A stretch of DNA of 64,000 nucleotides, from assembly GCA_963575745.1 (NCBI GenBank), contig CAUYUJ010014771.1, forward strand, positions 281,501 to 345,500, given 5' to 3'. Both the position numbers and the translations under genes were made by a program. Under the pieces are notes generated by a model, which was given only the letters and a program-made list of their open reading frames with translations, ran no database searches and was not told the origin of the DNA. This stretch comes from Prorocentrum cordatum. Lineage: Eukaryota > Sar > Dinophyceae > Prorocentrales > Prorocentraceae. Positions 1 through 64,000 of this stretch are shown one piece after another (position 1 is the first letter of the stretch; each line of letters starts with the position of its first letter).

Positions 1-95
1 GTGCCAGCGCTGGTGTTAATTTGGGGTACCTCCAGAGGCTCAGACTGGGCTCGGCAGTCACCGCTCCCCAGGAGGCCCATTAGTGCGAGGCGCAG

Positions 96-599
96 TTGGC
101 GTGCTTTTCTAGCTGCGCTTTGCCGGGAGTCTTTAACTTCTGCAGCGAGGGCCGCGCAGGGAGGATACGTGGTGGGGTTGCCATTATCGTTCCTGGAATG
201 TTGTCACGAGGTGCTTCGTCGCCCTTCCTGCCTGCTGGCGTCACTTCTTCTGTGCCAGTGCTGATTCCAGGCCGTGCCTTTCGTGTCACCCTGCAACATC
301 GGGAGGCCACTCTGATGCATTACAGCGCACATAATAATGATTTCCCCCCAGAACAGGTAAGAGACGTGCGCAACCACATAAATAGAGATCGGGTTCTGTC
401 GGATTCGGCTCATTCCTCTGCGTCGCTCGTAGAGCATGGCGATATCAATGTCGCTCGCGAGGAAGATCTGAGTTCCGCGCGGCGATCGGAGGCTTGGAGA
501 GTTGAACGCCCATTGAGCGCTCAGGCTCCAGGCTGGGCGTCCGCGCGCGACGGGCCGGTAGAGGTCGCGCCGGCAGGGCCGACTCTTTTCGACGCCTAG
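96..599 (+). pseudogene. LINE A endonuclease (EEP) fragment
   Basis: The middle of an exonuclease-endonuclease-phosphatase domain that would nick target DNA for LINE integration. The frame opening at 96 reads GGVAIIVPG, then GRAFRV, then VRDVRNHINRD and HGDINVA. These follow the order of the family's GGVAI strand, the GRxxxV strand and the GDxN catalytic loop. The catalytic loop reads GDIN. The domain continues in degraded form over 642-1031. Its N-terminus lies outside the window. Confidence 0.55.
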
Positions 600-1219
600 T
601 GCAATGCAGTCGATGCCCTCGGCGCTTGTCCCGGCTGGGTTTTGGCCCAGGAGCCCGCCGTGCGCCCCGTCCAGAAGCGCGTCTGTGACTCTCGTGAAGT
701 CAAGCAGGTCCCGGCGTCGTTCGTTGAAGCCGAAGAGCTCCACTTGCAGCAGATGCGCCCGCCCATGAGGTTGGAGAGGCGCGAAGCGTCGATGCAGGAG
801 GCCAGCAGGGAGGCGAGAGATATGCTCACGTGTAAGCATCCATCCGAACCGTGCAAGCTGCTGCCGTTGGCACGGTCTCTGGCTAGAGTGATTTGGCGCC
901 AAGATGTTCCGACGGCGGTTCGACTGTTGGGCTCGCATGTTGCCGCTGCGGACTTTGTCTGCATCGCGGGCTCGAAGGTCAAGCTCGCGCGCCCCGCCGC
1001 TCTTCGACGCTTGTCCAACGACGCGCCATAAAAAGCCTCGAATCTCGATCGCGCCGCTGCCAGGGCCCGCCTCGAGCAAGCCGAAGGGGGGAGCTCGTCA
1101 GAGAGAGCGCCAACAGTTGCAAGCAATTGACAGGAGGACGCGTAGTTGGTTTCCGTTCACTCGTCGTCTTACTTGTCGCGCCGCGGTGGTGAATCGTCCG
1201 AATTTTTGCAGGACTGATT

Positions 1220-2540
1220 GATCGTCGCGAAGCGCTGGTTTCACACTGGGGCCCCGCGTTCGCCGGCAAGCCTTGGGCTCGCAACGCCGCTCGTGCATTT
1301 TGCGATCTCTTCGTCGCGCCCGTCGACTTCTCAATCTGCCCGCCGCCGTCGTTCGCCACGTTGGAACGCGTTGCAAATCGGCTTAGTGACCCTGCCCCGG
1401 GCGTGCTGCGTTATGCTGCGCGGCTGGGCCACCCTTCTGGGCTTCGGCTGTTGCGCGACATGTTGATCTGGATCATGGAGGGGGAGGGATTGTCCTACTC
1501 GGAGAACATCACGCTGCATGCTGTCTTACCCAGGGAAGAGGTGGACACGGACGCGAGGGAGGGCATGCGCGAGAGGGAAGCATCTGCTGCGCGTGTGCTC
1601 GGGCTCCACAGTGCCAGCGGTATGCTCCTATCGGCGACCGTGAATACTGCGATCGGGGAACCTTTGGCGCGCTTTGTTTCCAGAGACCAGCGGGGGTCCA
1701 TGAAGGGCCCGAATTTTTGTGTGGACGTCTGGGAAGTGAATGCCCCATCTCGCGCGCACTCTGCCCGGGCTGAGGCCGACCATCGCTGCCCACTTTTATA
1801 CGCCGCGCCTCCACGGCCAGACATTCCCGACCTTGAATCAAGAGTTCGTGTTGCTTGCTTTGCGCAAGATTAGGGTCCTGTTCAGCTGCTTCGTTTCGTT
1901 TTGATCGTCTGCGACGGCGTCGAGGGTGTTGTCTCGGTCCAGGGCCTTAATATTCGCGCGTTCTGGATCCAGTCGGGCATTCTCCAGGGGCGTGCTCTCT
2001 CTAGCTCGCTGTTCGCTTTCGCTCTTCCACCTGCGTTGCGGGGCCCCCGCTGCTCGTTTGAGACGCCGCGGAAGGGGGTCAACCGTGCCTGTGCTGACGA
2101 CCTGGGTGGAGCCCTTGTGGATCTACGCCTGTTGCTGCAGCTTCGTCAGGCGATGAGAATTGCGGAAGCGACTGCCAGCTTTGGACTCGCATCGTTTCGA
2201 TGTGTTGAGGTTCTTGTATCTGGTCCGTGCGCGCCGGTTTTGACTGCTCGTGTTCCAGAGTTTCTGAACGCGTTCATCCTCGAATAGTCTGACTTTCGAT
2301 TTTAGTCCACGTTGTTCTACTTGGGGCTCTGGATTAGGCTCGCCACGAAGTTCGGTGACCCGCGGCTACTGTCGCGCGCTAAATTCCGAACTCGTCTTGC
2401 TGATGTGGGTGCAGGTAATCTCCCAGCGTCTTCTTCGGCATTCCTGTGCAACGCGCGTTGCGCGCCCGTCTTGAGCAACGTGATGCAGTTTATCCCGTTG
2501 CCTCCTGACACGCGTGCTGCTGAACGGTGCTGCTGAACGT
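1220..2540 (+). pseudogene. LINE A reverse transcriptase, frameshifted
   Basis: A broken reverse transcriptase spread over at least four frame segments. Near 1237 the sequence reads HWGPAFAGKPW, typical of the region before the fingers. At 1361-1760 come PAPGVLRYAA, a strand ending LLSATVN, and SRDQRGS; these match the APGPDGxPY, KLIAxxVN and QRGF motifs. At 1901-2287 come SGILQGRALSSSLFAFAL (family GxxQGCPLS) and RACADDLGGAL, the YADD-type catalytic box with both aspartates kept. At 2312-2510 come YLGLWI and a PVLSNVMQF thumb-like stretch. In-frame stops occur near 1873 and 2287. Confidence 0.75.
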
Positions 2541-2559
2541 GGGGCGCTTGCTCGAATCT

Positions 2560-3580
2560 TGCGTCTGCCTTTCGGTTCTTTCCGGGATCGGCTCTGGGCG
2601 CAGCTGGAAGACTGAAGCGGACCCAAGGTCCTTGTGTGCCCTTTTGAGGTACTGAAAATGTGTACGATGGCGCGCATGGCTATTGCTACGATCCCCGAGT
2701 ACAGGAGGGTGCATAAGTGGTTGATTCGCATGACGGACACGCCCCAGTCCCCTGAGCTAGACGAATGCAGACTTCCTAATTTCCCTGCGGGTCGTCGATG
2801 CCCGCCGCGCTGGAAGTGCCGAGCGTTCGCCATTCCTCATGACGCCGAAGAGGGCTGTGGAGGTCCAGCACATATCGCTGCTGCTGCCGCGTGCCGCTCT
2901 TGCGTGATCAAGCCTCAGCGCGTTGCCAAAGTCGAGTGCCTCCGATTGATGCCGACGTCGTGCCCCCCGATTTGTACAACTCTCGTCTGATGAAGTGGTG
3001 GCCTGAGCGATGGGCGACCATCGAGGGCGTGGACTGGTTTGCGTTCCAAAAGGTGTAGAAGAGCGTTCCTCCGTCCTGGTCCTGGACCTGGCATCGAATT
3101 CTGAGTGGATCGTGGCTTAACTCTCACAGGATTCTGAATGAGCGGGGGTGTTTAGGTCGTATTTTCGGTTGCGGGCTCCGAGAGAAGCAATCGCATTATG
3201 CCTCCTGTCCGCGTCTGGCCCGGCCGATCTCGACGGTTTTGCGCCGTGGAAATTTTACGCCCGACCCGCTGCAGCGCAGGGGAATCTCTGGTTTGGCACA
3301 TCACACCTATCATGCCGTCCGCTCTCTTTCCCCTGCTCTGCTGTTTCTCCCCTCCACCGAGCTCGATGCTGCACGTTCCGCTTCACGGAAGCTGCGCCTC
3401 GCCACGCCGTCCGACGTGGCGGTGGGGGCGGAGGCCGCAGGAGCTTCCGTCTAGGGTGGGCGTCGCCGTCATCGTCGTACGCTGGCCTCCTCTATTCCTT
3501 CGCTTATTCCTCCTATGCCTACCTCTATCCCGTCGCCTATTCGTGGGCGGAAGATCGATGGCGCGCTCCATAAGGGACCT
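2560..3580 (+). pseudogene. LINE A C-terminal region with zinc-finger tail
   Basis: Continuation of LINE A after the reverse transcriptase. At about 3143-3220 one frame reads CLGRIFGCG, then QSHYASCPRL, which matches the Cys-Cys-His-Cys tail (CxxxxxxC, HYxxC) seen at the end of many LINE ORF2 proteins. The flanking sequence has no frame open beyond about 150 codons. The right boundary of the element is not clear; 3580 is where LINE-like translation stops being recognisable. Confidence 0.45.
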
Positions 3581-3754
3581 CGCCATGGAGAACCAAAGTA
3601 GATGGAATCTCTTCCTCGGCGGACGGCGGTGGAAGTAACGCAAGGTGAATTGTGCCCGCAAAAGCCGTCGGAAGGCTGGCGCGAGCCAGCGGAAGTAACA
3701 CATGCACCCCCAAGAGATGTTGATATGTTTGGGTTGGGGGTGTCCGCTGCCCGC

Positions 3755-3915
3755 CATCCGTATCCGCGGCCTCGCGGGGCAGGCCTCTGGGTCGCGATGC
3801 TGTGGGTGAGGGGCGTTTTTTTCGCGGATACCCCGCGCGGGGCGCATCCGTGCGACCGCACCTCCACGTGGTCGCGCCCAGGGATCCAGACCGCGATGGA
3901 GTGGATGCGGATATG
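3755..3915. mobile_element. MITE-like palindromic repeat, copy 1
   Basis: A 160-bp block opening with CATCCGTATCCGCGG and closing with GGATGCGGATATG, that is, imperfect terminal inverted repeats. It shares several ordered blocks with 49635-49800: CATCCGTATCCGCGGCC, CCCCGCGCGG, ATCCGTGCGACCGC, GGTCGCGCCC and the closing GCGGATATG. It has no coding capacity. A non-autonomous transposon is inferred from two copies 46 kb apart. Confidence 0.5.
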
Positions 3916-4048
3916 TTTGGCGCTCGTGACCTATGCCTCCTCCCATCCCTTGGTCGATCCAAGGGTCGCCGGGGGGCGCAGGATCGCCTCGACGGCGCGG
4001 CGGAGATGTCGGCCCACGGCCGGGTGCAGGCGCCCACGTGGGCGCAAG

Positions 4049-4295
4049 AGGAGGAGGAGGAGGAGGAGGAGGAGGAGGAGGAGGAGGAGAAGTGGGTGGA
4101 GGAAGAGGAGGAGGAAAACGAGGAGGAGGAGGAGGAGGAGGAGGAGGAGGAGGAAGGACAACGAGGAAGAGGAAGAGGAGGAGGAGGAGGAGGAGGCGGA
4201 GGAGGAGGAGGAAAAGGACGAGGACGAGGAGGAGGAGGAGGAGGAGGAGGAGGAGGAAGAGGAGGAGGAGGAGGACGAGGAGGACGAGGAGGGCA
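4049..4295 (+). repeat. (GAG)n triplet microsatellite
   Basis: About 250 bp of nearly pure GAG/GGA triplets with scattered GAC and GAA variants. It is open in most frames on both strands as Glu, Arg, Gly, Ser, Leu and Pro homopolymers. The long ORFs over it (3383-4556) are composition artefacts. Confidence 0.9.
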
Positions 4296-4299
4296 GCGT

Positions 4300-4815
4300 C
4301 GCAGCGTCGCAGAAGCCGAGCGCCGCGGAGGGCCACCGAGGGCCCTCCCTGGCGGGCGCAGACGGGTGTGGCGCGGGGAGAGGATTTCTTTGAGGCGATT
4401 GTGTTTCTTGGGAGCCCCTCCCGGAGACTTCCAGCGAGCCTGTCCTTGGAACTTGGAACCTCGGCCAGGATGGGTGCCGGCGAAGGCGGTGGCGCCTCGA
4501 GGCGTTCGTCGCTTTCGAAGCATTTGGTGTCGTCGGGGTCGCCGATTCGGAGGTGATCATGCGCTTTTGAAGGCTTTCGTCGCTACGGTTGGGCGCGGCT
4601 CAGGAAATTCAGGACGGACCCTGGGAAGGCTCAGGGGTGACGCAAGTTGCGGAGGTTTTTTGAAGGAGGCAACGCGGTGGGCTTCTATGAACCTGCTCAC
4701 GCATGCGGGGGTTTGATGGCGCGCAAATGGGGGTGGTGCGGCGCAAGGGGGGGACACCTGAGAACGCAGCGGGCTTCTTGTGAACCCCTCCCTGTTTTCC
4801 GTGCGCCCCGCGTTC
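4300..4815. other. Unassigned GC-rich spacer
   Basis: About 500 bp between the GAG tract and the C-rich tract. I find no recognisable domain, RNA gene or repeat in it. Confidence 0.4.
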
Positions 4816-4818
4816 GCC

Positions 4819-5040
4819 CTTCCCCCCCCCCCCTCCCCTCCTCCCCTCCCCCCCTTCCCCCCTCTCCTCGCTCGCTCCCCCCCCCCTTCGCTCCCCCCCC
4901 CCCCTCCCCTCGCTCGTCCTCCCCCCCCCCCTCGCTCGCCCCTTCCCCCTCTCGTTCCCCCCTCCCCTTGCTCGCTCGCCCCTCCCCCCCTCCCCCGCCC
5001 TCGCTCGTTCGCCCACCCCTCCTCCCCTCTCCCTCGATCT
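4819..5040 (+). repeat. C-rich polypyrimidine tract
   Basis: About 220 bp almost purely of C and T on the + strand, with C runs of 5 to 13 broken by CTCGCTCG and CCTCC units. The complementary strand has many closely spaced G runs and could form G-quadruplexes. No gene is seen. Confidence 0.85.
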
Positions 5041-5339
5041 GGCGCCACACCCTTCTGCGCGCCGTCAGGTGGCGGGGGCTCAATTTCCAGCAGCAGCCAT
5101 TACATCTTGAGTCTCCTTTATTGCCGGCCTCGCCTGTCATATCTCTTCTTGCCGTCCGCCGCTTGTCACACCTCCGATATCTCCCGACGTGCAGGGGGAC
5201 CCTTGCGATCATCTCCCGACGGTAGGAGGCGGCATCATCTTGTGGGGAGGCTCAGGACGCGCCTTATCGGCCACGCGCACAGGGGGTAGGGGGAAAGGCT
5301 TCTTAGAAGTTCCCCTGTTTGTTAGAAGATGCGGGCCTT

Positions 5340-6440
5340 ATCTTTCGATTTAAGGCCGCGCCTTCTAAGAGACAGCCTCCTTCTAAGGACCAAGAAGCGA
5401 ACATGTTGGGAAACAAACCATGTGGTTTTTAAATCTTCGTTGAAAAATCAGTGTTTTACTCGAGACATCCTTACACAATGCATTCGAACGGGCCCTCGAA
5501 GCCATTCGGTCTCCTCCTCCTCCTCCTCTCCCTCCTGCTCCTCCTCCTCCTCCTCTTCCTCCTTCTCCCGCTACTCCTCCTCCTCCTCCTCCTTCTTCTC
5601 CTTCCCTTCCTCCTCCTGTTCTTGCTTCTCCACCTCCTCCTCCTCCTCCTCCTTCTCCTCTCGTTCTTCCTCCTTCTCTTTCCTCCTCCTCCGCCTCGTC
5701 TTCCTCCTCCTCCTCCTGTTCCTGTTCCCCCTCTTCCTCTTCCTCCTCCCCGTCCCCTCCTCACCCTCTGTTCCTGCTCTTGCTGCTGCTGCTGCTGGTC
5801 CTCCTCCTCCTTCTCCCCCTCCTCCCTTTCCTCCTCCTCCTCCTCCTCATCCTCCCCCCCTCCTCCCACGATTGTCGTTTTCGCCGTCGTCCTCCTCATG
5901 CGGAGGAGTGAGGAGGATAACCAGGAAGATGCTTGTAAACGTTCGGGGGGGGGTGCGTGTCCATACGTATCCTTTGTGAGCGTTCGGAGAGCTCGCCTAT
6001 ATTACATTTGATCACGATGATGCTGCAAGTTCTTGCGTAACTCTTCTTTTTCACGCGCTTTCCGTTCATGTTAGGAAAGGTTCCCAGCATGAGCGTTTCG
6101 CTTGAGACATCCTCACACAATCGTGAAGTTGGGGGTCGTATCTTAAGACTTGTTTTGCTAAACATGGGCGTTTCGCTCGAGATATCTTCCAAAGATGAAG
6201 ATCTCGAAATCGCTCGCCTAATTCTCGGATCCTCGAAAATGGGCGTTGCGCCCGAGACATCCTCGAAACAATAGGATGCCGACACAGCTCTTGTAAGGCA
6301 TCTTTTCGGAGCGATCTCAGATGACCCCCAAGATGGCCCAAGAAGCGAAAGTATTGAAAAACCAACGTGTTTAAACATTTTCGTTGGAAAATCCCTGACA
6401 AAATGCCTTCCAACGGGCCCTCGAAGCCATTTGGTCTCCT
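5340..6440. repeat. Satellite block: first CCT module and 75-bp cluster
   Basis: First copy of a roughly 1-kb higher-order unit. Its parts are: a boundary motif ending in CGAACGGGCCCTCGAAGCC (5480-5505); a CCT triplet tract (5512-5865); a conserved box starting CCCACGATTGTCGTTTTCGC (5866); and a cluster of the core GCGTTTCGCTCGAGACATCC about every 75 bp (6093, 6168, 6242). The same order recurs at 7356-7920, 12670-13630, 13635-14630 and 14632-15330. Confidence 0.8.
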
Positions 6441-6452
6441 CCTCCTGTTCTT

Positions 6453-6466
6453 CATTTTGGCTCAAG
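6453..6466 (+). other. Spliced-leader relic (14 nt)
   Basis: CATTTTGGCTCAAG is an exact match to the last 14 nt of the dinoflagellate spliced leader and lies exactly at the left insertion junction. In life the SL is added in trans to mRNA 5' ends; its presence in DNA marks an mRNA that returned to the genome. Confidence 0.85.
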
Positions 6467-6504
6467 CGATCGCACGGCCGTCGCTCTGCTGTCCCCGCGG
6501 CGGC

Positions 6505-7212
6505 ATGGCGGCGCCTAGAGGGGCTTGGACGGCCAGCGATGTCGCCTCTTTCGTGGAGGCGGCGGTGCGCGGGGCCGTCGCTGCGAGCGCCCCGCGGCAC
6601 ACGGTGGCAGCCGTGGCCCGCTCGGCTCTGTCGGCTGCGCTCCACGGGGCGGGCCGCGGCGCCGCGGCGGCCGTGGCGGCTGGCGGTGACGCCGCGGAGG
6701 CGCGCGACTCTGCGGTGACCTCGGATGCCAAGGTGGCGCGCCGCCGCCGCCGCCGCCAGCGCCTTGCGGCGCGGCGCGCGGGGGAGCGCGGCGCGGCGCC
6801 TGCGGCGCCTGAGGCTGCTGGGAGTGACATGATCGCGGAGGCGGAGGCTGCTGGGGCGGCTGCAGGTGCAGCGGCTGCCGATGCCGCCGACGCCGACGAC
6901 GACGTGGACGACGAGTGGGCCGACGACGTTGTGCGCGCGGCCCCTCGCCCTGGTGCTGGGGAGGCCCTCGCGGAGCCCGCGGCGGCCGCTGCTGGTGCGG
7001 CGGCGGCGGCGGCGGCTGGCGGAGCAGAGGGCGCGGAGCGCGCGGGGCTGCGCGTGGCGCTGCTCGCGGCGCTCGGCCGCGGGCCAGTGGCGGGGGACGC
7101 CGTCATCTTCGACAGCGCGCCGCTCGCGGAGCTCCGCAGGCTCGTGGCCGAGGCGCGCGCAGCTACCGGCGCCGGCGCAGGGAGGGGGAAGCAGCGGAGG
7201 ATGCGGCGATAA
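6505..7212 (+). CDS. Ala/Arg-rich hypothetical protein in retroposed copy
   Basis: 235 codons from the first ATG after the spliced-leader relic; the 39-nt spacing to the SL supports this start. I do not recognise the family. Residues 1-75 are Ala-rich with a start MAAPRGAWTASDVASF. A basic run RRRRRRQRLAARR lies near 78-92, an acidic patch DADDDVDDEW near 128-138, a long Ala-rich stretch follows, and the C-terminus is basic (GRGKQRRMRR). It looks like a nucleic-acid-binding or nuclear protein, or possibly an ORF1-type product of a retroelement; that is inference from composition. The frame is uninterrupted, so the copy is young or selected. The GC level is far above that of the surrounding satellite. 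Confidence 0.6.
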   Translation: MAAPRGAWTASDVASFVEAAVRGAVAASAPRHTVAAVARSALSAALHGAGRGAAAAVAAGGDAAEARDSAVTSDAKVARRRRRRQRLAARRAGERGAAPAAPEAAGSDMIAEAEAAGAAAGAAAADAADADDDVDDEWADDVVRAAPRPGAGEALAEPAAAAAGAAAAAAAGGAEGAERAGLRVALLAALGRGPVAGDAVIFDSAPLAELRRLVAEARAATGAGAGRGKQRRMRR

Positions 7213-7355
7213 TGCCGCGCCCCCCGCGGAGGGGGGAGGCCGCCTCCTCCCCCCCTCCCTGCCATGGAGTTCGTGTTCGGCGGGCTCCTCTCCTGGTTCT
7301 TCTGATGCAGGGCGTGTCTGGGCAACTTAGACGCGTTCCTCTTACGCCATTCCAT
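7213..7355 (+). other. 3' UTR-like tail of retroposed copy
   Basis: 143 bp from the stop codon to the right target duplication, with no open frame of note and no poly-A or AATAAA. It is the probable 3' untranslated part of the inserted mRNA. Confidence 0.45.
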
Positions 7356-7609
7356 TCCTCCTGTTCTTGCTTCTCCACCTCCTCTTCCTCCTCCTCCTCC
7401 TCCTCCTCCTCCTCCTCCTCCTCTCGTTCTTCCCCCTTCTCTCTCCTCCTCCTCTGCCTCGTCTTCCTTCCTCCTCCTGCTCCTGTTCCTCCTCTTCCTC
7501 GTCATCCTCCCCGTCCCCTCCTCACCCTCTGTTCCTGCTATTGCTGCTGCTGCTGCTGGTCCTCCTCCTCCTCCTCCTCCTCCTCCTCCTCCTCCTCCTC
7601 CTCCTCCTC

Positions 7610-7641
<32 letters not shown>

Positions 7642-8530
7642 TCCTCCTCCTCATCCTCCTCCTCCCCCTCCTCCCACGATTGTCGTTTTCGCAGTCGTCC
7701 TCCTCATGCGGAGGAGTGAGGCGGATAACCAGGAAGATGCTTGTAAACGTTCGGGGGGCGCGTGTCCATACGTATCCTTTGTGGGCGTTCGGAGAGCTCG
7801 CCTATATTACATTTGACCACGATGATGCTACAAGTTCTTACGCAACTCTTCCCTTTCACGCGCTTCCCGTTCATGTCAGGAAAGGTTTAACAGCTTCATT
7901 GCAAAATGAGCGTTTCGCTCGAGACATCTTCACAACAGTGCCTTCGGACGGGCCATCGAAGGCGAAATCATTGAAAAACCGAAGGGTTTCAACAGCTTTG
8001 TTAAAACCAAGCATTTCGCCCGAGACATCCTCCAACAAGTTTTGAACTCGCGCGGAACGTGAATTCCACCCGATATCTTATGTGGGCGTTTGGGGTAAGA
8101 GCGACGTCTCAATTCGCGCGGGCAGTGACCTCTACCTGGTATCTTTCGGCATGTCAAGAAGAGTTTTTTTTTAAATGTTAAGTTGGGGTTCGTATCTTAA
8201 CATGTGTTTTGTCAGACATGGGCGTTTCGCCTGAGACATCCTCGAACCAATGGGATGCCGACACAGCTCTTGTAAGGCATCTTTTCGGAGCGATCTCGGA
8301 TGACCCCCAAGATGGCCCAAGAGGCGAACATATTGAACAGCCCGCGTGTTTTAACATGTTCGTTGAAAAATCAGCGCCCCGCTCGAAACATCCTCCAACC
8401 ATTGCCTTCGGACTGGCCCTCGAAGGCAGAATTATTGAACAACCGATGGTTTTCAACAGGTTTGTTAAACAACAGAGCATTTCGCTCGAGACATCATCCA
8501 ACAAGTTTTGAACTCGCGCGGAAAGTTAAC
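7356..8530. repeat. Second CCT module and 75-bp cluster
   Basis: The satellite resumes after the insert. The CCT tract (7373-7670) includes about 80 bp of pure (TCC)n from 7560. The conserved CCCACGATTGTCG box is at 7673. Degenerate copies of the GAGACATCC core follow at about 7908, 8008, 8220, 8375 and 8476. Two units of the 66-bp family appear at 8040-8155. Confidence 0.75.
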
Positions 8531-8880
8531 TCCACCTGATATCGTTTGTGGGCGTTCGGGGTAAGAGCGACGTCTAAACTCGCGCGGGTAGTGAATTCCA
8601 CCTGATATCGGCTGTGGGTTGTTCGCGGCGCGCGGTGACTGAAGTTGCGCGGATTGTGAATTCCATGTGGTATCTTTTGTGGACGTTCGGAGTGAGTGGC
8701 ACGTCGGAATTTGCGCGGATCGTGAATTCCATGTGGTGTCTTTTTGCGGACGCTCGGGGTCAGCGGCACGTCTGAATTGGCGCGGATAGCGAAGTCCACT
8801 TGGTACACCCTGTGGACATTTGGGAAGAGCACCCACGCGACATGCGACCTTGATGTTGGTGCACGTTCTTGCCAAGCTCT
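8500..8880 (-). repeat. 66-bp repeat array, copy 1
   Basis: About five degenerate units with the pattern CGCGCGGxxAGTGAACTCCAC, then TGGTATCTTTTGTGGxCGTTCG. The unit is about 66 bp and keeps one minus-strand frame open as a 22-residue repeat (PERPQ, then GVHYPREFRR). The same array recurs at 15780, 16580, 17440 and 18750. Confidence 0.75.
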
Positions 8881-9135
8881 TGACGGGAAGCGCGCTAAGA
8901 CTCGAAGAGTCGCGAGATGGACGTTCTCTCGGCCAGAGGCAGTGCATCAATTGGGGTGGTTTTTTTTTTGGGGGGGGGAACGTTCGGGATCGCCTCGTGA
9001 TCGGGGACCTGGCGGATGACGGGAAGCGCGCTAAGACTCGAAGAGTCGCGCGATGGACGTCCTCTTGGCCAGAGGCAGTATCAATTGGGGGGAGTGCCGA
9101 GGGGGGGACGCGCGGGATGCACTCGTGGTCGGGGA
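8881..9135 (+). repeat. Tandem duplication of about 135 bp
   Basis: The block beginning TGACGGGAAGCGCGCTAAGA occurs at 8880 and again at 9017, each followed by a CCAGAGGCAGT segment and a G-rich run. This is a recent local duplication inside the satellite. Confidence 0.7.
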
Positions 9136-9149
9136 CGTGGCGGAGTCCC

Positions 9150-9480
9150 AAAATGAGCGTTTCGCCTGAGACAGTTTCGCTAAATCGTGAAGTTGGGGGT
9201 CGTACGACGAGACGCCTCATGCTAAAAATGAGCGTTTCGCTTGAGACATCCTCAAACATTCGGGATGCTGAGATTGACGTCCTAAGTTTCGAATCTTCGG
9301 AAATTGCAGTTTCGCTTGAGACATCCTCGAACACGTGTGATGTGTAAAGGGCTGGGTTCAAGTATCTTTTCGGAGCCATCTCGGATGATCTCCAAGATGG
9401 CCGAAGACATCGAAATTGTTGAAATCCATAGCTGTTCAACAGTTTTGTTCAAAACCTAGCGTTTCGCTCGAGACATCCCC
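9150..9480. repeat. 75-bp repeat cluster
   Basis: Four copies of the GCGTTTCGCTTGAGACATCC core at about 9158, 9233, 9310 and 9457. Read on the minus strand they are in-frame EDVSSET-type repeats. Confidence 0.7.
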
Positions 9481-9499
9481 TCGACAATTCGGTATTGGG

Positions 9500-10240
9500 A
9501 CGGGTATTCGACACCATCAGGTTTCCTCCTCCTCCTTCTCCTCCTCCACCTCCTCCTCCTCATCCGTCTCGTTTTTCTCCTCGTCTTCCTCTCATCGTCT
9601 CTGGTCTCCCCCTCCTCCTCCTCCTTCTCCTGTTCGTCTTCCTCCTCATCTTGATCATCTTCGTCCTCCTCCTGCTCCTTCTCATATTCCTCTTCCTCCT
9701 CCTCATCCTTGTCATCCTCAGTCCTCCTCTTTCTCCTCTCTCTCCTCCTGTTCCTCCTCCTCCTCCTCCTCCTCCTCTTTCTTCCCCAGTCGTCGTCTTC
9801 GTCAGTCGTCATCTTCTGCGTGCGTGGGGATGAGGAGGAACGTCAGGAATGCGCTGGTGAATGTTCGGTGTGCGCGTTTCGCCCGAGGCATCCTCAGAAA
9901 CATCCACCCTTGAGGGTACTCGGCTGCAGCATAAGCAACATCAGCAACGAGAATCACGAAAGAGTACCACACGCAGCGTGTTCTTTTAAGCTTGCTAGGC
10001 TGTATATGTCCGCAGGGCTGCCTTTGCGGACATATTGTCCCAGAGACGTTCGAGCGTTCAAAATGTAAGCGTTTTCCTCGAGACGTCTTCAAACATGCCT
10101 TCGGACGGGTCTTCCCTGGAGCCCTTTGGGGCCAACCCTTGGGGCTTCACCCTTGGAGCCCAAAGATCACGTCTGATGTTCGGTTGGAGCGTGGACGTGC
10201 TTGGGTTGTAGGGTCTGGCGCCGCGCCGTGGCGACGCCAG
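9500..10240. repeat. Variant CTC module, left unit of a 1.6-kb duplication
   Basis: A CTC/CCT tract (9522-9785), then a conserved segment with GTACCACACGCAGCGTG and a TGTCCGCAGGGCTGCCTTTGC inverted-repeat region. The whole of 9500-10240 is repeated with high identity at 11160-11880, each copy followed by a 79-bp satellite array. The higher-order unit is about 1.65 kb. Confidence 0.75.
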
Positions 10241-11160
10241 GGCGTCTTACATTGGCGTCGGAGCTGGCCTTGGTGTCAGCGTAAGCCGATCTGAAAAGCT
10301 TCATGCATGAAACTTTCGTGTGCGCTTGCGATGGCGTCGGAGCTGGCCTTGGTTTCAGCGTAGGCCGTTCAGAGAAGTTCCATGCATGAAACTTTCATGC
10401 GCGCTTGCCTTGGCGTCGGAGCTGGCCTTGGAGTCAGCGAAGGCCGTTCGGAAAAGTTTCATGCATGCAACTTCCGTGTGCGCTTGCGTTGGCGTCGGAT
10501 TTGGTCTTGGTGTCAGCGTCAGCCGTTCGGAAACGTTTCATGCATCAAACTTTCGCGAGCGCTTGCGTTGGCGTCGGAGCTGGCCTTGGTGTCAGCGAAG
10601 GCCGATGAGAAAAGTTTCATGCATGAAACTTTCGTGTGCGCTTGCGGTGGCGTCCGAGCTGGCCTTGGCGTCAGGATAGGGCGTTCTGACAGTTTCATGC
10701 GTGAAACTTTCGTGTGCGCCTGCCTTGGCGTCGGAGCTGGCCTTGGTTTCAGCGTTAGCCGTTCAGAAAAGTTTCATGCATGAAACTTTCGTGTGCGCTT
10801 GCGTTGGCGTCGGATCTGGTCTTGGTGTCAGCGTCAGCCGTTCAGAAAAGTTTCATGCATGAAACTTTCGTGTGCGCTTGCGTTGGCGTCGGATATGGTC
10901 TTGGTGTCATCGTAGGCCGGTCAGAAACGCCTCATATGCATGAAGTTTTCGCGAGCGCTTGCGTTGGCGTCGGAGCTGGCCTTGGTGTCAGCGAAGGCCG
11001 TTCAGAAAAGTTTCATGCATGAAACTTTCGTGTGCGCTTGCCTTGGCGTTGGAGCTGGCCTTGGTGTCAGCGTAGGCCGTTCTGAAAGTCTCATGCATGA
11101 CACGTTCGCGAGCGCTTGCGTTGGCGTCCGAGCTGGCCTTGGCGTCAGGAAAAGGCGTTC
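10240..11160 (+). repeat. 79-bp satellite array, left
   Basis: About 11 tandem units. The palindrome TTTCATGCATGAAA recurs every 78-79 bp (C of CATGCAT at 10302, 10381, 10460, 10539, 10618, 10696, 10775, 10854). Each unit contains GTTGGCGTCGGAGCTGGCC. Because 79 is 3n+1 and the unit lacks stops, all three + frames stay open across several units. The apparent proteins (MHETFVCAC type) are therefore satellite translation. Confidence 0.9.
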
Positions 11161-11880
11161 TGCGTATTCGACACCATCAGGTTTCCTCCTCCTCCTCCTT
11201 CTCTTGTGTCTCCTCGTCTTCCTCTCCTCTTCTCTGTGTTCCTCCTCCTCCTCCTCCGCCTCCTCCTCCCTCTCCTCTTCGTATTCCTCCTCATCTTGAT
11301 TATCTTCGTCCTCCTCCTGCTCCTCCTCCTCCTCATCCTCGTCACCCTCAGTCCTCATCCTCGTTCTCCTCTTCCTCCTCCCCCTCCTTCTGCCCCTCCT
11401 CCTCCTCCTCCTCCTTCTTCCCCAGTCGTCGTCTTCGTCGGTCGTCATCTCCCGCGTGCGTGGGAGTGAGGAGGAACGTTAGAAATGCGTTTGTGAATGT
11501 TCGGTGCGCGCGTTTCGCCCGAGGCATTCTCAGAAAGTCCAGCCTTGAGAGTGCTCGGCTGCAGCATCAGCAACATCAGTAACGAGAACCACGAAAGAGT
11601 ACCACACGCAGCGTGTTCTTTTAAGCTTGCTAGCTTGTATATGTCCGCAGGGCCGCCTTTGCGAACATATTATCCCAGAGACGCTCGAGCGTTCAAAATG
11701 TATGCGTTTCGCGTGAGACGTCTTCAAACATGCCTTCGGACGGGTCTTCCCTGGAGTCCCTTGGGGCCAACCTTTGGGGCTTCATCCTTGGAGCCCAAAG
11801 ATCACGTCTGATGCTCGTTTGGAGCGTGGACGTGCTTGGGTTGTAGGGTTTGGCGCCGCGCCGTGGCGACGCCAGGGCGT
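11160..11880. repeat. Variant CTC module, right unit of the 1.6-kb duplication
   Basis: Second copy of 9500-10240: a CTC tract at 11180-11425, then the GTACCACACGCAGCGTG segment at about 11595 and the CATGCCTTCGGACGGGTCTT junction at 11728. Confidence 0.75.
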
Positions 11881-12645
11881 CTTGCATTGGCGTCGGAGCT
11901 GGCCTTGGTGTCAGCGTAAGTCGATCTGAAAAGCTTCATGCATGAAACTTTCGTGTGCGCTTGCGCTGGCGTCGGAGCTGGCCTTGGTGTCAGCGTCAGC
12001 CGTTCAGACAAGTTCCATGCATGAAGCTTTCGTGTGCTCTTGTCTTGGCGTCGGAGCTGGCCTTGGTGTCATCGAAGGCCGTTCAGGAAACATACATGCA
12101 TCAACCTTTCGTGTGCGCTTGCGTAGGCGTCGGATCTGGTCGTGGTGTCAGCGTAGGCCGTTCAGACAAGTTTCATGCATCAAACTTTCGCGAGCGCTTG
12201 CGTTGGCGTCGGAGCTGGCCTTGGTGTCAACGAACGCCGTTCAGAAACGTCTCATGCATGAAACTGTCGCGAGCGCTTGCGGTGGCGTCCGAGCTGGCCT
12301 TGGCGTCAGGGTAGGGCGATCTGAAACATTACGTGCATGAAACTATAAGGTGCGCATGCGTTGGCGTCGGAGCTGGCCTTGGTGTCAGCGTCAGCCGTTC
12401 GGGAAAGCTTCATGCATGAAACTTTCGTGTGCGCTTGCGTTGGCGTCGGAGCTGGCCTTGGTTTCAGCTTAGACCGTTCAGAAAAGTTTCATGCATGAAA
12501 CGTTCGTGTGCGCTTGCCTTGGCGTCGGAGCTGGTCTTGGTGTCAGCGTAGGCCGTTCAGAAAAGTTTCATGCATGAAGCTTTCGTGTGCGCCTGGGTTG
12601 GCGTCGGAGCTGGCCTTGGTGCCAGCGTCATTGGAAACACCCAAG
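11880..12645 (+). repeat. 79-bp satellite array, right
   Basis: About nine and a half units of the same 79-bp satellite as at 10240-11160, again carrying CATGCATGAAAC palindromes and open frames. It ends at the next CCT-module boundary near 12640. Confidence 0.9.
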
Positions 12646-15330
12646 TGTGTTTAACAGTTCCGTTGAACAATCAGCGTTTCACTCGAGACATCCCTTGCAA
12701 AATGCCTTCGAACGGGCCCTCGAAGCCATCTGGTGTCCTCCACCTCCTCCTCTTCCTCCTGCTCATCCTCCTCTTCCTCCTTCGCCTTCTCGTTCTCCTT
12801 CTCCTCCTCCTTCTCCTCCTCTTCCTCCTACTGGTCTTGCTTCTCCTCCTTCTCCTCCTCCTCCTCCTCCTCCTCCTCTCGTTCTTCCTCCTTCTCTTTC
12901 CTCCTCCGCCTCGTCTTCCTCCTCCTCCTCCTGCTCCTGTTCCTCCTCTTCCTCGTCCTCCTCCCCGTCCCCTCCTCACCCCTTGTTCCTGCTCTTGCTG
13001 CTGTTGCTGCTGGTCCTTCTCCTCCTCCTCCTCCTCCTCCTCCTCCTCCCCCTCCTCCTCCTCCTCCTCCTCCTTCTCCTCCTCCTCCGCCTGCTCCCCC
13101 TCCTCCCACGATTGTAGTTTTCGCCGTCGCCCTCCTCATGCGGAGGAGTGGAGAGGATAACCATGAAGAGGCTTGTAAACGTTCGGGGGACGCGTGTCCA
13201 TACGTATTCTTTTGTGAGCGCTCGGAGAGCTCGCCGATATTACAGTTGAACGCGATGATGTTGAAAGTTCTTGCGCAAGTCTTCCCTTTCACGCGCTTCC
13301 CGCTCATGTCAGGAAAGGTTCCCGACATGAGCGTTTCGCTCGAGACATCCTCACAACAGCGTGAAGTTGGGGGGTCGTGTCGTAAGACGTATGTTGCTAA
13401 GCATGGGCGTTTCGTTCGAGACATCCTCCAACAATGGAGATCTCGAAATCGCTCGCCCGATTTTCGGATCCTCGAAAATGGGCGTTTCGCCCGAGATATC
13501 CTCGAAACCATGAGAGGTCGACAGAGCACTTGTAAGGCATCTTTTCGGAGCGATTTCGGATGACCCCCCAAGATGGCCCAAGAAGCGAAGCTATTGAACA
13601 ACCCACGTGTGTTTAACATTTTTGTTGAAACATCAGCGTTTCACTCGAGACATCCTTTACAACATGCCTTCGACCGGGCCCTCGAAGCCATCCGGTCTCC
13701 TCCTCCTCCTCCTCCTCCTCCTCCTCTTCCTCCTGCTCCTCCTCCTCTTCCTCCTTCACCTTCTCCTTCTCCTCCTCCTTCTCCTCTTCCTCCTCCTGTT
13801 CTTGCTTCTCCACCTCCTCCTCCTCCTCCTTCTCCCCCTCCTCCGCCTCGTCGTCCTCCTCCTCGTTTTCCTCCTCCTGCTCCTGTTCCTCCTCTTCCTC
13901 GTCCTCCTCCCGTCCCCTCCTCACCCTCTGTTCCTGCTGCTGCTGCTGGTCCTCCTCCTCCTCCTCCTCCTCCTCTCCTCCTCCTCCTCCTCCTCCTCCT
14001 CCTCCCCCTCCTCCTCCTCCTCCTCCTCCTCCTCCTCCTCCTCCTCCTCCTCCTCCTCCCCCTCCTCCTCCCCCTCCTCCTCCTCCTCCGCTTCCTCCCC
14101 CCCTCCTCCCACGATTGTCGTTTTCGCCGTCGTCCTCCTCATGCGGAGGAATGACGGGGATAACCAAGACGATGCTTGTAAACGTTCGGGGGACGCGTGT
14201 CCATACGTATCCTTTGTGAGCGTTCGGAGAGCTCGCCTATATTACATTTGACCACGATGATGCTGCAAGTTCTTGTGCAACGCTTCCCTTTCACGCGCTT
14301 CCCGTTCATGTCAGGAAAGGTTCCCAAAATGAGCGTTTCGCTCGAGACATCCTCACAGCATCGAGAAGTTGGGGTCGTATCTTAAGACGTCGTTTGCTAA
14401 ACATGGGCGTTTCGCTCGAGACATCCTCCAACAATCGGGATTTCGAAATCGCTCGCCTAATTTTCGGATCCTCGAAAATGGGCGTTGCGCCCGAGACATC
14501 CTCGAACACATGGGGTGCCGACAGAGCCTGTGTAAGGCATCTTGTCGGAGCGATCTCGGGTGCCCCCCAAGATGGCCCAAGAAGAGAACATATTGAAAAA
14601 CCAACGTGTTTTAACATGTTCGTTGAATCATCAGCGTTTCACTCGAGACATCATCCAAACAATGCCTTCGGACGGGTCCTCGAAGCCATCTGGTCTCCTG
14701 TTCCTCCTCTTCCTCCTGCTCCTCCTCTTCCTCTTCCTCCTTCTCCTTCTCCTCCTCCTCCTCCTTCTCCTCCTCTTCCTCCTCCTGTTCTTGCGTCTCC
14801 ACCTCCTCCTCCTCCTCCTCCTTCTCTCGTTCTTCCTCCTTCTCTTTTCTCCTCCTCCGCCTCGTCTTCCTCCCTCTCCTCCTGCTCCTGTTCCTTCTCT
14901 TCCTCGTCCTCCTCCCCGTCCCCTCCTCACCCGCTGTTCTTGCTCTTGCTGCTGCTGTTGCTGGTCCTCCTCCTCCTCCTCCTCCTCCTCCTCCTCCTCC
15001 TCCCCCTCCTCCTCCCCCTCCTCCTCCTCCTCCTCCTCCGCATCCTCCCCCCCTCCTCCCACGATTGCCGTTTTCGCCGTCGTCCTCCTCATGCGGAGGA
15101 ATGAGGAGGATAACCAAGACGATGCTTGTAAACGTTCGGGGAGCGCGTGTCCATACGTATTCTTTTGTGAGCGTTCAGAGATCTCGCCTATATTACATTT
15201 GACCACGATGATGCTGCAAGTTCATGTGCAACGCTTCCCTTTCACGCGCTTCCCGTTCATGTCAGGAAAGGTTGATTCCACGCGCTTCCCGTTTATGTCA
15301 GGAAAGGTTGAGATTTGGCGGATTTGAAAC
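12645..15330. repeat. Three tandem 1-kb CCT modules
   Basis: Consecutive copies whose boundary motif CAGCGTTTCACTCGAGACAT lies at about 12670, 13635 and 14632, a period of 960-1000 bp. Each has a CCT tract, the CCCACGATTGTCG box (13106, 14108, 15057) and a three-copy 75-bp cluster (for example 13330, 13405, 13480 and 14331, 14406, 14481). The Ser-, Leu-, Glu- and Arg-rich ORFs here come from the triplet tracts. Confidence 0.85.
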
Positions 15331-18310
15331 ATAAGCGTTTCGCTTTAGACATCCTCACAAAATCGAGATGCCGGATGCTATCGTTTAAGACGTCTTATGC
15401 TAACAATGACCGTCTCGCCTCAGGCATCCTCGGAACATGGGGATGTTGAACTCGTTGGTCTAATTCGCGGACCTCCAAAAATGTGCGTTTCGCCTGAGAC
15501 ATCCTCGAAACAATGTGATGCCGACAGAGCTCTTGCAAGGCATCTTTTCGGAGCGAGTTCGGATGGCCTCCAAGATGGCCCAAGAAGCGAAACGATTGAA
15601 ACAAACCCATGGTTTGTTAACAGTGTTGGTCAAATCAACGCGTTTCGCTCGAGACATCCTCCGAAAATTGCCTTCGGACGGGTCCTCGAAGGCGAAATGA
15701 TTGAAAAACCTTAAACAATCCGATGGGTGTTCAACAGCTTTGTTAAAACCAAAGCATTTCGCTCGAGCCATCCTCCAACAAGTTTGGAACTCGCGCGGAA
15801 AGTGAACTCCACCTGATGTATTTTGTGGGCGTTCGGGGTAAGAGCGACGTCTACATTCGCGCGGGTAGTGAACTCTACTTGGTAGCTTCTGTTGACGGTC
15901 GCGGTGATCGGTGACTGAAGTTGCGCGGATTGTGAATTCCATTTGGTATCCTTTGTGGACGTTCGGAGTGATCGGTACGTCGGAATGTGCGCGGATCGTG
16001 AATGCAGTCTGGTTCTTTCTGCGGACGTTCGGGGTCAGCCGCACGTCTGAATTGGCGCGGATAGCGAAGTCCACTTGGTACCCCCTGTGGACGTTCCGTT
16101 CGGGGAGAGCGCCTACGCGACATGCAAAGTTGATTTTGGTGCACGTTCTTGCCAAGCTCTTTGATTTCACGCGCGTCCCGCTCATGTCAAGCGTTTAAGA
16201 CGTTTTGTGCTAAACCTGACCGTTTCGCCAGAGACATCCTCGGAACACGGGGATGTTGAAATCGTTGGTCTCATTCGCTGGCCTCCAAAAATGGGCGTTT
16301 CGCAAGAGACATTCTCGAACAAATGGGATGCGCAAAGGGATCTTGTAAGGCATCTTTACGGAGCGATCTCGGATGACCTTCAAGATGGCCTAAGAAGCGA
16401 AATGATTGAAATTTCCACGGGTTTTCAAACAGTTTTGTTAAACTCAAAGCGTTTGGCGCGAGGTATCCTCCGAACATTGCCTTCGGACGGGTCCTCGAAG
16501 GCGAAAGTATTGAAAAACCTATGGTCGTTCAATAGTTCTGTTAAAACTAAAGCATTTCGCTCGAGACACCCTCCAACAAGTTTGGAACTCGCGCGGAAAG
16601 TGAACTCCACCTGATATTTGTTGTGGGCGTTCGGGGTAAGAGCGACGTCTAAATTCGCGCGGGCAGTGAACTCTACCTGGTATCTTTTGTGGACGTTCGC
16701 AGTGAGCGGTGACTGAAGTTGCGCGGATTGTGACTTCCTTTTGGTACCTTTTGTGGACGTTCGGAGTGAGCGGCACGTCGGAATCTGCGCGGATCGTGAA
16801 CTCAATCTGGTTCTTTTTGCGGACGTTCGGGGTCAGCGGCACGTCTGAGCTGGCGCGGATAGCGAAGTCCACCAGGTACCCCTTGTGGACGTTTGGGAAG
16901 AGCGCCTACGCGACATGCGAAGTTGATGTTGGTGCACGTTCTTGCCAAGCTCTTTGATTTCACGCGCTTCCCTTTCATGTCAAGAAAGGTTTAAAATGCG
17001 AGCGTTTCGCTCGAGACATCCTCACAACATCGAGAAGTTGGGGGTTGTATCTTAAGACGTCTTTTGCTAAACATGGGCGTTTCGCTCGAGACATCCTCAA
17101 CAAATCGGGATGTTGAAGTCGCTCGCCTAATTTTCGGATCCTCGAAAATAGGCGTTTCGCCTGAAACATCCTCGAACACATGTGATGCCGACAGAGCTCG
17201 TGTAAGGCATCTTTTCGGAGCGATTCCGGATGACCTCCAATATTGCCCAAGAAGCGAAAGCATTGAAAAGCCTATGTGTTGTTTCACACTTTCGCTTAAA
17301 CATCAGCGTTTTGTTCGAGACATCCTCCGAAAATTGCCTTTGGACGGGTCCTCGAAGGCGAAATGATTGAACAACCGATGGGTGTTCAACAGTTTTGTTA
17401 AAAAAACATAGCGTTTCGCTCGAGACATCTTCCAACCATTTTTTAATTCGCGCGGAAAGTGAACTCCACCTGATATCTGTTGTGGGCGTGTGGGGAAAGA
17501 GCAACGTTCAAACTCGCGCGGGTAGTGAACTCCACCTGGTATCTTTTGTGGACGTTCGCGGTGAGCGGTGACTGAAGTTTCGTGGATTGTGACTTCCATT
17601 TGGTACCCTTTGTGGACGTACGGGGCGAGCGGCACGTCGGAATTTGCACGGATCGTGAACTCCATCTGGTTCTTTTTGCGGACGTTCGGGGTCAGCGGCA
17701 CGTCTGAATTGGCGCGGATAGCGAAGTCCACTTGGTACCCCCTGTGGACGTTCGGGAAGAGCGCCTACGCGACATGCGAAGTTGATGTTGGTGCACGTTT
17801 TTGCTAAGCTCTTTGGTTTCACGCGCTTCCCGTCCATGTCAAGAAAGGTTTGAAAAATAAGCATTCACAACATCGAAATGTCGGAGGCTATCGTTTAAGA
17901 CGTCTTATGCTATAAATGACCGTTTCGCTTGAGACATCTTCGCAAAGCGGGGATGTTGAAATCGCTCGCCTAATTTTCGGATCCTCGAACATGGGCGTCT
18001 CGCCCAAGGCATCCTCGAAACAATGGGATGCCGACAGAGCTCTTGTAAGGCATCTTTTCGGAGCGATCTCGGATGACCTCCAAGATGGCCCAAGAATCGA
18101 AAATATTGGAAAACCTATGTGTTTTTAAACATGTTTGTTGACAAATCAACGCGTTTCGCTCGAGACATCCTCCGAAAATTGCTTTCGGACGGGTCCTCGA
18201 AGGCGAAATGATTGAACAACCGATGGGTGTTCAACAGTTTTGTTAAAAAACAAAGCATTCCGCTCGAGACATCCTCGAACAAGTTTTGAATTCGCGCGGA
18301 AAGTAAATTC
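15330..18310 (-). repeat. Higher-order array of 75-bp clusters and 66-bp arrays
   Basis: Three and a half copies of a roughly 850-bp unit without a CCT tract. GAGACATCC clusters (15330-15780, 16200-16580, 16980-17440, 17870-18300) alternate with 66-bp arrays (15780-16190, 16580-16980, 17440-17845). Each array ends with GTTGGTGCACGTTCTTGCC and the CGCGCTTCCCGTTCATGTC segment. Minus-strand frames run through both repeat types as 25- and 22-residue repeats, but each is broken by stops. Confidence 0.8.
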
Positions 18311-18726
18311 TTCACGCTTCGCGTATCCCCACCAGCCCATCTCAAAACAGCAACTCTAGCGAAGCATGCCGACAGTCGTGTTTTTCAGGCGTGCTTCCGC
18401 CTGCCCCCGCATATCTCCCCTGTTCCTCCTTCCTCCCGCCTCCTTGTACATCCTCCTTGTGGTGGGAACGGGAGAAGGACGAGGCGGAGGAGGAGGGAGA
18501 GAAAGCGCTCCTCGTGGTTTGAGTCGTTCGGGCTTCTCGTCCTGGTGTGAGTCGTTCGGGCCCTTCTTCCTGGTGTGAGTCGTTCGGGCTCTTCGTGGTG
18601 TGAGTCGTTCGGGCTCTTCGTCCTGGTGTGAGTCGTTCGGGCTTCTCGTGGTGTGAGTTGTTCGGGCCCCTCGTCCTGGTGTGAGTCGTTCGGGCCCCTC
18701 CTCCTGCCCGTCCAGAAACGACGCCC
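18311..18726. repeat. Insert with 25/28-bp minisatellite
   Basis: 416 bp breaking a 66-bp array. A direct repeat of about 48 bp of satellite sequence flanks it (18262-18310 and 18727-18775, both containing CGAACAAGTTTTGAATTCGC). From about 18508 to 18710 it holds seven copies of GTGTGAGTCGTTCGGGC separated by 8-11 bp. The left part is unique and resembles nothing else in the window. Confidence 0.7.
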
Positions 18727-19160
18727 AGGCGAGACATCCTCGAACAAGTTTTGAATTCGCGCGGACAGTAAATTCCACCTGATATCTTTCGTGGGCGTTC
18801 GGGGTAAGAGCGACGTCTAAACTCTCGCGGGTAGTGAACTCTACCTGGTATCTTTTGTGGACGTTCAACAGTGAGCGGTGATTGAAGTTGCGCGGATTGT
18901 GAATTCCATTTGGTATTTTTTGCGGACTTTCGGGGCGAGCGGCACGTCTGATTTGCGCGGATCGTGAATTCCATGTGGTTCTTTCTGCGGACGTTCGGGG
19001 TCAGCGGCACGTCTGAATAGGCGCGGATAGCGAAGTCCACTTGGTACCCCCTGTGGACGTTCGGGAAGAGCGCCTACGCGACATGCGAAGTTGATGTTGG
19101 TGCACGTTCTTGCCAAGCTCTTTGATTTCACGCGCTTCCCGTTCATGTCAAACAGGTTTT
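18727..19160 (-). repeat. Last 66-bp array
   Basis: Final array of the satellite domain, ending with the CACGCGCTTCCCGTTCATGTC segment at about 19128-19148. To the right the sequence becomes unique. Confidence 0.75.
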
Positions 19161-19768
19161 TCAGGATGGTTATTGGCTGTTCCATCTGCGTTTGCGTTCT
19201 ATCCTGTGCCCAGGGTCGGCCGACTTATCCACACACACAAACACGCTAGTTTTCGTCGCAGCGCGGCAGAGGCGATCCGCACGCGCGCCCTAGTAGCCGG
19301 GGACGCGCGGCGTATCAATTCACCGGCAGCAGGAGATGGAGGAGGGCGGCCACCGAAAGCAGGCGGGGGAGGGGGCACTCACCACGGAAAGAGTTTCAGG
19401 ATGAGCGCGCAGGTACGGCCAGCCTGTGTTGAGGTGACCTGGCAGTGGACGCGGGGCGGTGTCACGACCACACCCAGGGGCTGAAGCCAAGGCTTCCGGC
19501 GCTGGAAGCGTAGGGCAATGTGAACCAGTAAGTCAGGAGGAGCGGCTCGCGGGCTCACAGCGGCCAGAGTGGGAGCATCCAAATGTCCGTCGTGGAGCTG
19601 TAAGAGTCAGACTTAGCTGCAAAGGTAAGGCGCCAACAGGATGCAGACACGGACCGACTGGCCGAGGCAGGAAGACGGGGCTGCGATCTGCGTGCTGCAG
19701 CAAAATGCTGCAGTGCTGCCCCCAGGCCGCTGAGCTGCTGAACTGCTGAACTGCCGAAGTGCAGCAGC
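19160..19768. other. Unassigned unique sequence
   Basis: About 600 bp of non-repetitive sequence. No domain, RNA gene or splice-consistent ORF could be recognised. Confidence 0.4.
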
Positions 19769-19794
19769 GGTGCACACACACACACAAACACGGA

Positions 19795-19838
<44 letters not shown>

Positions 19839-19854
19839 CCCACCCACGCACCCA

Positions 19855-19890
<36 letters not shown>

Positions 19891-19930
19891 GACACACAGA
19901 CACACAGACACACAGACACACACACGCGCA
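19769..19930 (+). repeat. (CGCA)n / (CA)n microsatellite
   Basis: ACACACAC followed by long (GCAC)n with CCCA variants and a (GACACACA) end. Alternating purine-pyrimidine sequence with Z-DNA potential. Cys/Val- and His/Thr-rich ORFs here are artefacts. Confidence 0.9.
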
Positions 19931-20164
19931 CCATGGGGTACCCACTGTCGCCCCAGGAGTCCTGGAGCCCCGTTCGGTGCCTCTTGCGGCATTTCGGCTC
20001 CCATGGGTTTTCACGATTGTTCAGATAGCCGAAGGATGGCCCTAGACGCTCAAGTATGACTCCAGGACGCCCACAAGACACTGCAAGATGCCCTGAAAGA
20101 GTACAGTCCTGTATACAAGGCTTTACCCATCGTGGACCCGACACAGTATGTGCATTGTATTGTG

Positions 20165-20245
20165 AATGCGTAAGCTGTGTGGTGCAAGCTGTGTGGTGTA
20201 AGCTATGTGGTGCAGTATACGTGGCGCGAGATGGTGCAATCTGGA
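20165..20245 (+). repeat. GTGGTGCA short tandem repeat
   Basis: About five copies of a 15-16-bp unit such as TGTGTGGTGCAAGC or TACGTGGCGCGAG. The same family occurs at 61965-62020 in front of an AATGCAAAGC satellite. Confidence 0.55.
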
Positions 20246-21140
20246 GACGGCATCTGAGCGGCAACGGGCGACAGCGTGGCGAAACCTCGCCAGACCCACC
20301 CAGCGCACGAGGCCCTCTTGAGGGTTTTCTTGGAGGCCTCTTTGGGCGTCTTCGACGCTTTTCTGGACAGCCTTGAGGCCATCCTTGTGCTTTGAAAAGT
20401 TTTCAACATGTTGGAGCCCAGCGTGAGCAAACGTGGATGGCGCCTTCGTCATTTTGGAAGCCACGGAGTGTAGATTTGGAGGCTCTGGAGGCGCCCGAAT
20501 CGCCTTACCAAGTACACGTTGGAGGCCAACTTGCACTTACAGTCAGCACCAACGGTACCACGACTGAGCGTACCTGGGAGGGTGAATGGAAAAACTGGGA
20601 AGAGTTGCACAGCCACCCCTAACTTGTGGAACTAACACAGAAATGCGGTTTAATGTTGCAAGGAGCGCGGGCAGGGATGAAGGGGTGCTCGAAAGGCAAA
20701 TCAAATGACACGCCAACATGCAGGAAATGCTGCGGGCGCTGGATACGATTTTTGATTGTCTTTTCGGCAGCCAGCGCCGGAGCCAACCAGCAACATTCAA
20801 ATCTTGACAGTTTTGGCCTTCCGGACGTGCCCTTTAGAATTGATACGTCCACCACAGACTCGTCATTACAACACCTTCGTCATTTCTGCGCTCTGCGTGG
20901 GAATCTTCTTGATGGTACCTGCTTCCATGCCGGAGCCGACGCGAGAGCCTCTGACATTCCAGAGAGTACCCCAGCCTCTGTTTCACTCAAGAGTTTCGTT
21001 GGCATCCACGAGGCGAAGACAGCGCATCCGTTGATGACACTTCTCCGGCTATTCGGCCAAGGAATGCAGATCGGGGCTTTACACGCGTCTACACTTTTAG
21101 GTGCGCCGGAGGGGCAGTCTGTCTGAGAGTTGGGCAAAGC
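20246..21140. other. Unassigned sequence with one weak ORF
   Basis: A 167-codon + frame (20626-21126) begins without an ATG and matches no family I know. No other feature is seen. Confidence 0.3.
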
Positions 21141-21274
21141 TACCATGTTTGGGATATTTTTTTCGGGCGCTGTCAAGTCTCGCAGTTTAGTTGCTGGCAC
21201 CCCTGCTCTGGAAAGTGCAGGCGCACTGCCTGCCAGGACAGCTGGCCTAGTTTCTCGCCCCCTGCGGAGATCAG

Positions 21275-22849
21275 CAAGCTGGTGCCGTTCGCCAGCAGCG
21301 CGACCATCACCACGCTCATCGAGAGGCTGATCTTGCCCGAGCCGCTCCACGCGTGGCGGCCGCCTGGCGACGACCTCTTAGCTCGCGCGCAGTGGCTCGA
21401 GGGCGACGGCGGCTTCCCGTTTTCCAACACCACGGTCTATTCCGACGGCGCGGTGTACGAGGCTGGGCTTTCGCTGGCGGCGGCGGCCTGCGGTTTGGCG
21501 CAGCTGCCAGACGGTGGCGACGACTGGGGCCCTGGCCCCAAGGCGGCCATCAAGGCCTTGGGGCGCCCCTTCCTGGGCCCTTGGAGTCCATCGACGGGGC
21601 CGAGCTGTTGGGGTGCCTCGTTTTGCTGAGTCGCAGCCTGCCACCGATCACTGCGGCCTTTGACGCGTCGTGCGTCACCAAAGGCCTGGCGGAGAGAGGC
21701 GAGGCTGACACTGCCAAGGCGACTCTGTCTGGGGATGCGTTTGGAGGCGCGCCCGGGCGGCCCTCGACGACTTCAGAGGCATCGGGCCCCAGGCGCTCAC
21801 AATCAAGAAGGTGCAGGCTCACGCCGCGGTGGCCATGGTGCAGAACGGCGTCATCTCAGCCCGCGACAGAAGAGGCAACTGGGAGGCCGACCGCGTAGCG
21901 AAGGCGGGTGCTGCTGCCGTGAGGGCGCCGCTGGAGCTTCGCGAGGCGTGGCAGCGGCGCTCGCTCACGCTCGACGGAGTCGTGCACTGGGTCGCGCGGG
22001 CGGGCAGCGAGGCCGCCGACCTGAAGCTGGGCGTCGATCCGAACTGCAAGCCGACCCACAAGGGCCCGCCGCTCAGCATCGCCAGGCACGACCCGATCAA
22101 AGTGGCAGGAGGTGGAGTCCACTGGAGAGTATGCTTCAAGACGGCGTACGCGGACTTGAGCACCAAGCGGCTGCTGGAGAGCCCGTGCGCCGGCAAGCCT
22201 TTCGCGCCTGTGGCGAGCGGGGCGAGGCGCAGGCCTGCGGTCTCTGCGCTGGCCTCGGCCGGCGCAGCCTCGGTGGCGGTCGTGGCGGCCCGCGGGCTCG
22301 CGCAGGAGGAGGGGGGCGGACAGCCGCCTTGCCCGAGGGGCTCTGAGGCTGCCCCCTCGCCGACTGCTGCTGAGGCCCCAGGGCCTCGCCGCGAAGGCAT
22401 GCAGGTCGGCCCCCCATGCAGCCGCGAGCGAGCCGCCAGCCGCGGGCCCGAGCGCGCCGCGGCGCCCAGCGGGCGGCAGCAGCAGCAGCAGCAGCGGCCA
22501 GGGCGATTCTCCTGGCGCCGCCCTTCTGCGCACGGCGGCCGCGGCTCGCGAGGCTCGGAGCCGCGAGGCGGTGGCCGAGGGGCGCCAGGGCGACGTGCAG
22601 ACGGACGTGGAGCCTGCAGGGCCAGGCAGCAGGGGCGCAGACGGCGCTGGGCATCTGTCACTGAGCATCAACGGCTACCGCGCGTGTGCCCGATGCAAGG
22701 CCTACGCCAAAGAGGTCAAAGGGAAGCGCCGCTCGCTCGGCAAGACGCGCGACGTGGTCACGGGCAATGCGCCGAGGCAGCGCAAGCTGAAGATCGAGAA
22801 TATCAAGGCGGGGCTGGACCCCAAGACGGGGAAGCGCCTGGCTGAGTGA
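21275..22849 (+). pseudogene. LINE E RNase H and C-terminal fragment
   Basis: The 3' part of a LINE ORF2. Around 21438 one frame reads VYSDGAVYEAG, the first RNase H catalytic Asp strand. After a frameshift near 21590 comes IDGAELLGCLVLLSRSLPP, with the catalytic Glu helix, then AAFDASCVTKGL. After another shift, at 21811, comes KKVQAHAAVAM, then RRGNWEADRVAKAGA, the KxxAH and GNxxAD motifs. At 22650-22849 the tail reads ACARCKAYAKE, then LKIENIKAGLDPKTGKRL, like the terminal CxxC and xGxxPxTGxxL block of related elements, followed by a stop. No reverse transcriptase is visible upstream, so the copy is 5'-truncated. Confidence 0.7.
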
Positions 22850-23275
22850 GGGGAGTGCCTTCGGTGGTCTGGGCCTTTTTGGGCTCGACGCGGGCTGGTT
22901 TGTGGCTCGCGTGGCCGCCTCAGCAGACGGCGCATGCCCTACTGGTGCGGCAGCGGCGACTACGGTCGAGGCCGCCGCGTTGCGGCCTCTTGGTCCGCCT
23001 TTTCTGCGGCTGGCGCCGCCTGCCGCCTGCGCACGGCTCGTGCTGTGCGAGCTGTGTTGGTACAAAAAAGGAGCACGAATCCTTGATGTTATACGTATGT
23101 TTCTATAGATTGTCCTTCTCCGGTGTATTTATGTTCCTATAGGGCCTCTCTTGGGGCACGAGTCCTTGGTGTTTTACGTGTGTTCCTATAGATTGCCCCC
23201 TTCTCCTGTGGCTCCAATCCGCAATGTTTTATGTGCGTCTGTTGCTATAGATTGGGCCTCTCCTGGGGCACGAAT
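22850..23275 (+). repeat. 3' tail with 70-bp repeats
   Basis: After the LINE E stop, about three degenerate copies of a segment with GCACGAATCCTTGATGTTTTA and GTTCCTATAGATTG at about 23070, 23155 and 23215. These may be the 3' UTR repeats of the element. No gene is seen. Confidence 0.5.
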
Positions 23276-23375
23276 CCTCCCTGGGAGGTCCCAGGAGGCC
23301 CCAAGAGGCTCCTGGGGGCCCCAGGAAACCCAAGTAGGTTTCAGGAGGCCCCAGGAGGCCCCAGGAGGACCCAGG
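23276..23375 (+). repeat. CCCCAGGAGG short tandem repeats
   Basis: Nine or so units of GGCCCCAGGAGGCCCC type with a period of 11-12 bp. This is a G/C minisatellite with no gene. Confidence 0.7.
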
Positions 23376-23569
23376 CTCATGCGCAGAGACGCGCTCGTAC
23401 TACTGAGGCTCATTCACACTCCAATTCGTTCTTAGTTCGATTCATGAACAGACCCGCACAACTGAAGCGCGTTTATATTCGAAAGCTCTTGCGCCTAGAC
23501 ACTCACGGCGGACAGGTCCATGCGAATAGATGCACAGATGGGGAGCTCCACGCAGTGAATCAAGTTCTG

Positions 23570-23692
23570 CTCGGTCCTGTTATGTTATGGTGTGTTGTGT
23601 CATGTTCTGTTCTGCCATGTTCTACCATGGTATGTTATGTTGGTGTTCTATTATGTTGTAGTGTGTCATGATTTGAAATAGCGTGTTCTACC
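23570..23692 (+). repeat. Degenerate TGTTATG tract
   Basis: TTATGTTATGGTGTGTTGTG-type sequence adjoining the GC array. A longer tract of the same kind lies on the other side of the array at 38262-38775. Confidence 0.6.
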
Positions 23693-23694
23693 GC

Positions 23695-24794
23695 AGCTGG
23701 CGGAAAACCGGGGTGGGTCACTACCGGTTCGAGCCCCTCCCCCCCCCTCCGGGAAACCGGGGGGGGGGTCACTAACGGTTCGAACCCCTCCCCCCCCAAC
23801 TCATCATGAAAAGGGGGGGGGTCACTACCGGTTCGAACCCCCCCCCCCTCGAACTCGAAAACCGGGGGGGGGTCACTGCCGGTTCGCCCCCCCCCCCCCC
23901 CAGCTCATCATGAAAAGGGGGGGGGGTCACTACCGGTTCGAACCCCCCCCCCCTTCGAACTCGAAAACCGGGGGGGGTCACTGCCGGTTCGAACCCCCCC
24001 CCCCCCCCCGAAAACCGAGGGGGGGTGCGGACAGTGGTGGGGACGGTGGTGGTGGGGACAGTGGTGAGGGGACAGCGGGACAGTGGTGGGGACAGTGGGA
24101 CAGTGGTGGGGACGGTAGTGGTGGGGACAATGGTGAGGACAATGGTGGGAACAGTGGGGACAGTGGGACAGTGGTGGGGACGGTGGTGGTGGGGACAGTG
24201 GTGTGGGGACAGTGGGAATGTGGTGGAAACAGTAGGACAGTGGAGGGTACAGTGGTGGTGGGGACAGTGGTGAAGGCGGTGGCGAGGACGGCGGTGGGAC
24301 AATGGGACAGAGGTAGTGGGGACAGTGGTGGGGACATGGGGACAGTGGTGGGAACAGTGGGACAGCTCAGCGGTTCGAACCGGTAGTGACCCCCCCCTCC
24401 GGTTTTCGAGGGGGGGGGGTTCGAACCGGTAGTGACCCCCCCCCCCGGTTTTCGAGTTCAAGGGGGGGGGGGTTAGGGGAAGGGGGGGTTGCCGGGGGAG
24501 AGGGGGGGGGGTCCAGCACGGGGGGGGGGGATTTTCTGAGGGGGGGGGGGATCCCCGGGTTCCGGAGGAACAGGGCAGCAATTTTCCACAGTAAAGCGGC
24601 GGTGGATCACGCTCTCTCCATGATTTGGATCGAGCGTGTTCTACCGCTGCTGGCAGAAAACCGGGGGGGGTCACTGGGGGTCCCCAGCCCGTCCCCCCCC
24701 GCCCCCCTCTTTGACACCCAGGGTGGGTCACTACCGGTTCGAACCGCTCCCCGGTTCGACCCCCTCCCTTTCGAAAACCGAGGGGGTGTCATTA
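23695..24794. repeat. G/C-homopolymer palindrome array, left part
   Basis: Six copies of GTCACTACCGGTTCGAACC (about 23717, 23769, 23821, 23871, 23926, 23978), 50-55 bp apart and separated by C runs, AAAACCGGGGGG and CATCATGAAAAGGGG. Then comes a GGGGACAGTGGTGGGGACAGT minisatellite (24020-24370), then inverted copies GGTTCGAACCGGTAGTGACC at about 24372 and 24419. GGTTCGAACC is itself palindromic and resembles the Pol III B box. The array continues beyond the transposon at 36894. Confidence 0.8.
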
Positions 24795-24820
24795 CTTGGA
24801 TGCCCGCGGTGGTTGGTTAG
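24793..24820 (+). repeat. Left TA duplication and terminal inverted repeat
   Basis: TA at 24793-24794, then CTTGGATGCCCGCG and a further 12 bp that match the other end with three mismatches. Subterminal motifs ACTTAGCCAACCA (24862-24874) and TAAGTAGGTTAGC (24972-24984) follow inward, among other CTAAGTTGG-like units up to 25000. Confidence 0.75.
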
Positions 24821-25037
24821 CACATCGGGCGAATAGATGGCGCATAGCATCTACTTGGCACACTTAGCCAACCAGGATGCTAAGTGGGTTGCGCGGTTGA
24901 AGCTAAGTTGGATACCAAGTGCAGTTGGCTATCCAAGTTAACTTGGTTTGAGTGGTTAGCCCAAGTTGGGCTAAGTAGGTTAGCCTTGGGCCTTTTCCTG
25001 CGGATAACTACTTGAGCCGCTCCGAAACAGTCCAAAA

Positions 25038-25352
25038 ATGAGGAGGAGGAGGAGGAGGAGGAGGAGGAAGAGGAGGAGGAGGAGGAGGCGAGGAAGGGGA
25101 GGCGAAGGAGGAGGAGGAGGAGGGAGGAGGAGGATCGAGGAGGAGGATCGAGGAGGAGGAGGAGGAGGAGGAGGAGGCGGAGGAGGAGGAGGAGGAGGAG
25201 GAGGAGGAGGAGGAGGAGGAGGAGGAGGAGGAGGGAGGAGGAGGAGGAGGAGGGAGGAGGAGGAGGAGGAGGAGGAGAGAGGAGGAGGAGGAGGGGGAGG
25301 AGGAGGAGGAGGAGGAGGAGGAGGAGGAGGAGTAGGAGGAGGAGGATTCCCC
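25038..25352 (+). repeat. (GGA)n microsatellite
   Basis: About 315 bp of GGA triplets downstream of the transposase gene, just inside the left end of the element. Poly-Leu, -Gly and -Arg frames over it are artefacts. Confidence 0.9.
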
Positions 25353-25530
25353 TCTCCCTCCTCCTTCTACCCCTGATCAGCGGCAGCCTCAAGTGTTTTC
25401 TCTGACTGCATGGTCCCTGCAGCTTCAACAACTAATCCGTGGTAGCGGAAGCAATGCGATGCACTTGTCGAAATCCCTGTCCCCATCCCCTTTGATAGTC
25501 AACGCCCTCCCCCATGACATCATGGAATGT

Positions 25531-27552
25531 CTAAGTCAACCTCCTGGCCTTCAGCCTGCATGGAGTGAGAACGTGCGAAAGCTTTCCTATAGCAGTCCTC
25601 CAAAAAATGCATGGTTCTATGATGTTCGCAGTCGGGAAAAGCGCTGGGGCATGGCTAACCTCGCACCGCACACTGTGTGCATGTGCATCCTTGGTTGGCC
25701 ATTTTGAAATACAAGACAACGTTTCATCACCTACACGCATGTGGAAAAGAACTTGGCCGAACTGAGGCTGGAGGCCAGAACCTGCTTCATACGCAACAAC
25801 GTCGTTGACCTGGACCACTCGGTCTCTAGATCGGGCGGCATTTGAGCACCACACGTCTTGTGCGGGCAGTGCGACGCCACATGAAATTGCAGCGTCCTTG
25901 ATCTTGTTCGGCGCTGGCCTTGGGTCGACCAAGCCATTGCCGAGGACTGGTGCCCTCAAGTCAAACAGCGCCTGCACAGTGGCCTCCTCTAGGAGGCCTC
26001 TGTCGTATGAGCATGTGTTATGTCGTGATGTGGCAAATCTCTTGAACAGACGATGTTTCCTTTCATGTAGATGTGTCGATAGAAGGTACCCATCCCTACG
26101 GAATTGTTCAGGCAAGTGTATTGACATGTGCATCTTTGGTTTCCACAGGGTGGTGGAGTACGCTGTCTGATGCTTGCCGAGATGATCTGAAATTGCCACT
26201 TCGAGATCATCTGCTGTCACAGTCCCAGTGTTTACAGCAACTAGCAAGGTCACGGTATGACATAACGCCAAAGCGCTCTGGACTTCCTTCACACATTTTC
26301 CACTGGGAACTAAGACATCTTGCAGAAACTTCTGGAGAACAGGAGCCATTGATACCATTTCGCTAGCGCACCCAGTCAATTTACCGTCTTCGACCACGTT
26401 CTTTGCATGACCATATGCTTGAGGCCACGCCCAGTGTTGCAAGTACGTGTGAAACGTTCCAAACGGGATCCCGATCTGACTTCCAATTGTTTTTAAAAGT
26501 TGTTTGACCTCGTTCACAAAAACTCCGTCTATAAAAAATACATGCATCCAATCGTATGCCCAAATCGACGCCAACTTAATGTCCAGGTCGTCGTCTTGCA
26601 GCATTGCGGTGGGAAAAAAGTTGAAACCGAAAAGGGTTTCTAATCGCTGCAATTCGTCTCCATTGTTGTCTGCTGCTGCCTGTCGAAGTCTACGCTGTAC
26701 TCCATTGAGGCTTCTATCGCTGTGCTGCTGAAACATGCTCATGTCGCAAATAGCTGCGCTGACTAAAAACCCAGTGCTGTCGGGGAGGAGGCTGCTCTTG
26801 TGCGAGACGCAATTTGCGCACATCGCGCAAATCTTATGGGCCCCTGCCCCTTTGGCATGAGTTGAAAATTTGTGAGCTCGCTCGTCTTGAAGCATCAGCG
26901 CCAATGCGCCGAACACTATTCTCGGGGAGTTCTCCCCAGGAATCTGCATCGCCACTCCATGCCGAAGGTCGGGTTTCGAGGGCAGCCCGAAAAAACTCTT
27001 CAATACATGCTTGAAAGCTTCGCCCATTCCGCCTGGCAGCGAGTCCACTACCTTCGATCGTATCCCTGCAGCTGCGAACCAAAACTCCTCATGAGCCAAG
27101 GCAGGCCATCCGAATTCTGCCACCGACCAATATATAGCCTGTATCCGCCGCTTGTTGTTATCAGACAATGGGTTTCCAGGCGTCACCTCGTCTGAATAAA
27201 TCAAGATGCTGATCTTATTGCTGCTCTCATTCAGCACCGATTGCAGAAACGTCCTAAAGCTGTCGCTCTCGGCGCATGCTGCTTCCAGGAATCCCAGCGG
27301 GTGTTGTACCCATATATCCACAGAGCCTCCATTGTCATCTATTGGCACCTCTGTCTTCTGCAAGAGGGGCCCGAAGCTGGTGGACTGGAACGCCAGTGAT
27401 TGCCTGGCCCTTTGCTGCGTCGACCTACTGAACGCGTCAGGCAATCCATGTAGACGAACCTGCTCCAAAAGCTTTGCCATCCCATTCGCTGTTACGTGGG
27501 AGTGTTTACCATAGTCTGTTAGCTTGATGCGCTTCCGAGTTGGCTCCGCCAT
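25531..27552 (-). CDS. DDE-transposase-like protein (KDZ/Plavaka-like)
   Basis: 673 codons from the ATG at 27552; the frame extends 19 codons further up only through a TTG, and a spliced-leader relic lies 60 nt above this ATG. Likely the enzyme that cuts and joins the element. A strand ISILIYSDE places Asp121 where DDE enzymes have their first acidic residue. A zinc-like CAMCANC is at 242-248. AYDWMH (Asp334) matches the second-Asp DxxH motif of Plavaka/KDZ-type transposases. HERKHR (Glu497) is a candidate third acidic residue. The DEVTPGNPL and FWFAAAGIRS context is typical of dinoflagellate proteins of this kind as I recall them; no search was run. It is the last gene of the leftward cluster. 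The frame is intact. Confidence 0.65.
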   Translation of the reverse strand: MAEPTRKRIKLTDYGKHSHVTANGMAKLLEQVRLHGLPDAFSRSTQQRARQSLAFQSTSFGPLLQKTEVPIDDNGGSVDIWVQHPLGFLEAACAESDSFRTFLQSVLNESSNKISILIYSDEVTPGNPLSDNNKRRIQAIYWSVAEFGWPALAHEEFWFAAAGIRSKVVDSLPGGMGEAFKHVLKSFFGLPSKPDLRHGVAMQIPGENSPRIVFGALALMLQDERAHKFSTHAKGAGAHKICAMCANCVSHKSSLLPDSTGFLVSAAICDMSMFQQHSDRSLNGVQRRLRQAAADNNGDELQRLETLFGFNFFPTAMLQDDDLDIKLASIWAYDWMHVFFIDGVFVNEVKQLLKTIGSQIGIPFGTFHTYLQHWAWPQAYGHAKNVVEDGKLTGCASEMVSMAPVLQKFLQDVLVPSGKCVKEVQSALALCHTVTLLVAVNTGTVTADDLEVAISDHLGKHQTAYSTTLWKPKMHMSIHLPEQFRRDGYLLSTHLHERKHRLFKRFATSRHNTCSYDRGLLEEATVQALFDLRAPVLGNGLVDPRPAPNKIKDAAISCGVALPAQDVWCSNAARSRDRVVQVNDVVAYEAGSGLQPQFGQVLFHMRVGDETLSCISKWPTKDAHAHSVRCEVSHAPALFPTANIIEPCIFWRTAIGKLSHVLTPCRLKARRLT

Positions 27553-27611
27553 CCATGCTTCACCCAAAACCGCTGAGGGAATTCTATGGGATGTGCGTGC
27601 TGGCGCCAACG

Positions 27612-27631
27612 TTGAGCTAGACAGCTACGGA
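27612..27631 (-). other. Spliced-leader relic upstream of transposase
   Basis: On the minus strand TCCGTAGC, then TGTCTAGCTCAA. It matches the dinoflagellate spliced leader at 16 of 21 positions with one deleted base, and lies 60 nt before the transposase ATG. Confidence 0.55.
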
Positions 27632-27639
27632 GAATAGTG

Positions 27640-28063
27640 AGGATGACGTGTTGCTTTGTTTTTTTTTGGGGGGGGGGGATTGCGACATAGCCCCTTGTGT
27701 TCACCCCGACATTCACGTGGCATTTTCGTTTTTGGGTGTTTCCGTTCGTCTTCGTTTGATGCGTGGCGTTGTATGTTTTGTTGCATTTATTTGGGACCGA
27801 ACTTACGTTGCGATTGTCACGAATTGCTGTCGCTGTTGCTGCTACTGAGTTGGATGCTCGAGCTGCTACCCTAAAGCCACGGACCGATGAGATTGACAGA
27901 AAGGCCGATGTTTCACAAGTGGGGGTCCGACCGTGTTGCTGCAAACCGAATCTATCTCAATGGCCAACAACGCCCACTCGCAGCAACCCCAGCTACGAAG
28001 TACACGTGCAATATGTGATATTAAGACACTCGTCGGCGGCCAATGCTGTTGCATGAAGACTAT
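27640..28063. other. Intergenic region inside the element
   Basis: About 420 bp between the transposase leader and the last exon of the neighbouring gene. It contains a T/G run (27656-27680) and no gene that I can support. Confidence 0.4.
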
Positions 28064-29983
28064 CTACATGCCCCCATGTTTGCTGAACACAGAAGAGGCT
28101 GCACGGTACGCGGCACCAGCCACAGAGCGGCATTCCTCATCAGACAGACCCAAAGAGCGAGCTGCGGCCTTTGCGCCTGAGTAAGCACGAGAGGTAAACA
28201 AGTTGAGGGTCCTGCCTTTGCAGTCGCAGGGCTTCAGCCACCTGGTGAAGATGATGATACCTGGCGCCGCAAGTTGGGACTCAGAGAGACGCGGATCTGT
28301 TACATGAAAAAAGAACGAGGCGGAGGATGAGGACGAGGAGGAGGAGGACAGGAGGGGGAGGAGGAGCAGGAGGGTAGGATCAGAAGGGGAGAACGTGAAG
28401 GAGCACGATGGGGATGACGGTAAGCAGAGGGAGGCCACGAAGAGAGGACGGGAGGTCGTGGCATGTGGAAGTAAAGGGTCGCTCAGCACACCACCATGCT
28501 TTCAGAGTGTGATGAGAGAAGCAGTGTTGCAACTCGTAGTTCAGCAATACACACGTGCGTGCACACATGCATCATGCTAGGCCGAGTCTGCGACAACAAT
28601 GCAAGGGGTACCCTTCTTGGTCTTCACGCTGGTCTTGGGCTTGGACGCGTCCGTGCCCTCCCCCTTGTGCTCGCAAGCCTTGGCCGTGGCGGCCTTGGCT
28701 GTCGGATTGGCCTTTGCCTTGGCTTTGGCTTTCCCCTTCCCCTTCGCCTTCATGACCTGTTTCGCCTTCCCCGCGAGAGCGCTCCCACTCGCAGCAGCAG
28801 ACGCGAGCAAGCGATCCTCCAGCTCAGTAGCCTCGTCTACCGCGTCCTCCTTGGCGGCGTCCACGGTGGGGAATCCTCCGTGCACGGTGGGGGCGTCATC
28901 AAGCGGCGCGGGAATGCATTGAGTAGCCGCAGCAACAGGTGGTGAGCCCGAAGTCGAAAGGCTTGCCGAGCTCACCGCAGACCGAGGAGCAGGGGTAGTT
29001 GGCGATGGCGAGGCATACTGGCGGGCATCCAGAGCCCTCCGAGTATTCGCGAACGTGAGGTTCACACCTTGCTCGTGCGGGTTGCCACCCTGGTTGCCAC
29101 CCCCGACCTGGCCGATCAACGCCTGCAGGCTCTGGAAGAACGGGAGCATTGCACCGTGCAGCGCTGCAGCTTGGTCGACAGCAGGTTGCGCAAGTTGAAG
29201 AGCAGTTCCAGGTGCAGCGCCACGCAGCTCTTGGCGGAGTCCAGTGTGCGTGCTTCTGCTGGGGATGCTCTCCATCTCGGCACCAAGGACCTCTGCGGCA
29301 AAACCTCCAGGCACTGGACCATCAGTCGCTTGGTACGCGAAGTCCTGGACGTGCTGAGGGAGCATCCTGGGATCGACGGGGTACTTGGTCATATGTGTGT
29401 GCGGCCACCGAACAGCGCGATCCAGCGCCTTGATCTCCTTCACCAGCTGGTTCCCAAGCTCCTGCTTCCCCTTGAAGCTCATGGACAGCATGTTCGACTT
29501 GATTATAATGCACGCTACTGCGCGCTTCTTGAGGTCCGCCGATGGGCACACAAGCCCGAGGCGATACATGCGCATCGCCAGTGCGCTCACTTTCGGAGGA
29601 AGTGCGTAGTCATCGTTAGCAACAATGTCCCACTCCTGTGTGGTGAAGAAGTCCTCGATGTGGTCGCACGTCTGGAGCTGCCTGGTGACGGTGGGCTGCG
29701 CGCGGCTGGATTCGGACATCTTCTCTGCAAGTGCGTTGGCCAGCTGCGTTGTCTGCTCCGCGGTCCATGGCCCAGTGACAATCTCCTTGGATACAGCGGT
29801 CGTCGCGTCGACCGATAGGTTCCCAGACGAAGCGATCTGGTTGCACAGTGCTCGTACTTGTGATGCCAGAAGGGCGTCGCGATCAACCCCAGCAGCAGAC
29901 TGGGCATTGACAAAGTGGACGCGTTGCCTCACGCTGGCGATGAGCGCGTCGGCTACGTCGCCATGGGAGGCTGGCGATGCCAT
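28064..29983 (-). CDS. Element gene 2, unknown function, two exons
   Basis: Predicted exons 28612-29983 and 28064-28176 on the minus strand, giving 494 codons. The single long frame runs into a stop at 28577 after GTPCIVVADSA. However, a GT donor after AAGAAGG (28612) and a TACTCAG acceptor (28177-28183) join in phase to KKGAKAAARSLGLSDEEC, a more protein-like end. The start is the ATG at 29983, 67 nt below a spliced-leader relic. I recognise no named domain. Residues 95-190 hold a conserved-looking core with FFTTQEWD and RLGLVCPS; the middle is Ala/Pro/Ser-rich; the C-terminus is Lys/Ala-rich (KGKGKAKAKAKA), suggesting nucleic-acid binding. The 435-bp intron contains a CTC/GAG triplet tract. 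Confidence 0.6.
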
Positions 29984-30049
29984 TACAACTCGGTCAAGCT
30001 TGATCGACAAAACTGGTGGTGTGCACTGTCGGCAGTACAGCCTGACGTA

Positions 30050-30070
30050 GTTGAGCCAAAACGGCTGAGG
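30050..30070 (-). other. Spliced-leader relic upstream of gene 2
   Basis: Minus strand CCTCAGCCGTTTTGGCTCAA, then C. It matches the dinoflagellate spliced leader at 17 of 21 positions without gaps, including all of TTTTGGCTCAA. Confidence 0.7.
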
Positions 30071-30071
30071 A

Positions 30072-30665
30072 GGGGGAGGGGGGAGGTGGAGGAGCAGGAG
30101 GTCGGCGTAGCAGAAAAAAACTGTAGGACACCATGACGGTGACGGTGGATCTCTCTTGGAGGAGGGTGAGGGGGTAGCAGGAGGGAGCGGCACATACAGG
30201 GAGATGAGCTTGCATGCAGGAGGGTGGGCCTCAGAGGGAATAGAGGACGGCGTGCGCATGCGCTGTGTCAATCGCCGAAGTAGGGAGAGCTCCGCAAGCC
30301 ATATCTCATGGGTTCTGTCGTGCATTGAAGTGTCAAGCCGCCCCTGTCACAAAACAGCCCCTCCCTGTTACCGTGCTCTCTCATTCCTTTTCGCTATGTT
30401 GGTGCTACATGCATTGTGCTTGCTTCGCAATCGTGACCTCCCCATCCTTCTCTAACTATCCTCCCTCTCCCTCCTCCCCACTCCTCTGTTATTGTTTGGT
30501 CCGTCCTCATCCTCGTCCTCATCCCTCCTTGCTCCCACTCCTTATCCCTCATGCCCCCGCGCCTCCTTGCGCCAAGTCGCCTCAATATTTGATGTAGTGC
30601 AGACGCATTATGCGCTGCGCAGGGCTGGTAACTTACACCGCACAGGCGTGACCACATCTGACAAC
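30072..30665. other. Intergenic region inside the element
   Basis: About 590 bp with a CTCC-rich stretch at 30470-30560. No gene, domain or RNA recognised. Confidence 0.4.
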
Positions 30666-30667
30666 GC

Positions 30668-30890
30668 GTTGGTGCGAGTTCCACCTGTGGAGTTCGCACC
30701 GTTGTGTGAGTTCCACCTGTGGAGTTCGCACCGTTGTGCGAACTCCACCCGTTGAGTTCGCACATGCAGTCATATGGGTTCGTTGTGCACACGGTGCGAA
30801 CTCCACGGGTGGAACTCGCACGGTTGTGCGAACTCCACGGGTGGAACTCGCACAGCGGTGCGACTTCCACGGGTGGAACTCAAACCAGCC
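30668..30890. repeat. Palindromic minisatellite
   Basis: Six to seven units of about 28-30 bp, each a near-perfect inverted repeat. Examples are GTGCGAGTTCCACCTGTGGA with its continuation GTTCGCAC, and TGCGAACTCCACGGGTGGAA with CTCGCAC. Unit orientation changes around 30760. On one strand it would form a row of hairpins. The short ORFs reading VELARLCELHG are its translation. Confidence 0.75.
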
Positions 30891-31190
30891 TCAATCGAGG
30901 CATCAGTTGCGAGTCGTGCGCTCGCATGGTGGCGACATCTAGATGTTTTTTCATCAGCATGTGAGCTACCAACATGATGGGAGACGACGTATCTAGTATC
31001 CTGCGGTCAGCATGCGCCTACACATCAGATAGACCACAAGAGGGCGTGAGCCCACTCAACTGCCACACTTGAAGCTACCGTGCAACAGGCAAGCACACGC
31101 GCACAGGCGAACCCGATGCATGCAAATGGGCACAACGTGCAGGCAATACCCCAAAATCACAGCACGGTTGATTTCCAATTCAGAGCAGAC
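30891..31190. other. Spacer before gene 3
   Basis: 300 bp with no recognisable feature. Confidence 0.4.
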
Positions 31191-31889
31191 TTAGTCGAGA
31201 AGGTACTTGCGACCCACGTTGGGATCCCTGTGGTGTGCATCATACCACGCTTCGAGTACTGACACAAGCTTATCGCACCGATCCTGTAGGTCAGGCCCTG
31301 GCTTCAGCTTGAGGCTCTTGACCTTCCAGCTCATTGAGGCGAAATCGAACCACTTCGTTCGGACCGAATGGCGATATTCAACCCACTCGACCTTCTCGCT
31401 GTTCACCACGGGATTGAATGGCGTAGACTCTGGCACCTTAGGGCACATATTGAGTATATTGAGGTTCTCCATGGTGAGCTCGATGAAGAGGACGTTCCTG
31501 TGGTTGGCACACGTGAGGACAAACACGTCGTGGCTGACGTCGTCAGTGGTCTGGACCGTCACGACCACGAAGTCCGATATCTCATCGATGAGGTCCTTGC
31601 GAGGGCGCTTGCAAGGCTGAGCAGGAACGCCTTCCTCAGCCAAGGGGTCATCGTCCACCACAGTCTCAACTTGGCTCATGAGATATTCCACCTTGATATT
31701 GCGAAGGCGAGTGAGCTCGTCGACCATGCCGAACTTCCCGCCAACGAATTTAACGAATCGGTGCTCCGAGCGGCAGCATGGGATGAAGCGACGGTCTCCA
31801 ACAATTTGTGGCTTCACATACCATGTGTTGGCAGCTGTGGCTGGGGTCGAAGCAGAGACCATTACGAACCCATCTTCCATCGACGCCAT
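31191..31889 (-). CDS. Element gene 3, unknown function
   Basis: 232 codons, intact, from the ATG at 31889. A second ATG lies three codons on, and the frame extends upstream only through the spliced-leader relic via a TTG. Family not recognised. The N-terminal third reads MVSASTPATAANTWYVKPQ, then a Cys/Arg motif FIPCCRSEHRF. A middle basic patch CKRPRKD could be a nuclear signal. The C-terminal half is a mixed alpha/beta-looking region (FVVVTVQTTDD, VLFIELTMENL) followed by YRHSVRTKWFDFASMSWKVKSLKLK and a helical end. Its place between the other leftward genes suggests a helper role in the same element; that is inference only. Confidence 0.6.
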   Translation of the reverse strand: MASMEDGFVMVSASTPATAANTWYVKPQIVGDRRFIPCCRSEHRFVKFVGGKFGMVDELTRLRNIKVEYLMSQVETVVDDDPLAEEGVPAQPCKRPRKDLIDEISDFVVVTVQTTDDVSHDVFVLTCANHRNVLFIELTMENLNILNMCPKVPESTPFNPVVNSEKVEWVEYRHSVRTKWFDFASMSWKVKSLKLKPGPDLQDRCDKLVSVLEAWYDAHHRDPNVGRKYLLD

Positions 31890-31933
31890 CTTGCAAGGAC
31901 ACACCTGAAGTGGATGCCTGCTCGTCCAGATTG

Positions 31934-31955
31934 TTTGAGCCAAAATGGCTTCGGA
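31934..31955 (-). other. Spliced-leader relic upstream of gene 3
   Basis: The clearest full-length relic in the window. On the minus strand it matches the 22-nt dinoflagellate spliced leader at 20 of 22 positions (TCCGAAGCC, then ATTTTGGCTCAAA), 44 nt before the gene 3 ATG. Confidence 0.85.
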
Positions 31956-32458
31956 GGAGGACGGGAAGGAACATTGGAGTTGGATGATATGTGCGAGGAT
32001 GGATGGGTGAGGACGGAGGACGCATCAGGAGGAGTGCCTTATGTTCCTCCTTCTGTCCTTCTTTGCAGTTCTGCCGAACCCATTTCTAGTGTCGGAGGCC
32101 ACTGCAGGCCTAGGCGCGGGGTCGATCAGTGGTCAAGCCCTCTTCCCTACAAGTACTACAGACCCCCCTGCATGTATTTGCATTGCGGTTGCGAGTATGT
32201 TTGCGATTGCCACGGCGACCGTCAAGTTTTTGCGTGGTGCGCAGGGTCCACGTGTTACCACCAATGCCCTCGCCATTGCGACTGTTGTTTCGATGTATAG
32301 TACCAGCGCTACCATTGCCACTACTACCGTCATTACAATTAAGCCTAGGGGTGCTACGGCTATTGCTCGTTCTAGGGCTACCATTATTGCTGTTACAGTT
32401 GCTGCTGCTGGTGCTATTACGACTGCTACTACTACCACTACTACTATTACTACCACCG

Positions 32459-32514
<56 letters not shown>

Positions 32515-33383
32515 GCTGCGACTGCAACGCTGCGACTACTTCTCCTACAGCGTTCAGTAACACTGCTCCTGCTGCACTATCGCTGCTATTGCTGCTACGG
32601 CGACTGTTATCATACGTACTGTCGTTCCCACTCGTATACTCCGAGCCCTTCTACTGCGACACGTGCACCTGCTACTTTTCACCTTGCATCCTGCTACCGC
32701 ATATCATTGCTGTTGCTGATGCTCCTGCATTGTGCTACTACCGTTGTTCAGTCGATGTGCTGTGCATATGCTGATGCACTTGATCCGACGACAGTTAGTG
32801 TCGATCGCACCCTTTTGGATGACTACCACCGCTATCGCTACACCGCCTGCTGCCACCCATGATGCTATCATAGCTACCGTGATGCTTCTACTGCTTCCGA
32901 GTTCATTGGTTGGGCCGCCGTTGATGAGATGTCATCTCTGAGTCGGGCCAGCCATCTCGTTCGAAAAATACATTCGCACACGGGTCAACACTAAAGTTGC
33001 AATGCTGGTGCCAGCGGTAGAGAGCTCCCGCCCATTCTTGATCTCACCTTTGCCATTGCCCGTCACCCTCTCTCTCGCTCTTTCTCTGTTACCCTCTCTT
33101 TTGTCAACTCCCATCTGCCTCCCAACCCCTCTACCTACGCGAATAAGCCACACCGCGCCCCTACGTCAGAGCGGTCTCGAGCTGGCACCGTGCATTCGAC
33201 AGAGGCCGCACATGCCCTCAAGGCGACCACGCGAGACAACACTAAACTGGCTGGCTTCACTGGTGACCATGGCGTGAGCGTGCGAGGGCGAGAAGTGTAA
33301 TGTGCGCAACATGTATGTGACATGCGTGCGGAATGGAGGAGTGTGGGGGGAGGGAGCCATGGTCGGACCTAGAGGGTTTCAAA
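31956..33383. repeat. Intergenic spacer with (TAC)n microsatellite
   Basis: About 1.4 kb between genes 3 and 4. It contains a degenerate GCT/ACT/TAC triplet region (32280-32640) with a nearly pure (ACT)n core at about 32430-32515. The 273-codon + frame across it (Thr/Ala-rich) is composition-driven. No gene is supported. Confidence 0.65.
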
Positions 33384-34381
33384 TCACGCCTTCGCTCGCT
33401 TAGGAGCGCCGCCCCCACTGCCCACGGAGGCTCTCTTCGGGGTCGGGTCTACTTTAGGAAATGGAGGCCTACACAGCACAGTCCCTTTCTTGATCGGCTT
33501 GGGGTTTGTGAGGTAGGGGATCTCAACAGACAAAAGCGCGCCAGCCTCAGTAGACTTACCATGCGAAACCGTGCCGTTTAGCTGAACTTTCATTTTGCTG
33601 AACTCTAGGTTCGGTTCATCCCCCTCGGGCACGATCCAAAATGGAACCACGAGCTTAGTCTCACCACCATGGTTGAAATCAGTCTTCCGGCTTATGTAGC
33701 AATGCGTGCCGCTTCGATTGCCAAGGATAGACACAACTATGCAGTTGTTGGGTGCTTTAGGGCCGATAGAAACAAGTGGCGTCAGTGGGATCAATATCAC
33801 ACCATGCTTAGGGTAATCGGTCGTCGCGGACACCTTCGAAACAGTCGGCCTCGAGCTGAGAACGTATTCGATGCTCACCTTCGCGTTGTAGGCATACGTA
33901 GCGTTGGTGAGCGCCAGTTTCACCAGAGCCTTCATCTCCTCGTTCGCAATATCTGCATGCTCCTGCAGCGGGTGAGAGGGACGAGGACGCACGCTTGTAG
34001 GATGAGTAGGACGGTGACGCTGAGTGAACCACGAGGGTCCTCTCATTCACATCCTCCTCCTCCTCCTCCTAGTCCTCCTGCTGCTTCTGCTGCTGCTCCT
34101 CCTCCTCAGTATCTTCCTCATCCATTTTCCCCTGGCCTCATCATCCTTCTCTTCCTCCTCCTCATCCTCCTCATCATCCTCCTCCTCTACGTTCGTCCTG
34201 CTCCTCCTGCACATCTGTATCCTCTCCCTCTCGCCCTGTGAGCGTCCAGAGCGGACGCCCCGTCAGCCTCGATGGTCACGTGCTCTGTCTCCATGAGCAC
34301 CTCTGGGGGGCGGCATTGCGAAAATATTGGGACAGTTGAGGGTGATGAGGGGGGTTTGCTAAGATGACGAACGGCAGCCAT
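33384..34381 (-). CDS. Element gene 4, unknown function, GC-AG intron
   Basis: Predicted exons 34235-34381 and 33384-33962 (49 + 192 codons, 241 residues). The second exon alone has no good start. Exon 1 begins with ATG (MAAVRHLSKPPS) and ends ALDAHR. The 272-bp intron starts GCGAGAGG and ends CCCGCTGCAG, and the frame joins in phase 0 to EHADIANEEMKALVKLALTNA. GC donors are known in dinoflagellates. Family not recognised. The protein has a beta-rich middle (HGVILIPLTPLVSIG, CIVVSILGNRSGTHCYIS, TKLVVPFWIVPEG) and a basic tail ending GGGAPKRAKA, a possible nuclear signal. A possible but weak spliced-leader trace (TCTGGCTCA) lies just above the ATG. Confidence 0.55.
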
Positions 34382-34633
34382 TGCGAGGAAGGACGGTGAG
34401 CCAGACCTTGAAGTCGATAAAGGCAGTCATCGTGGGGAGGATCAGGAAGGGAATGGAGAGAAGGGCACGGAGAAAGAAGGTGAGGAATCGGGGTGGCGAT
34501 GGCAACGACGACGGAGTCAAGTTCGGATGTGGGGAAGGCCCCTCTAGAGTAAGAGCAGAGACCCCAACGCTATATCTAGTGGCCTTCGGCCCATCCGCAA
34601 GAGCAGAACCCCCCAGCATTATATATTGGAGAC
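34382..34633. other. Spacer between genes 4 and 5
   Basis: 250 bp. A short ORF reads through it but shows no family features. Confidence 0.35.
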
Positions 34634-34653
34634 GCCAGCCTCATGAGGCTGGC
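34634..34653. terminator. Perfect 20-bp palindrome at 3' end of gene 5
   Basis: GCCAGCCTCATGAGGCTGGC is a perfect inverted repeat with no loop and overlaps the stop codon of gene 5. It could form a cruciform or a 3'-end RNA hairpin. A role in termination is only a guess; eukaryotic Pol II genes do not normally use such signals. Confidence 0.35.
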
Positions 34654-36350
34654 TTTTCCAGGGGCCACCAACAAAAGAAACATGAAAGGGGCCACCAAAC
34701 ATTAATGGAACAAAAACATACATTGGGAGAGGGCGAACTTGTTTTTTTTAACCGATGCGCCTTGTACTCGTCGACCATCTTGGAAACCAGTATCTTGAAC
34801 GGCTTCGGCGTGAACTTGTTGCCCGTGTCCGTCAGCTTCATCACAGTGGCCTCGCCGCCCATGACGTTCTGGATGATGTACTTCCTGGTCTCATCGTCGA
34901 CGGCCTGGATTTTAGCTCCTTGCACGAAGCCCAGTTCGGCACAGCTTTGAAGGCCGTCGTCCTTGAACTCCCTGATCGCGCCAACGCACGGCGCCTTCTC
35001 GTCAAGCTTAGGCTCGTAGTTCCAGGGAGGTGTCAGCTCCTTCGCTGCAGGTGCGATCGCGTACACGTCCTCCAGCAGGGATTGCTGTACCTCCCCCAAG
35101 GTGGCGTAGTGACGTCTCGATCTGCATTTCTTGTTGTGCACTGTCATAACGCATCGGATGTCGAAGTCATGGATCAGCTTCTTCTTCTTACCAATCGTGA
35201 GGCAGGTGATGGTATTCACGAAAGTCCGAGCTGCCTTCATCATGGTAGCTGCTGTGATGCATTGCGGCTTGAGCTTATTCTGAATTGAGAGAACATCAGT
35301 AGACGAAAGAAGTTTGCTCTCGTTGCCCCTGCAGTGCGCCTCGGGCGCTGTCATGCTAGCCTTGATTGTAGCGGTAATGTAATCAACACCTTGAGCGAGT
35401 TGGACGCTGCCGAGTGCTTTCCAGAGGGACCCTGGAATGTGACGTCGGAACTTCAACGAACATGCAAATTCTTGAAGCTCTTTCAAGTATGATGCATTCT
35501 CTCCTCCAGACCACTCCTTGACGTAGAGACTCATGCCTTCGACGTCGCCCTTGAGCTCGGAGTTCGATTTCACCAAGTCCTTGCAGAGCAACTCCCACTT
35601 CGGGTCGGCGTGCATCTTGTAATTCTTTGTGGCAATGCGATGGATGCGCAACAATGTTTGCATCTGTGTTTGAACTTGGCGTGCGTTGTGCGACTGGTTG
35701 CCTGCTTCTTGAAGGAAGCTCGGTAGGTCGGGGCACTCCGCTTCCACCTGGTGGCGGATGATAACCCACGGAATTCCATCTCTCAATGGCGGCCCGTATG
35801 TTGGGCAGTAGCTGATAAGTTTCTCCATCGTCAGTTTCCCGTCCTCGTTCGCGAGGTCCTCGATTGTAGTAGCGCAGTTGCCCAGCACACAACGAAACGT
35901 AGCATTTGTGTGGGAACAACACACCGTCAAGTATCTGAGGTTGTGACGCTCCATGGCAGGCAACATGTCGTCGGACATCTCATGCAATTTCTGTTGAAAC
36001 CTGAGCTGTTCATCGAATTTGCTTGCGTCGGGCGAGACTTCGAAAGCCGTCGCGCCAGCACATTCTTGCATCGAAAATCCTGCCTTCGCGATCTCTTCCA
36101 ATAAAGTATGGACGTCTTGGGCTTCCAGGCCTTGCCCGAATCTGTTATCTCCATGGCATCCGAGGAAACCAGGCTTGACAATTTCAGTGTATGCTAAGTT
36201 GTTGGAAAGAAGCCGATGCACAATATCGTTCGCTGTAGCCTTTTTCTGCTTGTTCGTAATTTCTACATCGCCCATGTTCGAAAGAGTCTTGTTGATATCT
36301 GCAGCGATGGTCGTCAAAGTCGATTTCAAACTGTCGCTAAGGTCCGACAT
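34641..36350 (-). CDS. Element gene 5, unknown function, 569 residues
   Basis: 569 codons from the ATG at 36350 (MSDLSDSLKS); the frame extends further up without a better start. First gene of the leftward cluster. Not recognised as a named family. The N-terminus is helical (DINKTLSNMGDVEITNKQKKATANDIVHRLLSNN). Cys/His residues cluster at about 140-170 (CCSHTNATFRCVLGNC). A central block reads YVKEWSGGENASYLKELQEFACSLKFRRHIPGSLWKALGSVQLA. This resembles a recurring dinoflagellate protein type that I remember as hypothetical, but no search was run. The last 25 residues (CFCSINVWWPLSCFFCWWP) look like intron read-through after MVDEYKAHRL, so the true 3' end may differ. Confidence 0.55.
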   Translation of the reverse strand: MSDLSDSLKSTLTTIAADINKTLSNMGDVEITNKQKKATANDIVHRLLSNNLAYTEIVKPGFLGCHGDNRFGQGLEAQDVHTLLEEIAKAGFSMQECAGATAFEVSPDASKFDEQLRFQQKLHEMSDDMLPAMERHNLRYLTVCCSHTNATFRCVLGNCATTIEDLANEDGKLTMEKLISYCPTYGPPLRDGIPWVIIRHQVEAECPDLPSFLQEAGNQSHNARQVQTQMQTLLRIHRIATKNYKMHADPKWELLCKDLVKSNSELKGDVEGMSLYVKEWSGGENASYLKELQEFACSLKFRRHIPGSLWKALGSVQLAQGVDYITATIKASMTAPEAHCRGNESKLLSSTDVLSIQNKLKPQCITAATMMKAARTFVNTITCLTIGKKKKLIHDFDIRCVMTVHNKKCRSRRHYATLGEVQQSLLEDVYAIAPAAKELTPPWNYEPKLDEKAPCVGAIREFKDDGLQSCAELGFVQGAKIQAVDDETRKYIIQNVMGGEATVMKLTDTGNKFTPKPFKILVSKMVDEYKAHRLKKTSSPSPNVCFCSINVWWPLSCFFCWWPLEKPAS

Positions 36351-36407
36351 GCCTAAGAATATGGTGGTGGCGGCAATTGAGAAACGCGAAATCAAACCCA
36401 ACATCAT

Positions 36408-36425
36408 ACCTCAAACGGCTATGGA
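36408..36425 (-). other. Degenerate spliced-leader relic upstream of gene 5
   Basis: Minus strand TCCATAGCCGTTTGAGGT matches the first 18 nt of the dinoflagellate spliced leader at 13 positions, 57 nt before the gene 5 ATG. Weak alone; supported by the same arrangement at three sibling genes. Confidence 0.4.
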
Positions 36426-36429
36426 ATGG

Positions 36430-36895
36430 CAACAATGATCATGATAGTGGCTTCCGTTACATCGAAACGCAGCCATTTCTATGATGAATCCGTCGGGTTG
36501 GTGGCCAAAAATGTAGCATTGCATAGCAGAAACCATAGCATATCATGCAACAAACCTACTTCGCTATCTCAGCTAACCGTGGTTAGCTATCTGGGTTTGG
36601 GGTATACTTACGCCGCGCGCTAACCTACTTGGGGGGTGGTTGGCTAAGTACCCGAATCAAGTTAGCGGACATAGGGTATTCTGTTTATAATGCTCGCCTA
36701 AATACCCTCCCCTACTTCGCGCAGTTCGCTAAGTGAGCGATCCGAAAAGACGCTGGGGTAATGAGAATAGCACACATACACCTCAGACATAACACTTGCA
36801 ACCTACGAACAACATTGTTGAAAGTCGCTTGAAACATACTTACAACATGTTGCAATCACGCGATCTACTTACCAAGCAGCGCGGGCATCCAAGTA
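36430..36895. repeat. Right subterminal region, TIR and TA duplication
   Basis: Contains inverted copies of the left-end motifs: GCTAACCTACTT (36619-36630) and TGGTTGGCTAAGT (36637-36649), plus GCTAACCGTGGTTAGC, a perfect palindrome at about 36571. The terminal repeat is 36868-36893, followed by TA at 36894-36895. No gene. Confidence 0.7.
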
Positions 36896-38262
36896 CCGGT
36901 TCGAACCCCCCCCCTCGCCGCCGGCAAACGATTCCAGCTCTTCGGGACAGTCGGACAATGGTGGGGATGCTGGGACAGTGGTGGGAACGGCGGTGGTGGG
37001 GGCAGTGGTGCGGGGATTGGGACAGTGGTGCGGACACTGGTGGGGACGGTGGTGGTGGGGACAGTGGCGAGGGGACAGCGGGATAGTGGTGGGGACAGTG
37101 GGACAGTGGTGTGGACCGTAGTGGTGGGGACAGTGGTGAAGGCGGTGGTCGGGACAGTGGTGCGACAGTAGTGCAGTGGGGAAAGTGGCGGGGACAGTGG
37201 GGACAGCGGGACAGTGATGGGGACAGTGGGGGCGGTGGGACAGCACAGTGGGACAGCGGCGGGGACAGTGGGACAGTGGTGGGTAGAGTGGGGACAGTGG
37301 GACAGTGGTGGGGACCGTGGGAAAAGTAGGGAGAGTGGGACCGTGGTGGGACACTGGTGGGGAGAGTGGGGACAGTGAGACACTGGTGGGGGCACTGGTG
37401 AGGACAGCGGGGACAATGGTGGGGACAGTGGGACAGTGGAGGGGACGGTGGTGGTGGGGACTGGTGTGGGGACAGTGGGAATGTGGTGGAAACAATGGGA
37501 CAGTGGTGGTGGGGACAGTGATGAGGGCGGTGGCGAGGACGGCGGTGGGACAATGGGACAGAGGTACAGTGGGAACAGTGGTGGGGACAGTGGGGACAGT
37601 GGTGGGAACAGTGGGACAGCTCAGTGGGACAGCGGCGGGGACAGTGGGACAGTGGGGACTGTGGGACAGTGGTTGGGGCCGTGGGGAAAGTGGGGTGAGT
37701 GGAACCGTGGTTGGAACACTGGTGGGGACAGTGGGGACAGTGCGACAGTGGTGGGGGCACTGGTGGGGACAGTGGGGACGGTGGTGGGAACAGTGGGGAC
37801 AGTGGTGGTGAGGACAGTGGTGCTGGGGACAGCAGTGGGGGATGTGGTGCGGACGGTGGTAGGGACCGGGAGTCGTTTGCTGGCGGTGAGCGTGGGGGGG
37901 AGAGGTTCGAACCGGTAGTGAACCCCGCGGCGGTTTTCTGGGAGGGGGTTCGAACCGGTATATAGTGACCTCCCCCGGTTTTCTGGAGGGGGGGGGGGGG
38001 GTTCGAACCGGTAGTGACCCCCTTCTGGTTTTCAGGGGGGGGGGGGAGGGGTTCGAACCGGTAGTGACCCCCCCGGTTTTACAGAGGGGGGGGGTCGAAT
38101 TAGTAGTGACCCCCTCGGTGGGTCGGTGGGGGGCTTTGCTGGGGGGAAGGGGGGGGGTCCAGCAGGGGGGGGATTTTCGGAGGGGGGGGAACCCTGGGTT
38201 CTGGAGGAAGAGGGGGATCATTTTTCGCAGTGAAGCGGCAGTGGATCACGCTCTCTCGATGA
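36896..38262. repeat. G/C-homopolymer array, right part
   Basis: Continues the array broken by the transposon, starting CCGGTTCGAACCCCCCC. Most of it (36940-37860) is a GGGGACAGTGGTGGGGACAGT minisatellite with variable unit length. Then come five copies of GGTTCGAACCGGTAGTGACC or variants (about 37904, 37951, 38001, 38050, 38094), separated by G runs and CCGGTTTTC. It closes with GGATCACGCTCTCTCGATGA, also seen at 24605 in the left part. Val/Gly- and His/Pro-rich ORFs are artefacts. Confidence 0.8.
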
Positions 38263-38775
38263 TGTGTTATGTTATGTTATGTTATGTTATGTCTGGTATG
38301 CGATGCTATATTGTTTTCTGATGTTTCATGATACGCATTGTTATGTCATGGTATGTTATGTTATGTCGTGCTATGTCTACTATGTTGCGTTATTCGTTTA
38401 TGATATGATAGGACATGTTCTGTGATGTTATGTCATGGTATGTGTTGTAATGGTACTGGCATGTGATGTTCCGTCATGTTATGTCATGGTCGTGTTTCGT
38501 TATGATGTATTATAGTGTGGCATGCTGTGTTCTGTCGTGCTCGTTGCTATGCTCGGTTGGTGTCTTATGATATGCTCTGAACGCTGTGCCATGATATGAC
38601 ATATTCCGCCAAGGAGTGTTATGGTATGTTCATTTATGTCATGGCATGGTATGTTATGTCGTGTTATGTTCTGCAATGTTATGCCATGATGTGCTTCGTG
38701 TTGTTGTATTACGCTGTGCCTGTCATGGTATTGCTATGTTATGTTCTGTCATGTTATGTTGTGTATTGCTGTGTT
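38262..38775 (+). repeat. Degenerate TGTTATG/CATGT repeat tract
   Basis: About 510 bp of 5-bp-like TTATG units with frequent changes (TGTTATGTTATGTTATGTTA at the start). No coding evidence. Confidence 0.75.
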
Positions 38776-38777
38776 TT

Positions 38778-39055
38778 TCGTGTTTGTCGAAGTCGCGAGG
38801 CGGGACTCCCAGGGACTCGGGGACTCTCGGGACAACTGAGGGTCTGGCGGCCGCGGCATGCAGTCGTGTTTGTCGAGGGCGCGAGGCGGGAGTCCCAGGG
38901 ACTATCGGGGACTCTCGGGACAACTTGGTGTCTGGCGGCCGCGGTATGCAGTCGTGTTTGTCGAGGGCGCGAGGCGGGAATCCCAGGGATTCTCGGGGAC
39001 TCGGGACAATTTGGTGTTTGGCGGCCGCGGTATGCGTGGGGTTGGCCGGGGGGTC
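38778..39055 (+). repeat. 87-bp tandem repeat, three copies
   Basis: TCGTGTTTGTCGA starts at 38778, 38865 and 38952, an exact 87-bp period. Each unit carries GGCGGGAxTCCCAGGGA and TCTGGCGGCCGCGG. Since 87 is divisible by three, one frame per strand stays open as a 29-residue repeat. No evidence that it is translated. Confidence 0.85.
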
Positions 39056-39059
39056 TGTT

Positions 39060-40165
39060 TTTGAAATCTAACAACCCCAAGCTGTCGGGTGGGGAGCAGC
39101 ATCGACGACCAGCGGGCGGGGCCCGCTGGGGTCTGAAACACGGTAGGTGATTCTGATTGCGCTTGCATTATTTTGCGGGGTTGGGCTCCCTGGCGCCATC
39201 GGTCGAACGACCTGCAACGCGGGACATGCTGCTGACACGGTCAGCCGCAGCAGAAAATATGGTTTGAGACAGGAGGCGTCGGTGCGCCAGGCGGGCACGC
39301 CTTTAGAGTTTCGGGCCGTTCTTGTGTTGTTGGTGGCAGAAGTGGAGAGATGACGACGAATATGTGCGCAAGATTTATGTAGCACCCCGCATGTGCGAAC
39401 ATGAGTGAGGGGGCGGGCGCGGGGTGTGTCGCGGGTTGGGGCGCCCCTAGAATTGCGATTCGTGTCTTGCTTTTGTTGCACGAGTGACAGGATGACGATT
39501 TAGATGTGCGCAGGATATACAGTTTGGCGTCTGATTCAGAAGGCTTCTTCTAGTCAAGCGCGCTCACTATTCGCAAAGTAACTACTCGCAAATTGCCTGG
39601 GTCCGCCGCGGGGGGATATACGATCTCTTACATCGAGGCAGGCGTTTTTTTCTGACGTACGTTTGCCCCTCCAGCGTCAACAGCAGACAACGTCGAGACT
39701 GGTGGCCCAGATCACTTTAATGATATGCTTCTTGGTCACAGTTTCGGCTGTAGTTGGAAATTCCGAATCGCCATTGCACCTCTGGCTCCCCGCCAAGGGT
39801 CGAGCATGTAACACTTCCTGCTGTGCACAGGTGGAACGTATGCAAGCGGATTGCGCTCCCCTTTGGCCAAATTTTGAAACGTGTCCGACGGCGTTAGACG
39901 AGAGTATTAGGGAATTGGGCTCGGCACGATCCCAACGAGCCATCGAAGTCGCAGCAGTATTATATCACATGCACGCTCTATGATCAGATCGACTTTTGCG
40001 CGTCGCGTGTTCCTGCCAGCCCATTCGGGGGAGAGTGTCGAACTCATTTTTGGAAGGTCTCTAAGGGTCCTTTTGGGGGCACCTTGGGTTGATTGAGGGC
40101 TCCGTGTCCAGTTGGGGTGAGTTTCGCTACGAGGAGGGGGGAGCGCGTAGAGGCGGGGTCCCAGG
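39060..40165. other. Unassigned unique sequence
   Basis: About 1.1 kb. The only protein-like stretch is an ATG-initiated 87-codon frame at 39720-39983. It starts MICFLVTVSAVVGNS, signal-peptide-like, and has six Cys in CNTSCCAQVERMQADC and the segment after it. It may be an exon or chance; nothing else supports it. Confidence 0.3.
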
Positions 40166-40231
40166 AGGGGTGGCTCAAGCCGGCAACTAGTCTGCATCTG
40201 CTGATCCACGAGCCTGTGCGAGGCCGCAGCC

Positions 40232-43050
40232 ATGGCGCCCAGCGGGGAGGAGGAGGTCGCGAATGCGGGTGAGGCGACGTCCACGCCAGGGGTGGTGGAC
40301 ATGAAGGTCACTACGAACAAGAGCGCGGGCTTCTATATCCGTGCCGCTACCAGCTTCCTCGCCGGGGTGGAGGCCAAGGATGGCAAGGAGGCGAAGGAGC
40401 CGGTCTGCGTCCTCAACATCTCCGGGCTCGGTGACGCCGTCAGCGCCGCCTGTTCCGCCGCGGCGGCGGTGGAGAGCAAGGCCCGCTTGGGCGCACGGGG
40501 GGAGTTTTGTTGCTGTCAGGCCCTGACTCTGCGGCCAGCCTGGCGGGGAAGCGAGAGGGGGCGGGCCTTCTCAGAAGGCTCGGAAGTCCCATGGCCTTCT
40601 GAGAAGCTTTCTAAGCCTTTCCCGAAGACGCAGAGAAGACCTCCCAGAAGGCCAGAGGGCTTCTGAGAAACCCTGGCGCCTTCGCCGCCGACTGTCCTCC
40701 CCTTTTTTCCAATCTCTCCTCCTTCGCTGTCCCCTCTTCCCTACCTTCCCTCCTCCCTTCCTCCCTCCGCCCTCCTCGTTCCTCATCCCCCATCCCTCCT
40801 CGCCCCTCGCTCCTCCTCACGCCTCCTCGCTCCTCCCCATTTCCCTTGCTGCTCGCTCCTCCTCATGTCACGCTCCTCCTTGCTTCTCGCTCCTCGCTCC
40901 CGCCTCCCCGCTCCTCGCTCCTCCTCACGCCTCCTCGCTCGTCTCTCCTTCTCACGCCTCCTCGTCCCTGTCGCCTCCTCCCCTCCGTGCTGTAGCCAAT
41001 GTTGGCTCAAGCATTCGTGTGTTTGAGTCAGGGTTGCGGCGGAGCCCGCTGTAGTCCACCCGTTCTTCTGGCGATCCTACACACGTCTCCCAGGCCACTG
41101 CGTACGAGCTGGGTGAGTCCTCCTAATGTTGTTGCAGTCCGTGCCGAGTCATGTGCGGGCCCAGGTGTCTTTTCATGTACGGGCGACTTACTATGGATAA
41201 ATGACCAGCTTGCCTCAGCGGTTTAAACTGCTCTGTGGATGATTGTTGTGAAGAATCGCTTGGGGGGCATGCTGGCTGTATGTTGCCGATCAGTTGTGGT
41301 GCCTTCGTCGCCAGTCTCATTTCGAACCAGCCTCGTCCGCAGCTGAGTTGACGCCTTCGGCAACGTAGAGTGTTAAATGTCGCACCTGACTTAGACGACA
41401 GCGCGCTCACCTCCCTGGGATCAAAAGCGCTGCGATTCAGTAGCGGTTGGGCCATGATTGCACCACGGTCGCGGCATGGATTGATGCCGAGCCTGGACAT
41501 GTTGGACGTTGTTGCGCCCTTCCCATCAGGCCAGAACATGTTCTACAGAGCTTTGCTGTGGCATGGGTGAGCGCCCAGGCGATAGTGGAGCGGCGGGAGG
41601 TACATCTTCGTCCGCACGTGGGTGCTGCCTTTTCTTGATGCCTCGGGCCCTGAGGCTTGTATGGTTCATCTGGCGGAGGTGGCGCAACAGCTCGTGGAGC
41701 AGACCGCCGCCCACATTGTAGTGACCTAGCCGCGCCCAGCCAGCAAGGTGGTCTCCGACGCGTAATCAGGACGCGTTGATCTGCCAGTGGCGCATTTGTG
41801 CAACGTTTCCTCGGCGCGGCTGTTGTGTTTGCGTTTTTGCGGAAATCGCCTCTGGGGGTGTACATGCCGTATTGAGGCCTTTTGGATGCTTCATGGGACC
41901 TAGTGAGTGTTTATTCGGGGATGCCTGCTGTCTCTGGCCATTTTGGTGGTTTCGGTGTCTTTCCTCGGCAGTCTTCGAAACCTTTGATCGCTTTGGAGGG
42001 CCCTAGACCACAGAAACCTTACCAGGCAGTACTTGGCATTCAACCACGCCTCAATGTGGCAGGGAGCACGGTGGCGGATCATCCGTCCTCTCCCTCCCTC
42101 AAGACCCACACCGCCGGCACAATATATTATCTCAGTACACAGGCACATGTGGGTGTTGCGTGGGATAGACGTGCTGGCCTCCATCTGAGAACCTGGTTAG
42201 AGCGATCTGGCTACTATATCGCCCGCCCTCCTCACCCTGCGGTGCCGCTTATCCGTGCGGCCGCGACAGGGGCGGCCGTGGTGCAGTGCACGGCTTCCTG
42301 GGCCATTTGTTGGCTCGACTTTTCTGTGTCTTGCACGGACACCAGCTGCAAAACACATTTTCTCATTCTAGCATGCGTCAGTGCGTGGTCGTGCTCAAGA
42401 GGTGTGTTTCGCGCGGCCCTGTTGGCCTCAGCGGGGAGCTATTGGACTGGGTAGTGCGTCCACCACAGCATCTGGATCGCCGTGAGCCGCACCCGAACCT
42501 GCTCGACCAGCACATCGAGTGCAAGCACCGGCTTGGTAAGCTCGCCGGGCACCTGAAACCGAGCGGCGGCATCTCCGGCTGAACGCTCGACGATGTTTGG
42601 GCTCGATGGCCTAGTGAGTATTTTTCCCGATCCTCTTCTGCGGGATAGGGCTTTATTTTGAACTCTCCTCCTTCTTCTCCTCCTCCTCATCCTCCTCTTC
42701 CTTGTCATCTACCCTCCCTCACTTACTGTATACATGTTCCGTCCTCCCCCTCTCTTGCCACTCCTACATCCTCCGCCTCATTCCCCTCCTGACCACCCCC
42801 CTCTCTGGGCAGGTCGGCAGATACATTTTGGCGTAAGCTTGTGGCTCCTGGCCAGGGGTTGGGCTACATAAAGAAGATCGAGACGTCGTACCCAGAGATG
42901 GAGGGCTCGGGGTGCGGCTGCTCATCGTCATTCGTCATCCGCCGCCGTTTTCCTTCTCCCCCACGCGCTCCTCGTCGTACGGTCAAGAATTTGGGCTTAG
43001 CATGTCGCGCCGCCGATTATGGCTTACCACACTTGGGTGCTGCACGCTAA
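40232..43050 (+). CDS. Alba-domain-like protein, two exons, possibly frameshifted
   Basis: Exon 1 (40232-40480, 83 codons) starts at an ATG in a favourable GCAGCCATGG context and reads VDMKVTTNKSAGFYIRAATSFLAG, then VCVLNISGLGDAVSAACSAAAAVESK. This is the first half of an Alba nucleic-acid-binding fold (strand, long helix, ISGLG turn, helix). A GC donor follows AAG at 40481. The acceptor CAG at 42853-42855 joins in phase 0 to GLGYIKKIETSYPEMEGSG, the expected third Alba strand (KIETSYP). After this the open frame gives CGCSSSFVIRRR, but a +2 frame gives RLLIVIRHPPPF, a better last strand. The copy may therefore be frameshifted, or a short splice is missed. Alba proteins bind RNA or DNA. The 3' limit is uncertain. 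Confidence 0.5.
40685..40985 (+). repeat. CTCCTCACG polypyrimidine repeat in Alba-like intron
   Basis: About 300 bp of CTCCTC with recurring TCACGCCTCCTCGCTCC units, inside the predicted 2.37-kb intron. No gene. Confidence 0.7.
40990..41011 (+). other. Spliced-leader relic inside predicted intron
   Basis: CTGTAGCCAATGTTGGCTCAAG matches the dinoflagellate spliced leader almost end to end, with one extra base and two substitutions. It should mark the 5' end of a reinserted mRNA whose body lies to the right. The following sequence to about 41750 has only short frames (for example LNVAPDLDDSALTSLGSKALRF at 41370), so the copy is decayed. No target duplication was found. Confidence 0.65.
41012..42855 (+). 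other. Remainder of predicted intron, probable decayed retrocopy
   Basis: 1.8 kb with several frames of 60-190 codons, none with a recognisable domain, plus a CTC-rich patch at 42665-42790 just before the acceptor. It may hold the body of the SL-marked retrocopy. Confidence 0.3.
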
Positions 43051-43553
43051 CCATTTCGCAATTTCCAGGCGTTCCGAGCTGCTATCAGCCTCCCGTCCCG
43101 CGGAGCGGAGCAACACGCCATCCATTCGCAACGCATCGCGTGTAGCTGGGGCTGCCGCCGCGACACGCCAAGCAACAGTTCTTCAATAGCTGTTCGTTAC
43201 AAACACTTCATTCCTCTTTCCCCCGACTGCGTCCTGAAAGTATCCCACCCACTCTGTGTATACCGTTTCTTTCTACGCATGGTTGCAAGAATTTGGGTGT
43301 TTCAGCGCGGTGCTCCCGCTGCAGCGTTGGCTTCATTTCATCACCGGCGCTTTGCTCCCGTCGTTCAAAATGGCGCTCTCGCCTCGGGCCGCATTTCTGG
43401 AGTCGAGTGTTTCCTCGTCGTCGTCCTGCCCATTCCCTCCCCCTCCCCGTTGTTCCTCCTCGTGCCGCTGTTCCTTCTTGTTTCCCTTCTTCCTCACCAT
43501 CTTCATCGTTCTAGCCATCCGCCTGCTCATCCGCCACACACTCTCCGTAACCG

Positions 43554-44940
43554 TTGTGGCTCACGATGTCAACCATACCGCTGATCTGCGCCCAAACCCT
43601 AAGATTCCAGTGGGCCCCGATCCTGGCGCTGGTCCCGCGGCAGTCCGAGCCCCGTTTCCCGCTTCCTCTAGGGGCAGCGCGGCCTGTCACCAGCGACGGC
43701 GCCGCCTCCTCTGCTACCTGCGCTGCTCCGCGGCACGGGAAAAACCCGACATCTGGTCACTATCGGCCAGCTACGTGGTGGAGTGGGCTTTGTTTACAAA
43801 CCAAGCTGAAAATGGAAACCCGGTTGGGAAACGAGCAACATCACAAATCTGGTCTGTGCGGGGTTTGCGCGCTCAAACAGAGCAGGCGCTTGCTGTGGCA
43901 GCTAGTGCCCAGCCACGGCGAACTGGGCACCCAGGGACCCAGGGTACGTTGCCAGTGCGGCAACGAAGCGACCCTTTGGGCCAGGATGGCGGCAACTGTG
44001 GCGCACGCGAGGCGTTGCGGCCTGGCCGCTCGCCTCCGCCTCCGAAGGCCGCGGCACTGGGCGGCACGATCAAAAAGGTTGGCCGCTGTTGAGAAGCTGC
44101 TCAAGGACAAGGACAAGCCTCCCGCCAAATCGGGTGGGAGGCGCCGCCGCCATGGGCCCTTGTGCCCAAGGCAGGTGCGGAGGTTATGGCCTTGGCCATT
44201 GGAAGTCAACGACGCTACAAAAACGAAGCGTTCCAAACTGTCCGAGCAGCCGGTGCAGCACGAGCCGGTCCTCAAAGCATTGCCTGGTCTGGTGGCGAGG
44301 ACCCCATTCGTGCAGCTATAAGGAAGAAGGCTGCGGATATCAAGGAGTTACCGTAGCCGTCGCTTGGCAGCCTTCCGGTCGCACACTACCGCTGCCAGCA
44401 GAGACCCCGTAATGTTCAGTCCCACAAGTCACGTTAGAGGCGGAATCTTCGGCGAAGCAGGAGCAGGTCGTCAAGCTTCAGGAAGAGATCACGGCGCACC
44501 AGCCGGCCGTGGGGGTGAAGGTTCAAGAGCTGGTGGCCACGGAGGCGGGTCTCTATCACACGGCCGGCCTCGTTTCTCACGGGGGAGGCCGCGGAGCTGC
44601 CGCCGCTGCGCAGGCTTCTCCAGCACCGTCCCAGGAGGTCAAGCTCGAAGGGGTGCAGGACGAGGGCCTCCAGTCCTTCCTCTTTTCGCCTTGGTGGCAG
44701 TTTTTTTCTAAGGGCGCTCTTCGAGACGCGTTTCGGCGCGACTGCTGCTGCGGGGGCCCCGGCTGCTGCGCGCAATGTGGCAGCTGTGCCCGCCGCCGAT
44801 GGCGACGCGGACGACGGCGCCGACATGGTTGCAATCAGCGGCGAGGACTACGACGCCCGAACCGAGGCCTTCAGCCAGGCAGCCGAGGCTGTCAGCTTTG
44901 CCGAGCCACGGCGGCAGGCCGACGCCCTAGGTTAATTGGC
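43554..44940 (+). pseudogene. LINE B ORF1-like region
   Basis: One frame reads HGELGTQGPRVRCQCGNEATLWARM, a short CxC zinc-ribbon-like motif, followed by SKRLAAVEKLLKDKDKPP. Near 44432 another frame reads LEAESSAKQEQVVKLQEEITAH and VGVKVQELVATEAG, a coiled coil. Near 44830 a frame continues with an Asp-rich stretch. The order zinc motif, coil, acidic tail fits an RNA-binding ORF1. At least two frameshifts separate the pieces. Confidence 0.45.
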
Positions 44941-45011
44941 AGGGACAGCCCTCGCTCTCGGTTTTGCCTCCAAGAATCCTCGGCGGCTTCGGCTAAACCT
45001 GGGGACCCGAA

Positions 45012-45560
45012 GTGCAAGGTCTGGTCGGTGAGTGCCGACAGCTGGGAACCTTGGCATTCGCTCCAGGACTGGCACAGGGGCTGGGGGCCCGAGGCGCGTC
45101 CGCATGCGCTGTTCGGCCAGGGGGCTCGGACGAAGGACCGTCAGACATTTCGGAGCGCGGCGGGTTGGATGCGCGGCTGCGGTTGCCAGGGCAGAGCTCG
45201 CAGCGAGGGCGAAGCCAGCAGCGAGTCCTCTGCTGGCGCGATGGCCGCCGTCGGCCCCCATGTCTCTCTCGCCGGTGGGGGCCCGGGCAAGCCCCCCGGT
45301 TCGCAGGGGCACTTCTACTCTACGGATCGAAGATCATCCGAGCCAGCGCGATGTCTGCATCATCTCTGCTCGGTAATGTGAGAGTCTTCCAAGGTGCTCC
45401 CCTGGGAGGTGGTCGAGCATTGGGGGGCGTTCTTCCACCGGGGCCGCGCGCCCTGGGCCATGGCTGGCGACTTCAGCCCGGGGCCGTCAGATCTCCAGAT
45501 GCGCGCGCGGGCGGAGCTTCTGAACGCCGCGCCGGTTGACCCCGTTCCAACTTCGCCAGT
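45012..45560 (+). pseudogene. LINE B endonuclease (EEP)
   Basis: The segment at 45012-45380 reads ALFGQGARTKDRQTFRSAAGW, where the family has QE(H) at the catalytic Glu; here the Glu is replaced by Gly. SSAGAMAAVGPHVSL follows. At 45394-45500 the next frame reads EVVEHWGAFFHRGRAPWAMAGDFSPGPSDL, the GDxN catalytic loop with Ser in place of Asn. Two catalytic changes plus a frameshift make it inactive. Confidence 0.6.
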
Positions 45561-46549
45561 AACGCGCGCGCCTTGCGCGGGGCCTTCGCCGGCGCGGAGC
45601 GGGGGCTCCGCGCGCAGTTTGGCGGCGCGGGAGGCGGGGCGAAGGGCTTCGTCGACGCGGCGGGCGGCTTTCCTGGGCGCGAGGTGCTGATGGCGGAGTC
45701 CACGCGCCGGGCGGCGCTCTCTGGCCGCGGCGAGGCCGCGCGCGCCCGGCGGCCCCCGGTCGCAGTCTCGGGCAGATTCCAGGAGCCGGTAGCTCGATGT
45801 CGGGCGGCCTGTCCCTGCAGCGCAGGCTTCACGCCGCGCGACTAGCAGCGCGCCGCCTCGGCCCGCGCCCGCGTCCGATGGGCCCCGCGGGCCGCGGGCG
45901 GCGAAGCGGCGGCGGGGCGCGATGCGGCGACATTGGGCGGGTTGGGCTGCGCGCTGCTCATCGATGTTTTGCCGTGGCGCGCGCGCGCGGCGAGGGGGGG
46001 CCCGGCGCGGCAGGCGGCCCCGCGCCTGAAAACAACGCCTTCACCGCGCGCGCCATCAGCCCGGGGCTGCCCTCGGGGCCGGGGGGGGGTTCTAGATTGT
46101 TTGAGAGGGGCTCGGGGGCGCGGCGGGCGGCGCGGTCGGCGGCGGCGCGGCGTCTGGGCATGGCGTCGACGGGCGCGGCGGCAGGCTCGCGCAGCAGTCG
46201 CTGCCCTAGGCGGCGCGACTTGTAGAAGCGAAGCGGCGCGGACGGCCTCGGCCCCGACGACCCCGCGACGCGCGCTGTCGCCGCGCATGGAGACGCAGAT
46301 TCCAGACGCCCAGAGTTCTGCGTCGGCCAAGGGGGCGACGCGCGAGTGGATGGAGTGGCGCGGGGACGCGCTTGCCAGAGGGTTCGGCCTTGCAGGGCGA
46401 CCTCGCAGCGCGCGCGATGGAGGGCGAGCGGGTCCAGTGCTGGGGCGGCGCCATGGAGGGCGTCGCGCAGATGATGCGCGCGGCGGCCGATCGGGCGGCG
46501 CTCGGGCGCCGGGCAATCGATCGCGCCAGGCAGGCGCGCAGATCCTGCA

Positions 46550-47660
46550 TGGTCATCGGGCGGGGCTCGGGATCGACGGCGCCGACCCGCGCTCGCTCGG
46601 CGCGTTGGGCGACGAATTGCTTCAGAGGCCCATTGGCGCGATGATGGCGATGCTGCAAGCGGCGCCAGCGTCGTCGCCAGGGTCGCCGACAATTGTTGCG
46701 TTTCTTGCAAGGCCACATGGTCATGGCGCCAGGCCCGCTGCCCGCGCGCGCCCCGCCCTGCGCGTGGCCGAGTCGTTGGGCGGCCCCAGCGTAGCTGATC
46801 TGCGTGCTGGGGCACTCGCGATCGATGGTTCGACCGAGCTCGCTTGGCTCACCTCGCCATGGCGCGCTGCGCGGGCGCGCAGTTGTCGACGCCGGCCGCG
46901 GGCCCGGGCAAGCCTCTCGAGATGGCGCGCCGCTAAGTGGTGTTCGAGGAGTGGGCGCGCTCTGAACTGGCCCCCCGTTCGGGCGCGCCTCCGACGCGTT
47001 CGCGGCCGCGGGGGCGGCCCTGGCCAGCTGCTCGCCGGCGACATCCTTGCGTCGGGCGTTGTTGTTCTGGTTGCCCATCGCGGTCGCGGGCCAGCGCTCT
47101 GTTGCGGCGCTGCGCCGCGTGGTCCTCGACGTCAGCGCGCAGGTCGCCAGCGCCGGCCTCCGCTTCGGCAGGTGGCTCGGCGGCGTCGGGGGCATGCCCG
47201 CCGCCGGCCTGCAGCGCCTCTGCGTCTTGCGCCGTCGGGGAGCCGGCGCGCGCGGAAGTGCTTCGCCCAGGCTTGCGGTGGAAGGTTTGCTTGGCCCCCC
47301 TGGAAACGCGCGTTCGAGCTGGAAGCCGCCATCGGATCCTCAGTCGCAGACTTGCAGCCGAGCTCGAGTAGGATGCCGCCAGTGGCTTTCGATGGGGCTT
47401 CCCCCGCGCATCGGCATGTCGGCTGGTCCGCGGCCCTCCCGCCAGGATGGCGCGCCCGTGGCAGCGTCCAGATGGCGCGTTCTCAGGCGCGTGCTCCGGG
47501 GAGCTGCAGCCCGAGGCTTGCCGCGGTCGCAGTTGGAACGGGCCCTCGCTTTAGCCCGGCCCCCGCTGGCCCTGGCCCCGATCAAGAAGTCGCTTGCTGG
47601 AAGGATGGCCCCCTCCCTTTGCACATCTAAACAAGTCGTATTTGCGCGAGCTCTGGTGGT
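46550..47660 (+). pseudogene. LINE B reverse transcriptase
   Basis: From about 46557 one frame reads AGLGIDGADPRSLGALGDELL and TIVAFLARPHGHGARPAARARPALRVAE. This corresponds to the GLGxDxxxPR, LIPKPxGGxRPIGLLP and RVWE motifs of a distinct LINE reverse-transcriptase class. Around 47020 another frame gives GQLLAGDILASG, and 47130-47200 gives VVLDVSAQVASAGLRF. The stretch at 47380-47630 resembles the thumb (HRHVGWSAALPP, then LAAVAVGTGPRFS). I could not find an intact xxDD catalytic box. Frames change several times. Confidence 0.5.
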
Positions 47661-48479
47661 CTGAAATGGAGTTCAGAAATTTCAATTCTGCCGTCCGCGT
47701 GCGAGGGCGCCGTCGGATAGCTGGCCATCGCGAGTCGCCCCTGGAGGCACGCAGCGCCCTCTGCCCACGCGTTCGTCTTGGATCGCGGGGGCTTCGGCTT
47801 GGCGGCGCCGCCGGCGCGTCTCATTGCCGACGAGTCATTGTCATGGCCAGCGGCTAGCGGTCGATCCGCGCCGCCCGTGGCCGTTTGTCGCTGCTGCTCT
47901 TGCCAGGGATGCTGCTGGGGACGTATCAGAATATCGCGCCCTGGGATCTCGCGTCGGGCCCGCGGCGCGGCGCCGCCCCGCGTTTTGGGGGCCCGCGGAT
48001 TGTCGCCCGGCGCGGCGCAGGGCGGCTTGGGCACGGCCCCGCATGGGTGAATTTCGCGCGGCGGTCTCGGGGCCCATGGCCGCCGAGCGTAACCTGCGCG
48101 GGCTCTGCAGCGGGGGGGCTGTTATCTCCTCGCTGGATTGAGCGCGGCGCCCGGGCAACGAACCGCCTGCGTCGCCTTTTGGACGGGGCTAGAGCCGCCG
48201 CCGAGCTCGCTCGGTCGAGGGGGGGCCCCGGGGAGTTCTCCGCCACCGCCACTGACGCGCCCCCCCTTCCTCAGGGAGTTGACCCCCCCGCCTCTCTCGC
48301 CCGGCCAGCGCGAAATTTGTTGAGTCCGACGTCCGCGGGGTGACATTATAGCTGGGAAGCCGCGCGCGGACGGGCTTGGCGCCGCGGCCCTCGGATCCAC
48401 TCCTTTGCGGGGCGGGGTGGCCCATCGCGATGGCGGGCGACGCCGGGCCAACGTTCGCTGGGGCCGCCGGCCCCGCCCC

Positions 48480-48850
48480 GCGGGATTTCGCCCCGCCCCG
48501 GCTCGCCAAAGATGGCGAGGACTACGCGTTTTTGTTGGTTGGTCGTCTCGCGCTTGAGCTTCGACAGGGGTTCTGGATCGACTGCGCCGCCGCGTTCGCG
48601 TTGGCGCAGTCTCGTGTGCGATCCGCTTCTTCTAGGCCCCCCCATTGGTCCGCGCGTGGGCCCAGTTTCATGCGGCGTTTGAGAATTGGTCAGCTGTTCA
48701 CCGGACCAAAGCCCACTGCTGGGCGGGGAAAGGCGACTCGGCTGAAACGCAATGCGAAAGGCATCGCGAACACTTTTGCGAATCGCGAAGCCGTTGGGCG
48801 CCCATCGGTAGAGCAGGCCGCCGAAGGAGGTTGCTGGCTTCAAACTCTCT
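48480..48850 (+). pseudogene. LINE B RNase H
   Basis: The frame covering 48376-49128 reads LAKDGEDYAFLLVGRLALELRQGFWIDCAAAFALAQS, with Asp in IDC as in the RNase H strand-4 aspartate. Then PHWSARGPSFMRR follows. At 48690 a second frame gives VHRTKAH and the first gives GIANTFANREAVGRPSVEQA, matching the KxKAH and GNxxAD blocks with the last Asp replaced by Asn. Confidence 0.5.
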
Positions 48851-49130
48851 GGCCCTGCATCTCCTGCGCCTGCGAGGTGCCGAACCGTGCTCTCAGCCGC
48901 GGCGGGCGGGCCTCGGTGCCTTCACTTGGCCGCGCTGATGCAGCTGCGCGATCGCAACTTCCGCGCGCGCAGAGCGCTTGGTGCGGGGGGGGACTCTGCG
49001 TTGGCCGCCCCGCGCATGATCTGTTGCATGCCGCTCGTTGCTCACGCGCGGGGCGGCGCGCGAGAGATCGCCATTTCCCGACGCCGCGGCTCGCGGTAAG
49101 ATCGCTGTCTGGGCGTTCCCCTTCTTAAGT

Positions 49131-49634
49131 GAGTTGGGGCGGCCATCCTCACCAGACGTCCCTGGCCGGTATCGCTCCGTCCTCGGCGGCCCGCGGGCGC
49201 GAAAATGGCCCCCCCGACGGTTCGCGCCGCGTTTCTGCGCGGCCCGCCACGGCGCGCGTAGGTCGGGCGCGGGCCAGCGTGGCCTCTCGCGTGCCAGCTT
49301 CTCGCACTCTGGCGCAGGAGACGGAAGCGCGGCGCTCCGATTGACAGGGCCAGAAGGACGTGGAGGAGGGTGAACTTGCGTTGTTTTCGCGCCTTGTGCT
49401 GTCATTTCATCAAACCTTCTCTTCCGCTACCCCCTCCCTCCTCCAATGCATGTGGGTCGAGCATTGCGCGACTAGGAATTTCGGGGGACGCAGGTCCGCC
49501 CAAGGCACCTGTAGGCGGGCAGAGACAAACATCGACGGCATGGGACGGGATGGGTAGAAGGAGAAAGATGCTGCGGCGCGAGCGCATTTGGCTTGCCGCA
49601 AAATTCCTCGCCTCCCACTCGCGGGCGAAACACG
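49131..49634. other. Unassigned sequence right of LINE B
   Basis: 500 bp with no recognisable gene; it may include the 3' tail of LINE B. Confidence 0.35.
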
Positions 49635-49800
49635 CATCCGTATCCGCGGCCTTGCGGGCCGGGCCCTTGGGCCCCTGGGCCCCGACCCCGCGGATATTCG
49701 GCGTTTGTTCGAGGATGCCCCGCGCGGAACGGATCCGTGCGACCGCGTATCCGCGGGGTCGCGCCCCGCAATGCAGACCACGAGCGCGGATACGGATATG
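49635..49800. mobile_element. MITE-like palindromic repeat, copy 2
   Basis: A 166-bp block beginning CATCCGTATCCGCGG and ending GCGGATACGGATATG, with a 13-bp terminal inverted repeat ATCCGTATCCGCG. It is homologous to 3755-3915 in block order. The interior is itself rich in short inverted repeats of CCGCGGAT type. Confidence 0.55.
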
Positions 49801-52028
49801 TGCGTCGTTTGTGACCGCTTCCCCCTCTTGTTGCCCTATGTGCCCTATCTCTCTCTCCCCGTTCCTCCTGGGACTTCCCGTTATCTTGCTAGCCCCCGTG
49901 CCCCATTCATTTTTTGGTGCCGCCTCGTGTTCCACATCAGTTCCTCTTCTTTTCCCTTTCCCTCCACCCGCGGTCCGTGAGCCTCTCACGCGCAGCACCA
50001 ACTGTTCAAGTTGAATCACTGGTACCACTCGGGTATCGCATTGTGTGTTCGGCTCATGACTCACGACCACGAGGCAACACCTTAGGGCTGATTTTTTTTG
50101 ATTTGTTAGTGAAGCTTTGGGCGGTGGGCGATGGTTGCCCACCGCCCCACCCCCCACTCCCCCTCCAAATTCTGCCCTTGCCTTTTGTTCCATCTGCCCA
50201 GGACCAGGGAGGCGGGGTAAGGGGGAGAGGGTTCCCGACCCACGGAGACGGGGCATGGCGGAGGGGCAGACTTCTCCCCGAGGGGGCAGGAGGGATGCCT
50301 GGAGAACGGACTCGCTAAACCACGGGGCCCGGCGGCATTCCGCACTGAGCCCCGGCGCCCCTCCTTGCCACCGCCCCCCTGCCGTCTTCTTCCCCGCCCA
50401 GGCGCGGCTGCCCACGCGTGCTCATCACCGTGTTCCACAAGGGCGCGTGAGCGCCATGCGCGCGGGGGCCGACGGGTGGCCCGGGGGGGGGAACGTAGAT
50501 ATGGACAAAAAGATAGAACCCTTGATTTTGACCCCCCCCCCCCCTTTCCCGCAGATTTAAAGTTGGTCCCGGGCATTCGGCAGCACAGGCGTCGTGAAAG
50601 GACAAAGTGGACCCCCCAGGGCCTCCGCAAGGCCCGACCCAATTTTGAATCTGGGTGGAGGATGTGGCGGCGAACACGGAGTCGAACCTGAAGGGGTTCT
50701 ACATTTTTGTCGACGTACCGGAAGATGCCAGGCATCCGTCCACCCGCACCGGCCCTGACCAGTCCAGCGGCGGGTCCAGGATCGGCAGGGCGTGCAGCTG
50801 TTTCTGTTTACTCCTAATTTCGTAATGAAAGGGGCGGGGCCACAACCCTCCCAGACGACCAGTCTTAGACTCCCCCAGACCAGCCATGAGAGGGCGGCCT
50901 TTTGCCCAGACCCCACTGGAACCCACCAAGACAGCTTAAATCAGACCCCCTCTAATCAGACCATCTTTATTTGATTGCGAAATTATGAATATTGTAGGCC
51001 TCTGGAGGCCCGTTTTCCATGCCTGGCCTGGGACCTGGAAGACACATCGCAGGGCGCGAGACACCTGCGAAATATGGGCTCGAGAGCTACTGGTCCCCGT
51101 GTATGGATAAGATTCTGATGTCGGGGTATGTTCATTCGCCGTCTTGGCCTCGCGAGTAGAGCGGTTTCACCAGTTGCGGGCCCAGGACTGGTCTGGCAAG
51201 GTTAGACGGATGGATGGCGTCCGAACGCTTGTCCGGGAACGGCACTGAACCATGCCTGGACCACTCTACTCTAAGCGCGGAGACGTGCCATCTTTTAATT
51301 TCCCTCGCGTGGCTTCTTTGTGGCCTGGGGCCTTCGCCCGAGCGTGCCGCGCACGCAATGTTTAAAGATTCAGCTGTCCAGAGCGCAGAGAACGACACGG
51401 TGCAAGATCCGATCAAATAGAGCCCGAGATGCAGCGACTCCCAATGAAGTGATCCCCAGGTGGATGACGTCCACGAGGCCTACCCCTCCCGAATTGCCCC
51501 CTCGCCCTCCGTCTTCGCCACCTGCCGCCCCCCCCTTTCCACACCCCCGCTGCCTCTCCCGATCCCTGCAGGGGGTGTGGTGGGGAATCTCAGCAATGAC
51601 AGCTTTATGTCCAGGGAGAAAAAACCACCGCGACCCCGATAACTGGCGTTTGCGAATCGGCTCTAGGCGTTTGCGAAACAGCCCTGTCCTATTCGATTCC
51701 TTCCTTGTTTGCATTTAGTATGGCTTCCGAGGTGCGCGGAGGCTCTGGGAGGCGAGCCCAGACTTCCCACGATCTGCTTTTTGAATGCGTGGCTGCAGAG
51801 GTCCCGGCCCCTTCCCTCGCGTATTGCTTCTGTCCCAGGTCCGTGTTTGATGGCCCCAGGCCCCATCATTGGGCCCCATAGGCCGAGATCGAGGAACAAT
51901 GCCTGGGTTGCAAACGTCATGTGGGCCAGCGTGGACCCCAAACAGCGATTTCTTGTATTCTACGTGGTGCACTTTATGAACGTAGGTGTTGCAATATATA
52001 AGGGTCAGTACATGCGGTGTAATCTCTG
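49801..52028. other. Unassigned sequence
   Basis: 2.2 kb with no confident gene. A pyrimidine run ending CCCGCAG at 50560 looks like a splice acceptor. About 100 bp further on, a short frame reads DVAANTESNLKGFYIFVDVPEDA (50660-50730), which is protein-like and may be an isolated exon. CCTCC-rich patches lie at 50140-50200 and 51480-51560. Confidence 0.3.
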
Positions 52029-52492
52029 AGGTGCAAAGCACTGCGAAGCAACGCAGAGTAATGCAAAGCAATGCATTGCAGGGCAACGCAAGGCAACGCA
52101 ATGCAACGCAATACAAAGCAAGCACAGCAATGCGAGGTAATGCAAAACCATGCAATGTGATAGCACAAGACAATGCAAGCCGATGCCATGCAATACAATT
52201 CAACGCGAGTATTGCAACGCAGCGCAGGGCAACACGAAGCAGTGCGAAGCAATGCTAATCAATGTAAAGCACTGCAAAGCAATGCACTGCAACGCAAGCA
52301 ATGCATAGTAATGCAAGCAATGCAGCGCGATGCAGTGCGATTCAGTGCAACGCAAAGCAACACAATGCAAAGCAATGCAAAGTAATGTGAAGTAGCGCAA
52401 AGCAATGTAATGTAAGACACTGCACAGGGATGTGAAGCGATGCGTAACAATGCAAAGCCGTGCAATGCGATGCAAAACGATGCAAAGCAAGG
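52029..52492 (+). repeat. AATGCAAAGC degenerate satellite, copy 1
   Basis: About 460 bp of 5/10-bp units (GCAATGCAAAGCAATGCAAC type). It is open in several frames on both strands as Cys/Ala/Leu- or Gln/Ser/Asn-rich peptides, which are artefacts. The same composite (satellite, then a GGCGACGGGCGGC block) occurs at 62030-62530. Confidence 0.85.
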
Positions 52493-52690
52493 CGTCGACG
52501 GACGGCGACGAGCTGGCCGGCGGCGACGGGCGGCCACACGCTGGCCAGACCGACACCGGGGCCCTGTGCAAGTGGCGGCGACAGACGGCGCCGACTGGCG
52601 ACGACGAGCGGCCGCAAGCCACGGACCAGCACCCAGGCCCAGTTATGGCGGCGATGGCTGGCGGCGACGGGCGGCCACAAGCCGGCTGGA
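52493..52690 (+). repeat. GGCGACGGGCGGCC block
   Basis: Several copies of GGCGGCGACGGGCGGCCACA separated by CTGGCCAGAC- and GGCCCAGT-type spacers. A related block follows the second AATGCAAAGC satellite at 62430-62530. Confidence 0.65.
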
Positions 52691-52761
52691 CTGACAGCAG
52701 CTCAGAAGCGAAGTAAGCACTTCTAAGAGCAACCACTGTTTGGGGAGTATCGTAGGAAATT

Positions 52762-53037
52762 TTGGTGTTGGCGCATGTCCGAAAGCTCAAGGACGACGAC
52801 GACGAAGGTGGCGACGACGACGACGACGAGGGCGACGACGAAGACGACGACCCCAACGACGTACCCCGCCGGCGAGAGCTGGACCCCGAGGCTGCCATCC
52901 TGAAAGACGAGAAGCCGGCGGGCAGCGGGGGCCGTCGGGGAGACGCGGGGGGTGAACCGCGTTACAATGTTTTTCGTTTTGTTGCAGTCCGTCGCTTTGC
53001 CATATCACCCGCATTCCATGCCAATACATTGCTCTGA
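52762..53037 (+). CDS. Asp-rich short ORF
   Basis: A GAC triplet tract (52790-52855) gives KLKDDDDEGGDDDDDEGDDEDDDPNDVPRRRELDPEAAILKDEKPAG. This could be an acidic exon, because the sequence after the tract is also protein-like, but there is no ATG start and no domain. The simple explanation is a translated microsatellite. Confidence 0.2.
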   Translation: MVLAHVRKLKDDDDEGGDDDDDEGDDEDDDPNDVPRRRELDPEAAILKDEKPAGSGGRRGDAGGEPRYNVFRFVAVRRFAISPAFHANTLL

Positions 53038-53239
53038 TCCGCTGCCTGGGCAGTGCATTGCATTATTTTCGTGTGATTGCCAGTGTCGCGCCGAATTTGG
53101 ACGGGCGTGCCCTTATATATTCGGCCCGTTGTTTGTTTAGTTTTCAACAAATGTTCAGGCAACGCGCGGGTTCATACATTCGTGTTAAGACAAAGAGCGT
53201 GGGAAACGAGCGCGCGGTTCTAGAACATTCGTGTTGTAG

Positions 53240-53690
53240 CTTATATGTGTGGATACGTCTGCACGTTAGCTTCCATTTGGAATCGTATACGTGTACAGGT
53301 GTATGCATGCACCTGCACACATATTATACACGCAATTGCACATGCCATTGGTGCGCGTATTGTGCATGTGTGTTCAAGTGCACGCGCACGCATATTCATG
53401 TACATGCGCATGCGCATGCGTGTCTGTGAACGCGCATATATGTATGACCACATACGTGCGTGTACGCATGTGGTATTTGTGCATACATCCTCCTTTACTG
53501 CCGCGCGAACGAATCTGTCGGGGTACCATCTTTTTGTTTGAAAGGCTTGATGCGCCCGGGAGACCCACTGTGTTTCGCAAGAAGCGAGCTTGACGGAACA
53601 CACCGAGACCCACCACACACACACACGCACACACACACACACGCACACACACACACACACACGCACACACACACAAACACACACGCCAGC
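53240..53690 (+). repeat. Alternating purine-pyrimidine and (CA)n tract
   Basis: 53270-53480 is rich in GTGTATGCATGCACC, TGCGCATGCGCATGCGTG and ACGTGCGTGTACGCATGTG. 53618-53690 is (CA)n with CACG interruptions. Z-DNA-prone sequence, no gene. Confidence 0.7.
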
Positions 53691-54165
53691 CGCTGCAAGC
53701 GCAGTGGCGATATACTCACGTGCATCAGTGCATGCAGTATACTGAAGCGTGCGCAGTCTGCTGATGTTTGTGTCACAGCGCATGTATCATGCGAGCGTTG
53801 CGCACACACGCGATGGCGAGCCTTCTGGCCAGCAGCTTCAGGTGGAGTGGGCCAATGCCGAGGGCGCGAAGGCCCCTCCACTCCGCCACCCATCTCGGGC
53901 GCTGCTCTCGCTTCCGCGGCGGAGTCCAACTTCTCCGTCCTTCGCAGAAGGACAGAACAAGAAAACATAAAGCATACATTTTCGGAGGTCCGCCCAGGTT
54001 TCTTGCTTCGGCGCCTGACATCTCCTTGCGGCGCCTCCGGCGGCGCCCCTGGCCCGCGAAGCGCGCCAGTAGAGGGGGGCCCAGCACCGACCCAAGAATT
54101 CCGCGCGGGCCACAGAAAAGAAAATTTAGGTGAATGCGTTTTTACATTTCTGGTCCTACGCTGTC
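53691..54165. other. Unassigned sequence
   Basis: 470 bp; frames are open but no family is recognised. Confidence 0.35.
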
Positions 54166-54240
54166 TTCTTCCTCCTCCTCCTCCTCCTCCTCCTCCTCCC
54201 CGTCCTCCTCCTCCTCCTCCTCCTCCTCCTCCTGCTTCCC
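54166..54240 (+). repeat. (CTC)n microsatellite
   Basis: About 70 bp of CTC triplets with one CCCCGT interruption. The 260-codon frame running from it to 54916 has no recognisable domain in its non-repeat part. Confidence 0.85.
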
Positions 54241-55120
54241 CTCTGTGCTTTGGCAGTGGGGATCCCAGGGCGGCGCTGCACCACCGACCATGGACCGCGT
54301 GTCGCGACGACGTATGGCGCCGTATCGCGGCCCGTGGTTCTCTCGCAAGCCTCCCAAGAGGCTTTCCACCGGGAGCTGGAAGAGCGGGCGTTGCCGGGCG
54401 CAAAGAGTCGGAGTCATTGGATCTATTGGAGTCGCTGCAGTGGCCATTCGTCAGGCGCGTACCCTTCGGAGGCCAGTGCCGAGCCTAGCTGCGGTCCGGA
54501 GGTCCTCTGGCAGTGGTGTGCTGCTTGCCCTTCTTCTTCCCAGCCCTCAGTGTGTTAGTGCGGGAGACGGTGGGCACCGTGTGTCTTCGCCGTTCTCCTT
54601 TCTGACCTGCGGCCCCGACGCTTCCGAGCTGGAGCAGATGGCAGCCATCGCGGCCAAGCAGGGCAGCCCGGGTATGGCAAAGTGTCACACGGCCGCTCGT
54701 GACGGCATTGTGGTCGAGAGCCTTGTGACGCCAGAGGCCCGCCCCTGCGTCATTGCAGACCCTGGCGAGTCAGATCTTACAATGGGCTGTCACTGCACAG
54801 GATTGAGAAGGATTGACACTCGGAGTGCGAATACGATTGAACATGTAGCTTCAAGTTTATATGTGCTTACCAAACCTACGGGACAATTGCGAGTGCCGTG
54901 TTTCTCATTAGTTTGATTTGTTGTATTGATCATGTATTGCCTCTGTGTGTTACGTGTATCTCGTTTGTATGTGTTGGCGTGTATTAGTTCTTGTTAAACC
55001 TAAAACTGTTGATACATTGTTCGTGTTGGGTTGTTTTGTTCTTTGTGTAACCTACTTTTACTGTGCGAGCGCTTCTGCACAAAGCCCATTCGATACATAC
55101 CTGTTCTGCGAAGCCCAGAG
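54241..55120. other. Unassigned sequence
   Basis: A protein-like piece DASELEQMAAIAAKQGSPGMAKCHTAARDG lies at about 54616-54710, but no family is recognised. The right part is T-rich with no feature. Confidence 0.3.
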
Positions 55121-55430
55121 TGGTTCGCCCATAGGGGTCCGCCCATAACGGTTTACCTATCGGGGTCCGGCCACCAGGGTCCCGTCACGCGCCTCGTTGC
55201 CAAGCAGATTGTCGGTGCACCGTTGCAAAAGGCCCCGACGCGTGCCACGCTGCCATGCAGACATGTCCTAAGAGTACAGTGTGTCTCGCGTCTCGGTGAA
55301 CCACCAGGGGCTGCCATAGGGGTCCTCCCACGGGGTCCGCTCACAGGGGTCCTCCGATAGAAGGGCCCGCCCCCTCAGGACCTGCCATACGGGTCCTCCC
55401 CGGGTGGTCCTGCGTCCTCGCTGGGGAGGG
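55121..55430 (+). repeat. GGGGTCCGCCCAT short repeats
   Basis: About fifteen imperfect units combining GGGGTCC or GGGTCCTCC with CCCAT, CCAC or CTCAC. A degenerate minisatellite, no gene. Confidence 0.55.
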
Positions 55431-56112
55431 TGAGGAAGGGCGAGGGGGGGATTACGGCGGGAGAGAGGAGGGAGAGGAGGACGAGGAGGAGGAGGACGAG
55501 GAATGAGGCTTGCCTCCGAGCGCCCCAGCGATCGCGCGAGCGTGAGTTGGCTCACCCCGGTGCTCCTCAAAGATCGCGCGGTTTCTTTTGATTTTTTGGT
55601 CTGCACTTTGCATCCTCTGTCGCGCGACGGCTCGAATGCATTTCAAAACAAGACAATCGCACATCAGATGCGTCGAATGGTCAGATTCAGTGCAAAATAA
55701 CGCGCGTCCAGGGTCCCCAGGGATCACGCGCATTACCTTGTACTATTCTGTATTTTTCTTCACTTCGCACGCGTCTGCCCCCGTGGCCTCCCAGGGTGGG
55801 CGCTTGGCGCCCCAGAGACTGCAGGAGCCTGGAGGTCTTGGGGGAGAGTGATCCGGGGAGGATCGGTGAGCGCTGAGAGAGAGGGCCCTGTGGCGGCCGT
55901 CTAGCTCGCGAGCTCCTGGGTGGGGTGGGGGGGGGGGCTCCGGGCTCCAAGCCTTTAGGGGCTTCGGTCCCGGGCTCTGGGCTCCTAGGACTCTAGGCGG
56001 GTTCCAGCGTCTGGGGCCCAGGGCCCTGAGGCCCGAAGAGTCCAAGTAGGCTCCCAGAGGGCCCCATGAGCCGAAAGGGACTCGAGAGGGCACGCCAGCC
56101 TCCTGGGCGGCA
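55431..56112. other. Unassigned sequence
   Basis: Includes a GAGGAGGACGAG patch (55465-55505) and GGGCTCCGGGCTCC repeats (55935-55995). No gene is seen. Confidence 0.35.
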
Positions 56113-56757
56113 GTGCGCTCTGCGAGCTGGCCTGCGAGAGTCAGAGGCGTTTGCGCGTCTCTCCAGCTTCGCCGACCTGTAGTATATACTTGGCACGAAT
56201 TGGCCCTAGTTTTTCCTGCCTGCGGATTTACGCAAATACTGGATACCATTTCCCGACAACCAACGTTTGACATCAAGTTGTTCATTGCGAGTCAGATCCA
56301 CAGCAACATTAAGTTTTTTAAGGAGAGAGCGGCTCGAGGCAGAAATCTTCTCGACAAGTGTTACACGCAGATCGTCACGTTGCAGTTTGTCGTTGATAGC
56401 TTGCATGGCGAGATGTCGGAGGTTGGCGCGACTTACATGGAGATGGTGTTGCAGATCGCGTTGGCTCCTGGGCCCTCCGAGAAGAAGGCTGCCGTCGTAA
56501 CGGTTTCAACAAAGACCCTCATGGCTTTATTTTTGGTGACTTCGAGAGGATGGATCGATCTTAGAAGGACCAGGGCGCTCTCTCCAAGCGTAGGCCCCTC
56601 TTCCAAAGCGGCATCAGATGATGGCGAAACATTTTTTCGGATTGGCGAGCGCAACCGGCACACGTCCTTCGTCCCCCGCGAAAGATATACGCGCATTGGT
56701 GGAGCGGAGATACTGGCGGGGGCTCGTCTCGCTACCCACGCCGCCCACAGCGGCTGA
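56113..56757 (+). pseudogene. LINE C ORF1-like coiled-coil fragment
   Basis: A 214-codon frame without a convincing start. From about 56244: RQPTFDIKLFIASQIHSNIKFFKERAARGRNLLDKCYTQIVTLQFVVDSLHGEMSEVGATYMEM in overlapping pieces, a helical coil-forming region. It is followed by a Ser/Thr-rich linker. The place directly before an endonuclease suggests LINE ORF1; family not otherwise recognised. Confidence 0.4.
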
Positions 56758-57098
56758 TGCCCCTGCAGTTGCGGCAGCCAGCGGTGTTGGATCAATTGCT
56801 GCGAGTGCCAGTCCAGATTCTCGCGAATGCTATGCTCTGAGCGTGGCCCAAGAAGCATCCCACTAAAGAGCTTCCCCCGATCCATTGGGGCGGCTGAGGG
56901 ACTCACGTGTGGTTTTTCAGACTTCGCACTCGGATCGTCAGGGGTGGCTAACGTGGCGAGAATTCGCCACGCCCCAGGAGGTCCGTCGATATATTTCGCC
57001 GATGTAGCCAGAGCAGCACAAGCTTCGACATATTGTGATGTGTCGCAGGTTCGAGCTGCACTGCATGTGCGCGCCCTTATGCGTCCGTTTCTCGCACA

Positions 57099-58200
57099 TT
57101 GGCTGTGACCATAGTGAACCGCAACAGCTGGGGTTCGCTTTGGGATGTGGCACTTCAGAGCGAGTGCTGTCATGTTACCCTGTCGCAAGAGCACCATGTG
57201 CAATCGGATGGTGATGTGCACTGCCTCGTTGCGGCCTTGACCTCTGCATGGGGCCCAGCTGCTCGGTTGCTCGGAAGCCCGAGGGGGGGCACGTTGGGTG
57301 GCGCGGGCCAGAGATTTCATGTGCCTGCGCCCTGCAGCTGGAGGGCTAAGGAAGTTCGACCCCTGTCTCTTATGTGATCCCTCTTATTTTCCGCGGGGTG
57401 CCCGCCACCGCCTGCTCCATCGAGGGTGCGATTCTGACAGCGTGACGTCGGGGCCGGGGCCTTCAAGGCCGCCCAGACAAGTCGACTGAGGAAATCTGCG
57501 TTGGTTCATTCGACATTGGCATTCGAGTGTGCAATTTAGCTAGTCTGCGTGCGTCTCGCTGGATACAGCGGGTTGTTTTTGAACGTCGGTTAGCTACCCC
57601 GTGGGGTGCACTCGGAATGTGGTGCCGTACCCGCGCGGAGTGTCCCTGACAGCTTCCATTAGAGGGCGTTTTGCTAAAGGGGTTTATGTCTGACTCCGAT
57701 CGGAGCTAGTGGGCGGCTCGGAACTAGAATGCCTGGCCATCCCCCTCGTTGCTGTTTCGCCGCAGGCCTCGGGCTGGATGGAGGCCCGCCTTGAAGTAAC
57801 GCCTGCGCTGTCTTGGCGTCGCAGCATGGGCTGTCTGCTCTTGGTCGGAGGGCGGCATGTCTCCCGGCATTCTGTATCAGCTAGAGGACGCCTAAGAAAA
57901 ATATGTTTTTCGATGTGAGCTGCCGCGCGCGATGCCCTCCCTGTTCCTTGGAAAGAAAGGATAGGCACTCGCTGCTCGCGAAAGAGGCTTGGCCAGAGGC
58001 TTAGACACGTCCGCGCAGCCATCGGTGGCCAGCCCACCTGGGCCCCTTCCACAGAACTCGCATCGGGGCGGATGGAGCCGGCGGCGTTTGGTCCAGATTT
58101 CTACTGGGCCAGGAGTTCCATGTATTTGTGGTCGCGCCCTGCGTCACCCGATCCTCCGACACCTCTGTATCCCCATGACTTATGCGAGTTGTCAGCGCGC
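57099..58200 (+). pseudogene. LINE C endonuclease (EEP), broken
   Basis: The frame at 57103-57370 reads VTIVNRNSWGSLWDVAL with the Asn motif, then VTLSQEHHVQSDGDV with the catalytic QEHH, then PAARLLGSPRGGTLGGAGQRF, the family's order for strands 1 to 4. The frame then breaks. Near 58100 EFHVFVVAPCVTRS looks like the DYFVVS strand of the C-terminal half. No GDxN loop could be read between them. Confidence 0.55.
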
Positions 58201-59169
58201 CCCGCCCCGCGACGAGCGCGGCCTCCGCCGCTGGCTGTCACGCCAGTCACAACAGGGGCACGCGCGTTGAGAGCCTCCAGATTGTCATTGAGATGTTTAC
58301 CGCGATTGGCCGCTCGGCGGCCCCGTCTCTGCCATGGCGCCCAGCAGTCGTCGCGTGTCTGAAGCGCAGTCGGGGGGGGGGGGTATCGCCCTCCAGCAGG
58401 GCCCGCTTCTCCCAGTGGAGCCCGGGGGCGGGCTGCGAGGCGCCAGCGGCGGAGCCGTGGGGGGGCAGCACCCGCTAGTTCTGAGCGGCGGGAAGCCATC
58501 GCGGGCCTTCGGGCGCCGTCGGGCCGGGTGTTGCTAGAAGTACTCCTGGCCCAAGGTGCCCCCTGGATTTCCAAGGAGGCCCCCGCGGCTTCCAGAGCAC
58601 CCCTCACGAGGCCCAGAGGGCCCCAGGGACTCCAAAATCAAGTGAAAAGCCGGGGGCACCTTGGGCAAGGGGCACCTGTAGCAGCTCTCGATCGGGGGGG
58701 GGATGGCGCGCGGCTCCAGAGCTAGATCTAGAGTTCGTGATCGGTTCGGCGAGGGCCTTATCGCGGCCCGCGTCGCAGCACCGCGATCGCGATCGCGCGC
58801 GTTTGCAGATCCATCGCCCAGGCGGGCATGTCTTTCTAGCGCCAATCTGGGCATCCGCGCGGCCGGTTTACACGCGCCTTGCGCCGGCATCGCTGCAGGC
58901 TGGGGCCGCCAGTCGCGCTGCGCCGTTGCAGTTTGCATCGTGCCAGCATCGGGTTGCGTGGTGGCGTGATCCGGGCGGGCCAACTTGCCGATGTTCGTGC
59001 AAGCGCGTTTGCGTGGGCTTGTCGTTTGCCGTTGATGGCATGAGCCTGGGCGACTCTTCGGCGCGTTGTGCAGGTTGCGCCCGTGATGCCTCTCTTAGGT
59101 CTTGGAGGCCGCGCGATTGACTGTCGCGTGAGAGTGCCTGCGCGGGCTCGATTTTCGATTGGTTTGGCG

Positions 59170-59340
59170 CGAATGGAAGGGCCCGGGGCGTCGTCAAAGT
59201 CGCGGCCCGCGAGAGGCTCGACGACGCAGGTATCTCGAAAGGAGAGGCCCATTGGGTGAAAGGCAACCGCGTCGCGGACCCGGCGTCCAATCGAGGAGCT
59301 GTAGGACATCCTCGCCCAGGCCCAAACCCAAACGCGAGGG
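59170..59340 (+). pseudogene. LINE C RNase H end
   Basis: One frame reads VVKVAARERLDDAGISKGEAH and WVKGNRVADPASNRGAVGHP. The GNxxAD catalytic Asp is kept, followed by the GAxxHP end typical of this domain. Confidence 0.55.
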
Positions 59341-59399
59341 CGTTCCTTGTGACGTCAAACCCCCGCCATGCTGTGTTTCAGCTGGCCAATCAGATCCTC

Positions 59400-60050
59400 T
59401 CGAAGTCGCCAAGTTGCGCCCTCCCAGGCGCGAAGTGCGCCAGGTCCCCCCGCCCCCCCGAGAGTCCAGCGCATCCTCGGGTCTCGCGCGCGCCAGGCCA
59501 GGCTCGGATCCGACGGCGTACCTGGCTGAAGTATACGCCGTCCTGTTTGCGATGCAGCGCGCGGACCCAGCTGGGCAGGGCGCGCGGCCTCTGGTGATGA
59601 CGAGGCAGTGGTTCGTGGCCTGGGTCGGCTCCGCAACTCCGCGGTCGCCTGCGACGCCAGCGAGGTCGCCCCCCTTTCGGCGCCGGATCGCATAGGTCGC
59701 CGTCTCATGCGTGGACAAGTGGAACGCCGCACGGGCACTGGGCCACACCGACGACCTGTAGCTTGCGCAGGCCAATCGCCCGTTGCGGCGCAATCGCCTG
59801 CATACGCGCTGGCCCGAAGAGGCAAAAGTAGCTGAAAGTTTGCGTCCTGTGGCCTGCAAAGACGCCTGCAAACGTAGCTGCAGGCAAACGCGAACGCGGA
59901 CGTTGAAGCTGCTGCAGCACGCGGCCTGGCCGCGCACGCGCTTCCACAGGGCGCAGTTTTCGCGCTGGGGGACATCGTCAAGCACGTCGAGATCGTCATT
60001 CAGCACGTGGCGGCGACCATGGCCTAGGAAGTAGGTGGAGGCTGATCGCC
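59400..60050 (+). pseudogene. Second RNase H fragment (LINE D)
   Basis: At 59500-59640: TAYLAEVYAVLFAMQRADPAG, the catalytic Glu helix, then RPLVMTRQWFVAWVG where TDCQxVV is expected (the Asp is lost). At 59700-59830 another frame gives VDKWNAARALGHTDDL, then a stop and QANRPLRRN. Because a complete RNase H end lies just to the left, this is a piece of another copy placed in tandem. Confidence 0.5.
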
Positions 60051-60289
60051 ACGCCTCCGCCCTTCCCGCCCCTTCCGCAGCTGTGCGACGCGCGCCAGGT
60101 CGCATGGACGTGAGCGGCGAGCCGGGTGCTCCCCCCGCCGGCAATCAATCTGCATCGGCGCGGACAAGGCAGCGGTGGCCCTGAAACCTTGGCTGGCTCG
60201 GGTTGACTGGCTGGCCTGGTCGCAAGGGCTTAGCATCCGCCAGTGGCACGTCGCCGCCCCTCCTCGGGGAATGCTGTTCGACACCACCG

Positions 60290-60455
60290 ACCTCCCCCTC
60301 CTCCTCCTCCTCCTCCTCCTCCTCCTCCTCCTCCTTCGTTTCTTCGTGTTCTCCTTTTCCACCTCTTTTTCCCCCTCCTCCTCCTCCTCCTCCTCCTCCT
60401 CCTCCTTATCCTCCTTCTCATGCTCCTCCTCTTCCTCCTCCTCCATCCTCAGCTA
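60290..60455 (+). repeat. (CTC)n microsatellite
   Basis: Two CTC runs (60297-60333 and 60375-60410) within a pyrimidine-rich stretch. Ser-, Leu- and Pro-rich frames are artefacts. Confidence 0.8.
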
Positions 60456-61255
60456 CGTTATTCCTCGATCTCTTTCCATCCTCGTTGGATGGACAGATCC
60501 GATCCCACGTTGGTCCTTGTCCTTCTCCTCTGATGTGTGGTCCTCATGAGGTGTTTCCTCCGGTATATGGCTGAGTAGGCAGGGTGGCAGGTACCACGCG
60601 CCAGGGCTCTGAGTTACCAGGGTCAACGCCGATCAGCACATTTCGCAGTCAAAATTGTGACTAGTTCTGCGATGCCGCACCACCTGGGAGCTTTCCGATC
60701 TCGGAGGCTCTCTTCCGTTGCCCCTCCCGCTCCTCACCCCCCCCCGCCCTCTCCCTTTCCATTGATGCATCGTCCATCGTCCTTCTCTTGCCCCTTCAAC
60801 TTTTACCCATCGTCCCCTTCTCGAACACAGCCCGACCCCCCTCCTCCCGACCCCCCCTCCCCCCACCAAAAAAAAACAGCACTCAACTATTCTTACCGGA
60901 GAGGGCGGATGTCGAGGAATGGCATGACGACTAGGACGATGGCCACGGGAGAGGACGGGGATTCGAGGGAGAATGACGGTTCGTTTTAGATTGTCTATAG
61001 TTAGGGTGTGCGTTTGCTTCCAGCTGCTGTTTTCACTGGTTGGGGTAGTACAGATTCGGTTGGAACAGTTCGTCAGCGTTTGTCTTGCTACTTTCCGTCG
61101 GGCTTTCACAGGACAGCCAGGTGCGAACGTTGAAGAATTCAACAATCAATTGTGGGCGCGCCATCGAATCTTGCTATCCAAGTGTCCGCTGAAGGAATGC
61201 GGTCATTCCATGGTGTTTCCCCACAGGATGTTTTCACGAATGATTTCGTCTTGGT
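60456..61255. other. Unassigned sequence
   Basis: Includes a C-rich patch (60720-60880). No gene or RNA recognised. Confidence 0.35.
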
Positions 61256-61580
61256 ATTGCCGTCCCGTGGCTGCACGTCGCCGCTCTTCGCCGCTCTTCG
61301 CCGCCTCGCATAGTGGTTGGGTGTTCTTGGATTGTTCCCAGTGGCCACTCGTGGCCGCCTCTCGTGTTGGCTGGGTTTCTGGGGCGTCACACACTGGCCG
61401 CCTTGTCGCCGCCTTGTCACCGCCTCTTTCGCTGGCTGGGTTTTCACCTGTCGGCCTCCCGCCGCTGCCTCCTGGTCGCCTCGCGCCTCGTACGATGGCT
61501 GGTTTCTCCAGGCCTTCGTCCGATGGCCGCACGTCGCCGTGCCCTGGCAGCTTCGCGTGTTTGCTAGGTTTCCCGGTCGG
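61256..61580 (+). repeat. GGCCGCCTCTCGTGTTGGCTGG degenerate repeat
   Basis: Six to eight imperfect units of CGCCTC, then GCTGGGTTTC or GATGGCTGG, with a period of about 35-45 bp. Frames stay open but no domain appears. Confidence 0.45.
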
Positions 61581-61964
61581 AAGTTAGGATTTCCGCACGG
61601 GGATCGTCGCCGCATTGCACGTTGGCCGCCCGTTGCCACAGAGTCGCGGATTACCCCCACCACGTAGGATCTCCTTTCTCCGGAAACTAGACGACACCAT
61701 TTTTCCGAGACCGGGGGTTCGCCCTTCTTTTTTTCAGGTCATTGCAACGTTCGGAACCATGCCATCCCAGCCAGGGCGGTGTCGACCCACCTTCAATTAC
61801 TTATTGCAGAAAACACCACGGAGTCTACGCCCATGTCGAAATCATACTAAGAACGCCTGTCCTGCCAGCACTTCAACATACAAAACACTTGAACGGCCCT
61901 GCTTGTTCAATGACAATGTTAGCCAACATTGATGTTCTTGCAGTGTATGTTGCGCAATCTAGGT
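61581..61964. other. Unassigned sequence
   Basis: 380 bp without a recognisable feature. Confidence 0.35.
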
Positions 61965-62530
61965 GGTGCAGCCAATGTGGTGCAGTCTACGTGGTGCAAT
62001 ACATGTGGTGTACTATGCGGCATAAGCAATACAACTCAACGTAAAGCAAGGCAACGCAATGCAGCGCAATGCACGGCAATGCAACGCAACACAAAGCAAC
62101 GCAAAGCAACGACAGGCAAGTCAAACTAGTGCAAAGAAATGAAGAGCAATGCAAATCACAAAGCCATGCAGTGCACTGCAAAGCAATGCAAGGCTACGCA
62201 GAACAATGCAAAGCAAAGCAAACCAATGTCAAGCAAGGCCAAGCAATGCAAAGCAATGCAAATCAATGCGACGTAGTGCAAAGCCGTGCGCCGCAATGCA
62301 ACGCAGTGCAAGGCAATGCAACGCAATGCAAAGCAATGCAAGGTGGCGCAAAGCAATGCAACGCAATGCGAGGAAACTCAAAGCCATGCAAAGCAATACA
62401 GCGCAATGCAATGCATCGCGATGCAAAGCAACGCGGCGACGGGCGGCGACGAGAGGGCGGGACCGCCACTGGGGCTCAGCGGCGACGGCGGCGACGGGCG
62501 GAGACGAGCGGGCCAGGCAGGCACTAGGGC
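61965..62530 (+). repeat. GTGGTGCA repeat, AATGCAAAGC satellite and GGCGAC block, copy 2
   Basis: Four GTGGTGCAATxTACGTGG units (61965-62020), then about 400 bp of GCAATGCAAAGC satellite, then GGCGACGGGCGG (62430-62520) ending in CTAGGGCCCAGTTGCC. The satellite and GGCGAC parts repeat the composite at 52029-52690. The GTGGTGCA part recurs at 20165. Confidence 0.75.
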
Positions 62531-64000
62531 CCAGTTGCCTTCGAAGACAAGTAAGAACTTACTGCTGCTGCTTTTCTGCATTGTTTTGGAAATCTTGCTG
62601 CTTTTCTGCCCGCGCGCACTCGCTGAAGTCATAGGACAGGCGTCTGGTTTTAGCAGTCTCGTCCAGACCCGCATTCCCAACTCACCATTCTGTACGCGTG
62701 CACTTCCCGATCACCCGCATCAGCGCAATAGTTTCACCGCCTTCATCGTCATCGTGAATCGCCGCCACTGCCGCCATAATGAACACCATGCAATTCATCA
62801 CCGACATATGGAGATCATCACTGCCAGTGTCGTCACCATCATCGGCGCCATCATTGGCCTTGCCGTTGTCATCGTCATCATCGCCACCACCATCGTTTGT
62901 TCCCAGCAGCCATGCCGCCATTGCCGGTGCCATCGTTCTATTGCGGCTGGCCGAGTCACCGACCCGCGTTGAAGCGCCCGCGCAGCAGCGCGGCCTCCGA
63001 GACGCGCTTGGAAGTTCCCATCGGTCTGCGCCATCGCGGCCGCATCCGCTGTGACAAACCAGTTGTTTGATCTGCGCGTGAACGTGCGCGCGCCAATTCG
63101 GCCACAGAGATGCGCTAGCCAATCGGTGATCGTCATCGTGGCTGGACGGGCTTGGCGGAACGAGTTGCGGCTGGAGGGTGGGATGTTTGCGCGAGCATTG
63201 GAGTTGATGACAGCGGTATCTTCAGGTGAATTGCGCCCCGCAGGTTCCCCCTTACAGAAAATTAGAATGCATCCCCATCCAGAGGCTGAGGTTAACAGTA
63301 CCACTCGGCGTATTGTCCTTCTCATTTTCATGATTCACAATCGTTGGTCCTCCGTGGGGAATCACACCACCCACCACACCTGTGTCGACTCATTCCAAGC
63401 AGACGCGTTTTGTAAGAACCTCAAACAATACCATGCGAACCACGCCCGCGCCCCACGCGGGCATGTCCAACTCAGTACACGACCATTGGCCCCCACGCGG
63501 TCCAATTTCGTTTCATTCAAACACCTAACAACGACACCCTGATTTTCCAATCCGTGCCGAACCACTAGTTGTCACTCGCGTTGTTAAAAATCATTGGGGC
63601 ACATTGCTCAGCCCTGTCAAATGCGACGATGCTGGCCACACGCGCGCCCTCCCGCTGCCACACTCACGGCCGAGTTGGTTTCGCGAACAAGTTGCGGATG
63701 TGTCGGTAGTATATATGTTCGAGCATTCGATTGTGCCAGCGCATGGGTCACGTAGTTGATTACCCCCATACGTCGCGCTTTAGTCATCAGGCTTCATAGC
63801 TTGCACCATGTTGCGCAATGAAGGTGCATCGCTTAGTCTCAAGCAGATTGCACCAAATCTGGTTTACACGAAGAGTACACTGACCAGTCGTTTAATGTTC
63901 ACGCTGTCGCAAACAGCTTGATCTTAACTTTAGATGATCCCCAATACATGCTCCACCAGGGGTGATGGACAGTGATTGACCTAGACTTCCGACCTTATGT
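62531..64000. other. Unassigned sequence with ATC-rich patch
   Basis: 62745-62920 is rich in ATCATCG/CCGCCATC triplets. The rest has only short frames with no family resemblance. Confidence 0.35.

Follow-up and report, generated by a model that had tools for sequence, protein, structure and literature searches.

Does the 12,099-bp segment at positions 24795-36893 of a Prorocentrum cordatum contig, in which five open genes all read leftward between 26-bp terminal inverted repeats, constitute a single DNA transposon, and if so, are the four genes that accompany its presumed transposase part of the element or passengers? A sequence-only reading had proposed a five-gene cut-and-paste DDE transposon. 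We analysed the window, a 64,000-nt stretch corresponding to positions 281501-345500 of contig C13922 in an assembly of 4.128 Gb and 21,875 contigs. The proposal is borne out by independent insertions with clean boundaries, by a gene order that is fixed in relatives, and by a predicted RNase-H/RAG1 fold. The segment is very probably an autonomous cut-and-paste DNA transposon that moved recently and represents a new lineage, its transposase being RAG1-like.

Boundaries and gene content of the element

The features of the element, with the evidence for each, are as follows.

24793..24794, unstranded: target-site duplication, left copy (TA); TA also beside the copies on C1974, C17677 and C1447
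24795..24820, plus strand: left terminal inverted repeat, 26 bp; end-pair comparison and degenerate 26-mer scan
24816..24985, unstranded: left subterminal motif cluster (GCTAAGT / GTTAGC, both orientations); 7 matches
25531..27609, minus strand: transposase ORF, 692 aa (673 from Met20); alignment and structure prediction
28064..28231, minus strand: conserved coding segment, ~55 aa plus stop; tblastn, 41-51% identity in diverged relatives
28577..30325, minus strand: gene 2, 582-aa ORF (468 aa from Met115) with a Lys/Ala-rich C-terminus; genome matches
31191..31943, minus strand: gene 3, 250-aa ORF (232 from Met19) with a basic KRPRK stretch; genome matches and model
33384..34046, minus strand: gene 4, 220-aa ORF; genome matches
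34641..36407, minus strand: gene 5, 588-aa ORF (569 from Met20); genome matches, aligned with two relatives
36572..36734, unstranded: right subterminal motif cluster; 6 matches
36868..36893, minus strand: right terminal inverted repeat; pair comparison, same end plus TA in C1447
36894..36895, unstranded: target-site duplication, right copy (TA); window sequence

The left end, CTTGGATGCCCGCGGTGGTTGGTTAG, begins at 24795 and its inverted partner finishes at 36893. The two are identical at 23 of 26 positions, including all of the first 14, and TA stands on both sides, in agreement with the inverted repeats and TA duplication described earlier. A degenerate 26-mer with up to three mismatches occurs at only these two places in the window and in none of 100 shuffles. 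Across the whole window, 12 TA-adjacent 26-mer pairs score at least 22/26, namely the element ends, one microsatellite pair, and ten others that lie within flanking CCGGTTCGAACC-type repeats. The inverted subterminal motifs were likewise recovered, with 13 matches in the 581 terminal bp (both ends summed) versus 4 in 11,100 interior bp, for motifs that were picked after inspection of the sequence. Compared by eye, the flanks resemble the neighbouring repeat unit ...GTCAC-TA-CCGGTTCGAACC, as would follow from the duplication of a single TA. Repeats of the CCGGTTCGAACC and GGGACAGTGG types are found on both flanks (23700-24790 and 36896-38320), and the element appears to be inserted within a single repeat landscape. 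A separate inverted repeat at 30670-30887, between gene 2 and gene 3, has 94-nt arms that are 84% complementary and 30 nt apart; it is built of repeated GTGCGAACTCCAC-like units and is also present in the other near-identical copies.

All five ORFs lie on the minus strand; the ORF list holds further overlapping ORFs of at least 100 aa, which we take as incidental. The longest stop-free run in 300 simulated sequences was 363 codons, compared to 697, 589, and 589 observed; the other two, shorter ORFs do not stand out by their length. A codon model for which the transposase was the sole training sequence gave its highest score to the true frame in all four companions, in the case of the 250-aa ORF by a slight margin (0.019 versus -0.010 for one antisense frame). 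With five open minus-strand frames, three of them containing stop-free runs beyond the simulated maximum, the earlier description of five intact leftward genes holds. The lengths it gave of 673, 232, and 569 aa are reproduced from the later ATGs, but those of 494 and 241 aa are replaced by 582 (or 468 from Met115) and 220. The coding segment at 28064-28231 lies in the interval that separates gene 2 from the transposase gene. It probably represents the terminal exon of gene 2, or else a sixth small gene; in the former case, these genes can be spliced.

None of the five proteins in the window reaches the Pfam cut-off, in line with the view that the four companions match no nameable family. The C-terminus of gene 3 is predicted to form a three-strand-plus-helix module that is weakly AP2-like, based on the model and on weak matches. 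The size of 12 kb, the several genes, and the inverted repeats might also suggest an integrated virus or Polinton-like element. However, Pfam gave no capsid, polymerase, or integrase match, PHROG gave sub-threshold matches only (one of them named tail assembly chaperone, E 0.25), the best viral-structure match had an E of 0.09, and of 25 pattern matches in IMG/VR, none codes for a protein related to the transposase. Together with the RAG1-like enzyme model and the 2-bp duplications, this makes a viral or Polinton-like identity scarcely credible. A viral or prokaryotic source was also considered through family-alignment patterns, and none of the 25 matches in IMG/VR or 47 in GTDB contigs was confirmed.

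Predicted fold of the transposase

The model of the transposase contains a RAG1-core-like DDE domain (residues ~47-561) with an RNase-H/RAG1 fold, followed by a C-terminal BAH-like domain (residues ~556-677), and the predicted likeness of the catalytic core to RAG1/RAGL and Transib extends over ~450 residues. A DDE core is thus present in the predicted structure of the 673-residue protein, one of the points on which the sequence-only reading had staked its interpretation. In the model, Asp140 lies within strand 132-142, Asp242 directly after strand 230-241, and Glu516 in helix 514-527, and all three are conserved (26/26). The motifs C261xxC264 and H494xxxH498 provide a C(2)C and an H(3)H between Asp242 and Glu516, which have 274 residues between them; this placement of the C(2)C holds if Asp242 is the second D, since with Asp353 the pair would come before it. 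Asp353, proposed earlier under the number Asp334 as the second catalytic residue, was rejected in favor of Asp242 because the latter follows a core strand and precedes the first Cys by 19 residues, which we take to be the same spacing as between Asp708 and Cys727 of RAG1. Asp353 is invariant among the aligned relatives, and a structural role is therefore likely. The earlier assignment as a DDE transposase is supported by the predicted fold; the residue named Asp334, conserved as it is, is probably not the second catalytic one. We regard the predicted RAG1-like core and BAH-like tail as well supported. When 12 family members were compared with Pfam at E values up to 10, the sole transposase model was DDE_Tnp_1_4, found for one member with an E of 0.014. 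One relative from Prorocentrum cordatum (P0003) is named RNA-directed RNA polymerase in UniRef, which is apparently an automatic misnaming of a transposase.

Near-identical copies

Three further copies, with transposases 99-100% identical, are found in the same assembly on contigs C1974, C17677, and C1447. C1974 and C17677 have a common left flank, so the four copies mark three sites. The left end directly follows TA in all four, and the C1447 copy also has the matching right end and TA. The C1974 copy departs from the window sequence inside gene 5, at window position 35976, and its gene 4 is also split; the gene-5 matches in C1974 and C17677 cover residues 136-588 only. These two contigs (L001, L003, L061, and L062), which share both their left flank and the truncated gene-5 match, represent either unmerged haplotypes or a segmental duplication. 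Between the window and C1447, the transposases differ at 4 of 692 codons, all counted as non-synonymous, and the 2.8 kb between the left end and the start of the transposase contain 13 mismatches plus gaps. An argument for purifying selection from dN/dS was abandoned, as there are too few changes within clusters and dS is saturated between them. The near-identical copies at two other sites substantiate the earlier suggestion of recent activity: the element was recently mobile.

The gene set across the genome

To place the companions, we considered the 20 kb upstream of each transposase on the same strand. The transposase was scored at 64 loci out of 3,860 first-look candidates, which are not equal to confirmed copies. 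Including the window's own, there were at least 75 scored matches for gene 2 (119,831 candidates), at least 150 for gene 3 (454 candidates), at least 150 for gene 4 (798 candidates), and at least 77 in 74 loci for gene 5 (1,657 candidates). Among the matches listed, all four companions are found upstream at no fewer than 18 of the 64 transposase loci and at least one companion at 56 or more, with none at 8. There are no violations of gene order at the 64 loci, and 4 matches lie on the wrong side or strand (again among those listed). Viewed from the companions, 10 of 75 listed gene-2 loci have none of genes 3-5 upstream, and 14 of 74 listed gene-5 loci have neither gene 3 nor gene 4 downstream. 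The five genes thus travel together, as the co-occurrence check proposed with the initial reading anticipated.

One could argue that the companions are cargo of host origin picked up by transposons rather than machinery. No companion has a named transposition function, and their occurrence among the listed matches is patchy, with a minimum of 27 of the 64 loci for gene 2, 44 for gene 3, 38 for gene 4, and 37 for gene 5. Cargo would nevertheless be expected to vary among families, whereas the same four families recur in the same order and orientation, even though companion identity to the window is 26-45% among the matches listed outside the near-identical copies. The order is constant among listed relatives that are 26-50% identical, and such a fixed order at deep divergence argues for the companions being functional parts of the element. 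They look like old, conserved parts rather than recent cargo, and we consider the cargo explanation improbable. Where the sequence-only reading left the choice between a complex transposition system and cargo, the evidence therefore favors conserved parts.

Four loci (L024, L025, L026, and L029) form a transposase family whose copies agree over all 1.5 kb taken past the gene and have no companion among the matches listed; they may belong to a lineage that lacks companions or is organized differently, or to a single larger block that was duplicated. P0001, a EukProt sequence labelled Pyramimonas, is identical at 666 of 666 positions to the transposase locus on C18977 (L015). It was therefore rejected as a green-algal relative and not counted toward a wide distribution; contamination of the Pyramimonas data set and very recent transfer are both possible.

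Termini and target duplications in relatives

Three further families, with transposases ~49% identical, were examined at both ends. Family A has the ends CTTGGATCG / CTTGGAAAACC, which agree with each other over the first six bases only, family B has CTTGGATGCTC / CTTGGATGCCC, and family C has CTTGAATCGG / CTTGTATCGG. All four families examined have CTTG...CAAG termini. At 13 of 13 paired insertions, the left and right 2-bp duplications are the same and are pyrimidine-purine (YR) steps: seven TA (window, C1447, C21195, C15164, C6113, C9036, and C20680), four CA (C20171, C14048, C13466, and C15212), and two TG (C18543 and C18977). Outside this count are C15589 (left masked, right TG), C13242 (left TG, right end unmatched by the pattern), and C1974/C17677, as well as three loci represented by the left end only: C19761 (TA, with the flank of C21195), C2345 (TG), and a second C13466 locus (CA, with a flank shared with the first). 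The TA duplication reported initially thus applies to the window and to all three sites of its own family, but TA-specific insertion was rejected for the group, whose other members also use CA and TG. The mobile element itself, its conserved five-gene set, and the YR duplication are the most secure of our conclusions.

Placement among known transposons

The CMCT clade (EnSpm, Mirage, Chapaev, Transib/RAG1, Plavaka, ESTA, and Lanisha), as defined in PMC12730594, has a C(2)C and an H(3-4)H motif that lie between the second D and the E, target duplications of 2-5 bp, and termini that are in most cases 5'-CA..TG-3'. The element shares the DDE triad in a predicted RNase-H core, the two motifs (C261, C264, H494, and H498), and a duplication length within this range, but its CTTG..CAAG termini differ from the usual ones. 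Broad CMCT membership is thus supported by fold, motifs, and duplication length, with the ends standing against it.

With RAG1/RAGL (ProtoRAG) and Transib, the element shares the predicted core fold and the order D, D, C(2)C, H(3)H, E. It differs from RAGL/Transib by the BAH-like tail and four companions, by CTTG rather than CAC ends, and by a 2-bp YR duplication instead of the 5 bp given in PMC7204232. RAGL has a RAG2-like kelch/PHD partner; Pfam gave no kelch or PHD match for the window's companions. The length of the duplication and the ends speak against membership. Linked RAG1-like and RAG2-like genes are reported from the alga Aureococcus (PMC9435367), so that the occurrence of RAG1-like elements in protists has a precedent.

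The nearest description found is that of ESTA, which PMC12730594 presents as fungal EnSpm-like transposons with TA duplications and a RAG1-like transposase, the name being based on three families from fungi that carry a TET/JBP gene. The element shares the RAG1-like transposase, the CMCT motifs, and a 2-bp duplication that includes TA, but is set apart, by description, by its dinoflagellate host, by YR rather than TA-only duplications, and by the lack of a listed TET/JBP domain in Pfam for the window's five proteins. EnSpm/CACTA also has the CMCT motifs, but its CAC termini and 3-bp duplication (PMC12730594) contrast with the CTTG ends, 2-bp duplication, and five genes seen here, and membership fails on duplication length and ends.

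Outside this comparison of ends, En/Spm elements have clustered short subterminal motifs in both orientations and encode more than one protein, and so does the element. Tc1/mariner transposons have TA-only duplications and a short D-to-D/E spacing, from which the CA and TG used among relatives and the 274 residues between Asp242 and Glu516 differ. Academ, Starship, KDZ, and other large DNA transposons are likewise large and carry several genes, but have different duplications; the element, without a transposase Pfam model at the cut-off, is set apart from them by description. A link to introners, some of which duplicate 3-9 bp (PMC9860276), was dropped for lack of supporting data. Judged by titles and abstract openings, no such dinoflagellate element was found described in the open-access papers searched.

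The element could still be a divergent member of a named CMCT lineage (ESTA, Mirage, Plavaka, or EnSpm/CACTA), its extra four genes being a local elaboration. The TA duplications and RAG1 similarity of ESTA, the 2-3 bp duplications of Plavaka, and the common C(2)C and H(3-4)H motifs (all from PMC12730594) speak for this. The CTTG..CAAG ends, the YR duplications, the single marginal Pfam match, and the unlisted TET/JBP domain speak against it, and we judge it rather unlikely. The RAG1-fold transposon with its conserved five-gene set is probably a new lineage. We give even chances to the further proposal of a separate superfamily beyond the named CMCT lineages, defined by a transposase of RAG1 fold that contains its own BAH domain as a chromatin reader, by an obligate five-gene multi-protein machine, and by YR insertion. 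RAG2 provides a separate PHD reader; in such a superfamily, the transposase's own BAH domain would take its place.

Proposed mechanism and significance

In the model that we propose, the transposase would bind the CTTG ends and excise the element, with catalysis by Asp140, Asp242, and Glu516 arranged around a zinc-stabilized helical insertion. By analogy with RAG/Transib, excision may proceed through a nick and a hairpin on the flanking DNA, after which the element would be joined to both target strands at pyrimidine-purine steps, the two joints being offset by two bases. The companions presumably serve transposition. TnpA binds the subterminal arrays of En/Spm, and by analogy the 250-aa protein is the most likely binder of the GCTAAGT/GGTTAGC arrays; the BAH-like tail probably anchors the complex on chromatin, and complex assembly or regulation is our default guess for the other three companions. 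The hairpin chemistry and companion roles, like superfamily rank, are conjecture.

The element group might rank among the larger mobile families of this very large genome. Because nearly identical copies occupy separate sites, activity, empty sites, and the need for each gene can be tested directly. Cut-and-paste transposons are usually seen as needing one or two genes, a view that a conserved set of five would challenge. If our interpretation is true, the range of RAG1-type enzymes extends to a dinoflagellate transposon with several genes, remote from animals, which would provide a comparison point for how RAG1-like transposases gained chromatin-reading parts.
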